Below are positions 1 to 41,552 of a DNA stretch of 41,552 nucleotides, piece after piece. Every line of letters starts with the position of its first letter. Position 1 is the first letter of the stretch. Source of the stretch: Chthoniobacter flavus. GTDB taxonomy: Bacteria > Verrucomicrobiota > Verrucomicrobiia > Chthoniobacterales > JACTMZ01. The translations under genes were made by a program, and so were the position numbers. The notes under the pieces were generated by a model. The model was given only the letters and a program-made list of their open reading frames with translations. It was not told where the DNA came from and did not search any database. Location of the stretch: the NCBI GenBank assembly GCA_945871065.1, contig CAMBUL010000016.1, forward strand, positions 1 to 41,552, in the 5' to 3' direction.

Positions 1-44
1 CACCCGTGGCCGGACTTTGTCACGACCCTCACAAAAAGGACCAA

Positions 45-107
45 GACGCACTCCGGGTGTTCCTACGGCTCCGCTTCGCTGCGCCTCCGGAACACCCGGA
101 GTGCGTC
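45..107. repeat. Perfect 19-bp inverted repeat (REP-like palindrome)
   Basis: The left arm gacgcactccgggtgttcc (45-63) and the right arm (89-107) are exact reverse complements around a 25-base GC-rich spacer. The RNA would fold into a very stable hairpin. It looks like a palindromic dispersed repeat of the kind common between genes in Verrucomicrobiota, but no second copy is present here. It lies at the 5' end of the MBL exonuclease frame, which stays open through it. Confidence 0.8.
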
Positions 108-159
108 AGTCAGGCAGAACCACTTTTACAGACAGATTGTTGCACTACCGCCGCGGGGG

Positions 160-1071
160 TTGGCCTTTGTTTCCCACGCGCACAGCGACCATGCGGGGAA
201 GCATCGGGAAACCATCCTGTCGGCGGGGACGTCGCGGCTGATGCGGTCGCGGATCGGTCTTTCGCCGCACGAGCATGTGCTTGATTTTGGCGAGACGCGC
301 GAGTTGCGCGGGGCGCAGTTCACTTTGCTCCCCGCGGGTCATGTCCACGGGTCGGCGCAATTGCATCTCGAGATGGAGGGCGGGAGTTTGCTTTACACCG
401 GCGACTTCAAATTGCGGGCGGGATTGTCGAGCGAGCCCATTGCCTGGCGAGGGGCCGAGACGCTGATCATGGAAACGACGTTCGGCAAACCGGAGTTTGT
501 CTTTCCGCCGGCGGAACAGGTGCTGGGCGACATGGTGCAGTTCTGCCGCGAGGCGCTGGAGGCGGGCGCGGTGCCGGTCTTGCTGGGGTATTCGCTCGGC
601 AAAGCGCAGGAGATTCTCTGCGCGGTGGCCGCAGCGGGGTTGAAGCCGATGCTGCACGGGGCGGTGTCCAAGCTGACCAAGATTTACCGTGAAGGCGTGC
701 CGGGCATGCCGGAGTTCGCGGAATACGAGGCTGCGAACATGGCGGGCCATGTGCTGATTTGTCCGCCCAGCGTGCGCAACTCACGCATGGTGCAGCGGAT
801 CAAGAAACGCCGCGTGGCCATGGTGACCGGGTGGGGTCTGACTCCGGGGGCGGTGCACCGTTACCAAGTGGATGCGGTGTTTCCGCTGAGCGATCACGCG
901 GGCTATGACGATCTGCTGAAGTATGTCGAACTGGTCCAACCGCAGCGGGTCCTGACGCTGCACGGCTATGCGTCCGAATTCGCGCGGGATTTGCGGCGGC
1001 GGGGGGTCGAAGCTTGGTCTTTGGTCAGTCCGGACCAGTTGGAATTCGCGGAGATGTTCGAGGGATTATAG
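160..1071 (+). CDS. MBL-fold exonuclease-like metallo-hydrolase, 5' end uncertain
   Basis: Metallo-beta-lactamase-fold nuclease of the ligase-associated DNA exonuclease / beta-CASP-like group. The metal-binding motif SHAHSDH is at residues 5-11 from the TTG at 160. LLYTGDFKLR, LIMETTFGKP, LLGYSLGKAQE and a C-terminal PLSDHAGYDDLL follow, the usual order for this family. The TTG at 160 leaves almost nothing before the metal motif, whereas relatives normally have about 25-30 residues there with the first beta strands. The frame is open to the left edge of the window but passes through the palindrome at 45-107, and the codons between do not resemble a normal N-terminus. The gene may therefore start further left, may have been damaged by the repeat, or may start at 160. 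Function in DNA or RNA end processing is inferred from the family. Confidence 0.75.
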   Translation: MAFVSHAHSDHAGKHRETILSAGTSRLMRSRIGLSPHEHVLDFGETRELRGAQFTLLPAGHVHGSAQLHLEMEGGSLLYTGDFKLRAGLSSEPIAWRGAETLIMETTFGKPEFVFPPAEQVLGDMVQFCREALEAGAVPVLLGYSLGKAQEILCAVAAAGLKPMLHGAVSKLTKIYREGVPGMPEFAEYEAANMAGHVLICPPSVRNSRMVQRIKKRRVAMVTGWGLTPGAVHRYQVDAVFPLSDHAGYDDLLKYVELVQPQRVLTLHGYASEFARDLRRRGVEAWSLVSPDQLEFAEMFEGL

Positions 1072-1158
1072 AACCACTACCGTAATGGCTGTCACCGCTT
1101 TGAATCGGGGTGGCTCACCCTCCGCGTTTAGTGCTGTGGTTGGGCGGCGCTCAGGGGC

Positions 1159-3243
1159 TCAGGCCGGGACGGGCGAGAGGTCTCCGGGGAGCGATCCCTC
1201 GCTGCTTTTTCTTTCCTCGGGCTTGGCTACGGGGACGGCTTCGGTCGGAATGGGAGGCGGGGGCGGATCGCGGTGCGGCGGATTTTTCATTTCGCCGTGC
1301 GCAATGAGGTCGCGGATTTGCGATCCCTCAAGGGTCTCCCATTCGAGGAGTGCTTTGGCGATGATTTCGAGTTGCGGACGCTTCTCGGTGAGGAGCGTGG
1401 TGGCGCGACCGTAGGCTTCGTCGATGAGCAGTTTGACTTCCGCATCGATGGCCTGCGCGGTGGATTCGCTATAGTCGCGAGTGCGGTTGAAGTCGCGGGC
1501 GAGGAAGACAGGCTCGTCACCTTCACCGTATTCGATCATCCCGAGTTTCTCACTCATGCCCCACTGGCAGACCATTTTGCGGGCGATGCCGGTGGCTTGT
1601 TTGATGTCGCCGCGGGCGCCGCTGGTCACGTCACCGAAGGCAATGTCTTCGGCGACCCGGCCGCCCATGATGACAACGAGGTGGTCGAGGAGTTCTTTGC
1701 GGCGAGTGTTGTATTTGTCTTCTTCGGGCAACCACATGGTGGAGCCGAGGGAGGGGCCGCGCGGGATGATGGTCACCTTGTGCAGAGGGGCGGTGTGTTC
1801 GAGGAGTTCGAGCAGGAGGGCGTGGCCCGCTTCGTGGTAAGCGGTGACTTCTTTTTCCTTTTCGCTGATGGCCAGGCTGCGGCGTTCCTTGCCCCAGCGG
1901 ACCTTGTCGCGCGCTTCCTCGAGTTCGCGCGTGGTGATGGCTTTGAGTCCTTTGCGTGCGGCGAGGAGGGCCGCTTCGTTGATCACGTTGGCCAACTCGG
2001 CGCCGGAATAGCCGGGGGTGCCGCGGGCGATGACCGCGAGATCGACGCTGTCGGCCACTTTCACTTTTTTGATGTGGACTCGGAGGATTTCTTCGCGGCC
2101 GCGCACGTCGGGAAGGTTGACTGTGACCTGGCGGTCGAAACGGCCGGGGCGGAGGAGTGCGGGGTCGAGGACGTCGGGGCGGTTGGTTGCGGCGATGATG
2201 ATGACGCCGTCCTGCGCGTCGAAGCCGTCCATTTCGACGAGGAGAGCATTGAGCGTCTGCTCGCGTTCGTCATGTCCGCCTCCCATGCCGTGGCCGCGGT
2301 GACGACCTACGGCATCGATTTCATCGATAAAAATGAGGCAAGGAGCGCTTTTGCGGCCTTGTTCGAACATGTCACGGACGCGCGAGGCGCCGACCCCGAC
2401 AAACATTTCGACGAAGTCGGATCCGCTGATGCTGAAGAACGGAACATCGGCCTCGCCGGCGATGGCGCGGGCGAGGAGGGTCTTGCCGGTGCCGGGGGGG
2501 CCGACCATGAGAACTCCTTTGGGGATGCGGCCGCCGAGCTTCTGGAATTTTTTCGGATCGCGGAGGAAGTCGACCAGTTCCGACACTTCTTCCCTCGCCT
2601 CTTCGACCCCGGCGACATCCTTGAAGGTGATCTTGTTTTTGTCCCGCGCCATCATGCGGGCTTTGCTTTTGCCGAAGTTGAAAGCACCGCGGCCGGCCAT
2701 TTTGAGCTGCGAGCGGAAGATGAAATACAGAATGACGAGAAAGAGGAGAATCGGGAGAAATCCGATGAGTGTGGTGGCGAGGAGATTGGATTCCGAGCGG
2801 ACGGACGGAGTGATGCCGGCTTCGGCCATTTGCTTTTCCAAGGCTTCGCCGTTGAAGGGCATGAAGATGGGGGTGCGGAACGCGACGAGGCGTTCCTCGG
2901 GTTCGGTCGCCGGCGGAACGGTGACCATCTTGCGGTAGTAGCCCGAAATGGTCTGGGTGTTGCGGCCTTCTTCGACCACGAGCTCGACCGGCTTTTCCTG
3001 GGTGGAGACGATTTTTCCCTCGGCCAGGAGGGTGGAGAATTTCGGGTAGGTAAGCTCGTCGACCTGGGCGAGGTTCCCCCCGCGGAAAATGAAGGCGCCG
3101 CCGATGAGGGCGAAAGCGATGGCGAAGAGAAGGAGTCCTCTCCAATTGAACTGGGGGTCGGGGTCAACGCCGCGGGGGCGTTGATCTTCGGGTTTGTTGG
3201 TATTGTTTGACGACACGGATCTGGAAGAATGAACCTTTAGCAT
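1159..3243 (-). CDS. ftsH: ATP-dependent zinc metalloprotease FtsH
   Basis: Membrane-anchored AAA+ protease (694 aa) that degrades misfolded membrane proteins and short-lived cytoplasmic regulators. Two membrane segments (about 35-53 and 155-176) flank a periplasmic domain. Then come Walker A GPPGTGKT (248-255), Walker B LIFIDEID (303-310), the second region of homology ending RPGRFDRQ, and the zinc site HEAGH (470-474) with the third ligand Asp in [11 protein letters not shown]. The C-terminus is a proline-rich tail (PPPPPIP), longer than in E. coli FtsH (644 aa). I chose the ATG at 3243: the 20 residues upstream in frame overlap the divergent gene and look non-coding. Only 18 bases separate it from the next gene, so its promoter probably lies inside that gene. 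Confidence 0.97.
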
Positions 3244-3261
3244 GGCTTGGGGGAAGATCAA

Positions 3262-4008
3262 ATGAATGGGGTGCGGCAGAGATCGCTGGCGGTCTCTGTC
3301 CATGACGTGAGTCCGCTCACCCGGGACGCTGTCGCGGCGATGCTACGAGATCTGGCGGAGGCGGGGGTGGGGGTGACTTCCTTGCTGGTGGTGCCCGACC
3401 ACCACCACCGGGCGGACATCGACCAGGATCCCACTTTTTTGGACTGGCTTCGCGGGATGGAGGCCCAGGGGCACGAGATTGTGCTCCATGGGTTCTACCA
3501 CCGGCGGGAGGCGTCGGGCAGCGGGGGATGGGCCCGGAAAATTGTCACCGAGCACTACACGGCCGGTGAGGGCGAGTTTTATGATTTGGACTATGAGGCG
3601 GCGCGGGACCGGATGGAGGACGGGCGGGAGAAGTTGACTGGGGCGGGGTTGGAAGTGGTCGGTTTCATCGCCCCGGCGTGGTTGCTCGGCGGCGAGGCGG
3701 AGCAGGCGGCGCGAAACCTCGGGTTTGCCTACACCACGAGGCTGGGCGGCGTGCTTGATTTGCGTTCCGGTGACTACACGGCTTCGCAATCCCTGGTCTA
3801 CAGCGTGCGCAGTGCTTGGCGGCGGTCGGTAAGCCTCTGGTGGAACGGGTGGCTGGCCTCACGTTTGCGGAAAACCCCCATGGCCCGTCTCGGATTGCAT
3901 CCGCCGGATTGGCGCCACGACAAAATCCGCACCCAAGCGCTGCGTTTGGCGCGGGAGGCCGCGGCAGACCGGAAAGTGATCCGCTACCGCGACTGGGTCG
4001 CGAGGTAG
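3262..4008 (+). CDS. DUF2334-type polysaccharide deacetylase-like protein
   Basis: A 248-aa protein of the DUF2334 branch of the polysaccharide deacetylase (NodB-like, carbohydrate esterase 4) fold. The metal/catalytic motif HDVSP is at 14-18, the second motif LHGFYHR (HxxxH type) at 75-81, and APAW at 137-140. There is no signal peptide, so it probably acts in the cytoplasm; the substrate is unknown. The ATG at 3262 is preceded by a good Shine-Dalgarno (gggggaag); a TTG five codons upstream is the alternative. Its TAG stop (4006-4008) is formed by the dispersed repeat that begins at 4004. It is convergent with folP and divergent from ftsH. Confidence 0.85.
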
Positions 4009-4064
4009 GGCGGGGCCTCCGGACTCGCCGGGTTTCCGGCGCGTCGGGGACGCCGCGCCTTACC
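4004..4064. repeat. Dispersed GC-rich palindrome between convergent genes
   Basis: Imperfect inverted repeat: GGTAGGGCGGGGC at the left and the reverse complement GGTAAGGCGCGGC at the right. The right half carries the core CGTCCCCGACGCGCCGG (reverse orientation) shared with the elements at 18194, 29260 and 30333. It supplies the TAG stop of the DUF2334 gene and the TAA stop of folP, and may act as a two-way terminator. Confidence 0.75.
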
Positions 4065-4896
4065 TGGCGGCCAAGGCCTCGGCGAGGCGCAGGGCCTGCA
4101 GATTCGGACGCACGGCGTGGACGCGGAAAAGGCGCGCGCCGGATCCGTAGCCGAGCGCGGTGAGTACGGCGGTGGGCAGATCACGATCTTCCAGCTCCGG
4201 ACATTGCGCCACGGTGGCGAGGAACGATTTGCGCGAAGTGCCGAGCAGCACCGGATGGCCCAGTGCGGCGAATCGTCCGAGGCCGGTGATGAGTTGCATG
4301 TTGTGCTCCACCGTTTTGCCGAAGCCGATCCCCGGGTCGATGGCGATGTGCTCCGGCCCGATACCCGCGCCGCGGGCTGCGGCCACGCGCTGGGCAAGAT
4401 GTCCGGCCACCTCGGCCACCACATCGTTGTAGTGCGGGCTCAATTGCATGGTGCGCGGTGTGCCTTGCATGTGCATGAGCACGACGGCGCACCCGCTCTC
4501 CGCGGCGGCGCACGGCATATTGTCATCGCCCCGCAAGGCGGTGACATCGTTGATGATCTCCGCCCCGGCGGCGGCCGCGGCGCGCGCCACCGCGGCTTTC
4601 GAGGTGTCGACACTTAGGGCGGCGGTGGTTTTCCCGGCCAGCTTTTCGATCACCGGGATGACCCGCCGCAGCTCTTCTTCCACGGTCACCGCTGCAGCGC
4701 CAGGCCGGGTCGACTCGCCGCCGATGTCGAGGATGTCGGCACCCTCGTCGGCCAGACGCAGGGCATGGGCAACCGCATCGTCGGTCCGGGCAAAATGGCC
4801 GCCGTCCGAGAACGAATCCGGCGTCACATTGACGATGCCCATGATTAGTCCGCGGTCCGCGAGATCGAAGGTGCGGCGACTGGTGCGCCAGATCAT
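4060..4896 (-). CDS. folP: Dihydropteroate synthase
   Basis: Condenses 6-hydroxymethyl-7,8-dihydropterin diphosphate with p-aminobenzoate in folate synthesis (cytoplasmic TIM barrel, 278 aa, normal length). Visible motifs: NVTPDSFSDGG (23-33), GGESTRPGA (59-67), SVDTSK (95-100), MHMQGTP (141-147), DPGIGFGKT (187-195) and GTSRKSF (219-225), i.e. the pterin and pABA/diphosphate loops. The ATG overlaps the hisD stop by 4 nt (ATGA), so translation is coupled to hisD although the pathways differ. The stop codon lies in the repeat at 4004-4064. Confidence 0.97.
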   Translation of the reverse strand: MIWRTSRRTFDLADRGLIMGIVNVTPDSFSDGGHFARTDDAVAHALRLADEGADILDIGGESTRPGAAAVTVEEELRRVIPVIEKLAGKTTAALSVDTSKAAVARAAAAAGAEIINDVTALRGDDNMPCAAAESGCAVVLMHMQGTPRTMQLSPHYNDVVAEVAGHLAQRVAAARGAGIGPEHIAIDPGIGFGKTVEHNMQLITGLGRFAALGHPVLLGTSRKSFLATVAQCPELEDRDLPTAVLTALGYGSGARLFRVHAVRPNLQALRLAEALAAR

Positions 4897-6176
4897 GCCA
4901 CGCGGATGCGGGCGGAACGTCCGTGCGCGTCGAGTCCCTCCACGCGGGCGAATGCTTCGACCAAAGGAACGGACTTCTCAAGGGCGCGGCGGTCGAGTTC
5001 GACCAAGCTGGTGCGGCGCTGGAATTGGTCGGCGGTGAGTCCGGCGAACGATTTGCCCGCGCCGCCGGTGGGAAGCTCGTGGCTCGGACCGGCCAGAAAA
5101 TCGCCCACCGCAACGGGCGAATAACCACCGAGGAAAATGGCGCCGGCCGTGACCAGTTGCGGGGCGAGCGCGCGCGGTTTTTTGACCTGCAGGGACACGT
5201 GCTCGGATGCGTAGGCGTTGGCCAGACGGACCGCTTCGTCCATCGAGCTGACCAGCGCAAGCGTGGCATTTTTGAGCGAAGCGCGGAGGATTTCGCCGCG
5301 CGGCAGGGTGGCCGCCTGCTTTGCCACTTCACGCACCGTGGCCTCGAGAATTCGGCGTGAGTCGGTGAGAAGGACCGCGCCGCTGTCGGCTCCGTGTTCG
5401 GCCTGGGCCAGTAAATCCGCGGCGACCCAGGCGGGGTTGGCCGTGCGGTCGGCGATGACCAGGATCTCGCTCGGTCCGGGGAGCAGATCGATGGCCACGC
5501 GGCCGAAGAGCTGGCGCTTGGCTTCGACGACAAAGCGGTTGCCGGGACCGAAGATTTTGTCGACCGGTGCAATCGTTTTGGTGCCGAGGGCAAGGGCGGC
5601 GACGGCTTGGGCTCCGCCCACGCCGTAGACTTCGGTGGCGCCGGCGAGGTGCAAGGCAGCCAGAAGGGCCGGACTGATTTTTCCGCCGGGCCCAGCCGGG
5701 GTCACGGCGACGATTTCTTTGACGCCCGCGGCCGCGGCAAAGGTGCAGGTCATGAGGGCCGTGGAGACGAGCGGTGCGGTGCCGCCCGGCACGTAAATGC
5801 CGACGCGCCGGAAGGGGTCGAAGCGCTCGCCGGTGCGGGCGCCTTGTGCGTTGCGGGCGGACCATCCGCGGCGCAGGCTTTTCCGCGCAAAGGCGGTGAT
5901 GTTGCTGTGGGCGGCTTGGAGTGCACGGCGGGTGGGCGCGTCGAGTCCGCGCCAAGCAGCGGACAGTTCGCGCAGCGGAATGCGGATTTGGGCGCGGGTC
6001 AGTTTCGGGCCACCGAATTTTTGAGTCAGGCGGAGCAGGGCGGGATCACCGTCCTTTCGGACCTCTGCGACGATATTGCGGACGGTCTTTTCGACGGAGG
6101 GGTCCGGCACGGCGCGGCGGTCGAGCGAACGGAGGACACGGGCATAGATTTTGTCGCTTGGTCGGACGATGCGCAT
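4893..6176 (-). CDS. hisD: Histidinol dehydrogenase
   Basis: Catalyses the last two steps of histidine synthesis, L-histidinol to L-histidine, with NAD+ and Zn2+. The 427-aa product has VGIYVPGG (125-132), GPGNRFVVEAK (210-220) and PGPSE (233-237). The zinc ligands are Q258 and H261 in LLAQAEHG, the Asp of GDFLAGPSHELPTGG, and the His of EGLDAHGRS near the C-terminus. I chose the ATG at 6176 because the protein then starts MRIVRPSDKI as expected; the frame runs a further 70 codons upstream without family resemblance. It is followed by folP with a 4-nt overlap. The only other his gene here is hisI at 17754-18146, so the pathway is scattered. Confidence 0.96.
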   Translation of the reverse strand: MRIVRPSDKIYARVLRSLDRRAVPDPSVEKTVRNIVAEVRKDGDPALLRLTQKFGGPKLTRAQIRIPLRELSAAWRGLDAPTRRALQAAHSNITAFARKSLRRGWSARNAQGARTGERFDPFRRVGIYVPGGTAPLVSTALMTCTFAAAAGVKEIVAVTPAGPGGKISPALLAALHLAGATEVYGVGGAQAVAALALGTKTIAPVDKIFGPGNRFVVEAKRQLFGRVAIDLLPGPSEILVIADRTANPAWVAADLLAQAEHGADSGAVLLTDSRRILEATVREVAKQAATLPRGEILRASLKNATLALVSSMDEAVRLANAYASEHVSLQVKKPRALAPQLVTAGAIFLGGYSPVAVGDFLAGPSHELPTGGAGKSFAGLTADQFQRRTSLVELDRRALEKSVPLVEAFARVEGLDAHGRSARIRVA

Positions 6177-6253
6177 GGCGTGGGATATTGGCCAGTCATG
6201 CCGAAAATCACAAGACGGGCATGGAACCAGAGTCTGGAGGCTTGGGGGAGCGG

Positions 6254-6895
6254 TCAGTGCAGCAACTGCCGCGGTTCCTCTTCGAGGTGAAAGGTCGAGT
6301 TGACGACAAGAAAGCGCCAGTGGTCGCCGCTGTGCGCGGCCATACTGACCGAGGCGTTGTGAAAGCGGAAAGCCCGGTGGATGCATTCGCGTGGTTGGGG
6401 GTGTCCGTCCTCGATCAGGTGCGTATGCAGCGCATTGAGCGTGCCGCCATGGGTGATCAGGGCGATGTGCTCCTCCGGGCCAGCCAATATTTCATCGAGC
6501 ACGATGCGCGTGCGTGCCATGAGGTCGCGGCGTGTTTCCCCGCCGGGCGGGGCGAAATCGAATTCCCCGGAGCGCCAGCGGGCCACGATCTCCGGATAAT
6601 CAATCGCGCAGTCGTCCACCTTGCGTCCTTCGAAAAGGCCGAAGGACAGCTCCCGCAACCGGGAATCCAGCTCGACCCTCAGGCCGAGGGCGGCGCCGAG
6701 CGGAGCGGCCGTGTGGAGGGCCCGGGAAAGATCGCTGCTGATCAGGCGGGAGATGGGGCGGCGGGCCAGCCACGCGGCGGTCTGCTGCGCTTGGCGATGT
6801 CCGTGGTCGTTGAGCGGTGAATCGAGGTGACCCATGGCGAGGCCCTCTTTGTTGTGGTCGGTTTCGCCGTGGCGGATGAGGTAAAGCGTTTTCAT
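6254..6895 (-). CDS. Histidine phosphatase family protein
   Basis: A 213-aa member of the phosphoglycerate-mutase-like histidine phosphatases. The catalytic RHG motif is in LIRHGETDHN near residues 6-15, an acidic LRELSFGLFEG follows in mid-protein, and the second catalytic His is in LITHGG. It resembles the CobC/GpmB-like group (alpha-ribazole phosphatase or broad-specificity phosphatase) rather than true glycolytic GpmA, which is encoded next door at 6993 in the opposite direction. Substrate cannot be read from the sequence. It lies 77 bases upstream of hisD on the same strand and may share a transcript. Confidence 0.88.
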   Translation of the reverse strand: MKTLYLIRHGETDHNKEGLAMGHLDSPLNDHGHRQAQQTAAWLARRPISRLISSDLSRALHTAAPLGAALGLRVELDSRLRELSFGLFEGRKVDDCAIDYPEIVARWRSGEFDFAPPGGETRRDLMARTRIVLDEILAGPEEHIALITHGGTLNALHTHLIEDGHPQPRECIHRAFRFHNASVSMAAHSGDHWRFLVVNSTFHLEEEPRQLLH

Positions 6896-6912
6896 GGATA
6901 TTTGCCCCGGCC

Positions 6913-6941
6913 TTGCCTGCCGCGCGGTGATTCCCTATAGA
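6913..6941 (+). promoter_or_regulatory. Putative sigma70-type promoter for gpmA
   Basis: TTGCCT (6913-6918), 17 bases, then TATAGA (6936-6941), close to the consensus at ideal spacing. Transcription would start near 6948, leaving a leader of about 45 bases before the gpmA ATG at 6993. Confidence 0.55.
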
Positions 6942-6992
6942 CGGCGGCGGACAAATTACAACCCGCGTTGATCGCGGACCGGAACCAGTTTT

Positions 6993-7739
6993 ATGCACAA
7001 ACTCGTATTGCTCAGGCACGGCGAAAGCACGTGGAACAAAGAAAACCGCTTCACCGGGTGGACCGATGTCGACCTGACCGAACAGGGCCGTCAAGAGGCC
7101 AAAGCGGCCGGCCAGGTTCTGAAAAAGGACGGCTTCTCGTTCGACCTCGCCTATTGCTCGGTGATGAAGCGCGCCCTGCGCACCCTCTGGATCGTGCTCG
7201 ACGAACTCGACGAACTCTGGATCCCGGTGGAAAAAACCTGGCGCCTCAATGAGCGCCACTACGGCGGCTTGCAGGGCCTGAACAAGTCCGAGACGGCGGC
7301 CCAATACGGCGAGGACCAGGTGCTGGTCTGGCGCCGCAGTTATGACATTCCTCCACCGCCTTTGGAGAAGTCGGACGAACGCTATCCGGGTCACGACCCG
7401 CGGTACCGGGATGTCCCCGCGGCGGACCTTCCGCTCACCGAGTGTCTCAAGGACACGGTTGACCGTTTTCTGCCTTACTGGCACGAGGTCATTGCCCCGC
7501 AGGTCAAAGCGGGCAAGAAAGTGGTCATCGCCGCCCACGGCAACTCCCTGCGCGCCCTGGTCAAATACCTCGATGATCTGAGCGAGGAGGAAGTGCTCAA
7601 GCTCAACATCCCGACTGGTATCCCGTTGGTTTACGAATTGGATGAACAGCTTAAGCCGGTCAAGAGCTACTACCTCGGCGACCAAGCGGCCATTGCCGCC
7701 GCCACGGCAGCGGTTGCTTCGCAAGGCAAAGCGAAGTAG
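6993..7739 (+). CDS. gpmA: 2,3-bisphosphoglycerate-dependent phosphoglycerate mutase
   Basis: Interconverts 3- and 2-phosphoglycerate in glycolysis and gluconeogenesis. 248 aa, typical for dPGM. The N-terminus carries LRHGESTWN with the phosphorylated His; [40 protein letters not shown] and [15 protein letters not shown] follow as in E. coli GpmA. The C-terminus ends in an alanine-rich tail of about 20 residues. It is divergent from another histidine phosphatase gene. Confidence 0.96.
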
Positions 7740-7748
7740 TCCGGAGTG

Positions 7749-9311
7749 ATGCACCGCCCTGCGACGGAAAGTTGGTCCACCCAGATCGGAGTCATCCTTG
7801 CGGTGACTGGCAGCGCGGTGGGCCTGGGCAATTTCCTGCGCTTCCCCGGCCTGGCCGCCAAATACGACGGCGGGGTCTTCCTCATTCCCTACTTCGTTGC
7901 CCTTCTCCTTCTTGGTTTGCCCCTCGCTTGGGCCGAGTGGTCGATGGGACGCTACGGGGGGACGCGCGGATACCATTCGTCGCCCGGCATTTTCCGGCTC
8001 ATCTGGAAGAACCGTGCCGCTCCCTATCTGGGTGTCCTCGGCCTCGTCGTGCCGGTGGTGATCTACATGTACTATGTCTTCGTCGAGTCATGGTGCCTCG
8101 GCTACGCGTGGTATTACCTCACCGGGGCAATGGACCTCGGACGCGATCCCGTGGCCTACCAGAACTTTTTTACCGCTTACACGGGGAGCGAGAAAGATGC
8201 TTCGATCTTTTCCAGCTTCCTCGGAACGCCGCTGGTTTTTCTCGTCATTTGCATCGCGCTCAACTTTTTCCTGATCAATCGGGGACTAACCCGCGGGATC
8301 GAACTTTTTTGCCTTTGGGCCATGCCGGCCCTCGCCCTGTGCGCCGTCCTCGTGCTTGTCCGTGTGCTCACCCTCGGCACGCCGGACCCTTCCAGGCCGG
8401 AACTCAATGTCCTCAACGGTCTCGGCCAAATGTGGAATCTCGATGCGGGCGGCAAATCGGTCTGGGCGCAACTGGCCAACGGCAAGATGTGGATGGAGGC
8501 TGCCGGGCAGATTTTCTTTTCACTTTCCGTCGGCTTCGGCGTGATCATCACCTATGCGAGCTACATGCGCCGCGACGATGACATTGCCTTGAGTTCGACC
8601 ACCGCCGTGGCGGGCAACGAATTTTTCGAAGTGTCGCTCGGTGGTATGATCACCATTCCAGCGGCTTTCATTTTTCTCGGTGCCGCCGGCACGGTGGGGG
8701 GAACCTTTGCGCTCGGGTTCAACACCTTGCCGCTGGTTTTTGAACACATGCCGCTCGGGCGTTGGGTTGGTTTTCTCTGGTTCTTCCTCCTCTTCCTGGC
8801 CGCCATCACCAGTTCGCTCTCCATGTTGCAGCCGGCCATCGCCTTCCTTCAGGAGGGCCTCGGGCTGACCCGCACCCGTGCCGTGGCTGTGCTCTGCGGG
8901 GTGGGTACGGCTGGCACCCTGCTTGTCGTTTGGTTCAGCAAGAATCTCACGGCGCTGGACACCCTCGATTTTTGGGTCGGCACCTTCTGCATTTATCTGC
9001 TGGCCTGCGTGCAGACTTTCCTTTTCGGCTGGGTCTTTGGCCCGCAGCGCGGGTTGGAAGAACTCGATCGCGGGGCCGACATGCGGTTGCCGCGCCTCTT
9101 CACCTTTGTGATCAGATACATTTCCCCGGTCTACCTGCTTGTCGTTTTCGTGGCGTGGGCCGTGCAGGATGTGGGCAACCGCATTGCGGTGTTCACCGAG
9201 GATCCGGCGGTGCGCTGGACGATGCTTTTTCTCGTGGCGGTTTTGGCCCTCTTTCTATGGTGGATCCGGTTGGCGGTGAAACGTTGGCATGCGGAGGAGG
9301 CGGCATCATGA
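7749..9311 (+). CDS. Sodium-dependent neurotransmitter symporter (NSS/SNF) family transporter
   Basis: Inner-membrane Na+-coupled amino-acid transporter (about 520 aa) with the LeuT fold and roughly 12 hydrophobic segments. The N-terminus has the NSS signature WSTQIGVILAVTGSAVGLGN followed by FLRFPGL, where LeuT binds sodium and the amino-acid carboxylate. The exact substrate cannot be deduced. The ATG at 7749 directly follows a GTG at 7746 in the same frame, so either could be the start. Its stop overlaps the start of the 61-aa gene at 9308 by 4 nt, the arrangement of MetP-MetS in Corynebacterium, which suggests a methionine/alanine-type importer. Confidence 0.93.
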   Translation: MHRPATESWSTQIGVILAVTGSAVGLGNFLRFPGLAAKYDGGVFLIPYFVALLLLGLPLAWAEWSMGRYGGTRGYHSSPGIFRLIWKNRAAPYLGVLGLVVPVVIYMYYVFVESWCLGYAWYYLTGAMDLGRDPVAYQNFFTAYTGSEKDASIFSSFLGTPLVFLVICIALNFFLINRGLTRGIELFCLWAMPALALCAVLVLVRVLTLGTPDPSRPELNVLNGLGQMWNLDAGGKSVWAQLANGKMWMEAAGQIFFSLSVGFGVIITYASYMRRDDDIALSSTTAVAGNEFFEVSLGGMITIPAAFIFLGAAGTVGGTFALGFNTLPLVFEHMPLGRWVGFLWFFLLFLAAITSSLSMLQPAIAFLQEGLGLTRTRAVAVLCGVGTAGTLLVVWFSKNLTALDTLDFWVGTFCIYLLACVQTFLFGWVFGPQRGLEELDRGADMRLPRLFTFVIRYISPVYLLVVFVAWAVQDVGNRIAVFTEDPAVRWTMLFLVAVLALFLWWIRLAVKRWHAEEAAS

Positions 9312-9493
9312 CGCTGAGCGGATGGATTATTATGCTGCTCGCGGTGGGCGGCACGACCGGGTTCTTCTTCTGGTGCATCTACCGCGTGCTGCGGTCGCCG
9401 GGCAAGACGGACAAGATGCACGGCGTGCTCGATACTGAACTCGAGATTGAAGACGAGGAGCGCAAACGCCGCCGCGAAGGACAGGGGAACTGA
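9308..9493 (+). CDS. Small single-TM protein, MetS-like NSS transporter subunit
   Basis: A 61-aa protein with one N-terminal membrane segment (WIIMLLAVGGTTGFFFWCIY, about 6-25) and a short charged cytoplasmic tail ending EDEERKRRRE. It begins inside the stop codon of the NSS symporter (ATGA overlap), so the two are co-translated. By size, topology and position it matches the small MetS-type subunits that accompany some bacterial NSS transporters. Sequence identity to MetS cannot be claimed from reading alone. Confidence 0.75.
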   Translation: MTLSGWIIMLLAVGGTTGFFFWCIYRVLRSPGKTDKMHGVLDTELEIEDEERKRRREGQGN

Positions 9494-9530
9494 GCCGGCA
9501 CTCGCAACGGCGAAACGAAAGTCCGAATCC

Positions 9531-9695
9531 TTATTGCTGCGGAGCCGTGCTTTGCGCGGTGTCCGAAGTCTGAGCTTCGTCCTTGGTTTTCTTGAGCAAG
9601 CCGCGGCCGATTAAGTGCGAGGCAATTTTGACCGGAGGAGGTGCCGCACAACCGGTGGCGAAGGTGGTAGCGAGCATGCATGCTGCTTTTTTCAT
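9531..9695 (-). CDS. Small putative lipoprotein
   Basis: A 54-aa frame starting MKKAACMLATTFATGC, a short lipoprotein signal with lipobox ATGC (Cys16), followed by a polar tail rich in Lys, Thr and Gln. I see no domain and do not recognise a family. No clear Shine-Dalgarno precedes the ATG. It lies alone between the symporter operon and the SBP-TRIC gene. Confidence 0.5.
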   Translation of the reverse strand: MKKAACMLATTFATGCAAPPPVKIASHLIGRGLLKKTKDEAQTSDTAQSTAPQQ

Positions 9696-9756
9696 GAAAT
9701 ATGTGGTGCGGGTAACGCTGGTGTTTTCGCTAATGCAAATCACCGGGCCGGGGCGG

Positions 9757-9779
9757 AAAAACCCTCACCGCGGGTTTTG
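9757..9779 (-). terminator. Putative terminator of the SBP-TRIC gene
   Basis: Arms AAAACCC and GGGTTTT around a 7-base loop. Read on the minus strand the hairpin ends in GGGTTTTT, an intrinsic-terminator shape that overlaps the stop codon at 9765-9767. Confidence 0.45.
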
Positions 9780-11357
9780 ATCCTGCCGGTCGGGCGGAGC
9801 AGTGGCGGCCATGAGAGGACTGCGCAGTCCGAACCGCATGACCAGCAGACGGGTGGCCAAAGCGCCTAAAATGGTCGCCACCACCCCCAACCAAACCTCG
9901 GTGAGGTTGAGACGGCCGGCTTCCCAGATAAGAAAGAGCGAAAAGAGAAAGCCCCAGAGCACTGCAACCTCGGGGTAAAAACTTCCTTTGAGGTTGGAAT
10001 TGTTGGAATCGGCGCGGACGACATCGCGGATAATGCCTCCACCCGCTCCGGTCAGCGCAGCCAGCAACGGGCCCCACAGCCACAGCGGTTCGCATTGTTG
10101 CTCCACAGCGACAACGACGCCGATGACGGTGAAGGCGGAGAGGCCGACGGCATCAAAAAAGAGATAGATGTTGGAAGACAGTTGGACGCCTTGCACCGAA
10201 TCGGACGCGACGCCTCTTTTTCCGAGGTAATCGGTCACCTTGTAAGCCAGAGCCCCGGCCAGAACCGTAGCGAGTATAACGTAGAGGTAGATTGGAGACG
10301 CGACCACGGCGAGCGGCGAGCGACCGGAGATAAGGTCGCGCAGGACCCCGCCGCCGACCGCGGGCAAACTCGCGAGAACAAAAGCGCCGAAGATGTCATA
10401 GTGCTCCCGGCGCGCGAGAAGGACGCCAGAAATGGCGAACGCGACGGTGCCGACGATATCGAAGAGGTGAAACCACGTTCTCTGCACGGTGATGGCGAGC
10501 AGCACGGGCATGGCGTAGTGCCTGAGGATCATGTCGTATTCCCCGGAAGCTTTCAGCTGCTGCAAGCCCAGATTGAAGGCCTCGACGTCCCGCGGCGTGG
10601 TGGATTTTTTGCCGAACATCACGTGGATGTCCGCGGCAAAGACGGGAATTTTATGCTGACTTATCTGTCGCTGCACGCCGGCCCGCCAAGCCACGGCCGC
10701 GACAACCAAACGGTCGGCGATGAAGGCGTCGATCTCTCCCTTGAGCAGCCTCGAAAGGTTCGTGTTGTCCGTGTCGGCGTAAAAGATGCGGTCGGCATTG
10801 GCCGGATCGAGGGCAAAAGCCTTGACGTCCGGACCGTAAAAAAATCCGCTGACCAGACCGACCCGCATCCCGGAAGCGGACAACGCGGCCAGAAGGTCTT
10901 TCACATTGGAGGCGGGCAACCGGTCTTGATCCGCGCGCCGCGTGACGAGCACATCTGTTTCGGTGCGGTAGGGATGGGAAAACCAGGCATACTCCTCTCG
11001 CTCCGCCGTCTTGTAGGCACCGGCTGCGATGTCCCGTTCCCCGTTCTTTATTTGCTGTTGGTGCTCTATCCAGTCTATTTGCTCATAGGAAACAGTGCTC
11101 CCTGTTTCGGCGAGGATGCGCGTGACCATCTGGATATCCAGTCCCCTCAACTCGCGCAGGGGTCCGCGGTTTTCCTCGAACTGGTAAGGATCCCAACGAT
11201 ACCATCCACCGCGAAGCTCGCGTCCTTTTTCCTGCGCGCCTTGGGTGGTGGTCGCCGCGAGAGCGAGGACGGAGACAACTAGAGAAAGAACGCACCTTAT
11301 GCCGGGTAGAGTTCTCAAAGCGGATCTACCAAAGTCCGTAGGAAGCTTGGACCGCAA
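9765..11357 (-). CDS. Fusion of periplasmic solute-binding domain (SBP_bac_3) and TRIC-family cation channel
   Basis: A 530-aa protein of two parts. Residues 1-40 form a signal peptide (CVLSLVVSVLALAATTTQG). Residues about 45-285 are a family-3 amino-acid-binding fold: GGWYRWDPYQF, LRGLDIQMVTRI, GERDIAAGAYKTAEREEYAWFS, MRVGLVSGFFYGP, LLKGEIDAFIADR, VMFGKKST. Residues about 295-510 are a complete UPF0126/TRIC domain of about seven membrane segments with the internal repeat signatures DIVGTVAFAISG...GGGVLRD (335-341) and DAVGLSAFTVIG...GGGIIRD (439-445). Bacterial TRIC proteins are usually about 200 aa with only the channel part. The layout resembles a ligand-gated channel: a periplasmic clamshell fixed to a K+/cation pore. 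The start is TTG at 11357; a TTG at 11318 would give a shorter signal peptide. What it binds and conducts is inference. Confidence 0.88.
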   Translation of the reverse strand: MRSKLPTDFGRSALRTLPGIRCVLSLVVSVLALAATTTQGAQEKGRELRGGWYRWDPYQFEENRGPLRELRGLDIQMVTRILAETGSTVSYEQIDWIEHQQQIKNGERDIAAGAYKTAEREEYAWFSHPYRTETDVLVTRRADQDRLPASNVKDLLAALSASGMRVGLVSGFFYGPDVKAFALDPANADRIFYADTDNTNLSRLLKGEIDAFIADRLVVAAVAWRAGVQRQISQHKIPVFAADIHVMFGKKSTTPRDVEAFNLGLQQLKASGEYDMILRHYAMPVLLAITVQRTWFHLFDIVGTVAFAISGVLLARREHYDIFGAFVLASLPAVGGGVLRDLISGRSPLAVVASPIYLYVILATVLAGALAYKVTDYLGKRGVASDSVQGVQLSSNIYLFFDAVGLSAFTVIGVVVAVEQQCEPLWLWGPLLAALTGAGGGIIRDVVRADSNNSNLKGSFYPEVAVLWGFLFSLFLIWEAGRLNLTEVWLGVVATILGALATRLLVMRFGLRSPLMAATAPPDRQDQNPR

Positions 11358-11405
11358 GCCTTTCTTTTTTTTTGGGGGAGCGCGGGGAAGGGTGGATGAC
11401 GCAAT

Positions 11406-11855
11406 CTAATCGGGCCCGCGCAGTTGCGGGGCGCGGTCGGGGGACCAGGGATTGGTGGTGAACTTCGATTCAGTGAGTTGCTGAATGGTGTGCTCGGCGG
11501 TTTGGCGGATTCCGTCGAGGGAAATGCCCTCGTAAGCGGCTGGAAAAGCCTCGAGTAATTCGACCGAGCGACGGAAGAGACGGGCGGCCGGTTGGAGGCG
11601 GCGGCTGTGGATGCGGTGGGCCGGTTCGCGGTGGTGATGCTGCAAGTGCACGTGGGCGCCGGCAAATTGGATGAGGGCTTTGTAAAAGACATACCGTTCG
11701 CCATTCGCTCCCAGCCAGATGTGCTCGAGAACATCGTGGGCTTGGTAATAGGATTGCCCGTTGAAAAGCCGAAAATATTCCAGGTAGCAGGGGTGCCAGG
11801 ACGACTCGCTTTCCCCTCCGGTCATCCGCGCAGCAATCCTTTCGTGTTTACCCAT
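11406..11855 (-). CDS. DUF309 domain protein
   Basis: A 149-aa protein with the DUF309 pattern: a helical core with YYQAHDVLEHIW (HxxxE) followed by a second histidine-rich helix (ALIQFAGAHVHLQHHH). The conserved His/Glu residues suggest a metal site, but no biochemical function is established for the family. It is divergent from the CNNM/CorC pair, with 107 bases between, and ends 48 bases from the start of the SBP-TRIC gene on the same strand. Confidence 0.82.
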   Translation of the reverse strand: MGKHERIAARMTGGESESSWHPCYLEYFRLFNGQSYYQAHDVLEHIWLGANGERYVFYKALIQFAGAHVHLQHHHREPAHRIHSRRLQPAARLFRRSVELLEAFPAAYEGISLDGIRQTAEHTIQQLTESKFTTNPWSPDRAPQLRGPD

Positions 11856-11962
11856 GATGTTTGCCGGTCAAGAAACCACAGGGTGCGCGGGGCGGACAGG
11901 GCAAAAAACGTCGCGGAGCGGCTTGGCTGCGGCCTCGGAGCGGTTATGATGGAGGCTCTTTG

Positions 11963-13225
11963 ATGGAAGGCTTTTGGTTTATCTGGCTGGCGGCAGGTGT
12001 TTTGTCCTCCGCGTTCGGCGCTGCTTTGGGCGCGCTGGAAGCCGTCCTTTGGCACACCCCGCGGGAGCGCATGGACCTATGGCCGCGCTCCCCGCGCTTG
12101 CCACTGCAGGCGGACGACCTTGCCCATCCGCGCGATTGTCTTTTCACTTTTCTCGCCCTAGGCAGTGCCTTGGCGCGGGCCACCGGATGGTACGCGCTGT
12201 GGCTTGCGGCAGTGGGGGCGGCGGGTGCTTTCGTCACGGTGTTGTGGCCTTGGATTTTGGGGTTCCTCGCCCCGGCCGTGCTGTGCGAGGTTTTTCCCGC
12301 GATCATCGCCGGACGGCGTCCGCGCGCCGGGGAGCGTCCGTTGCTAAGTGCCGGTGTGGTGGTTTGGCGGGTTTTCGGTCCGTTCTTCGACCGCATCCAG
12401 CCTTTGGTCGCCGCCGCGGCGGGGAAGTTTTTTCCCTGGTCGCTCGAACCGCGGGCCCAACTCGGACCGGAAGAGGTGGAGACATTGGTTTGGGTGCGGG
12501 AGGAGGAAGGCGAGTTTGCCTTGCCCGAAGCGGAGGTATTGACCGAGGTGCTCCGGCTCAGCCGGGCCACGGTGCGCCACTACATGACGCCGCGGGTGGA
12601 CGTCGTGTTCGTCGAGGATGAAATGACCAACGAGCAAGTGCGGGCCATCCTCCTGAAAAAGAAATTTCTCCGGGCGCCGGTCATCGGTGAGGCGCCCGAC
12701 GAGGTGATCGGTCTCCTCGATACGCGCGCTCTGAGCCGACTGCCCCCCGGCATGCATTTCACCGAGGTCTTGCTCCCGCCGTCCTTCGTGCCGGAAACCA
12801 TGGAGGCCAGCGCGCTGCTCGGCAACTTCCTCAAGCACCGCCAGCCTCTGGCCGTGGTGGTCGACGAATTCGGCGGCGTGGAGGGTGTGGTCACTTTGCA
12901 GGACTTTATCGAGGAGATCCTCGGTGATGCCGCGCCGCGGGTGGAAGCCGACCTTTACATCGAGCAACTCGGTGACGGTCGCCTGCTGGCGGCCGGAACT
13001 GCCCGGCTCGATGACCTGAGCGAATACCTCGGCTTTGATGCGGCCCGCAAAGGCATCGAGACGATCGGCGGCCACATCATTCATGAGTTGGGCAAGCTGC
13101 CGCGGCAGGGGGCCTCCGTGCGGCTCGGGCCGTGGAAGGTCACGGTCCGTTCCATGGCGCTGCGCCGGGTGCGCGAGGTGTCTTTGCAGCGGGTGTGGCC
13201 GGCGGAGAAGGGGGAGTCTTTATGA
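11963..13225 (+). CDS. CNNM/CorC (hemolysin C) family membrane protein with CBS pair
   Basis: A 420-aa protein: N-terminal DUF21/CNNM-type membrane domain (about 1-140, several hydrophobic helices), a CBS pair (about 205-325) beginning MTPR (208-211) and including VVDEFGGVEGVVTLQDFIEE, then a C-terminal CorC_HlyC domain (about 333-405). Such proteins are linked to Mg2+/Co2+ efflux or homeostasis. ATG 11963 has a strong Shine-Dalgarno (ggagg, 7 bases upstream); an in-frame start 34 codons earlier is unlikely. The stop overlaps the next, related gene by 4 nt. Confidence 0.9.
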   Translation: MEGFWFIWLAAGVLSSAFGAALGALEAVLWHTPRERMDLWPRSPRLPLQADDLAHPRDCLFTFLALGSALARATGWYALWLAAVGAAGAFVTVLWPWILGFLAPAVLCEVFPAIIAGRRPRAGERPLLSAGVVVWRVFGPFFDRIQPLVAAAAGKFFPWSLEPRAQLGPEEVETLVWVREEEGEFALPEAEVLTEVLRLSRATVRHYMTPRVDVVFVEDEMTNEQVRAILLKKKFLRAPVIGEAPDEVIGLLDTRALSRLPPGMHFTEVLLPPSFVPETMEASALLGNFLKHRQPLAVVVDEFGGVEGVVTLQDFIEEILGDAAPRVEADLYIEQLGDGRLLAAGTARLDDLSEYLGFDAARKGIETIGGHIIHELGKLPRQGASVRLGPWKVTVRSMALRRVREVSLQRVWPAEKGESL

Positions 13226-14145
13226 CGTTGGTGGCCGCAGCCCTCTTGTTGGCTGTTTCCTTTGTCTTCTCCGGGCTCGAGGCGGCCTGGCATGCCTTGG
13301 ACCGGGTGCGTTTGCGTCATCGTGCGGACAAGGGGGACCGCCGGGCCAAGGCCATGCTCGGGTGGGAAGCGGTGCGGCCGCAGGCGGATCTTGTGCTGGT
13401 CTGGACGAGCCACGCGGCGGGCGCGGGGGCCTTGGCTGTCTTGGCGGTTTCCGGCGCGTTGGGCGGATGGCGGGGATTCTTCCCCTTGCTTTTCATCCCG
13501 GCCTACGCGCTCCTCGTTGGTGTGTTGGCCCGGCAGGTCTTCCGCCGGTTGCCCTTCGTCGTGCTCAGTCATTTGTGGTGGCTGGTCACGCTGGCCGGAT
13601 CGTTTTGGGCGCCCTTGGCCCGGCCCGTGGCTTGCTGGCTCCGGCGGGTGCAGCCCGATCCGCTGCCCCGTCCTCCGGCCGGCGAGGAATTGATGACCTT
13701 AGCCGCGAAGACTGAGGGTATTTCGCCGCTCGAGATTTCCATGTTGCGCAGTGTGCTCGACTTTCGCCGCATGACCGCCGGAACGCTCGCTTTGCCGGTC
13801 GAAAGTTTCCCGCTTGCGCCGTCCGATGCTCCCCTTGGGACATTGCTCGCGGATCGTCAGGTTGCCGATGCGCTGCATGCCTTGGTCATTGGTCCCGACG
13901 GCCTGCCGCTGGGTGCCATGTCGTGTGGGTCCGCGGTGTTGTCGGGCGCCATGGCGGCGAGGGCACAATCTTTCGCCCGACCGCTCATTTCCTTTGATTC
14001 CGATCTGCCTGCCTGGAAGGCGCTGACCAAGCTCCGCCGCGCCCAGACACCTGTGGCCGAGGTGAGGGACGTGGAGACCGGACGCTTTATCGGTGTCATC
14101 ACCGAGGAATCGGCTGTGGCGCGCTTGCTCGGGCAGGCGGTTTGA
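13222..14145 (+). CDS. Second, degenerate CNNM/CorC-like membrane protein
   Basis: A 307-aa paralogue of the preceding gene: N-terminal membrane region starting MTLVAAALLLAVSFVFSGLE (the FSGLEAAWHAL segment is typical of DUF21), then a weakly conserved CBS-like region (about 200-305: LPVESFPLAP, ADALHALVIGPDGLPLGAM, GRFIGVITEESAVARLL). It lacks the C-terminal CorC_HlyC domain. Start at ATG 13222 overlaps the upstream stop (ATGA) and has a ggggag Shine-Dalgarno. Tandem CNNM pairs are common and may form a heteromer; here the second member is shorter and more divergent. Confidence 0.82.
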   Translation: MTLVAAALLLAVSFVFSGLEAAWHALDRVRLRHRADKGDRRAKAMLGWEAVRPQADLVLVWTSHAAGAGALAVLAVSGALGGWRGFFPLLFIPAYALLVGVLARQVFRRLPFVVLSHLWWLVTLAGSFWAPLARPVACWLRRVQPDPLPRPPAGEELMTLAAKTEGISPLEISMLRSVLDFRRMTAGTLALPVESFPLAPSDAPLGTLLADRQVADALHALVIGPDGLPLGAMSCGSAVLSGAMAARAQSFARPLISFDSDLPAWKALTKLRRAQTPVAEVRDVETGRFIGVITEESAVARLLGQAV

Positions 14146-14186
14146 GGCGTGCAAAACAGGACGTCTGACCCCATATTTTCCCGTTC

Positions 14187-15320
14187 ATGTCTTCCGCCTC
14201 CTCTGTCTACTCGCGCAAGAACCCGTTTCCGGCACACCTCGCGGCCCGGCGTTCCTTGACTGGGTCTGGTTCGGGCAAAGAAACGCTGCACTTCGAGGTC
14301 TCCCTCTCTGGTTCCGATCTCTCTTACGAGGTCGGTGATTCGCTGGGGATTTTTCCGGCCAATGACGCGGCCGGGGTGAATGCCGTACTCTCAGCCGCGG
14401 GATTGACGGGAGAAGAACCGGTCGAAAGTGCGGGAGCCAACCTGCGTGAGGTATTGACCCACCAAGTCACACTGCGCGAGCCGTCGCGGCAGTTGCTCGC
14501 CGCCATTCTCGAGAAGTGCCCATCCGCTGCCGAGTTGTCGGAGTTGACCGATCCGGAGGCAAAATCGGTGATGGAAGATTGGGTTGATGGACGGGAAGTG
14601 GTCGACATTCTCGAGAGTTATCCACAGGCCAGATTCACTCCCGACGAATTGGTCAAGGTGCTGCGCAAACTCCAGCCGCGTCTTTACTCGATCGCCTCCT
14701 CGCCCAAGGCCCATCCCGAAGCGGTGCATCTCACCGTGGCCGTGGTGCGCTACGAACTGCACGGGCGCCAGCGGCAGGGGGTGTGCTCGACCTATCTGTC
14801 CGACCGCGTCGAAACCCGGCCGATGCCTGTCTTTATCCACTCAGCAAAACATTTCCGTCCGCCGGAGGATCCAGCTGTTCCGGTCATCATGGTGGGTCCG
14901 GGCACCGGCATCGCACCCTTCCGGGCATTTTTGCAGGAGCGGGAAGCGACCGGGGCAACCGGTCCGACTTGGCTTTTCTTCGGGGACCGGAACCGCACGA
15001 CCGATTTTCTCTACGAGGAGGAAATCAATGCCTGGCTCGAGCGTGGCGTATTGCACCGCCTCGACACCGCCTTCTCGCGCGACCAGGCGGAGAAGGTCTA
15101 CGTGCAGCACCGCATGTTGGAGAACGGGGCGGAAATCTGGCGCTGGCTCGCGCAAGGTGCCTATTTTTACGTCTGCGGTGACGCTGCGCGCATGGCCAAG
15201 GACGTCGATGATGCACTCCATCGCATCGTCAAAGTGGAGGGCGGGAAAACCGACGAAGAAGCCGCCGCCTTTGTCGGGGAATTGAAAAAAGCCAAGCGCT
15301 ACCGGAAGGACGTCTATTGA
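14187..15320 (+). CDS. CysJ-like FAD/NADPH reductase without flavodoxin domain
   Basis: A 377-aa protein matching the FAD- and NADPH-binding half of sulfite reductase flavoprotein alpha subunit / cytochrome P450 reductase: FAD site RLYSIASSP (165-173) and GVCSTYL (198-204), NADPH site GPGTGIAPFRAFLQER (237-252), FFGDRNRTTDFLYEEE, YVCGDAARMAKDVDDAL and the C-terminal RYRKDVY. The FMN/flavodoxin domain usual in CysJ is absent, so it would need a separate electron carrier, or pass electrons directly to a siroheme sulfite reductase or another partner. No hemoprotein gene is nearby. It overlaps mpl by 1 nt (TGATG). Confidence 0.9.
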   Translation: MSSASSVYSRKNPFPAHLAARRSLTGSGSGKETLHFEVSLSGSDLSYEVGDSLGIFPANDAAGVNAVLSAAGLTGEEPVESAGANLREVLTHQVTLREPSRQLLAAILEKCPSAAELSELTDPEAKSVMEDWVDGREVVDILESYPQARFTPDELVKVLRKLQPRLYSIASSPKAHPEAVHLTVAVVRYELHGRQRQGVCSTYLSDRVETRPMPVFIHSAKHFRPPEDPAVPVIMVGPGTGIAPFRAFLQEREATGATGPTWLFFGDRNRTTDFLYEEEINAWLERGVLHRLDTAFSRDQAEKVYVQHRMLENGAEIWRWLAQGAYFYVCGDAARMAKDVDDALHRIVKVEGGKTDEEAAAFVGELKKAKRYRKDVY

Positions 15321-16729
15321 TGAGTGCGGGGCAAGACAACCCGTTGCGCAAGGTCCACTTTACCGGGGTCTGCGGCACGGCTATGGGTTCGCTCGCCGCC
15401 GCCCTGCGCGACCGCGGGGTCGAAGTGACGGGCTCGGATGACAATGTCTATCCTCCGATGTCCACCTTCCTCCAGAGCAAGGGTATCGTGATCCGCAAGG
15501 GGTTCTCTCCGGACAACATTCCTTCCGACGCTGACTTCGTGGTCATTGGCAATGCCATGAGCCGCGGCAATCCCGAAGTGGAGGCCGTCCTCAACCGGAA
15601 ACTGCTTTATTACTCGTTGCCCGAGGCGCTGAAGATTTTCTTTCTGCGCGGTCGCCACAATCTTGTGGTTGCCGGGACGCATGGCAAGACCACGACCACG
15701 TCGATGCTCGCCTGGATTTTCCAATCGGCCGGTCTCGCTCCCTCCTGGCTGATCGGAGGTATCCCAAACAACCTCGGCCAAGGCTGCCGCCTCGGGGAGT
15801 CGAAATATTTCATCCTCGAGGGTGATGAGTATGACACAGCTTTTTTCGACAAGCGCTCGAAGTTTGTGCACTACCTTCCCGAATTGCTCGTTGTGAACAA
15901 TATCGAGTTCGACCACGCCGATATATTCCGCGACCTGGAGGACGTGATGACCAGCTTCCGCCGTCTCGTGGCGATCGTTCCATCCGAGGGCATGGTGTTG
16001 CTCAATGCCGACGACCCCAATTGCCGGGCGCTGGCCGAGAAGTGTCCGGCTCCGTGGGTCGAGGTCGGCTTTTCGCCCGATGCCGGCAACCAGATCCGCG
16101 ATGTGCACTACGGCCGCGATTCATCCGCGTTCACCCTGTTCGGCCAACGCTTCGAACTTCCCATGATCGGCGAGTTCAACGTGCGCAACGCGGCCATGGC
16201 GGTGTCCGCCGCGCATTTTTACCAAGTGCCGCTGGAGGAAATCGTCAAAGCCCTGCAAACCTTCACCGGCATCCGTCGCCGTCAGGAGGTTCGCGGGGAG
16301 GCCGGTGGGGTCACGGTGGTCGACGACTTCGGCCATCATCCCACGGCCATCGCACAGACCATCGAAGGTTTGCGGGTCAAATTTCCCACGGGCAAATTGT
16401 GGGCCGTTTTCGAGCCGCGTTCCAATACGACGCGGCGGGCGGTCTTCCAGGAGGTGCTGCCCAAAGCCTTCGCCCGGGCGGACGGAGTGGTGCTGGCCCA
16501 AGTGGCCCGCATGGACCAGTTGCCGCCCGACCAGCGGCTTGATCCGGAAAAAGTCGTCTCCGACCTCCGGCGCGACGGCAAAGAAGCATTCTACGAGGCC
16601 GACACTGCGGCCATCGTCAGCCGCGCAGTCGGCCTCGCCGGCCGGGGTGATGTCATCGTCGTCTTCAGCAATGGCGGTTTCGACAACATCCACTCCAAAC
16701 TGCTCGAGGCACTCGAGGCGGAAGGTTGA
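15320..16729 (+). CDS. mpl: UDP-N-acetylmuramate:L-alanyl-gamma-D-glutamyl-meso-diaminopimelate ligase
   Basis: Recycles the murein tripeptide by joining it to UDP-MurNAc; cytoplasmic Mur-ligase fold. 469 aa. The N-terminal Rossmann part is HFTGVCGTAMGSLAAAL with GSDDNVYPPMST, specific to Mpl rather than MurC. The ATP loop is GTHGKTTTTS (119-128). The C-terminus ends VIVVFSNGGFDNIHSKLL as in Mpl. ATG 15320 overlaps the TGA of the reductase gene and has ggaagga upstream. Its presence means the cell makes and recycles meso-DAP peptidoglycan. Confidence 0.95.
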   Translation: MSAGQDNPLRKVHFTGVCGTAMGSLAAALRDRGVEVTGSDDNVYPPMSTFLQSKGIVIRKGFSPDNIPSDADFVVIGNAMSRGNPEVEAVLNRKLLYYSLPEALKIFFLRGRHNLVVAGTHGKTTTTSMLAWIFQSAGLAPSWLIGGIPNNLGQGCRLGESKYFILEGDEYDTAFFDKRSKFVHYLPELLVVNNIEFDHADIFRDLEDVMTSFRRLVAIVPSEGMVLLNADDPNCRALAEKCPAPWVEVGFSPDAGNQIRDVHYGRDSSAFTLFGQRFELPMIGEFNVRNAAMAVSAAHFYQVPLEEIVKALQTFTGIRRRQEVRGEAGGVTVVDDFGHHPTAIAQTIEGLRVKFPTGKLWAVFEPRSNTTRRAVFQEVLPKAFARADGVVLAQVARMDQLPPDQRLDPEKVVSDLRRDGKEAFYEADTAAIVSRAVGLAGRGDVIVVFSNGGFDNIHSKLLEALEAEG

Positions 16730-16766
16730 AAGACGGTGGGTCGTGCCGCCGCGTCGCGACGAGCAA

Positions 16767-17747
16767 TTAAGAAATTCGCGATAAGTCATCGCGACTTCCC
16801 GCCTGTGGAGTCCGCAGCACGTGAACGGTCATTTCCGGCGGGCAGTTGAAGCGGGCGGGGACGCCGCAGGAACCGGTGCCGCGGGAGGTGTAGCCGTGGA
16901 GCCCGTGGTGTGTCCATGGGCCGGTGAATTGGGCGTGCGGACATCGACCGTTGCGCACCAGGGCGATGCCGCCCGGCAGGCAGATTTGTCCGCCGTGGGT
17001 GTGGCCGCTCAGCATGAAGCTGAAGCCGTAATGCCGCGCCTCGTCGTAAACCTCCGGACTGTGGGCCAGGAGGATGGAGCAGGCTCCTTGCGGGATGCCG
17101 CAGCGGGCGGCTTCGAAATCGTGGGTGCGGTAGAAGTGCGGATCGTCGAGGCCGGCGAACCAAAGTTTGTCCGCTCCGCGCATGACGGACGTGTTTTCAT
17201 TGAGCAGGACGCGCACTCCTGCCGCTTCGAGATGCGGGACGATCTCGATGATGTCATGATTGCCGAGGACGGCGAGGGCGCCGGATCCAAGCGCGGCCCC
17301 GATCCGCCGGATGTCCGGCAGGCAGGCGCGGAAGTGACCGGCAGGATGATCGGCGAAGTCGCCGGTGATGACAGCGAGATCATGGGGCGTGCGGGCGATG
17401 ACTTCGACCAAGCGGTCGGCGAAGCCTGCCACGCAGTCGAGGTGCAGATCGGAGAGATGGAGCAGGCGGAAGCCGTCGAAACGTGGCGGCAGGTTGGCCA
17501 GTGGTTGCTCGCGGGTGGCGGTGCGGATGTCGAGGCAGTTGGCGCGCCCGCGTTCAGCCAGTCGGGTCAGGCGGAGCAAGGCGTTGATTATGCGGTCGAC
17601 CGGCACGACGCGCTCGACGACGAGCGGGCCTTCGCCTTGATGGACAAGGCGGGCACGCAGGTCGGCTTGGCGCCGGAGGCGTTGGCGGAGGAGGGACGGT
17701 CCGAGCCGGGCAGCCAGCCGGCGGAAATCGGTTGTGTCGTCCGACAT
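16767..17747 (-). CDS. Metallophosphoesterase (YaeI-like)
   Basis: A 326-aa calcineurin-like phosphoesterase with all five metal/catalytic blocks: HLSDLH (97-102), TGDF (128-131), GNHD (162-165), LAHSPE (about 228-232) and SGHTHGGQ (247-254). The first 85 residues are a variable, Arg-rich leader with no clear membrane segment, unlike typical YaeI. Substrate is unknown (YaeI-type enzymes act on lipid or nucleotide phosphodiesters). It is the last gene of a probable birA-hisI-MPE group; hisI ends 6 bases before its ATG. A perfect 7-bp hairpin (16776-16794) lies in its last codons. Confidence 0.9.
   Translation of the reverse strand: MSDDTTDFRRLAARLGPSLLRQRLRRQADLRARLVHQGEGPLVVERVVPVDRIINALLRLTRLAERGRANCLDIRTATREQPLANLPPRFDGFRLLHLSDLHLDCVAGFADRLVEVIARTPHDLAVITGDFADHPAGHFRACLPDIRRIGAALGSGALAVLGNHDIIEIVPHLEAAGVRVLLNENTSVMRGADKLWFAGLDDPHFYRTHDFEAARCGIPQGACSILLAHSPEVYDEARHYGFSFMLSGHTHGGQICLPGGIALVRNGRCPHAQFTGPWTHHGLHGYTSRGTGSCGVPARFNCPPEMTVHVLRTPQAGSRDDLSRIS
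16776..16794 (-). terminator. Hairpin at the end of the metallophosphoesterase gene
   Basis: TCGCGAT / ATCGCGA arms around a 5-base loop, followed on the minus strand by aatttcttaatt. It overlaps the last codons and sits between two convergent genes. The T run is weak. Confidence 0.3.
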
Positions 17748-17753
17748 GGACGC

Positions 17754-18146
17754 CTAATTCGGGTAAACTTTACCGGCGTCGAAGGCCGGCCTTTCCCGGA
17801 CGGAAAGCGGCAGGCCTTCCATGTCATAGCCTTGGAAGAAGCAACTCTGGTAACCGGTGTGGCAGGCGCCGGTGGTCTGGCGGACCTCGAAAAGGAGGCA
17901 GTCCTTGTCGCAGTCGGCATACCAGCGGACGACATCCTGGGTGTGCCCGCTGGATTCGCCTTTGAACCAGAGCTTCTGGCGCGAGCGGCTCCAGTAATGC
18001 ATCTTCCCCGTGGCGAGCGTTTTTTCGAGCGACTCGCGGTTCATCCAAGCCATCATGAGCACGCGACCGCGCGGGGGCATGGCGTCCGAAGCCTCTTGCA
18101 CGATGACGGCGATAAGACCGTCGGCGTTGAATTTGAAGTCGTTCAT
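17754..18146 (-). CDS. hisI: Phosphoribosyl-AMP cyclohydrolase
   Basis: Hydrolyses phosphoribosyl-AMP in the third step of histidine synthesis. 130 aa, a stand-alone HisI without the HisE pyrophosphohydrolase part. Visible: VLMMAWMN, GKMHYWSRSRQKLWFKGESS, the Mg/Zn site WYADCDKDCLLF, and GACHTGYQSCF with the conserved Cys residues. ATG 18146 gives the usual N-terminus; an in-frame start 13 codons upstream is less likely. It is separated from hisD by 11 kb. Confidence 0.95.
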   Translation of the reverse strand: MNDFKFNADGLIAVIVQEASDAMPPRGRVLMMAWMNRESLEKTLATGKMHYWSRSRQKLWFKGESSGHTQDVVRWYADCDKDCLLFEVRQTTGACHTGYQSCFFQGYDMEGLPLSVRERPAFDAGKVYPN

Positions 18147-18193
18147 GGAAGAGACAATGTCGCGGGAGCGAGCGGGGGCGGGCAAGAGGTATT

Positions 18194-18275
18194 TGGTAGG
18201 GCGCGGCGTCCCCGACGCGCCGGGAACATCATTATCATTGAGGTAAGCGGCGGGTCCGAAGGTCCCGCCCTACCA
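18194..18275. repeat. Dispersed GC-rich palindrome between birA and hisI
   Basis: Outer arms TGGTAGGGCG and CGCCCTACCA flank the core CGTCCCCGACGCGCCGG, an AT-rich insert (aacatcattatcattg) and a second half CGGGTCCGAAGGTCCCG. The core matches the elements at 4004, 29260 and 30333. It fills most of the 146-base gap and could act as an attenuator or terminator between birA and hisI. Confidence 0.75.
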
Positions 18276-18292
18276 CGAGACAACCGGCGCGG

Positions 18293-19027
18293 TTACAGGA
18301 TTTCGCGCATGAGTTGTACGTGGGGGGCGGAGTGGCTGACCGGATGGCCGTCGATGGCGACGAGGAGGTCGCCCCGGGAATCAATGCCGAGGAAGGGTCC
18401 GCGGATGGTTTGGTCCGCGACGGACAACTCGATCTCCCGGGTCCCGCCCCAGTGGCGATTGATGTCGTCGGCCAGCGTCGCAAACCCCTCTTCGGCGACG
18501 CGCCCGTGCAGGACGCGCAGGGCGATGAGGATTTCCTCGTAGATGTCGTCCGCGGGGGGAGCAAGGGGAAGCTCCTCGGCCAGCGAGGTGGCGATAGCCG
18601 CGAGTTCGGGATCGGCTCCGGGGTTGTTGTTGAGATTGAGCCCGAGGCCGATGACCACGCGGTCGGGCGCGAACTTTTCCATAAGGATGCCGCAAATTTT
18701 TTTCGGTCCAACGAGAACGTCGTTGGGCCAGCGCAGGCGCGCCGTGGTCAGGCCGAGTCCGCGCAGGGTGGCGACAACGGCGAGTCCGGCGGCGAGGGGG
18801 AAGGCGGCCCAACTGCGGTCGGGTGGGTCGAGGGGAAGGACCACGGACATCCACAAGCCGCCTTGACCTGAGTCCCAGCGTCGCCCATGGCGGCCGCGCG
18901 CGGCGGTCTGGGTGCGCGCGCGGATGGAGTGCCAAGGGGGCAGGTCACGTGCGTAGTCGTTGGTGGAGGCGAGGCTTTCCGCCTCGTGGAGCGTCCAACC
19001 GCGCCACTCGTGGGTTCGAATTTCCAT
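18293..19027 (-). CDS. birA: Biotin--[acetyl-CoA-carboxylase] ligase
   Basis: Attaches biotin to acetyl-CoA carboxylase BCCP. 244 aa with catalytic domain only: STNDYARD, the biotinyl-AMP loop ARGRHGRRW (43-51), GGLWMSVVLPL, LRWPNDVLV and KICGILMEK. No N-terminal HTH domain, so it is an enzyme only and not the biotin-operon repressor. The ATG at 19027 (MEIRTHEWRG) was chosen over an in-frame start 12 codons upstream. Confidence 0.93.
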   Translation of the reverse strand: MEIRTHEWRGWTLHEAESLASTNDYARDLPPWHSIRARTQTAARGRHGRRWDSGQGGLWMSVVLPLDPPDRSWAAFPLAAGLAVVATLRGLGLTTARLRWPNDVLVGPKKICGILMEKFAPDRVVIGLGLNLNNNPGADPELAAIATSLAEELPLAPPADDIYEEILIALRVLHGRVAEEGFATLADDINRHWGGTREIELSVADQTIRGPFLGIDSRGDLLVAIDGHPVSHSAPHVQLMREIL

Positions 19028-19034
19028 GACGCGG

Positions 19035-19160
19035 CTACGGTGAGAGGGTCGCGATGTTGTCACCGGCGATGACGGCGGTTCCGATCACGCCGGCGCCATG
19101 CGGGCCCGCGGTAACCAGAGAGCGCAGCGTGCGACCAAGGTGGCGATTTTTCTGCAGCAT
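19035..19160 (-). CDS. Possible 41-aa hypothetical protein upstream of birA
   Basis: A short minus-strand frame from ATG 19160 to TAG 19035, ending 7 bases before the birA start. The last 30 codons are strongly G/C at the third position, like real genes here, and the product ends with TAGPHGAGVIGTAVIAGDN. The frame stays open without a stop some 30 codons further upstream, so the start may be elsewhere (a GTG in frame lies 16 codons earlier). I recognise no family. A 6-bp hairpin CGGTCC/GGACCG (19172-19190) lies just upstream. Could be a leader peptide, a small protein or chance. Confidence 0.3.
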   Translation of the reverse strand: MLQKNRHLGRTLRSLVTAGPHGAGVIGTAVIAGDNIATLSP

Positions 19161-19299
19161 AATCCAATGCTCGGTCCGTGGTGGGGACCGGGCAAGGATA
19201 AGTTCCACCCCAATACACAGGAAACCCCGTTGTTCCTTGATGACCGGACTGACATTTAATAGCTTGCAGGATCTTCTTCTGCGGAATGCTTGGAAACTT
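19161..19299. other. Intergenic region upstream of the NDK-like gene
   Basis: 139 bases between the possible small minus-strand gene and the ATG at 19300. It holds a 6-bp hairpin (19172-19190) and AT-rich tracts (gacatttaatagc near 19251) that may include the NDK-like promoter, but no clean -35/-10 pair. Nothing else is visible. Confidence 0.4.
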
Positions 19300-20181
19300 A
19301 TGAAACATCATCTCTCATGGCTATTGGTCTCGCCCGAAGCGCTGCGGCGCGGATGGCTGGGTTGGATTTTGTCGGGTGCGGTGGCGCGCACCGGCGGATT
19401 GGAAGTCGTCTGGGCCGGTCTGGTTGACGAGCCGGCGGGCCGGGCTGCCTTGCTTGTTTTTCGCGGGGAGGATGCGGCGGCCAAGTTGTCCGCAGCCGTT
19501 GGTACGGTCCACGCTGCGGGCTCGCTTGCCGCGATGCTGGGCGAGGGCATGCTCTCGGCCGCGGAGCCCGGCGCGGATGTCGTTGCGGACCTGCAAAGGT
19601 TCGCCGCGGGCCAGAGCAACGCCCTGTCGTTGCCGGTTGCGGCGGGGGCCCAGCGCTCGCTTGTCTTGGTCAAGCCGGACAATTTCGATTTTCCCGGTAC
19701 TCGTCCCGGCGCGGTGATCGACGTCTTCGCCCGCACCGGCCTCGTCCCGGTCGCGCTCAAGGTCGACCATATGTCGGTGGCGCAGGGTATGGATTTTTAC
19801 GGTCCGGTGCTCGACGCGCTGACCGAAAGGTTCGGTGCGGAAAAGGGGCGCGATCATTGGGAGAACATCGTCGAATTCATGTCGGGCTCCCGGCCGTCGG
19901 CGGTGCCGGAGAACGAGCGTGCCCGTCCCGGGACCCGCAAAATCCTCGCTTTGGTCTTCGAGGGACCGGAGGCCATTAGTAAAATCCGCACGGTGTTGGG
20001 TCCGACCGATCCGGCCAAGGCGCCCTCGGGAACCATCCGCAAGGAATTCGGCACCAGCATCATGATCAATGCGGCGCACGCCTCAGATGCGCCGGAAAAT
20101 GCCACACGCGAGATCGGGATTGTCCAGGTGGCGGATAACTCTTTGAAAGGATTCGTTGAATCTGCGGCCACGGCAGAGTAA
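19300..20181 (+). CDS. Two-domain nucleoside diphosphate kinase-like protein
   Basis: A 293-aa protein. The C-terminal half is NDK-like: LVLVKPDN (about 121-128), RPGAVIDVFARTGLVPVALK, EFMSGSRPSAV, ALVFEGPEAISKIRTVLGPTDP, PSGTIRKEFG and NAAHASDAPENATREIGI, where the His (about 260) is the phospho-acceptor seen as NxxHxSD in NDKs. Ordinary NDKs are 130-150 aa. The N-terminal half (about 8-110) looks like a shortened NDK repeat: LLVSPEALRRGWLGWILS, GGLEVVWAGLV, AALLVFRGEDAAAKL, but has no catalytic His. So it is probably a tandem NDK with an inactive first domain. ATG 19300 was chosen; an ATG at 19240 is possible. NTP synthesis is the family role; activity here is unproven. Confidence 0.75.
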   Translation: MKHHLSWLLVSPEALRRGWLGWILSGAVARTGGLEVVWAGLVDEPAGRAALLVFRGEDAAAKLSAAVGTVHAAGSLAAMLGEGMLSAAEPGADVVADLQRFAAGQSNALSLPVAAGAQRSLVLVKPDNFDFPGTRPGAVIDVFARTGLVPVALKVDHMSVAQGMDFYGPVLDALTERFGAEKGRDHWENIVEFMSGSRPSAVPENERARPGTRKILALVFEGPEAISKIRTVLGPTDPAKAPSGTIRKEFGTSIMINAAHASDAPENATREIGIVQVADNSLKGFVESAATAE

Positions 20182-20217
20182 ATTGCTCGGCTTAACTTTT
20201 TATCCCGAAACACAATT

Positions 20218-21381
20218 ATGGATCTCTCTTCCACCGCCGTCCAACTCACCCCCTCCCTCACTCTCGCCATCGACAGCAAGGCCAAGGCCATGCGCGCCGA
20301 GGGCATCGACGTTTGCGGGTTCGGGGCGGGCGAACCAGACTTCGACACGCCGGAGCACATCAAAGAAGCGGCGATCAAGGCGCTGCAGGAAGGTTTCACC
20401 AAATACACCCCGAGCGCCGGCCTTCCCGAGTTGCGCACGGCGATCAGCGAGAAGTTCTCCAAGGACAACAGCATCGATTACAAGCCGAACCAGGTCATTG
20501 TCAGCAACGGCGCCAAGCAGTCCTGCTTCAATGCCATCCTCGCCTGCTGCGAACCCGGCGACGAGGTGATCATTCCCGCGCCTTACTGGTTGAGCTATCC
20601 CGACATGGTCAAATTGGTCGGGGCCGAGCCGGTCATCGTCCAAACCAAGGCCTCCAACGCCTACAAGATGACCGCCGAGGAATTCGAGAATGCGATGACC
20701 CCGCGGACCAAGATGGTCATCATCAACAGCCCGGGTAATCCGACCGGTTCGGTCTACACCCGCGAAGAACTTGAAGCGCTGGTTGAAGTCGCCTTGACCG
20801 AAGACATTTTCATCCTTTCCGACGAAATCTACGAAAAGCTCATTTATGATGATGCCTCGCATGTCAGCGTCGCCTCATTGTCCAAAGAAGCCTACGACCT
20901 GACCATCACGGTCAACGGCTTCAGCAAAGCCTACGCGATGACCGGATGGCGTCTCGGTTACCTCGGCGCGCCCGAGTCCATCGCCAAGGTCATCGACTCC
21001 CTGCAGAGCCACAGCACCTCCGGCCCGAATTCGTTCGCGCAGAAGGGTGCCGTCGCCGCACTCAAGGGTTCCCAGCAATGCGTGACCGACATGCGCGACG
21101 AATTCAACGTCCGCCGCGAATACATGTACGAGCGCCTGGCCGCCATTCCGAACGTCTCGACGGTCAAACCGCTCGGCGCGTTTTACATGCTGGCCGACAT
21201 TTCGAAGTTCGGCCTGAGCTCGACCAATTTTGCCGACCGCTTGCTGAGCAAAGCCGAGGTTGCGGTCGTGCCGGGCATCGCTTTCGGGGATGACAAAACC
21301 GTGCGTCTGAGCTACGCCACCGATCTTGAGACGATTAAGACTGGCCTCGACCGCATCGAGCAGTTCTGCCGGACAATCTAA
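20218..21381 (+). CDS. Pyridoxal-phosphate aspartate aminotransferase (class I)
   Basis: Type Ib-like aspartate aminotransferase (387 aa) that moves the amino group between aspartate and 2-oxoglutarate, linking aspartate-family amino-acid synthesis to the TCA cycle. Seen: GAGEPDFDTPEHI, YTPSAGLPELR, NSPGNPTG (170-177), SDEIYE (201-206), the PLP lysine K237 in NGFSKAYAMTGWRLGY, and the C-terminal RLSYA for the substrate carboxylate. It follows the NDK-like gene by 36 bases; no clear Shine-Dalgarno. A strong hairpin follows. Confidence 0.94.
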   Translation: MDLSSTAVQLTPSLTLAIDSKAKAMRAEGIDVCGFGAGEPDFDTPEHIKEAAIKALQEGFTKYTPSAGLPELRTAISEKFSKDNSIDYKPNQVIVSNGAKQSCFNAILACCEPGDEVIIPAPYWLSYPDMVKLVGAEPVIVQTKASNAYKMTAEEFENAMTPRTKMVIINSPGNPTGSVYTREELEALVEVALTEDIFILSDEIYEKLIYDDASHVSVASLSKEAYDLTITVNGFSKAYAMTGWRLGYLGAPESIAKVIDSLQSHSTSGPNSFAQKGAVAALKGSQQCVTDMRDEFNVRREYMYERLAAIPNVSTVKPLGAFYMLADISKFGLSSTNFADRLLSKAEVAVVPGIAFGDDKTVRLSYATDLETIKTGLDRIEQFCRTI

Positions 21382-21399
21382 ATACTAGGTAAAGTTTCC

Positions 21400-21433
21400 A
21401 CGAAACGGGCGGCCTTCGGGTCGCCCGTTTCGT
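21400..21433 (+). terminator. Hairpin terminator after the aminotransferase gene
   Basis: 12-bp perfect stem acgaaacgggcg / cgcccgtttcgt with a short ccttcggg-type loop. No U tract follows on the plus strand (tctgatag), so it may be a two-way terminator between the convergent aminotransferase and exonuclease genes. Confidence 0.6.
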
Positions 21434-21479
21434 CTGATAGGCAGGGCCGGGAGTCGTTTTTGGCGCGACGTCCCCGGGT

Positions 21480-22079
21480 TCAGCGGGACTCACGCTCTTC
21501 ATCATCCCGCTCGATGAGGGTCGCGAGATCGATGCCCGCTTTGCGGGCCATCCGCTCCAGGCGGATGAAGATCTGCGCGGTGATGAAGGCGTCGCCCGAG
21601 GCGGTGTGGCGGTCGTGGGGTTCGACGTCGAAGAGTGCTCCGAGATTGTCGAGGTCGAAGCCGCGGATTTCGCGTCCGTCAAACGCCCCGCTTTCCTCCA
21701 GGGCAAGGGCAATGCGCATGGTGTCGAGTGCTTGGTTCGGCAGATCCCGGCCGAGCCGCCGCGCGGCATGGGCCACGATCTTCTGGTCGAAGCCGACATG
21801 GTGGCCGACGAGCACCGCGTCACCCACGTAGTCGAGGAACTTGTTCACCGCCTGCTCCTCAGTTTCCCCGCGGGCCGCTTCGGCCTGGGTGATGCCGTGG
21901 ACGAGCACGGCGGAGGTCATGCGCCAGTCGCTCAGGATGGCGTCGAATTCATCATCGAGACAAATTTCCCCGCCACACACGGCCACTGCGCCGATGGTCA
22001 GGATGCCGTCCTTCGCCGGATCGAGCCCGGTCGTCTCGCAATCAAAGATCACGTAACGCGGGTCAGCCTTTGAATCCAT
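21480..22079 (-). CDS. 3'-5' exonuclease, DEDDh family (DnaQ-like)
   Basis: A 199-aa exonuclease domain protein: Exo I FDCETTG (acidic residues about D12, E14), HGITQAEA, Exo II GHHVGFDQ, and Exo III HTASGDAFIT with the DEDDh His. It resembles DNA polymerase III epsilon/PolC-type proofreading exonucleases but lacks the polymerase-binding tail. ATG 22079 lies 17 bases inside the end of the cNMP/CBS/DUF294 gene, so the two are coupled. This pairing recurs in many bacteria, sometimes beside acetate permease genes. Confidence 0.92.
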   Translation of the reverse strand: MDSKADPRYVIFDCETTGLDPAKDGILTIGAVAVCGGEICLDDEFDAILSDWRMTSAVLVHGITQAEAARGETEEQAVNKFLDYVGDAVLVGHHVGFDQKIVAHAARRLGRDLPNQALDTMRIALALEESGAFDGREIRGFDLDNLGALFDVEPHDRHTASGDAFITAQIFIRLERMARKAGIDLATLIERDDEERESR

Positions 22080-23943
22080 AATGGTTCGCGGTGAAAGCGA
22101 TGAGCGCACCGATGTCGCGGAAAGCCGATTTGAGTTGCACCTGCTCCGTGCGGCTGAGCGCGGCGGGACGGAGTTCGCGTCCGTCGTCCCCGTCACGCAG
22201 TCCTTGCCCCGCGCGGAAATATTGCGCGACCCGGAAGGCGCGTGCGCCCTGTGCGAAGATATCTGCGCCCTGCGGAAAGCGCACGGCCGCCGCGGCCAGA
22301 CGTTCGAGCGTGCCGGTCGCGCACAGGTTGCCGCCGTCGAGGTGGAAGACCCGCGCCACATCGCTCACTGGCCCGAGCGCATAGTCCTGCAGGTCGATCG
22401 TTTCGCGGGCCAGTCCATCCGCTTCCACCGCATATCCTTCGTAGATGGTGATCGGCGGCAGGTTGCCCAGCGCGTCGTTGGCCAGCAAGCGGATGAAATT
22501 GGGCCTCGCCGCCATTTCCTCGCGCAGCGCGGAGAAAACCGTTTCCAGCAAGGCCGGATCGCCCGCGACCACCGAGAGATCGAATAGTGCCATCTGCCTC
22601 CAGATTTCCCCACCCATCGGGTCGCGGACGAGGGAACGGAAAAATTCGCACCATGCGCCGACCGTGCGGCAGCGCGCGCCGGCTTCCTCCGCAATTGTGG
22701 CGGATGCCGCGGGGAATCCGGATGCGGCGAGCAATTCGTCGATGGAGCCGAGCAAGTCTTGCCCATAACAGCGCACATTTTCATGGTCCGCGGCCAGACC
22801 TGCGGCAGCCAGGTTCGTCGCGGTGAGGAGCTCCCCGCGTCCGGCTTGGCCGGTCAGGACCAACGCGAGCGGCCCAGGGGCCGGTCCTGCTTTCTCGCGC
22901 GCCCAAGATTCCACGCGGCGGAACATGGCGCGCCGCGTTTCGGTCGCTAAACGTGTGCACCACGGAACGTCGTCCGGCGAAGACAAATCGCCCGCGAGCA
23001 GCAGATCCAACTCCTGGCCCATGGCACGGAGAGAGGAAGGCGAGTCGGCCCGGCGGATTTCCTGCCCGAGGGCCAGAGGATCGCGCCGTTGCGAGAGCGA
23101 GACGGACCCTTCCGAAATCATTCCCAAGGCCTGACTTTGCGGCGTTCCGTCCTCGGTCACGCAGAGATGCCGGATGCCGTGGCGGATCATGGCGAGCAGC
23201 GCATCCTGCGGCGTGGCTTGTGGTGACACGGTGATGACCGGACGGCGCATGATCTCGCCCACCGCAGCCTCGGTCGGCACGCGGCCGCGGGCAATCTCAT
23301 GGCGCAGGTCTGAGTCGGTCAGCACACCCGCCGGTTGACCGTCGATCCCGACGACGAGAAAAACCGGACTGTCCGCCGTGGACATTGCCGCGGCCGCCTC
23401 GCGGACGGTCTGCGTGGCCGGACCCACGACCGTGCCGGCCTTGAGCCGCGCGAGATGTTGTTCCGATCCGCCACGCCAACCCGATGGACCTTGGTGGTGT
23501 GCTGTCCCCGTCTCCACCTCCTCGGAGGCAAAATAAACTTTGAGAAATCGGCTGACCCGCGGCGACTCCGCGCAGAGCCGGGTGAAGACGGAAACGTCGA
23601 GGGCGTAGAGGATCGAATCTTCATCGACCAGCGCCGAATCGGTGTGCGACTCCTCGCCGAGCACGGCCCCCGCACCGACGAAATCACCCGGACCCCGCAG
23701 GTCGGAGAGTTTCTGCGCCTCGCCGCGCACCAGCCGCACCGATCCCTTGTTGATCACGTAAAAGTAGCGCCCGTGCGTGGTGCCTTGGTCGAAAAGAATT
23801 TCTCCTTTTTCGCAGAATTGCACCCGTCCCGACCGCGCCAACTCGAGCAAGGCCTCGTCGGCAAGGTAGCTGAATGGCGGGAACCCTTTGAGGAAGTCCG
23901 CGACGCGGAGGATGATGGCGGACGTTTTCAAAGCGGCCGCCAT
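22063..23943 (-). CDS. cNMP-binding / CBS / DUF294 nucleotidyltransferase-like protein
   Basis: A 626-aa multidomain signalling protein. Residues about 15-130 are a cyclic-nucleotide-binding fold (FCEKGEILFDQG, YFYVINKGSVRLV, GDFVGAGAVLGEE). About 165-285 are a CBS pair (VVGPATQTVREAAAAM, LTDSDLRHEIA, PVITVSPQATPQDAL). Then come a DUF294 GlnD-like region and the DUF294 C-terminal substrate-binding domain. The nucleotidyltransferase motif normally reads like GSEGRGEQTLATDQDN; here it is GQAGRGELLTATNLAA (from about 365), so both catalytic aspartates are missing and the domain is probably inactive. ATG 23943 starts MAAALKTSAIIL; the frame continues upstream without homology. Followed by the exonuclease gene with a 17-nt overlap. 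Confidence 0.88.
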   Translation of the reverse strand: MAAALKTSAIILRVADFLKGFPPFSYLADEALLELARSGRVQFCEKGEILFDQGTTHGRYFYVINKGSVRLVRGEAQKLSDLRGPGDFVGAGAVLGEESHTDSALVDEDSILYALDVSVFTRLCAESPRVSRFLKVYFASEEVETGTAHHQGPSGWRGGSEQHLARLKAGTVVGPATQTVREAAAAMSTADSPVFLVVGIDGQPAGVLTDSDLRHEIARGRVPTEAAVGEIMRRPVITVSPQATPQDALLAMIRHGIRHLCVTEDGTPQSQALGMISEGSVSLSQRRDPLALGQEIRRADSPSSLRAMGQELDLLLAGDLSSPDDVPWCTRLATETRRAMFRRVESWAREKAGPAPGPLALVLTGQAGRGELLTATNLAAAGLAADHENVRCYGQDLLGSIDELLAASGFPAASATIAEEAGARCRTVGAWCEFFRSLVRDPMGGEIWRQMALFDLSVVAGDPALLETVFSALREEMAARPNFIRLLANDALGNLPPITIYEGYAVEADGLARETIDLQDYALGPVSDVARVFHLDGGNLCATGTLERLAAAAVRFPQGADIFAQGARAFRVAQYFRAGQGLRDGDDGRELRPAALSRTEQVQLKSAFRDIGALIAFTANHYGFKG

Positions 23944-24059
23944 CTTCCATGCCGGTGGGACAAAACGAAGGAGAAAGCAGTTTTCAGGTGAACATTCCGG
24001 CTCGTCGCGGCGAGGGCTGCGCCTCTTGCACGGGTGTTGGCTTGGGGACTGAGAGGGGG

Positions 24060-24093
24060 TTGACAGACGCCCCTTTGTGACACATTGTGCACA
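24060..24093 (+). promoter_or_regulatory. Putative promoter/operator of the Phd-PIN operon
   Basis: TTGACA (24060-24065), a 17-base spacer, then cattgt (24083-24088) as a weak -10. The perfect palindrome TGTGCACA (24086-24093) touches the ATG at 24095 and is a candidate operator for autoregulation. The start of transcription would fall at or next to the ATG, giving a leaderless mRNA. Confidence 0.4.
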
Positions 24094-24094
24094 T

Positions 24095-24331
24095 ATGACG
24101 ACGATCACGATCCGTGATTTGCACATGAAGACAGGGCAGTGGGTGCGCGCCGCGGCGCGAGGGAAACGCGGTCTGCTCGTTCTCGATCGCGGGCGACCGG
24201 CGGCACGCTTGGTGCCAGCCGAAGACAAGGCAGGCGTTGATTTCTCGGAGCGTAAACTCGTGCGTGGATTCGACCGCCTGCCGGAATTGTCCGTCGATTC
24301 GGCGCGCCTGCTCGAGGAGGACAGGCGCTGA
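24095..24331 (+). CDS. Phd/YefM-family antitoxin
   Basis: A 78-aa type II antitoxin: N-terminal DNA-binding part with TITIRDLHMKTGQWVRAAAR and LLVLDRGRPAARLVPAE (the Phd pattern of a repeated strand-helix followed by xxGxPxAxLVP), and a disordered acidic/basic tail that would wrap the toxin. It neutralises the PIN RNase encoded immediately downstream and probably represses its own promoter. Its stop TGA overlaps the inferred CTG start of the toxin. ATG 24095 is the natural start; six upstream in-frame codons lie in the promoter. Confidence 0.82.
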   Translation: MTTITIRDLHMKTGQWVRAAARGKRGLLVLDRGRPAARLVPAEDKAGVDFSERKLVRGFDRLPELSVDSARLLEEDRR

Positions 24332-24765
24332 TCTATTACGACACAGCGTATCTGGCCAAGTGCTACTTGCGCGAACCGGGCAGCGAACTTGTCCGGGAGC
24401 ACGCGTGTGAAGCCGGGCGCATCGCCTGCTGCGAAATCGGGAGGGTAGAACTCTCCGCTGTTTTTCATCGCCATTTGCGGGAGAAACGGCTCAACGCACG
24501 CCAATACGGGGTGGTGATGAGGCAGTTTGAAGCCGACCTTGACCAGGGGTTGTGGCTTTGGCTGCCGTTGGGGTCGGCGACGCAGACTGCGGCGCAGAAG
24601 CGCTACAAACATTTGCCGGCGAAGTTTTTCTTGCGTGCGGCAGACGCTTTACATCTGGCCTGTGCGGAGGCAAACGGATTCTCCGAAATTTTCACCAACG
24701 ATCGTCACATGCTCGCAGCCGCGGCCGCGTTCGGTTTGCAGGGTCGGAACCTTTTGTCCGACTAA
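24328..24765 (+). CDS. PIN-domain ribonuclease toxin (VapC-like), probable CTG start
   Basis: A 145-aa PIN-domain endoribonuclease. The first catalytic Asp is in LIYYDTAYLAKCYLREPG (residue 5 from CTG 24328); the central acidic residue is in CCEIGRVELSAV; the last block is RAADALHLACAEANG and FTNDRHMLAAA. The first conventional start (TTG 24367) would remove the first catalytic Asp. A near-perfect Shine-Dalgarno, GGAGG (24316-24320), sits 7 bases before CTG 24328, and CTGA overlaps the antitoxin stop just as ATGA would. A rare CTG start is therefore the best reading. It is convergent with ychF, 2 bases apart. Confidence 0.78.
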   Translation: MIYYDTAYLAKCYLREPGSELVREHACEAGRIACCEIGRVELSAVFHRHLREKRLNARQYGVVMRQFEADLDQGLWLWLPLGSATQTAAQKRYKHLPAKFFLRAADALHLACAEANGFSEIFTNDRHMLAAAAAFGLQGRNLLSD

Positions 24766-24767
24766 GA

Positions 24768-25883
24768 TCAGACGTTGAAGCGGAACTCGATGACGTCGCC
24801 GTCCTGGACGGTATATTCTTTGCCTTCGATGCGGAGTTTGCCCGCCTCGCGGGCTTTGCCTTGGGAGCCGAGGGTAACGAGGTCTTGGAAGGCGATGGTT
24901 TCGGCCGCGATGAAGCCGCGTTCGAAATCGCTGTGGATGACGCCGGCCGCGGCGGGGGCTTTGTCGCCGGCGCGGATGGTCCAGGCACGGGTTTCTTTCG
25001 GTCCGGTCGTGAGGTAGGTGCGGAGTCCGAGGAGAGTATAAACTTTTTTGATCAGTTCGCCGACGCCGCTTTCCTCCAGTCCGAGGCTTTGCAGGTAGTC
25101 TTTGCATTCCTCCGGTGAGAGGTCGACCAGTTCGCTTTCGATTTGCGCGCTGATCACGGTGGCTTCGGTGCCGAGGTGTTCAGTGGCGTATTGGCGGACG
25201 GTCTCGACGTGCCGGCCGGCCGGGGAATCGGGGGTGAGATTGATCAGATCGCTTTCCTGCACGTTGCAGGCAAAGATGACCGGTTTGGCGCTGAGGAGGA
25301 AAAAGCCTTTGAGCAGGGCGCGTTCTTCGGCGCTGAGGTCGAGGATGATGGCGGGTTTGCCTTCGTTGAGTTGGGGCAGGATTTTTTCGAGCAGGGCGAG
25401 TTCGGCCTTGGCCTGTGCGTCGCCGCCGCGGGCGTTTTTGGCCAGCTTGTCTTTGCGTTTCTCGAGGGCGGCCATGTCGGCGAGGATCAACTCGGTGTTG
25501 ATCACCTCGATATCGCGGACCGGGTCCATCGTGCCGGCCACGTGATGAATGTCCTCATTCTCGAAGCAACGGACGACTTGCACGATGGCATCGACTTCGC
25601 GGATATGGCTGAGGAACTGGTTGCCGAGGCCTTCGCCTTGGCTGGCGCCTTTGACCAACCCGGCGATATCGACGAATTCGATGGCCGTGGCGATGGTCTT
25701 TTCCGACTTGGAAAGCGCGGTCAAAGCGTCAAGCCGTGGGTCGGGAACACTGACGATGCCGACGTTCGGTTCGATCGTGCAGAAAGGAAAATTGGCCGCC
25801 TGCGCCTTGCGGGTGCGGGTGATGGCGTTGAAGAGGGTGGATTTACCGACATTGGGCAACCCGACAATTCCGGCCTTGAGCAT
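24768..25883 (-). CDS. ychF: Redox-regulated ATPase YchF
   Basis: Universally conserved Obg-family P-loop protein that binds ATP in preference to GTP and associates with ribosomes; linked to stress and translation control. 371 aa, normal length. Walker [10 protein letters not shown] (8-16), [22 protein letters not shown] in place of the GTP-specific NKxD, and a C-terminal TGS-type domain ([25 protein letters not shown]). Confidence 0.96.
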
Positions 25884-26017
25884 AGGTGCGGGAGGGTATC
25901 GGTGGTCAGGCGGGGATGAAAGAAGATTGAATTGATGGCGGTGAGGGATTGGCGGGCGGCCTGGTGGGGCCGAGTTTTGGGTTGTGATCGGCCGCGGGGG
26001 GGAGGAAATATCCAGTT
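25884..26017. other. Divergent intergenic region ychF / nif3
   Basis: 134 bases between divergent genes. It holds a good Shine-Dalgarno for the Nif3 gene (ggggaggaaat) but no clean promoter pair that I can assign. Confidence 0.4.
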
Positions 26018-26761
26018 ATGGCCAAGCTCGCTGCGATTGTCTCTTATGCGGACCACTACCTTAAAATTGCGGACCTCGAGGATTATCCCGGGGCGCATAA
26101 TGGATTGCAGGTGGAGAACAACGGCGCGGTCCAACGCGTTTTGGCCTCGGTCGATGCAGGGTTGCCGGTGATCAAGAAGGCGGCAGCTCATGGGCAGGGC
26201 TCACTCCTCGTGGTGCATCACGGATTGTTCTGGTCTGGGGTGCAGAGGGTGACGGGTCCCTTTCGCGAGAAACTCGAGGTGATGAGGCAGGCGGACATGG
26301 CGCTCTACTCGATGCATCTGCCGCTGGATGCCCACGCTGTCGTCGGGAACAACGTGCTGTTGGCCAAAGCGCTCGGGCTGGGCGGACTGAAGCCCTTCCT
26401 CGGGTTTGCCAGAGCGGGGACCTTTTCCGGCACCCGCGCGGAGTTGGCGCGCCGTCTGAGCAAGACAACCGGCCGCGTTCCGGAGGTCTGCGCGGCCGGT
26501 CCCGCGCGTCCGCGCAAAGTTGCGGTGATCACGGGCGGAGCGGGCGACATGGTAGAGAAAGTCGCGGCGGCGGGGGCCGACACGTTCATCACGGGGGAGG
26601 GTCCGCAGAGTAGTTGGTTGAGCGCGGAGGAGTTGGGGGTCAATGTGATTTATGGAGGGCACTACGCCACCGAGACGCTGGGAGTGCAGGCGCTGGCGGC
26701 GCATCTGGCGAAGAAGTTCCGGGTGCCGTGGCAGTTCGTCGACCATCCGGTTCCCTTGTGA
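26018..26761 (+). CDS. Nif3-like dinuclear metal center protein
   Basis: A 247-aa member of the NIF3/YbgI (DUF34) family, hexameric toroids with a two-metal site. Metal residues are visible in VVHHGLFWSG and in the C-terminal IYGGHYATE. GLQVENNGAVQRVLASVDAG and MHLPLDAH are typical blocks. The molecular role is unsettled (proposed GTP cyclohydrolase I type 2 or metal-chaperone roles). The stop overlaps the GTG start of mpg. Confidence 0.92.
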   Translation: MAKLAAIVSYADHYLKIADLEDYPGAHNGLQVENNGAVQRVLASVDAGLPVIKKAAAHGQGSLLVVHHGLFWSGVQRVTGPFREKLEVMRQADMALYSMHLPLDAHAVVGNNVLLAKALGLGGLKPFLGFARAGTFSGTRAELARRLSKTTGRVPEVCAAGPARPRKVAVITGGAGDMVEKVAAAGADTFITGEGPQSSWLSAEELGVNVIYGGHYATETLGVQALAAHLAKKFRVPWQFVDHPVPL

Positions 26762-27348
26762 TTCCACGGGAATTTTTCACCCAATCGCCGGTCGAGTGCG
26801 CGCGGACGCTGGTCGGTTGTGAATTGGTCTGGGGTGCGTGCAGCGGGATCGTGGTCGAGTGCGAGGCCTATGCTGCGGTTGGCGATCCGGCCTGTCACAC
26901 GTTCACCCGTCCGTCCGCCCGCCAATTCGTCGCGCACCATCGCGCCGGCACCGCCTATGTTTATTTGAACTACGGGCTGCATTGGATGCTCAATGTGCTG
27001 ACCAAGGGTGAGGAGGAAGGCTTTGTCCTGATCCGCGCCATTGAGCCGCGGCGGGGACTGCCGGCGATGCAGCGGCGGCGCGGCGGGAAGGTCGGTCGCA
27101 CCCTGACCGGAGGTCCCGGCCGCCTCACAGCGGCCCTGGGAGTGACAGGACGGCACCACGGCGGGGATTTCTGCACGACAGAGCGACGATGCTTTTTGGC
27201 CGGTGAGGTGACCGATGTGGTGGCGGACGGCCGGATCGGTATTTCACGGGCGCGCGAACTGCTCTGGCGGTTCACTTTGCGAGAGAATGATTACCTCAGT
27301 GCTCCCTTGAAAAAAGAAAGCCGCGGGCATACACCCGCGGCTTGTTGA
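26758..27348 (+). CDS. mpg: 3-methyladenine DNA glycosylase (AAG/Mpg family)
   Basis: Base-excision repair glycosylase that removes alkylated purines. 196 aa: catalytic Glu in IVVECEAYAAVGDPACHTF, DNA-intercalating YVYLNYGLHWMLNV, VLIRAIEP and LTGGPGRLTAALG. The start is GTG 26758, overlapping the Nif3 stop as GTGA; upstream in-frame codons are inside nif3. Its last codons are formed by the terminator of the opposite-strand gene (27310-27342), so the C-terminus (RGHTPAAC) is probably not conserved. Confidence 0.92.
   Translation: MIPREFFTQSPVECARTLVGCELVWGACSGIVVECEAYAAVGDPACHTFTRPSARQFVAHHRAGTAYVYLNYGLHWMLNVLTKGEEEGFVLIRAIEPRRGLPAMQRRRGGKVGRTLTGGPGRLTAALGVTGRHHGGDFCTTERRCFLAGEVTDVVADGRIGISRARELLWRFTLRENDYLSAPLKKESRGHTPAAC
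27310..27342 (-). terminator. Intrinsic terminator of the 37-aa lipoprotein gene
   Basis: Read on the minus strand: stem AGCCGCGGG / CCCGCGGCT (27319-27342), 6-base loop, then TTTCTTTTTTC. This is a textbook rho-independent terminator, lying inside the 3' end of mpg on the other strand. Confidence 0.8.
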
Positions 27349-27371
27349 AAAGGGATTCCCCCTAGGTCAGC

Positions 27372-27485
27372 TTACTTGCTGTAGCTGGCGGAAACCGGAG
27401 CCGGTTTCGGTTTGCTGGCGCAAGCGCCGAGGCTGAGCGAAGCAGCCGCGACGGCTACGATGGCAATAATTTTAACGATGTTCAT
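27372..27485 (-). CDS. 37-aa lipoprotein
   Basis: Starts MNIVKIIAIVAVAAASLSLG and continues ACASKPKPAPVSASYSK. It is a lipoprotein signal with lipobox LGAC (Cys22) followed by a mature part of only 16 residues. A perfect Shine-Dalgarno AAGGAGGTGA lies 7 bases before the ATG, the strongest in the window, and a textbook terminator follows 30 bases after the stop, so this tiny gene is real and probably well expressed. It is too short for most gene callers. Function unknown; an entericidin- or Lpp-like small envelope role is only a guess. Confidence 0.75.
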   Translation of the reverse strand: MNIVKIIAIVAVAAASLSLGACASKPKPAPVSASYSK

Positions 27486-27572
27486 TCTGGATTCACCTCC
27501 TTCTGTGCTTTTTTGCAGGCGGTCATTCTTGACAGTTGCGCCTTGGGGAACAACGAAAATCGTCCTTCTGCT

Positions 27573-28094
27573 TCAGATAGAGGTGCCGGGAGACACCGGC
27601 AGCGGGGGCAGGATTTCGACCGGGGTACCGGCCGGGACCATGTCGTGGAGAGTGATCATATCTTCGTTGCGCAGACGTATGCAGCCGTGGCTGGCCGGGG
27701 TGCCGATGAGTTGCTCCTGATTTGTGCCGTGGATGTAGACAAAACGTTCGAGGGTGTTGGCATTGTCGGGATCGAGCCCGTCGAGGGTCAGGATGCGGGT
27801 CAGGACAAGATCCTCCTCGCCGCCGGGCACGGCCAATTCGCCGGTGCTTTCGCGGGCCCGGAAGACCGTCCAAGCCGGGGCGCCCTGGCCGATTTTGGCG
27901 CGGACGACGAATCGTCCCGTCGGGGTGCGGAAGCTTCCCTCCTCGCAGCCCAGGCCGAAGCGCGAGGTAGAAACGGGGAATTCGGCGGTCACGGAGGCCC
28001 CGTCCATCACCCGCAGGGTTTGCCTGCCGACATCGACCACGATGCGGTGGGCGGAGGGTGTTTGCGGGGCGGGATGTGCTTTCGTGATGGCCAT
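27573..28094 (-). CDS. L,D-transpeptidase (YkuD) family protein
   Basis: A 173-aa YkuD-domain enzyme; such proteins make 3-3 crosslinks in peptidoglycan or anchor lipoproteins. Strands RIVVDVGRQTLRVMDG and FPVSTSRFGLGCEEGSFRTPTG lead to the active site FVYIHGT...SHGCIRLRNEDM with the catalytic Cys. No signal peptide or membrane segment is visible before the domain, which is odd for a periplasmic enzyme; it may start elsewhere or be exported another way. Divergent from asd with a 34-base gap. Confidence 0.9.
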   Translation of the reverse strand: MAITKAHPAPQTPSAHRIVVDVGRQTLRVMDGASVTAEFPVSTSRFGLGCEEGSFRTPTGRFVVRAKIGQGAPAWTVFRARESTGELAVPGGEEDLVLTRILTLDGLDPDNANTLERFVYIHGTNQEQLIGTPASHGCIRLRNEDMITLHDMVPAGTPVEILPPLPVSPGTSI

Positions 28095-28128
28095 AGTGGC
28101 GGCGGATGTTATTTTTCCCGCCTTTCCG

Positions 28129-29133
28129 ATGGGCAGGAACTATCATGTAGCGATCGCGGGTGCAACCGGTGCGGTGGGCATCGAAATGATGCGCGTACTG
28201 GAGAGGCGGAATTTTCCCGTCGGTCAGCTCACGCTCCTTGCCTCGGCCCGGTCGGCGGGCAAGCGCTTGGATTTCCAAGGCGCCCCGGTCGAGGTGCGCG
28301 AGCTGACCGCGGATGCTTTCGACGGGGTCGACTTCGCACTGTTCAGCGCGGGCGGGTCGATCTCCCGGGAATTCGCCCCCGTGGCGGTCAAAGCCGGCGC
28401 GGTGGTCATCGACAACTCGTCGGCCTTCCGCCTGGATCCCGGTGTTCCGCTCGTCGTGCCGGAGGTTAACCCCGAGGCGGCGCGTGCGCACCAGGGGATC
28501 CTGGCCAATCCAAACTGCACGACGGCGATCACCTTGATGGGACTGTGGCCCTTGCACCGTGAGTTCGGGGTGAAGCGTTTGTGGGCGTCGAGTTACCAGG
28601 CGGTTTCCGGATCGGGGGCGAAAGCGATCGAGGAGCTCAAGACGCAGGTCGAGGCTCTGGCCCGGGGCGAAGAAGCGCCGCGCGCGGTTTATCCGTGGCA
28701 AATCGCGTTCAACGTGATTCCGCAAGTGGATGCGTTTCTTGAGTCGGGCTACACGAAAGAAGAAATGAAGATGGAAAACGAGGGCCGCAAGATCATGGGG
28801 CTGCCGGACTTTCGCGCTTCGGTGACTTGCGTGCGGGTGCCGGTTTACCGCGCCCACAGCGTGGCGGTCAGCGCGGAGTTCGAGCGTCCGGTGTCGGTCG
28901 CCGAGGCACGGGCCGTGCTCGCCAAAGCGCCGGGCTTGCGCCTGGTGGATGTGCCGTCCAAGAACGGGTATCCGGTGCCGCTGCACGTGGCGGGGAAGGA
29001 TGATTGCGAGATCGGACGATTGCGCGTGGATTGCGCGCTGGAGAACGGGTTGAGTTTTTGGATTTGCGGCGATCAGTTGCTCAAGGGAGCGGCGCTCAAT
29101 GCGGTGCAGATTGCGGAGTTGCTGGTGGAGTGA
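28129..29133 (+). CDS. asd: Aspartate-semialdehyde dehydrogenase
   Basis: Reduces aspartyl-phosphate to aspartate semialdehyde, the branch point to lysine/DAP, threonine and methionine. 334 aa. NADPH site VAIAGATGAVG (7-17), catalytic Cys130 in NPNCTTAI, and the active-site His in VPVYRAHSVAV. ATG 28129 gives the expected N-terminus but has no Shine-Dalgarno. DAP supply links it to mpl and the adjacent L,D-transpeptidase. Confidence 0.95.
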   Translation: MGRNYHVAIAGATGAVGIEMMRVLERRNFPVGQLTLLASARSAGKRLDFQGAPVEVRELTADAFDGVDFALFSAGGSISREFAPVAVKAGAVVIDNSSAFRLDPGVPLVVPEVNPEAARAHQGILANPNCTTAITLMGLWPLHREFGVKRLWASSYQAVSGSGAKAIEELKTQVEALARGEEAPRAVYPWQIAFNVIPQVDAFLESGYTKEEMKMENEGRKIMGLPDFRASVTCVRVPVYRAHSVAVSAEFERPVSVAEARAVLAKAPGLRLVDVPSKNGYPVPLHVAGKDDCEIGRLRVDCALENGLSFWICGDQLLKGAALNAVQIAELLVE

Positions 29134-29259
29134 GCGGTAGCGGATGGGGGTGGAGGCAGACGGGAGTCTGGATATGGCATCGGCATCTTGCCGATGGTTT
29201 GAGGTCGTGACGGGCGGGGACGTTTGTGCCCGCAGGGGAAGGTGGCCGCGGTGCGGGAT
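29134..29259. other. Short intergenic region with small hairpins
   Basis: Between convergent asd and the zeta-type kinase. It includes gcatcggcatcttgccgatg (29178-29197) and a small GCGGG/CCCGC hairpin near 29216-29233. No gene seen. Confidence 0.4.
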
Positions 29260-29285
29260 GGCGCGTCGGGGACGCCGCGCCCTAC
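29260..29285. repeat. Dispersed repeat copy at the end of the zeta-type gene
   Basis: Reverse-orientation copy of the core (GTAGGGCGCGG then CGTCCCCGACGCGCC). Its CTA (29282-29284) is the TAG stop of the minus-strand kinase gene. Confidence 0.75.
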
Positions 29286-29923
29286 TTTGCGGTGTGCAGG
29301 TGGATGGCGGCGGCGATGATGGGCTGGGCCCAGTCGGGGGCGTTGGAGAGGTTGGCGGGGGCGGTGATTTGGCCGCGTTGCATTTCGAGGAGCAGAACGG
29401 GCTGGGGCTGCCGGCCTGCGGCGGGGTCGGCTTCCGATGAATTGTCATAGACGCGCAGATGGTCGATGCAGGGGAGCAGGCGGATGAGGTTTTCGCGGCT
29501 GCGGTTCCAGCGTTCGCGGATTTTTTCGACCGGAATATCGTGGCCGCCGTGCGCGACACGGCTGCGGACGCGGCGGATATGGAGGTCGGCGCTGGCCAGC
29601 CCGCAAAACCAGACCTGCAGGCGGTGGCCGGAGCGGGCGGCTTTCTCGAGGAGTTGCGCGATGGTGCGTCCGCCGAGAGTGGTCTCGAAGCGGTAGTCTT
29701 GGCCTCCGGCGATGGCTTGCTCGAGGAGCGACTTGCCGATCTGCCAGGCGTGGGCGTTGGCCAGGGTGAGCGAGATGTCGGGGTGAAGGTCGCGGATTTG
29801 TTGGGCGATGGTGTCGGGATTGAAAAAGATATCGCCCTCTTTTTGCAAAAACCCTCCAGCCACGCTGCTTTTGCCCGCCCCGTTGACGCCGGCCAAGACG
29901 GCGATGGTGGGAGGTTTGTTCAT
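29282..29923 (-). CDS. Zeta-toxin-like P-loop kinase
   Basis: A 213-aa AAA_33/zeta-toxin-type kinase: Walker A GVNGAGKSS (12-20), NPDTIA (35-40), FETTLGG (79-85), RRVRSRVAHGGHDIP with the Arg residues that contact phosphate, and a closing helix ERWNRSRENL. Classical zeta toxins phosphorylate UDP-N-acetylglucosamine and block murein synthesis; this branch may have another target. The ATG overlaps the upstream Phd-like antitoxin stop (ATGA), marking a toxin-antitoxin operon. The stop codon is supplied by the repeat. Confidence 0.82.
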   Translation of the reverse strand: MNKPPTIAVLAGVNGAGKSSVAGGFLQKEGDIFFNPDTIAQQIRDLHPDISLTLANAHAWQIGKSLLEQAIAGGQDYRFETTLGGRTIAQLLEKAARSGHRLQVWFCGLASADLHIRRVRSRVAHGGHDIPVEKIRERWNRSRENLIRLLPCIDHLRVYDNSSEADPAAGRQPQPVLLLEMQRGQITAPANLSNAPDWAQPIIAAAIHLHTAK

Positions 29924-30288
29924 GACTTGCTTTTGGCTTTTTGTTGCGCGGCCCATAGAGCGGCTTGACCAAGTTCTTCGGGTGTGGCCCGGAAAAGTTT
30001 TTCTGCTCCCGCCCGTTGCTCCGGCCCCTGCATACGCTCGAGCATGCCGCGGTATTCTTCGTGCAGTTTTTCCAGCCATTCGGGCCGTTGTCCGGCGAGG
30101 GCTTCGTATTGCTCGACGGAGAGGAGAATGGCGCGGGGTTTTTCGTGACGGGTGATGGCGATCGCCTGCTTGGCGGCAACCTGCTCGAAGACGTCGGCCG
30201 TGGAGTTTTTCAGCTCTGTGGCAGTGATGGTGGGGAGTTCTTGGACGCGGGGAACCGTGGTGGTGGGAGGCTGGTAGGCGGTGCTCAT
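29920..30288 (-). CDS. Phd/YefM-family antitoxin partnered with a zeta-type kinase
   Basis: A 122-aa protein: Phd-type N-terminus with TITATELKNSTADVFEQVAA and ITRHEKPRAILLSVEQYEAL, then an additional helical C-terminus of about 55 residues (EYRGMLERM, FRATPEELGQAAL) that could bind the kinase. Classical zeta toxins are paired with epsilon, not Phd. It is coupled to the toxin by a 4-nt overlap. Upstream lies an AT-rich promoter with three 9-bp repeats. Confidence 0.82.
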   Translation of the reverse strand: MSTAYQPPTTTVPRVQELPTITATELKNSTADVFEQVAAKQAIAITRHEKPRAILLSVEQYEALAGQRPEWLEKLHEEYRGMLERMQGPEQRAGAEKLFRATPEELGQAALWAAQQKAKSKS

Positions 30289-30293
30289 CGGGA

Positions 30294-30332
30294 CAAAATA
30301 GCTAATATAGCTAAAATAGCAAGATTCTTGCT
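30294..30332 (-). promoter_or_regulatory. Promoter/operator of the Phd-zeta operon with three 9-bp iterons
   Basis: Three tandem 9-mers on the plus strand, caaaatagc / taatatagc / taaaatagc (30294-30320), then the palindrome AGCAAGA-T-TCTTGCT (30318-30332). On the minus strand TTGCTA and TATTTT are spaced 16 bases apart and could be -35 and -10. The -10 ends 6 bases before the ATG, so the mRNA may be leaderless. The region is much more AT-rich than its surroundings and is a likely binding site for the antitoxin. Confidence 0.6.
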
Positions 30333-30359
30333 CGGCGCGTCGGGGACGCCCGCCCTACC
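30333..30359. repeat. Dispersed repeat copy at the end of rsmI
   Basis: Reverse-orientation copy: GGTAGGGCGGG then CGTCCCCGACGCGCCG. Its CTA (30355-30357) is the TAG stop of rsmI. Confidence 0.75.
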
Positions 30360-31023
30360 TTTGTTGGCCGGCGATGAGCAGGCAGATCTCGCCGCGGGGC
30401 GGCTGTTTTTCCGCGCGGGCGGAGAGCTCGGCGGCGCTGCCGCGCCAGTATTCCTCGAACTTTTTGCTCAGCTCGCGGGCCACGCAGACGGGGCGTTCCG
30501 GGTCGAGTGCGGCCAGCACGGCGAGGGATCTAGCGATGCGGTGGGGGGATTCGAAGAAGATGCTCGTCTCGGCGCGGGCCAAGGCGGCCTCGAGTGCGGC
30601 TTTGCGCCGGCCGGATTTGACCGGGAGAAAACCGCCAAAATAGAATTCGTGCAGCGGCAACCCGGAACCGACCAGCGCGGGAAGGATCGAAGAAGGACCA
30701 GGAAGCACGGTGAACTCCAGTCCCCGTTCGAGGCAAGCGCGCACCATGCGGTAGCCGGGATCCGAGATGCCCGGCATGCCGGCGTCGGTAAGCAGGGCGA
30801 TGTTTTCGCCGGCAGCAAGGCGCTGCGCGATTTCCCCGGAACGTTGTGCTTCGTTGTGTTCGTGCAGGCTGAGCAGCGGACGGCTGATGCCGTGGTGCTT
30901 GAGGAGAATGCTGGCGTGGCGCGTATCCTCGGCGGCAATAAGGTCCGCTTCGCGGAGGAGGCGCAGGGCGCGCAGGGTGATGTCCTCCAGATTCCCGACC
31001 GGGCTGGGAACGAGGGTGAGCAA
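30355..31023 (-). CDS. rsmI: 16S rRNA (cytidine(1402)-2'-O)-methyltransferase
   Basis: SAM-dependent ribose methylase for 16S rRNA C1402. 222 aa, shorter than E. coli RsmI (286) because the C-terminal extension is absent, as in many relatives. Seen: LVPSPVGNLEDITLRALR, AEDTRHASILLKH, LLSLHEHNE, LLTDAGMPGISDPGYRMV, FYFGGFLP and FFESPHRI. The start is TTG 31023 with gaaggg 7 bases before it, right after the LptE-like stop. The stop comes from the repeat. Confidence 0.95.
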   Translation of the reverse strand: MLTLVPSPVGNLEDITLRALRLLREADLIAAEDTRHASILLKHHGISRPLLSLHEHNEAQRSGEIAQRLAAGENIALLTDAGMPGISDPGYRMVRACLERGLEFTVLPGPSSILPALVGSGLPLHEFYFGGFLPVKSGRRKAALEAALARAETSIFFESPHRIARSLAVLAALDPERPVCVARELSKKFEEYWRGSAAELSARAEKQPPRGEICLLIAGQQR

Positions 31024-31024
31024 T

Positions 31025-31528
31025 TTAGAACCCTTCGCTCAGCCGGCTGGCCAGTTTGTTGGCCGTGTCGGCGAAGGCGAGCGGAAGCGCCTGCTGTTCG
31101 TCAGTCTGCAGGTCGGCGGTGACGAAGAAGCTGGTTTGGCCGGTGACGTCGCCGGACATCAGTGAGCGTCCGGTGGCCGACTCGACGAGGTCGTATTGCA
31201 CGGTAGTAAAGAGCACGTACTCGCTCGAGGCGATGACGTTGCCGCGCAGTGACCGGGCGGGGGCGCGGCGCACTTCGGTGAGGGTGGTGCTGAGCACGGC
31301 GTCGGAACGGTCGCTGTAACTGATGCTGTAGGTTCCGTCGGTCTGCAATTGTTTGGTGATGGTATCGGCGAGCAGCGCTTCGACGTTGGGCTCGAGGGTC
31401 AGATTTTTCGACACCGGCACAGCCAGCGTGGTGATGCCGCGCATCATGGCCGGCCGGGCGTCGCCCAGCGTGTAGCAACCCGACAACGTCATGGCACAGA
31501 GTGCGGAGAGCAGGCCGCGGAGGATCAT
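31025..31528 (-). CDS. LptE-like LPS-assembly lipoprotein
   Basis: A 167-aa lipoprotein (lipobox LSGC, Cys18) of the LptE/RlpB family that plugs the LptD barrel in the outer membrane. The body is beta-rich with GITTLAVPVSKNLTLEPNVEALLADTI-type strands and SRSLMSGDVTGQTSFFV. Family assignment rests on this pattern and the operon with a BamD-like gene; overlap with the upstream gene is ATGA. Confidence 0.78.
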   Translation of the reverse strand: MILRGLLSALCAMTLSGCYTLGDARPAMMRGITTLAVPVSKNLTLEPNVEALLADTITKQLQTDGTYSISYSDRSDAVLSTTLTEVRRAPARSLRGNVIASSEYVLFTTVQYDLVESATGRSLMSGDVTGQTSFFVTADLQTDEQQALPLAFADTANKLASRLSEGF

Positions 31529-32706
31529 TCGAAAGAAGGAAGCTCGGGTTCGACGGGCGGGAGATCGGGAGCGGGCAGCGGGTCGGCTGGCGCGGGGTTG
31601 CCTCCTCCTTGCGGCCGCATGTCGTTGGAAGAGGTGCGGAGTTGCGGGCGCGGCGCGGGCAATTCTTCGGGCGGCTTGACCGTGGACACGGGTGGCCCGG
31701 CGTAGTTGCTGAGGGAAGAGGTCTGGACTTGGTTCTGCAGGCGGCGCCGCATGGCGGCCCGTACGCCGGTCTCGGCCCGCTCGCTGCCGGCGCGGAGTTC
31801 ATCTTCACCGACCGTAGCCCGGATTTCCTCGATCCGTGCGCCGGCGAGTTCCGCATCCGGGGAGCCGGGTTGGCGGCGGACGAGGTCACTGTAATAGATT
31901 ACGGCGGCGCGGTAGTCGGTCTTGCGGTCGTAGAATTTCGCGATGGAAAGCAGGTCGAAAGCCTCGCGCCCGGTCATGGTGTCGAGATTTTCGCGGGCTT
32001 GCGCTGCTTTCTCGCTCTGCGGGAACTCGATGAGGAATTCCTCGAAGGTGTTTTTGGCGTCGATCGCGGCGGAAAGATCCTCGGAGCGGCCTTCGGCCTC
32101 GGTCAATTGCACGTAGCCGATCTGGTAGAGGGCATCGGCAGCGAGGCTGCTATTGGGGTAGCGGTCGAGCACGACTTGGTAAGCGCTGACCGCTTTCTCG
32201 TATTCCTTCTGATTTTCGAGGGCTTGCCCGAGTTTGAATTGCACGGAGGGGGCGAACTTGGCGAATGGGGCGGCGGCCAAAATCGAGGTGAACATTTCTG
32301 CGGCTTGCTCGTAGTGGCGGTTGTCCATTTGTGCATCGGCGATCGCGACTTGCGCTTCAACCGCGCGGTCGAATTCACGCGCCTGCGGGAAGTTTTCCAA
32401 CAGCTTCTGGTAGGCGTCGAATGCGCGTTTGGAATTGCCCAGCGAGTCATATAGTTCGCCCAGGCGCAACTGCGCCGCCGGTGCGGAGGGGGCGACCGGG
32501 TAGTTGCGGACCAATGTGCGATAAGTGGCGATGGCCTGCTTGGTGTTGCCGGCCTCTTCCCACTCCTGCGCCTGTTGGAAGTAACCCGCGGCCTCGTCGT
32601 TGTAGGCGCCGGTCGTGGCGGGTTCCTGGGCGCGGAGGCTACCGGAAGCGGCACCGGCGGCAAAGAGGGCGGCGGTTAGCCCCGCGAATAGGCGCGTGCG
32701 ATACAT
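31525..32706 (-). CDS. BamD/YfiO-like tetratricopeptide outer-membrane assembly protein
   Basis: A 393-aa exported protein: signal peptide (1-26, LFAGLTAALFAAGAASGSLRA), then several TPR units (AAGYFQQAQEWEEAGNTKQA, AAQLRLGELYDSLGNSKRAF, QFKLGQALENQKEYEKAV, ALYQIGYVQL) and a proline-rich tail. No lipobox Cys, unlike E. coli BamD. Probably part of outer-membrane protein assembly, or a general TPR scaffold. Coupled to the LptE-like gene. Confidence 0.75.
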   Translation of the reverse strand: MYRTRLFAGLTAALFAAGAASGSLRAQEPATTGAYNDEAAGYFQQAQEWEEAGNTKQAIATYRTLVRNYPVAPSAPAAQLRLGELYDSLGNSKRAFDAYQKLLENFPQAREFDRAVEAQVAIADAQMDNRHYEQAAEMFTSILAAAPFAKFAPSVQFKLGQALENQKEYEKAVSAYQVVLDRYPNSSLAADALYQIGYVQLTEAEGRSEDLSAAIDAKNTFEEFLIEFPQSEKAAQARENLDTMTGREAFDLLSIAKFYDRKTDYRAAVIYYSDLVRRQPGSPDAELAGARIEEIRATVGEDELRAGSERAETGVRAAMRRRLQNQVQTSSLSNYAGPPVSTVKPPEELPAPRPQLRTSSNDMRPQGGGNPAPADPLPAPDLPPVEPELPSFE

Positions 32707-32767
32707 CAGTCGACCGAAAGTAGGAAGCAGGCTGCGCAGCGTCAAGCCGTGAAGCAGGGGGAGACGG

Positions 32768-34237
32768 TCAGTAACGGCGCCAGAGAGCCGGGACAAAAAG
32801 AGCCAGCATGACGAGGATTTCCAGACGGCCCATGATCATGAGGAGAGAAAGCAGGATGTGGGAAGGGGGAGAAAGTCCGGCATAGGTGCAGGTGGGGCCG
32901 ACCGCGCCCAGTCCGGGGCCGGTATTAAAAAGGTTGGCGATGACGGCACCAAAGCCACTAACCAGGTCAAAGCTGGGCTCGAGGGCGGCCATGGCGAGGG
33001 AGCCAAGCGCCACGATAAAACCGACCAGGGCGAGAAAGAAACCGACTTCGGCCAGATAACCGTCGGTCAGCGGCACGCCGTTGATCCGTACGGGAATGAT
33101 CTGGTTTGGACGGAAGGCATGGACCATCTGGCGCGCGAAATTTTTGAAGAAAACCATCAAGCGGCTCACTTTGATCCCTCCCGCCGTGGAGCCGGCACAG
33201 CCCCCGATAAACATCACAGCGACGATGAGGATGCGCGAGAAGTTCGACCACCGGTCGTAGTCCGCGGTGACAAATCCGGTGGTGGTGCTGATCGAAACAA
33301 CTGTGAAGGCGGCATCACGCAAAGCGGTGGAGGCGTCCGGCGCTTGCGAGTTGTAGAGCAAACTGGCGGTCACGGCTGCGGTCACCAGGCCGAGGATACC
33401 CAGGTAGAAGCGTGTTTCCTCGTCCTGTTTCCACTTGCTCCATCGCCGGGCAACGAGCCAAGCATAGAGCATGAAGCTAATCGCACCAAGTGTCATAAAC
33501 ACGATGATCCACCACTCCATGGCCGGGCTCCGGTAAAAGCCGATGCTCGCATTGCGCGTGCTGAAGCCGCCGGTCGAAATGGTGGCGAACGTGTGGCACA
33601 CGGCGTCGAAGACCGGCATGCCCAGCACAACGAGTCCGGCGAAACAGACAAGCGAGAGTACAAGGTAGATCTGCCACAGGCGGATGGCAGTGTCGCGCAT
33701 GCGCGCGGCGAAACCCTCGCCGAGTTGTCCGGACGACTCGCGGCGGAAAAGTGATTTGGTCCCGCCCCCGCCGGCCATGGAAAGAACGGCCACGAAAAGC
33801 ACGAGGATACCCATGCCGCCGAGCCACTGCGTGGTGGCACGCCAGAGGAGGAGTCCGCGTGGCCAGATTTCAACGTCGGCAATGGCACTCGAGCCGGTGG
33901 TGGTGAAGCCCGAAGCCGATTCGAAAATTGCCGCGGCGGGGGCAAGCGACGGCATGGAGAGCATGTAGGGCAGCGCGCCGAACAAGGTGCTCAAGGTCCA
34001 GCCAAGGCCGACAATGGCAATGGCCTCGCGGCGCAGGATCTCGAGTGACGAGCCGTGACCGAGCCAGCGGAGCAATCCGCCGGCCGCAGCGGTGATGAGG
34101 GCCGAAAATCCGAGCGCACGGTCCGCCGCGAATCGTGGCTCTTGGTCGTAAACCGCGTAGGCGAGACACCCGAGCATGGACGCAGCCAGCATGAGCAGCA
34201 ACGAACCAAGGAAGCGCGAAAGCTGGCGGTAATCCAT
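32768..34237 (-). CDS. trkH: Trk-type potassium uptake membrane subunit
   Basis: A 489-aa K+ translocating subunit. Four pore loops are visible: SASGFTTTGSSAI, TFATISTGGFSTRN, VSISTTTGFVTADY and LFNTGPGLGAVGP, each giving one filter Gly, as in the TrkH/KtrB fold. ATG 34237 was chosen over a longer frame that overlaps trkA. It lies 5 bases after trkA in the same operon. Confidence 0.95.
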   Translation of the reverse strand: MDYRQLSRFLGSLLLMLAASMLGCLAYAVYDQEPRFAADRALGFSALITAAAGGLLRWLGHGSSLEILRREAIAIVGLGWTLSTLFGALPYMLSMPSLAPAAAIFESASGFTTTGSSAIADVEIWPRGLLLWRATTQWLGGMGILVLFVAVLSMAGGGGTKSLFRRESSGQLGEGFAARMRDTAIRLWQIYLVLSLVCFAGLVVLGMPVFDAVCHTFATISTGGFSTRNASIGFYRSPAMEWWIIVFMTLGAISFMLYAWLVARRWSKWKQDEETRFYLGILGLVTAAVTASLLYNSQAPDASTALRDAAFTVVSISTTTGFVTADYDRWSNFSRILIVAVMFIGGCAGSTAGGIKVSRLMVFFKNFARQMVHAFRPNQIIPVRINGVPLTDGYLAEVGFFLALVGFIVALGSLAMAALEPSFDLVSGFGAVIANLFNTGPGLGAVGPTCTYAGLSPPSHILLSLLMIMGRLEILVMLALFVPALWRRY

Positions 34238-34242
34238 GCCGG

Positions 34243-35592
34243 TCAGGCGAGCAGTTTGAGCAGCGCGGTTTTGGCCTCGGGAGCAACGATGGCCACCACG
34301 GTGTCGCCCGCTTCGATTTTGTCGTCCGCCGCGGGCACAGTGGCTTGGTTGCCGTGTTGCACGGCGATGATGCCGCTGGCCGCGGGCCAATCGGTCGCGG
34401 CCAGGGTGCGTCCTGCCGCGGCGCTGTTTTCGGCCACGGGCGAGGAAAGGATTTCGATGCCTCCCGGCAAGGTGCGCAGCACGGTGGCTTTGTCCGCAGT
34501 GACAAAGCGCGAAAGTTCGCGCGCCACGGCGACGCGCGGGCTGACCGCATCCAGAATACCGAGCTGGGCTCCGGAGCGCTGGATGGCGCTGGCGTAGTCC
34601 GCGCGGTGGATCAGGGTGAGGCAGGCTTTGGCCCCGAGGTCGCGGGCTTGCAGGCAGGCCATGACGTTGTCCTCGTCGTCATGCGTGGCGGCGACAAAAA
34701 AGTCGGCATCGCCGACCCGTTCCTCCTTCAGCTCGTGCAGCGAGGTGGCATCGGCATTGATGATCGTGCAATTCTGCAATTGCCTTCCGAGTTTTTCGCA
34801 AATGCGGCGGTCTTTCTCCACGATGCGGGTGCGGAAGTTGCCGCCTTCGAGGGTCTGGGCGAGGGCGAAGCCGTAGTCGTCGCCTCCGAAGATGACCACA
34901 TTGAGTTCGCTCTCGTCCTTGTCGGTCACGTGCAGCTTGCGCAGTCCTTCGGCCAGACGTCGGGGGTGGCCGTAAATGGTGACCAGATCGCCGGCCTCGA
35001 GGGCGTCATTGGCGCGCGGGACGATCAGATTCCCGCGACGCAGGATGGCGCCGATGCGGACGCGGGCGGGCAGTCCGAGTTCGCGCAGCGGAATGGCGAG
35101 GGCCGGGCTGCCGGGCTCGAGGCGGATCTGCTGCAATTCGATGCGGCCGCGGGCGATTTCCTCGACGACCAGGCAATCGGGGTTGCGGATGGATTTGGCC
35201 AGTTCGACCGCGGCGAGGCGGGCGGGACTGAAAAGGTAGTCGACTCGGAATTGGCCCGCGTAGTCGTAGAGCCATTGTTCGCGCTGCATGGCGAGGCTGG
35301 TGCGGGCGATGCTGCGGCGGGCGCCGAGGGATTTGCCGATCGAGGTGCAGACGAGGTTTGTGTGGTCTTGGCTGGTCAGGGCGAAGAGGACGTCGCACTT
35401 GGCGACGCCGGCTTCCTCGAGCGTTTCGACGCTCGCACCGCTGCCGTGCAGGACACGGCTGTCGAGCTGCTCGTTGAGCTCGGCGGCAAGCCTTTCGTCC
35501 TGCTCGATCACGCAGATGGAGTGCTCCTCGTCGGAAAGGGTGCGGGCCATGTGCAAACCGATGGCTCCTGCGCCAACAATGATGATGTTCAT
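34243..35592 (-). CDS. trkA: Trk system potassium uptake protein TrkA (two RCK domains)
   Basis: A 449-aa cytoplasmic regulator of TrkH made of two RCK repeats, each with TrkA_N and TrkA_C. The first Rossmann loop is IIVGAGAIG (4-12) with the acidic IEQDE; the second is VIFGGDDYGFALAQ. It binds NAD(H)/ATP to gate K+ uptake. ATG 35592 was chosen; the longer frame is upstream non-coding. Operon with trkH. Confidence 0.95.
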   Translation of the reverse strand: MNIIIVGAGAIGLHMARTLSDEEHSICVIEQDERLAAELNEQLDSRVLHGSGASVETLEEAGVAKCDVLFALTSQDHTNLVCTSIGKSLGARRSIARTSLAMQREQWLYDYAGQFRVDYLFSPARLAAVELAKSIRNPDCLVVEEIARGRIELQQIRLEPGSPALAIPLRELGLPARVRIGAILRRGNLIVPRANDALEAGDLVTIYGHPRRLAEGLRKLHVTDKDESELNVVIFGGDDYGFALAQTLEGGNFRTRIVEKDRRICEKLGRQLQNCTIINADATSLHELKEERVGDADFFVAATHDDEDNVMACLQARDLGAKACLTLIHRADYASAIQRSGAQLGILDAVSPRVAVARELSRFVTADKATVLRTLPGGIEILSSPVAENSAAAGRTLAATDWPAASGIIAVQHGNQATVPAADDKIEAGDTVVAIVAPEAKTALLKLLA

Positions 35593-35701
35593 GTTGCAGC
35601 CCCATGGTGCGTTCCGGAGGGGAGGTCGGCGCAAGCAAAAAGCGGGGTCATTTTTGGCCGGACAGGTTGGCAAGTCGCCGCGCGGGTGCCAGATTGGGCT
35701 G

Positions 35702-36436
35702 GTGCAAGTAAGTTTTCTGGTCCCGGCCTACAATGAGGAGAGGCTTGTCGGCCGTGCGGTCGGGTCGATCCATCGTGCCGCGGCCGACTGCGGATTGGCG
35801 GCCTACGAGGTTGTGGTCTGCGACAACGCCTCGGGAGATGCCACCGCGGCGGAGGCTGGCGGGGCCGGGGCCCGCGTGGTGCATGAACCGCACCGGCAAA
35901 TCGCCAGGGCGCGCAACACGGCGGCGGCCGCCTCCTCGGGGCCGTGGCTTGTCTGGCTTGATGCGGACGCCATTTTGACCAAGGACGTGCTCGCTGCGAC
36001 TTTGGCCGCGCTGGGCTCGGGCCGAGTTTGCGGGGGAGGAGCGCGGGTGGCATTGGAGGGGGGCGAGCTTGATTGGGCGGCGCGACGTGCGGTGTCGGGC
36101 TGGAATTGGATCGCCCGGAATTTCGGTCTGGCCGCGGGCTCGTATTTCTTCGCCCTGCGCGAGGGCTGGGTGGCGACCGGCGGTTTCAACGAGGCGGTTT
36201 ATGCCGGCGAAGAGATTGGTTTTGCCCGCTCGCTCAAACGTTGGGGCCGGCGGCGCCGTCTCGACTTTCGGGTGCTGGAGCATGCTGTGCCTTCCTCCGC
36301 GCGAAAGGTGCAGCAGTTCACTCTTTGGCAGACGCTGCGACAGGTTGCGGTCTGCGCGTGGCCGGGCAACCTCGGCCGGCGCGATCGCTGCGCGTTTTGG
36401 TATGAGAGGCCGGAGGAGTTGAAGATCGAGGGTTGA
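35702..36436 (+). CDS. Family 2 glycosyltransferase
   Basis: A 244-aa GT2 (GT-A fold) protein: FLVPAYNEERLVGRAV, VVCDNASGDAT, HEPHRQIARARNTAAAAS, and the metal motif DAD in WLDADAIL. Then FFALREGWVATGGFNEA and EEIGFARSLKRWG. One domain, no membrane segment, so soluble or peripheral; substrate unknown. The start is probably GTG 35702, which gives the expected N-terminus; the longer frame overlaps trkA. Divergent from trkA, 109 bases away. Confidence 0.87.
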   Translation: MQVSFLVPAYNEERLVGRAVGSIHRAAADCGLAAYEVVVCDNASGDATAAEAGGAGARVVHEPHRQIARARNTAAAASSGPWLVWLDADAILTKDVLAATLAALGSGRVCGGGARVALEGGELDWAARRAVSGWNWIARNFGLAAGSYFFALREGWVATGGFNEAVYAGEEIGFARSLKRWGRRRRLDFRVLEHAVPSSARKVQQFTLWQTLRQVAVCAWPGNLGRRDRCAFWYERPEELKIEG

Positions 36437-36488
36437 GGGTGGCGGTGTTTCCTCCTCAACTTTCGGCTTTGGTCTCCTCAACTATTTC

Positions 36489-37634
36489 ATGATCTATCTC
36501 GACAACAATGCGACAACGGCGCCCGACCCGCGGGTCGGTGAAGCCATGTTGCCCTTTCTCGGCCATGAGTTCGGCAACCCTTCGAGTCCGCACGCCGCGG
36601 GCCGGGTGGCGCGCGGGGCGCTGGAGAAGGCCCGGGCGCAAGTGGCGGCTTTCCTCGGGGCGGCGGAAGATACGGTGCTTTTCACCAGCGGGGGTACGGA
36701 GTCGATCAACACGGCTTTGCGCGGGGCCCTTGCGGCACAACCGGAGAAGCGACACGTCGTCACTTCCGCGATCGAGCATAGCGCGACGAAAAATCTTTGC
36801 CGGCAGTTGGCGCGCGAAGGGTACGAGGTGACATGGCTGCCGGTCGATTCCGGCGGGTGTCTCGATTTTACCGCTTACGTGCAGGCGCTGCGCCCCGACA
36901 CGGCGATCGTCACCATGGTCTGGGCCAACAACGAAACCGGCGTCCTGCTCCCGATCGAGGAGATGGCCTGCGTGGCCGATGAGCGCCGCATTGTTTTTCA
37001 CGCCGATGCGGTGCAGGCCGCGGGGAAGGTGGAGATTGATCTTGGACGTGTGCCGGTGCATTTGCTTTCCATTGCGGCCCACAAATTCCACGGGCCGAAG
37101 GGGGTCGGCGCATTGGTGGTGCGTCCGGGTCTCGGTCTCCCGCCGCTGCTGCGCGGGGGCGGGCAGGAGGGCGGTCGCCGCGCGGGTACCGAAAACGTGC
37201 CGGGCATTGTGGGCCTGGGTGTGGCCGCGGCTCTGGCCGGCGTGGCCTTGCCGGTGGAAATGCCGCGCGTAACCGGCTTGCGCGACGAATTCGAGAGCGG
37301 CGTGCGGACCTGCTTTCCGGACGCCCGTTTTCATGGCAACCCATCGTACCGTTTGCCCAACACCACGAACTTCGCCTTGCCCGGACTCGACGCGCAGGGA
37401 CTTCTCGCCGGCCTCGACCGGCTCGGGGTGGCATGTTCCATCGGTTCGGCCTGCACGAGCGGGGAGGTCGATGCCTCGCATGTGCTCCGCGCCATGGGGG
37501 TGGGCGACGAGGAAGCCAGGTCGAGTTTGCGTTTTTCGTTCAGCCGCATGAGCACGGCCGAGGAGGTGCCGGCCGCCTTGGCCGCACTGGGGCAGGCTTC
37601 AGCCCGGCTTCGCCGGGACGGCTTGGGTCATTGA
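36489..37634 (+). CDS. Cysteine desulfurase (NifS/IscS family)
   Basis: PLP enzyme that takes sulfur from cysteine for Fe-S clusters and thiolation. 381 aa. YLDNNATT, TSGGTESIN, EHSATKN, ANNETGVLLPI, PLP lysine K199 in SIAAHKFHGPKG, and the catalytic Cys322 in GSACTSGEV. The short loop around Cys322 suggests group I (IscS/NifS). No iscU or iscR is adjacent. Its stop is followed 39 bases later by ilvN. Confidence 0.94.
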   Translation: MIYLDNNATTAPDPRVGEAMLPFLGHEFGNPSSPHAAGRVARGALEKARAQVAAFLGAAEDTVLFTSGGTESINTALRGALAAQPEKRHVVTSAIEHSATKNLCRQLAREGYEVTWLPVDSGGCLDFTAYVQALRPDTAIVTMVWANNETGVLLPIEEMACVADERRIVFHADAVQAAGKVEIDLGRVPVHLLSIAAHKFHGPKGVGALVVRPGLGLPPLLRGGGQEGGRRAGTENVPGIVGLGVAAALAGVALPVEMPRVTGLRDEFESGVRTCFPDARFHGNPSYRLPNTTNFALPGLDAQGLLAGLDRLGVACSIGSACTSGEVDASHVLRAMGVGDEEARSSLRFSFSRMSTAEEVPAALAALGQASARLRRDGLGH

Positions 37635-37660
37635 CGTGCGGGGTCAAATCTGGGATTCTA
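37631..37660 (+). promoter_or_regulatory. Possible promoter for ilvNC
   Basis: TTGACG (37631-37636), overlapping the desulfurase stop, 18 bases, then ATTCTA (37655-37660). The -10 fit is weak. Confidence 0.3.
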
Positions 37661-37672
37661 AACAACCTTTTT

Positions 37673-38158
37673 ATGCGCCACACCTTGTCCGTTCTGGTTG
37701 AAAACCGCTTTGGCGTGCTGACCCGCGTGGCCGGGATGTTCAGCGGTCGCGGTTTCAATATCGACACGCTCAACGTGGCCCCCACGCTGGACGCTTCCAT
37801 GTCGCGCATGACCATTGTGGTGCGCGGCGACGACAAGACCTTGGACCAAGTGGTCAAGCAGACGGAGAAGCTGGTCGACGTGATCAAGGTCGACAACTTT
37901 CATGACGACGAGTTCGTCGACCGTGAACTGGTCCTCATGCGGGTCGAAGTCACCCCGCAAACCCGTTCCGAAGTCCTGCAAATCTGCGACGTCTTCCGCG
38001 CGAAAATCGTCGACGTGCGCCTCGACAAGCTGGTCATTGAAATCACCGGCAACGAAGGCAAGATCGCCAAATTCATTTCCTTGATGAAAAACTTCGGTCT
38101 TTCCGAGATGACGCGCACCGGCAAGGTTGCGCTCTCCCGCACGGCCGAAAGCGAATAG
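37673..38158 (+). CDS. ilvN: Acetolactate synthase small subunit
   Basis: Regulatory subunit that binds valine and activates IlvB. 161 aa, two parts: N-terminal ACT domain (MRHTLSVLVENRFGVLTRVAG, FSGRGFNIDTLNVAPT) and the C-terminal ALS_ss_C domain (VEVTPQTRSEVLQICDVF, LVIEITGNEGKIAKFI). The large subunit gene is not in this window. Nine bases separate it from ilvC. Confidence 0.95.
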   Translation: MRHTLSVLVENRFGVLTRVAGMFSGRGFNIDTLNVAPTLDASMSRMTIVVRGDDKTLDQVVKQTEKLVDVIKVDNFHDDEFVDRELVLMRVEVTPQTRSEVLQICDVFRAKIVDVRLDKLVIEITGNEGKIAKFISLMKNFGLSEMTRTGKVALSRTAESE

Positions 38159-38167
38159 ACTTATCCC

Positions 38168-39196
38168 ATGGCAGCAAAAATCCACACAGACAAAGACGCC
38201 GACCTCAAGCACCTCAAAGGCAAGACGGTCGCTGTCATCGGTTTCGGTTCACAGGGCCACGCCCACGCCCTCAACCTCAAAGAAAGCGGCGTGAAGGTCA
38301 TCATCGGCCTCTACCCGGGCAGCAAAAGCCGCGCGGTAGCCAAGAAGAAAGGCTTCGCGGTTTTCAACACGGCCGACGCGGTCCAACAGGCCGACATCAT
38401 CTTTGTTGCCGTGCCGGACACCAAGATTGCCGCGGTTTACGAGAAGGACATCGCGCCGCATCTGACCAAAGGCAAAACCCTTCTCTTCAGCCACGGCTTC
38501 GCCATTCATTTCAAAACCATCACCCCACCCAAGGATATTGATGTCATTATGGTCGCCCCGAAGGGTCCCGGCCACATTGTTCGCCGCCAGTTCACCGAAG
38601 GCAAAGGCGTTCCCTCGCTCATCGCCGTTTACCAGAATCCGAGCAAGCAGGCCAAAAAGATCGCGCTGGCTTGGGCCAAAGGCATCGGGGGCACCCGCGC
38701 CGGAGTGCTCGAGACCACGTTCAAGGAGGAAACCGAAACCGACCTCTTCGGCGAGCAAGCCGTGCTTTGCGGCGGTGCCTCCGCACTCGTTCAGGCCGGT
38801 TTTGAGACATTGGTCGAAGCCGGTTATCAGCCCGAGATGGCTTACTTCGAATGTCTGCACGAACTGAAACTCATCGTCGATCTGATGAACGAAGCCGGTA
38901 TTGCCGGGATGCGTTTCAGCATTTCCGACACGGCCAAGTGGGGCGATGTATCGGTCGGTCCCAAGATCATCGACGCCGGCACCAAAAAGCGCATGAAGGG
39001 TGTGCTCAAGGACGTCCAGAACGGGAAATTTGCCCGCGAATGGATTGCCGAGGACAGGAAGGGCCGCAAGAAATACAATGCTCTTTTGCAAAAAGGCGAA
39101 AAACACGGCATCGAGAAAACCGGAACCCGCCTCCGTTCGCTCATGCCCTGGATCAAAAAGCGCAACCTTAAAGGTGCGCAAGCATCCTACGCCTGA
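38168..39196 (+). CDS. ilvC: Ketol-acid reductoisomerase (class I)
   Basis: Second step of branched-chain amino-acid synthesis, isomerising and reducing acetolactate with NADPH and Mg2+. 342 aa, short class I form with one knotted domain. Rossmann loop [10 protein letters not shown] (25-34), VAPKGPGH, the Mg-binding blocks [17 protein letters not shown] and [14 protein letters not shown], and SDTAKWGD. A strong terminator follows. Confidence 0.97.
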
Positions 39197-39221
39197 TCTC
39201 CTTTCCCCCCCGCTAGAGGAG

Positions 39222-39254
39222 CCCCGCGGTGCCCCCAAGGCCCGCGGGGTTTTT
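39222..39254 (+). terminator. Intrinsic terminator after ilvC
   Basis: Stem CCCCGCGG (39222-39229) / CCGCGGGG (39242-39249) followed by five T. Ends the ilvNC transcript. Confidence 0.85.
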
Positions 39255-39308
39255 CGTGTTCGTCCCCCGGTCTGGCCCTGAGCCCAACCGCTCGCTAAAA
39301 GTAAACCC

Positions 39309-40052
39309 ATGCCCATCGCTTCCGCCAGTAGGCCGGTCCGCCTCGCCGAACTCGACCAGTCGAAGTCCCACACTCCGGAGAAATACCGGGAAAAACTCCG
39401 CACCGGCCATTTGCGACTGCTCGAGTTGCAGCATGCCCTCAAGGACGCCAAGCACAGCGTGATCATTGTCGTCGAAGGTCCTGATGCCGCGGGCAAGGGC
39501 GGGACGATCAGACGGTTGGTCGAGCGTCTTGATCCCCGTCACATCCGTGTCTACTCCACGATCAAACCGACGGACGAGGAATATGCGCACCATTATCTCT
39601 GGCGGTTCTGGAACAAGCTCCCGCGCCGCGGGGAAATCGCCATCTTCGACCGCTCGTGGTACGGCCGTTTGCTGGTCGAGCGGGTCGAAGGCTTCTGCAC
39701 GCGAACCGAATGGCAGCGCGCTTACCGCGAGATCAACGAATTCGAGCGCGTCCTGCACGATGACGGGGCGATCATGATCAAAATGTGGCTGCAAATTTCC
39801 AAGCAGGAGCAGATGGCGCGATTCAAGAAGCGCGCGACCGATCCGATGAAACATTGGAAGATCACCGAGGAGGACTGGCGCAACCGCAACCAATGGAATG
39901 CGTACCTCAAGGCCGCCGAGGACATGTTCGCCAAGACCTCGCCCGAGTTTGCGCCCTGGCAGGTCATTCCCGCGAACTTCAAGTGGTATGCCCGCGTCAA
40001 GTCACTCGAAACGGTCTGCAAACGCGTCGGCGCCGCGCTCGGCATGAAATGA
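39309..40052 (+). CDS. Polyphosphate kinase 2 (PPK2) family protein
   Basis: Transfers phosphate between polyphosphate and a nucleotide. 247 aa, one PPK2 domain: Walker A EGPDAAGKGG (56-65), Walker B-like FDRSWYGR (113-120), LHDDGAIMIKMWLQISKQEQMARF cut into the lid helix, and WQVIPANFKWYARV. A single-domain PPK2; AMP, ADP or GDP preference cannot be read. No Shine-Dalgarno. Confidence 0.94.
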   Translation: MPIASASRPVRLAELDQSKSHTPEKYREKLRTGHLRLLELQHALKDAKHSVIIVVEGPDAAGKGGTIRRLVERLDPRHIRVYSTIKPTDEEYAHHYLWRFWNKLPRRGEIAIFDRSWYGRLLVERVEGFCTRTEWQRAYREINEFERVLHDDGAIMIKMWLQISKQEQMARFKKRATDPMKHWKITEEDWRNRNQWNAYLKAAEDMFAKTSPEFAPWQVIPANFKWYARVKSLETVCKRVGAALGMK

Positions 40053-40094
40053 GGTGACCAATGGCGCGGCGGCGCTATAGCCCAGAGCGCTCCG

Positions 40095-40451
40095 CTACTC
40101 CTGCCCGCGTTCGAGATGCAGCCGGTGCATCACGCGGTGCACGACGGGCGAGGCGAGGATGCCCACGCTCGACACAACAATCAGCGTGCTGAACAGCGCG
40201 TAGAGCGAAGAAAACATTTTCAGGTCATTGCTCGAACTTCGCTCCGTGTAAAGGGGGCCCGCTCCGCTCAGGAGCATGCTCGCCTCAAGGAACGAATCCA
40301 CCAGGTCGAGGTCCGAGATAAGGATGTAGCCGGTCGTCCCGACGGCCAGCGCGACCACGATGATTCCTGCGACGAGGAGGATCTGCCGCAGCACCCGCCC
40401 GGCGAAGACATGACTCGGCGCCAGCGGTTCGGAGTGGTGTTCCCAAGGCAT
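40095..40451 (-). CDS. Small two-TM protein resembling a K+-channel pore module
   Basis: A 118-aa protein: TM1 (about 18-46, QILLVAGIIVVALAVGTT), a pore-helix-like stretch DSFLEASMLLSGAGPLY, TM2 (SLYALFSTLIVVSSVGILA) and a basic tail (HRVMHRLHLE). The layout TM-P loop-TM is that of 2TM K+ channels, but the filter TxGYG is replaced by SGAGPL. I do not recognise a characterised family. Convergent with ppk2. Confidence 0.6.
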   Translation of the reverse strand: MPWEHHSEPLAPSHVFAGRVLRQILLVAGIIVVALAVGTTGYILISDLDLVDSFLEASMLLSGAGPLYTERSSSNDLKMFSSLYALFSTLIVVSSVGILASPVVHRVMHRLHLERGQE

Positions 40452-40674
40452 AAGGTGTTGGCCATGTCTTTACGCCCAACCAGCCCCGATGCCAACCCCG
40501 CCGTCCCATCGACACTGAGCAGCGCTATTTTTGTTGGTAAAAATGAACAAATAAGTTAAACGACTGTCTGAATTAACAGAGTAAATATGTCTTTGCATAG
40601 GCCATTTTCTCTGTAAATCCATGGCCGTCACCCTTGACAACAGAAAAAGATCTGGGACTTTGAACTTCTCCCCG
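40452..40674. other. AT-rich intergenic region upstream of the amylase gene
   Basis: Much lower GC than the rest from about 40520 to 40620 (gaacaaataagttaaac, gagtaaatatgtc). It contains the short inverted repeat CTGTctgaattaACAG (40565-40580), a possible operator. It probably holds the amylase promoter; I cannot fix -35/-10. Confidence 0.45.
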
Positions 40675-41552
40675 ATGAAGTTTGCTCCCGCAGTCTGGCG
40701 GCGCCTGTTGGCTGTCGTCTGTGTTTTGTTTGTCCTCCCCGGGGGGCGCCCTCCTTCGGCCCACGCCGAGGCGATGCTCCAATATTTCAACGTTTCGTGG
40801 TCCGAGCTCGCCCGAAAAGTGCCCGAGTTAGCCGAAGCTGGATACAACTCCGTGTGGGTTCCGTCTCCGGCGAAGGCGTCCGGCGGGCTCTCGGTGGGCT
40901 ATGATCTCTGGGATGCATTTGATCTCGGTTCCAAAGATCAGCGCAACACAGTGCGCACTCGCTACGGCACGGAGGAGGAACTGCTTCACCTCATGGAAGT
41001 AGCCCACCGTTTCGGTATCCGCGTTTACTTCGACGACATCATGAACCACCGGGCGTTCGAGATCCCCGGCTTCAACGAGAACACGCCGATCGGCGGTGAG
41101 GGGCAAGCCGAGCTTTACCCCGGTATGGTCCCCGAGGATTTCCACCTCCGGAAAACCGAAGATGGATTCTACCGCAAGTGGGACAACACCCGCGATTGGG
41201 GCAGCGCCTGGCAGGTGCAAAACCTCGGACTGGCCGACCTAATCGACATTGCCCACGAAACGCCCAACGCCAACCACGGCACGAGCGAGGGCGCCACCCA
41301 TCCCAAATATTCCTTCGTCCGTGATCTCGAGCGTCCCGCGCAATATGACAAAGACAAGGACGGCAACACCTCATACTTCGGTGTTCTCATCGATCAGGCG
41401 CGCAGCGAGTTGGGCGCGGACGCTTCCGCCGAGGAGGTCCGCCTCAAGGCCCGCGGGTATATCCTCTCCAACCGGCAGGCCTTCGTTGAGGATGTCGGCG
41501 CCTACTTGATCCGCGCGGTGCGCTGGAAGATGGACCGCACCAAGGCCGACGG
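40675..41552 (+). CDS. Secreted GH13 alpha-amylase family protein (3' end outside window)
   Basis: Partial gene, at least 292 aa. Signal peptide MKFAPAVWRRLLAVVCVLFV followed by a cut near SAHAEA. The (beta/alpha)8 barrel starts QYFNVSWSELARKVPELAEAG; GYDLWDAFDLG (75-85) and conserved region I as FDDIMNH (119-125) follow, as in GH13. The catalytic Asp/Glu/Asp regions lie beyond or near the edge. The ATG at 40675 fits the signal peptide; an in-frame ATG at 40621 adds 18 residues. Exported, probably for extracellular or periplasmic alpha-glucan breakdown. Confidence 0.85.
   Translation, partial: MKFAPAVWRRLLAVVCVLFVLPGGRPPSAHAEAMLQYFNVSWSELARKVPELAEAGYNSVWVPSPAKASGGLSVGYDLWDAFDLGSKDQRNTVRTRYGTEEELLHLMEVAHRFGIRVYFDDIMNHRAFEIPGFNENTPIGGEGQAELYPGMVPEDFHLRKTEDGFYRKWDNTRDWGSAWQVQNLGLADLIDIAHETPNANHGTSEGATHPKYSFVRDLERPAQYDKDKDGNTSYFGVLIDQARSELGADASAEEVRLKARGYILSNRQAFVEDVGAYLIRAVRWKMDRTKAD

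Follow-up and report, generated by a model that had tools for sequence, protein, structure and literature searches.

A solute-binding domain fused to a TRIC domain in Verrucomicrobiota and Alphaproteobacteria: a putative receptor-controlled channel or transporter

The Fusion Gene and Its Surroundings

The window, that is, the whole stretch of 41,552 nucleotides of Chthoniobacter flavus DNA that was analysed, encodes on its minus strand (11357–9765) a protein of 530 residues with a probable signal peptide, a family-3 solute-binding protein (SBP) domain and a seven-transmembrane (7-TM) TRIC/UPF0126 domain. The original prediction of a single 530-codon frame at 9765–11357 was borne out, with the frame on the minus strand; the plus strand of the same interval is interrupted by stops. 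The features of the gene are as follows.

9765..11357, minus strand: whole fusion gene, 530 codons, TTG start at 11357, stop at 9767-9765
11229..11357, minus strand: probable signal peptide, about residues 1-43, with a basic start and a hydrophobic core in the translation VLSLVVSVLALAA
10509..11213, minus strand: family-3 solute-binding domain, residues 49-283, from PF00497 and the PDB matches 6h30, 4zef and 3hv1
11000-10998, minus strand: codon of Arg120, in the TxxR motif, kept in 35/36 fusions
10715-10713, minus strand: codon of Asp215, kept in 29/36 fusions (Asn in 5, Ala in 2)
10470..10517, minus strand: junction, residues 281-296 (Y..P284...W295 F296), of constant length
10245..10466, minus strand: TRIC repeat 1 (TM1-TM3), PF03458 77 bits, model helices 294-317, 322-343 and 355-379
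10355-10335, minus strand: GGGVLRD, residues 335-341, in TRIC repeat 1
9933..10160, minus strand: TRIC repeat 2 (TM4-TM6), with Asp402 and Tyr461, PF03458 46.1 bits
10071..10088, minus strand: fusion-specific PLWLWG motif, residues 424-429, periplasmic TM4-TM5 turn
10043-10023, minus strand: GGGIIRD, residues 439-445, in TRIC repeat 2
9969..9971, minus strand: fusion-specific Glu463, beside the cytosolic lock

The TTG start is preceded by an AGAAAGG stretch; upstream of it the frame stays open to 11405, with no other start codon used. Residues 1 to about 43 were judged by inspection to be a probable signal peptide, and in one pair of sequences this stretch had a dN/dS of about 1, compared to 0.1 elsewhere. 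Among close relatives, dN/dS was 0.04–0.16 for the SBP half and 0.07–0.10 for the TRIC half; both halves are under purifying selection.

The fusion gene has a co-directional DUF309 gene upstream of it and, as its other neighbour, a convergent gene for an SNF-family Na+ symporter (7746–9493, plus strand). The end of the symporter gene is overlapped by an ORF of 61 residues (9308–9493), which we take to resemble the small subunit that partners MetP-type symporters of bacteria. A regex scan for ABC ATPase signatures found none within 5 kb (less at contig ends) of 24 fusion loci, including that in the window, in agreement with the original observation that no such gene is adjacent. Elsewhere in this genome, one further contig carries an amino acid ABC permease and ATPase, and yet another carries a free SBP. 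With no ATPase close by and the ABC permease and ATPase of the genome located elsewhere, we rejected the idea that the fusion is part of an ABC importer. It does resemble the GlnP-type SBP–permease fusions of such importers (PDB 6h30, 4zef) in that a related amino-acid-binding domain precedes a membrane domain; however, the membrane domain is TRIC rather than BPD_transp_1, and an ABC ATPase is absent from the vicinity.

The Solute-Binding Domain

Residues 55–281 matched PF00497 (SBP_bac_3) with 64.5 bits (E = 1.1e-17; Pfam cut-off 26.4). A phmmer search of the PDB matched the SBP half to the amino-acid-binding protein 6h30 (E = 5e-13) and also to 4zef and 3hv1. Its closest relatives among the PDB matches are the SBPs of ABC importers, several of which are permease-fused. 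Two attempts at prediction with AF2 gave low confidence for this half, with pLDDT below 50 for most residues. Thus, the family-3 fold originally proposed stands on the Pfam and PDB sequence matches, while the model did not add to it.

In family-3 SBPs, an Arg and an Asp hold the carboxylate and amino groups of the bound amino acid. Arg120 and Asp215 of the fusion align with the TxxR motif and the Asp of solved amino-acid-binding proteins, and 3hv1 and 4ohn have the same Asp–Arg pair. A loss of these residues across the family, considered in the original prediction as a possible objection, was not what we found (Arg in 35 and Asp in 29 of the 36 fusions). Seven of the 36 nevertheless lack Asp215, suggesting that amino acid binding need not be a property of every member.

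The TRIC Domain

PF03458 occurs twice in the fusion protein (102.9 bits, E = 8.3e-30, Pfam), and both repeats score above the curated cut-off. In phmmer searches of the PDB, the TRIC half matched the prokaryotic TRIC structure 5wuf (E = 6e-17). The AF2 model, predicted as a single chain, has seven long helices in this half (residues 294–317, 322–343, 355–379, 388–419, 425–448, 462–479 and 485–509), and its only Foldseek matches at E < 0.001 were prokaryotic TRICs (5wud, 5wuf, 5h36 and others), with TM scores of 0.79–0.86 by target length. These results agree with the complete TRIC domain that had been predicted, and its two GGGxxRD motifs are located where they had been placed, at residues 335–341 and 439–445.

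The fusion thus has the two PF03458 repeats and seven TM helices of the prokaryotic TRICs (SaTRIC, CpTRIC, RsTRIC and SsTRIC; UPF0126, E. coli YadS/EcTRIC), together with the GGGxxRD kinks in TM2 and TM5 and the D-R-D-Y lock. The kink residues G336 and G440 are present in all 36 fusions. The cytosolic lock of SaTRIC is made up of D99, R139, D140 and Y155 (PMC5477506); in the fusions it corresponds to Asp402 (35/36), Arg444 (35/36), Asp445 (34/36) and Tyr461 (33/36). The fusions conserve pore glycines and lock as well as the bare TRICs do.

There are also differences from the bare TRICs, which are about 200–210 residues long and have no binding domain. Trp428, within the PLWLWG motif, is present in 36 of 36 fusions and in none of 24 bare TRICs, while Glu463, two residues past the lock Tyr, is invariant in the 36 fusions and mostly Thr or Ser in the bare proteins. 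Position 449, equivalent to the three-fold-axis Asn of SaTRIC (N144, a modulatory ion site), is Asn in only one of the 36 fusions, and a Pro close to this site that is invariant in the 24 bare TRICs is lost in the fusions. Since SaTRIC N144R and N144A still conduct (PMC5477506), this loss leaves membership of the TRIC fold family intact. Gating of the fusions may, however, be unlike that of known TRICs. The absent Asn, the PLWLWG motif and Glu463 go together with a separate branch in the TRIC tree (see below).

The Junction between the Domains

The connection between the last SBP helix and TM1 (residues 278–297) showed zero length variation in 36 of 36 proteins. After removal of near-copies, the longest gap-free stretch in the alignment of the remaining 32 proteins was 79 columns (residues 253–331), and it runs across the domain junction. 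Indels usually collect at domain junctions, and the gap-free junction therefore suggests, as judged from the SBP–TRIC fusions alone, that the two domains are mechanically constrained and not loosely tethered. The constant junction favours a reading in which the SBP gates the pore.

The positions conserved in the fusions only also appear to cluster. By a side assignment that combines the published TRIC topology with the model helices, 11 of the 15 fusion-only positions lie on the periplasmic side (W295, F296, P355, V414, L425–P430, L476), compared to 3 of the 20 positions conserved in both fusions and bare TRICs (p = 0.0012) and 68 of 221 overall (p = 0.0006); the boundaries were set post hoc, and six of the positions are adjacent and non-independent, and we treat the clustering as supportive only.

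Distribution and Descent

The fusion is present in some freshwater Verrucomicrobia and in several Alphaproteobacteria. Five other genomes of the window's genus carry it, one of them as a stop-broken copy; the nearest copies within the genus are about 92–97% identical, and that of another species (G008) is 39% identical. Other families of Verrucomicrobiota are represented by G164, G190, G1074, G1078, G1104, G1284, G1295, G1307 and G1326, with four copies in G1284. Full-length fusions were found in 14 of 385 sampled genomes of the Alphaproteobacteria, the class of L007, several as tandem or paralogous pairs, and sampling of 398 genomes from the phylum of L007 gave zero additional fusion genomes. 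Viral contigs yielded only bare TRICs and, likewise, no SBP half, and plasmids contained no full-length fusion. In the window's own genome and eight other fusion-bearing genomes, the fusion was the sole TRIC gene found; G007, of the same genus, has a bare TRIC.

The original prediction had left room for homologues that are separate genes, with the fusion a local misassembly. Instead, the search across genomes recovered intact fusions from separate assemblies in two phyla. The pairwise distances of the SBP and TRIC halves are correlated (Mantel r = 0.70; the maximum of 2000 permutations was 0.29), and the two halves therefore appear to have been inherited together. Misassembly is ruled out by more than 30 independent intact homologues, and we attach practically no weight to an artefact of this kind, including read-through of two separate genes, given that dN/dS was 0.04–0.16 in both halves. 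The one sequence that points towards it is a 92% identical copy (L006:4001–5809, from G010), in which TAG replaces the codon of the junction Trp in frame and the sequence breaks again near residue 500; it is either a decaying gene or the product of sequence errors in its assembly.

A tree built from 60 TRIC domains is divided by a supported branch (SH-aLRT 98) into the bare TRICs on the one hand and, on the other, the 33 fused TRICs with two stand-alone TRICs, L100 and L101. The latter two may have lost the SBP half, or may be related to the fusion's ancestor. We considered whether L101 had a different long N-terminal domain, but what lies upstream is an MFS-like gene that overlaps it in another frame, and the TRIC is treated as stand-alone. 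Two of the copies from G1284 (Verrucomicrobiota), G1284c and G1284d, are nested in the alphaproteobacterial group, a placement that suggests horizontal transfer.

A TRIC domain behind a binding protein of the NMT1/THI5 type, instead of family-3, is encoded by L102:6362–8197 (minus strand), from the class of L007. In the TRIC tree, its domain does not group with the fused clade, and its branch is long and weakly placed. L102 is likely to be a second, independent SBP–TRIC fusion.

Free-standing family-3 SBPs that score 150–190 bits against the fused family occur in other Pseudomonadota (L076, L077, L078 and L079). No TRIC gene was present in the 13–14 kb inspected around them.

Cytosolic Extensions and Partner-Switching Genes

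Seven to eight of the sampled fusions have an additional cytosolic C-terminal extension of 156–243 residues, the shortest of which is cut by a contig end. The extension looks helical by its sequence. Searches of Pfam and, by profile, of the PDB assigned it to no family and gave it no credible relative, and they lent no support to the idea that it is PhoU-like.

Directly before the fusion, G1326, G1307 and G1295 (the last two are congeners) encode a STAS protein and an RsbW-like protein of the HATPase_c_2 type; the genes of G1295 (L123) were recognised by their likeness to those of G1307. Near the fusions of G1326 and G1307 there are, in addition, genes for a Cache/HAMP/SpoIIE phosphatase and for an SBP of the NMT1 type. 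These loci (L112:5570–12876 in G1326 and L113:1584–7412 in G1307) encode fusions with extensions of roughly 210 residues. The STAS, HATPase and SpoIIE genes beside the extended fusions are components of a partner-switching system, and the SBP–TRIC protein is a possible input or target of this module. The gene in the window has no C-terminal extension and no partner-switching (SpoIIE–STAS–HATPase) genes beside it. The signalling context of the extended branch likewise favours gating.

A Model for the Fusion Protein and Its Alternatives

Taken as a whole, the fusion appears to represent a type of receptor-controlled channel or transporter that has not been described before. The explanation that we prefer, and for which we consider the chances to be nearly balanced, is that it is a periplasmic amino-acid receptor rigidly joined to TM1 of a ligand-responsive TRIC pore. 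Three protomers would assemble via the TRIC domain. An amino acid would close the clamshell through Arg120 and Asp215, and the movement would pass through the last SBP helix, with its fixed length, and the linker to TM1. It would also be transmitted by contacts with the fusion-specific periplasmic surface (W295–F296, P355 and PLWLWG). A resulting shift of the cytosolic lock (Asp402, Arg444, Asp445 and Tyr461, together with the fusion-specific Glu463) would change the cation conductance.

The basis of this model is sequence: the architecture, its conservation, the fixed junction, the kept binding and lock residues and the clustering of residues. We infer the topology (with the N terminus outside) and the trimer from knowledge of TRIC structures; we likewise only infer the amino acid as ligand, the gating and the cations as the passing species. 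Of the ligand-gated channel in the original prediction, the sensor-on-pore architecture fits with the co-inheritance, the kept ligand residues, the fixed junction and the topology, and gating and channel function are a hypothesis. Beyond that prediction lie the variants with cytosolic extensions and with partner-switching neighbours, the TRIC behind a different type of SBP, and the lost three-fold-axis Asn. A wider reading, which we think rather unlikely, is that an amino-acid clamshell gating a TRIC pore represents an independent architecture of ligand-gated channel that has spread between phyla, and that the cytosolic domain of one lineage is wired to SpoIIE–STAS–HATPase, so that the pore would be controlled from both sides of the membrane.

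The fusion might alternatively serve uptake, with TRIC/UPF0126 as a small-amino-acid (glycine-type) permease to which the SBP delivers substrate, in a GlnP-like but ATP-free manner. UPF0126 genes are important for glycine use in 11 bacteria by mutant fitness, and their products are predicted glycine transporters (PMC12173739); Pfam itself names PF03458 Gly_transporter. The SBPs nearest to the fused one serve ABC importers and are in several cases joined to permeases, and an NMT1-type SBP on the TRIC of L102 would fit a changed substrate. We regard this as a serious possibility, though a doubtful one: K+ conductance has been measured for bacterial TRICs in bilayers (PMC5477506), a swinging carrier would be expected on a flexible tether rather than at a junction of constant length, and one branch, with its cytosolic extension and partner-switching neighbours, looks like signalling. 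Those same observations, that is, the 156–243 residue extension of seven fusions and the STAS/HATPase_c_2 genes of G1326, G1307 and G1295, could instead mean that the protein is a receptor without relevant flux, its TRIC fold acting as a transmembrane coupler to cytosolic partners such as the STAS/HATPase module. SBPs do act as periplasmic sensors in BvgS and in an EAL protein. However, the pore glycines and cytosolic lock are conserved as in bare TRICs, and the window's protein has neither extension nor partner-switching neighbours, and we consider a pure coupler improbable.

The preferred model of a receptor-controlled pore has partial counterparts in known systems. GluR0 and other prokaryotic homologues of ionotropic glutamate receptors (PMC2950845) embody the same idea of a periplasmic clamshell of the family-3 type that controls a pore in the membrane. 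The binding domain of GluR0 is split in two by its pore, which consists of two helices and a P-loop, whereas the SBP domain of the fusion is contiguous and is followed by the seven-helix TRIC domain. The fusion was accordingly rejected as a member of the GluR0 group, its SBP domain being unsplit by two TM helices and a P-loop. In BvgS and the EAL protein 7ejg, which were among the PDB matches, the periplasmic SBP is a sensor and not a free carrier, but their output is a kinase or phosphodiesterase rather than a 7-TM pore domain. The fusion architecture is undescribed in the open literature that we searched; subscription journals and domain-architecture catalogues were outside the scope of this search, and the catalogues may list it.

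The role of bacterial TRIC proteins is disputed between a K+ channel, by electrophysiology, and a glycine transporter, by genetics. A sensor–TRIC fusion with a fixed junction, present in two phyla, offers a direct handle on this conflict, as one can measure both what the SBP binds and how this ligand affects flux. If the ligand gates cation flux, the fusion would be a ligand-gated channel with no relation to glutamate or Cys-loop receptors; should the ligand instead cross the membrane, the fusion would be a new type of ATP-free, SBP-fed uptake system.

Tandem SBP–TRIC pairs were seen at L108:5526–8843, L110:4908–9441, L111:5175–8538, L114:4891–8251 and L124:4588–7993. The two members of a pair could combine into mixed trimers or respond to different ligands.

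What the first reader, a model, noticed from the sequence alone, without database searches (positions are those of the whole stretch)
29282..30332. Phd-type antitoxin paired with a zeta-type kinase, with 9-bp iterons upstream
Zeta toxins are classically paired with epsilon. Here a Phd/YefM-like protein with an extra helical C-terminus overlaps a zeta-like kinase by 4 nt. The upstream region holds three tandem 9-mers and an adjacent 15-base palindrome, an unusual operator layout for a Phd protein.
Basis: partly seen in the sequence, partly recalled or inferred. Interest (0 to 1): 0.55.

Follow-up and report, generated by a model that had tools for sequence, protein, structure and literature searches.

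The report
Phd antitoxin with zeta-type kinase toxin
A two-gene bacterial toxin-antitoxin module joins a Phd-type antitoxin to a zeta-type kinase; the pairing is fixed in every close relative examined across eight phyla, its operator is a row of 9-base repeats, and its toxic activity is still untested.

Summary
The antitoxin (29920-30288, minus) passes Pfam Phd/YefM and the kinase (29282-29923, minus) passes Pfam Zeta_toxin; they share a 4-nt ATGA overlap. AlphaFold models agree: a Phd DNA-binding domain plus three C-terminal helices, and a zeta/PezT/AvrRxo1-like P-loop kinase. All 80 genome-collection loci with a close kinase relative (49% identity or more, eight named phyla) carry the same antitoxin type directly upstream; none of 26 fetched loci with a more distant zeta-like kinase (39% or less) does. 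On the kinase tree the Phd-paired members are one side of a single branch (99% support). The three 9-mers belong to a family-wide operator of 3-5 tandem 9-bp units (GCYAWWWTR), far above shuffles and transferable in held-out tests. The 15-base palindrome is in only 2 of 92 upstream regions. The promoter seems to lie inside the iterons and the antitoxin mRNA may be leaderless. UDP-GlcNAc as substrate is doubtful: the GTxR motif appears absent. Best reading: an autoregulated type II toxin-antitoxin family, Phd-zeta, a new variant of a known kind. Ten paper searches showed no described Phd-zeta pair. Toxicity, neutralisation, DNA binding and substrate are untested.

The parts
29920..30288 (-). 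Antitoxin, 122 aa: Phd domain (about residues 18-68) plus three-helix C-terminal part (70-121)
   Evidence: PF02604 45.5 bits; AF2 pLDDT 82.9; Phd fold, 2odk Z 8.1, rmsd 1.0 over 51 residues; directly upstream of the kinase in 80 of 80 close relatives
29282..29923 (-). Zeta-type P-loop kinase, 213 aa (presumed toxin)
   Evidence: PF06414 46.9 bits; AF2 pLDDT 92.8; Foldseek best 1gvn zeta E 2.5e-8; Lys18, Asp37, Glu80, Arg118, Arg122, His128, Arg138 invariant in 86 aligned kinases
29920..29923 (-). ATGA overlap of antitoxin stop and kinase start
   Evidence: Sequence
30312..30320 (-). Iteron 1, GCTATTTTA
   Evidence: Sequence; family unit GCYAWWWTR
30303..30311 (-). Iteron 2, GCTATATTA
   Evidence: Sequence; family unit
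30294..30302 (-). Iteron 3, GCTATTTTG
   Evidence: Sequence; family unit
30317..30322 (-). Putative -35, TTGCTA
   Evidence: Inference; TTGACA stands in the last 60 nt before the start codon in 9 of 92 family regions; below the scanner's threshold in the window
30295..30300 (-). Putative -10, TATTTT, inside iteron 3 and 6 nt before the start codon (leaderless transcript suspected)
   Evidence: Inference; the same hexamer 5-8 nt before the start codon in 8 of 92 regions; not reported by the scanner
30318..30332 (.). 15-base palindrome, probably incidental
   Evidence: Present in the window and L005 only, 2 of 92 regions

Best explanation
This is an autoregulated type II toxin-antitoxin module of a distinct, widespread Phd-zeta family. 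The antitoxin's N-terminal Phd domain dimerises and binds the tandem 9-bp iterons that fill the space between -35 and -10, so it represses its own operon by covering the promoter. Its three C-terminal helices bind and block the zeta-type kinase. When the antitoxin is lost, the kinase uses ATP (P-loop Lys18, catalytic Asp37) to phosphorylate a small metabolite and stops growth. The substrate is unknown and probably not held as UDP-GlcNAc is held in zeta. Shown here: domain identities, predicted folds, fixed pairing, parallel inheritance, the 9-bp operator. Inferred: toxicity, neutralisation, DNA binding, repression, substrate class, leaderless transcription.
For: Pfam domains above cut-off. Antitoxin first, 4-nt overlap. 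Same pair in 80 of 80 loci of eight named phyla and on Variovorax and Acidiphilium plasmids; absent in 26 of 26 fetched distant zeta-like loci. One clade, SH-aLRT 99. Antitoxin and kinase distances correlate, Mantel r 0.83, 0 of 2000 permutations as high. Zeta, AvrRxo1 and PezT are the best solved matches of the kinase; Phd fold in the antitoxin. 9-bp operator: z 22.9, 11.9 with one locus per 70% cluster, held-out 50 of 64 and 27 of 28, 0 of 25 other Phd genes. Zeta-like kinases with another antitoxin type arrest growth and are rescued (PMC6362051 abstract).
Against: No experiment on this family. The kinase fold is shared with polynucleotide and other P-loop kinases almost equally well (Z 13.4-13.7). 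The promoter was not found by the consensus scan, which instead reports a weak site on the opposite strand at 30290-30317. The antitoxin model has low pTM (0.49), and the fold of its C-terminal half was barely tested.
Confidence: 0.8

Rival explanations
1. A member of the classical epsilon/zeta-PezAT family that poisons UDP-N-acetylglucosamine, with the DNA-binding domain of a PezA-like antitoxin simply exchanged for a Phd domain.
For: Kinase fold closest to zeta, AvrRxo1 and PezT; P-loop, Asp37 and Arg conserved; a DNA-binding domain followed by C-terminal helices resembles the described PezA layout.
Against: The GTxR motif described as needed for UNAG seems absent: Gly in 76 of 76 at the expected Arg. 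Polynucleotide kinases match the fold almost as well. No Pfam match of the antitoxin other than PF02604 at E up to 1.
Confidence: 0.2
2. A paired small-molecule or nucleic-acid kinase with its own regulator, not a toxin-antitoxin module.
For: Fold matches to polynucleotide kinases, Z 13.4-13.7; no toxicity data for this family.
Against: Patchy distribution (6 of 11 genomes in the family group; 11 of 387 in the phylum sample), plasmid copies, antitoxin-first overlapping layout, and relatives with shown toxicity and rescue.
Confidence: 0.1
3. The 9-bp repeats serve another DNA-binding protein or are only an AT-rich promoter feature; the antitoxin binds the palindrome or nothing.
For: No binding data. 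YefM is described as reading two TGTACA palindromes 12 bp apart, not 9-bp direct repeats (PMC4803016 passage). One other Phd gene (L156) has a partial array when 30 nt of its coding DNA are counted.
Against: The repeats travel with this gene pair across phyla and score low before 25 other Phd genes of the same genus. The palindrome is in 2 of 92 regions.
Confidence: 0.12

Closest known systems
epsilon/zeta and PezAT (1gvn, 3q8x, 2p5t)
   Same: P-loop kinase fold (Foldseek E 2.5e-8 to 1gvn; VIA Z 13.8), antitoxin gene beside toxin gene, P-loop Lys and catalytic Asp
   Different: Antitoxin is Phd/YefM rather than epsilon or HTH-PezA; shorter kinase; GTxR motif apparently absent
ParD_like-zeta pairs: Rv0366c-Rv0367c (PMC6362051) and Mycobacterium sp. 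MHSD3 (PMC5728571)
   Same: Short zeta-like kinase of about 200 aa, antitoxin upstream, GTxR also reported missing in Rv0366c
   Different: Antitoxin there is ParD_like PF11903, here PF02604. The one ParD_like-zeta locus fetched here, L039, falls outside the Phd-paired clade
AvrRxo1-Arc1
   Same: Zeta-like kinase with toxin-antitoxin behaviour in E. coli (PMC4938570 passages); VIA Z 13.8
   Different: Larger secreted effector; partner is a small protein of 3-4 predicted helices, not Phd
Phd-Doc and YefM-YoeB
   Same: Phd DNA-binding domain
   Different: Unrelated toxins; YefM operator is a pair of TGTACA palindromes 12 bp apart (passage) rather than 9-bp direct repeats; longer helical C-terminus here
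omega repressor of omega-epsilon-zeta
   Same: Array of short repeats bound by a small dimer, regulating a zeta operon (passage)
   Different: 7-bp heptads and a ribbon-helix-helix protein separate from the antitoxin; here 9-bp units and a Phd antitoxin

Membership tests
Phd/YefM antitoxin family (PF02604) | Phd/YefM domain | tested here: met
   45.5 bits against cut-off 29.8; 84 of 84 aligned relatives match at E up to 0.01; Phd fold at residues 18-68
Phd/YefM antitoxin family (PF02604) | Binds its own operator | not testable with these tools
   Only the operator DNA was examined
Zeta_toxin family (PF06414) | Zeta-type P-loop kinase domain with Walker Lys and catalytic Asp | tested here: met
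   46.9 bits against cut-off 22.3; Lys18 and Asp37 invariant in 86; zeta and PezT among the best fold matches
epsilon/zeta-PezAT system | Epsilon- or PezA-type antitoxin | tested here: not met
   The only Pfam match of the antitoxin at E up to 1 is PhdYeFM_antitox
epsilon/zeta-PezAT system | UNAG-binding GTxR motif | tested here: inconclusive
   Gly in 76 of 76 at the expected Arg, but the register to zeta was set by hand from the description
epsilon/zeta-PezAT system | UDP-GlcNAc kinase activity | not testable with these tools
   Needs an assay
ParD_like-zeta pair (Rv0366c-Rv0367c type) | ParD_like antitoxin (PF11903) | tested here: not met
   No PF11903 match in the window antitoxin at E up to 1, nor among the families matched by the 84 relatives at E up to 0.01
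Type II toxin-antitoxin module | Two adjacent genes, antitoxin first, kept together | tested here: met
   4-nt overlap; 80 of 80 close relatives; Mantel r 0.83 over 76 pairs
Type II toxin-antitoxin module | Toxin arrests growth and the antitoxin protein neutralises it by binding | not testable with these tools

The most novel reading that the evidence does not exclude
A pan-phylum toxin-antitoxin family in which a Phd protein builds a cooperative side-by-side array on tandem 9-bp iterons (a mode so far described for omega-type repressors) and neutralises, through a three-helix tail, a zeta-type kinase that phosphorylates something other than UDP-GlcNAc.
Probability: 0.45. Interest if true: 0.62.

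Novelty: new variant of a known kind. Interest (0 to 1): 0.5.

Why it matters
Zeta toxins are described with epsilon, HTH (PezA-type) and ParD-like antitoxins. Here a separate clade of zeta kinases has a fixed Phd partner in eight named phyla, so one exchange of antitoxin type seems to have stayed stable for a long time. The shared 9-bp operator gives a clear, testable picture of how a Phd protein might read tandem direct repeats. The conserved but non-canonical active site makes the substrate question (UDP-GlcNAc, NAD or another metabolite) directly testable. On plasmid records several members are labelled only 'hypothetical protein' and 'AAA family ATPase' or 'zeta toxin family protein'.

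Tried and rejected
Rejected: the palindrome at 30318-30332 as a shared operator (2 of 92 regions). Rejected: chance or base composition as the source of the 9-mers. Coding periodicity considered: control DNA 310-420 nt upstream of the start shows raised matches at multiples of 3, lag 9 included (0.301), whereas the operator DNA has no lag-3 excess (0.258) and peaks around 9, 18 and 27. A phage origin has little support: 12 viral-contig loci match at 27-35% identity (their neighbours were not examined) and 4 phage records at 25-31%. PADLOC gave nothing better than E 0.04 for the kinase and nothing for the antitoxin. Sequence searches of solved structures gave no zeta hit better than E 0.17; Pfam and the fold search place the kinase. 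In the structural comparison the antitoxin's C-terminal half was barely covered, so no claim is made about its fold beyond the helices.

Results that cut the other way: L156, another Phd gene, scores 10.4 for the array when 30 nt of its coding DNA are included, above the 99th percentile of shuffles (7.6), but no other Phd gene passes in upstream DNA alone; some of those 25 ORF starts look mis-called, and their lag-9 value (0.287) is about that of lag 6 (0.286). In the held-out test 14 of 64 and 1 of 28 loci do not reach the 99th percentile; in 32 of 92 loci lag 9 is not the unique best self-match.

Limits of the counts: the antitoxin HMM was built from 20 relatives found by similarity to the window protein. 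79 of 80 rest on it with my distance limit; the 80th, L051, was cut by that limit and read. L110 and L122 give partial antitoxin matches. Of the 26 unpaired loci L010 and L012 show the same place, and L032 has only 142 nt upstream; more distant matches were not fetched. For operator counts 5 duplicates and 3 truncated loci (L071, L110, L122) were dropped from 100, leaving 92. A2 holds 84 of 95 unique antitoxins; A3 holds 76 Phd-paired and 10 other kinases; the tree holds 77 and 20, was a quick search, and has long branches. and the held-out tests use plain shuffles, dinucleotide shuffles.

Literature: 10 searches ran; none showed a described Phd-zeta pair. Only openly licensed texts are searched and supplements were not open to me, so database tables may list such pairs. 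I saw abstracts, passages or single sections, never a whole paper.

Full report
Observation. ORFs, overlap and repeats are as described. The antitoxin is 29920-30288 on the minus strand, 122 aa; the kinase 29282-29923, 213 aa; the shared ATGA is at 29920-29923. Pfam gives PhdYeFM_antitox at 45.5 bits (cut-off 29.8) and Zeta_toxin at 46.9 bits (cut-off 22.3); NCBIfam gives the Phd family at 31.7 bits against 20.8 and no match of the kinase above a cut-off. The 9-mers on the minus strand are GCTATTTTA (30312-30320), GCTATATTA (30303-30311) and GCTATTTTG (30294-30302); the 15-base inverted repeat is at 30318-30332.

Structure. The kinase model has mean pLDDT 92.8 and pTM 0.89. Its best solved matches are zeta (1gvn, E 2.5e-8), AvrRxo1 and PezT. 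VIA-align gives Z 13.8 to AvrRxo1 (rmsd 3.5, 190 aligned) and to zeta 1gvn (rmsd 3.5, 177 aligned), with polynucleotide kinases tied at 13.4-13.7, so the fold alone does not name the substrate. The antitoxin model (pLDDT 82.9, pTM 0.49) has helices 70-85, 89-100 and 103-121 after the Phd part. The Phd part, residues 18-68, matches the Phd-family protein 2odk at Z 8.1, rmsd 1.0.

Pairing. In the family group 6 of 11 genomes, own included, have a match of 67% identity or more; G004 shows only a 23-residue end at a contig edge beside asd. In the phylum sample 11 of 387, own included, have a match at 50% or more over most of the kinase. The scan of species genomes kept 80 loci at 49% identity or more; by record title Pseudomonadota 23, Verrucomicrobiota 17, Acidobacteriota 14, Actinomycetota 12, Nitrospirota 7, Rokuibacteriota 2, Myxococcota 2, Gemmatimonadota 1, unresolved 2. 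Many are metagenome bins, so titles may err. An HMM of 20 antitoxins finds the partner beside 79 of 80, and L051 has it too. The pair also sits on Variovorax plasmids, in one case near a replication initiation gene, and on an Acidiphilium plasmid. By contrast 26 of 26 fetched loci with a zeta-like kinase at 39% identity or less have no such antitoxin; L039 has a ParD_like one, and several others have short ORFs of 58-84 aa without a Pfam match above cut-off. All 84 aligned antitoxins match PF02604 and all 86 aligned kinases match PF06414 at E up to 0.01.

Evolution. On a tree of 97 kinases the 77 Phd-paired ones are one side of a single branch, SH-aLRT 99. Antitoxin and kinase distances correlate over 76 pairs, Mantel r 0.83, 0 of 2000 permutations as high. 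In the genus, asd and rsmI flank the module in G000, G003 and G008, and G007 has the two halves on two contigs. L003, L006 and L013 show neither neighbour in the stretch held, so the module has moved.

Operator. Upstream DNA of 92 loci shows a self-match at lag 9 of 0.349 against 0.255 in dinucleotide shuffles (z 22.9), with echoes at 18 (z 10.6) and 27 (z 5.4). With one locus per 70% kinase cluster (35 loci) z is 11.9, and for the 64 loci not assigned to Verrucomicrobiota 16.3 (plain shuffles). An unsupervised fit gives the unit GCYAWWWTR in mostly 3-5 tandem copies. Trained on 28 loci of the window's phylum, it puts 50 of 64 others above the 99th percentile of shuffles; the reverse gives 27 of 28. 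Of 25 other Phd genes of the genus none passes in upstream DNA. The palindrome occurs in 2 of 92 regions.

Promoter. In the window the iterons lie between TTGCTA (30317-30322) and TATTTT (30295-30300), 16 nt apart, and the start codon follows 6 nt after the second. TTGACA stands within 60 nt of the start in 9 of 92 regions, and TATTTT 5-8 nt before it in 8 of 92, the window included. This suggests occlusion of the promoter and a leaderless mRNA in this lineage. It is inference: the scanner's threshold was not reached on this strand, and a weak site on the other strand was reported at 30290-30317. In other phyla the array often lies 20-40 nt or more before the start.

Active site. Lys18, Asp37, Glu80, Arg118, Arg122, His128, Arg138 and Asn161 are invariant in 86 kinases. 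PMC6362051 (section 6) names for Rv0366c the P-loop, Asp36, Glu75, Arg116 and His122, and reports that the GTxR motif needed for UNAG is not conserved there. In 76 of 76 Phd-paired kinases the stretch after Glu80 reads (T/S)TLG, Gly where Arg is expected. The register is mine, so this lowers the UDP-GlcNAc reading without excluding it.

What is known. Zeta-like kinases with ParD-like antitoxins were shown to act as toxin-antitoxin pairs: Rv0366c-Rv0367c, with bacteriostasis and rescue (abstract; passages), and the MHSD3 pair, functional in E. coli (abstract; one section). TASmania passages name ParD_like.Zeta and HTH_3.Zeta combinations. Passages of PMC4803016 give the YefM operator as two TGTACA palindromes 12 bp apart, and omega as reading 7-bp heptads. 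Ten searches showed no described Phd-zeta pair, and one for a 9-bp Phd operator found no paper.

Verdict. A type II toxin-antitoxin module of a distinct Phd-zeta family: a new variant of a known kind. Pairing, predicted folds and operator are well supported by sequence; function is inferred.

Noticed in passing
window 29260-29289 and 30334-30363: A GC-rich repeat (GGCGCGTCGGGGACGC..) lies at both ends of the module, 80% alike over 30 nt without gaps. A 22-base form has 12 matches in the genome at up to 3 mismatches, against 0 for the reversed control. It could be a dispersed hairpin element.
   Followed up: partly
window 24077-24331 (+): A second, weak Phd-like ORF (84 aa; Pfam match 28.2 bits, just below the 29.8 cut-off) overlaps the 5' extension of the 849-aa minus-strand ORF; possibly an orphan antitoxin.
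   Followed up: no
own genome G000: 19 Phd-family matches at E up to 0.001 in a 2.5-Mb genome, 23 and 20 in two genomes of the same genus.
   Followed up: no
L027, L046, L047, L048, L159, L161: More distant zeta-like kinases are preceded by short ORFs of 58-84 aa with no Pfam match above cut-off; these may be other, unnamed antitoxin types.
   Followed up: no
L106 and L111 (Candidatus Synoicihabitans palmerolidicus): Two copies with identical antitoxins lie on two contigs of one symbiont assembly: a recent duplication or an assembly repeat.
   Followed up: no
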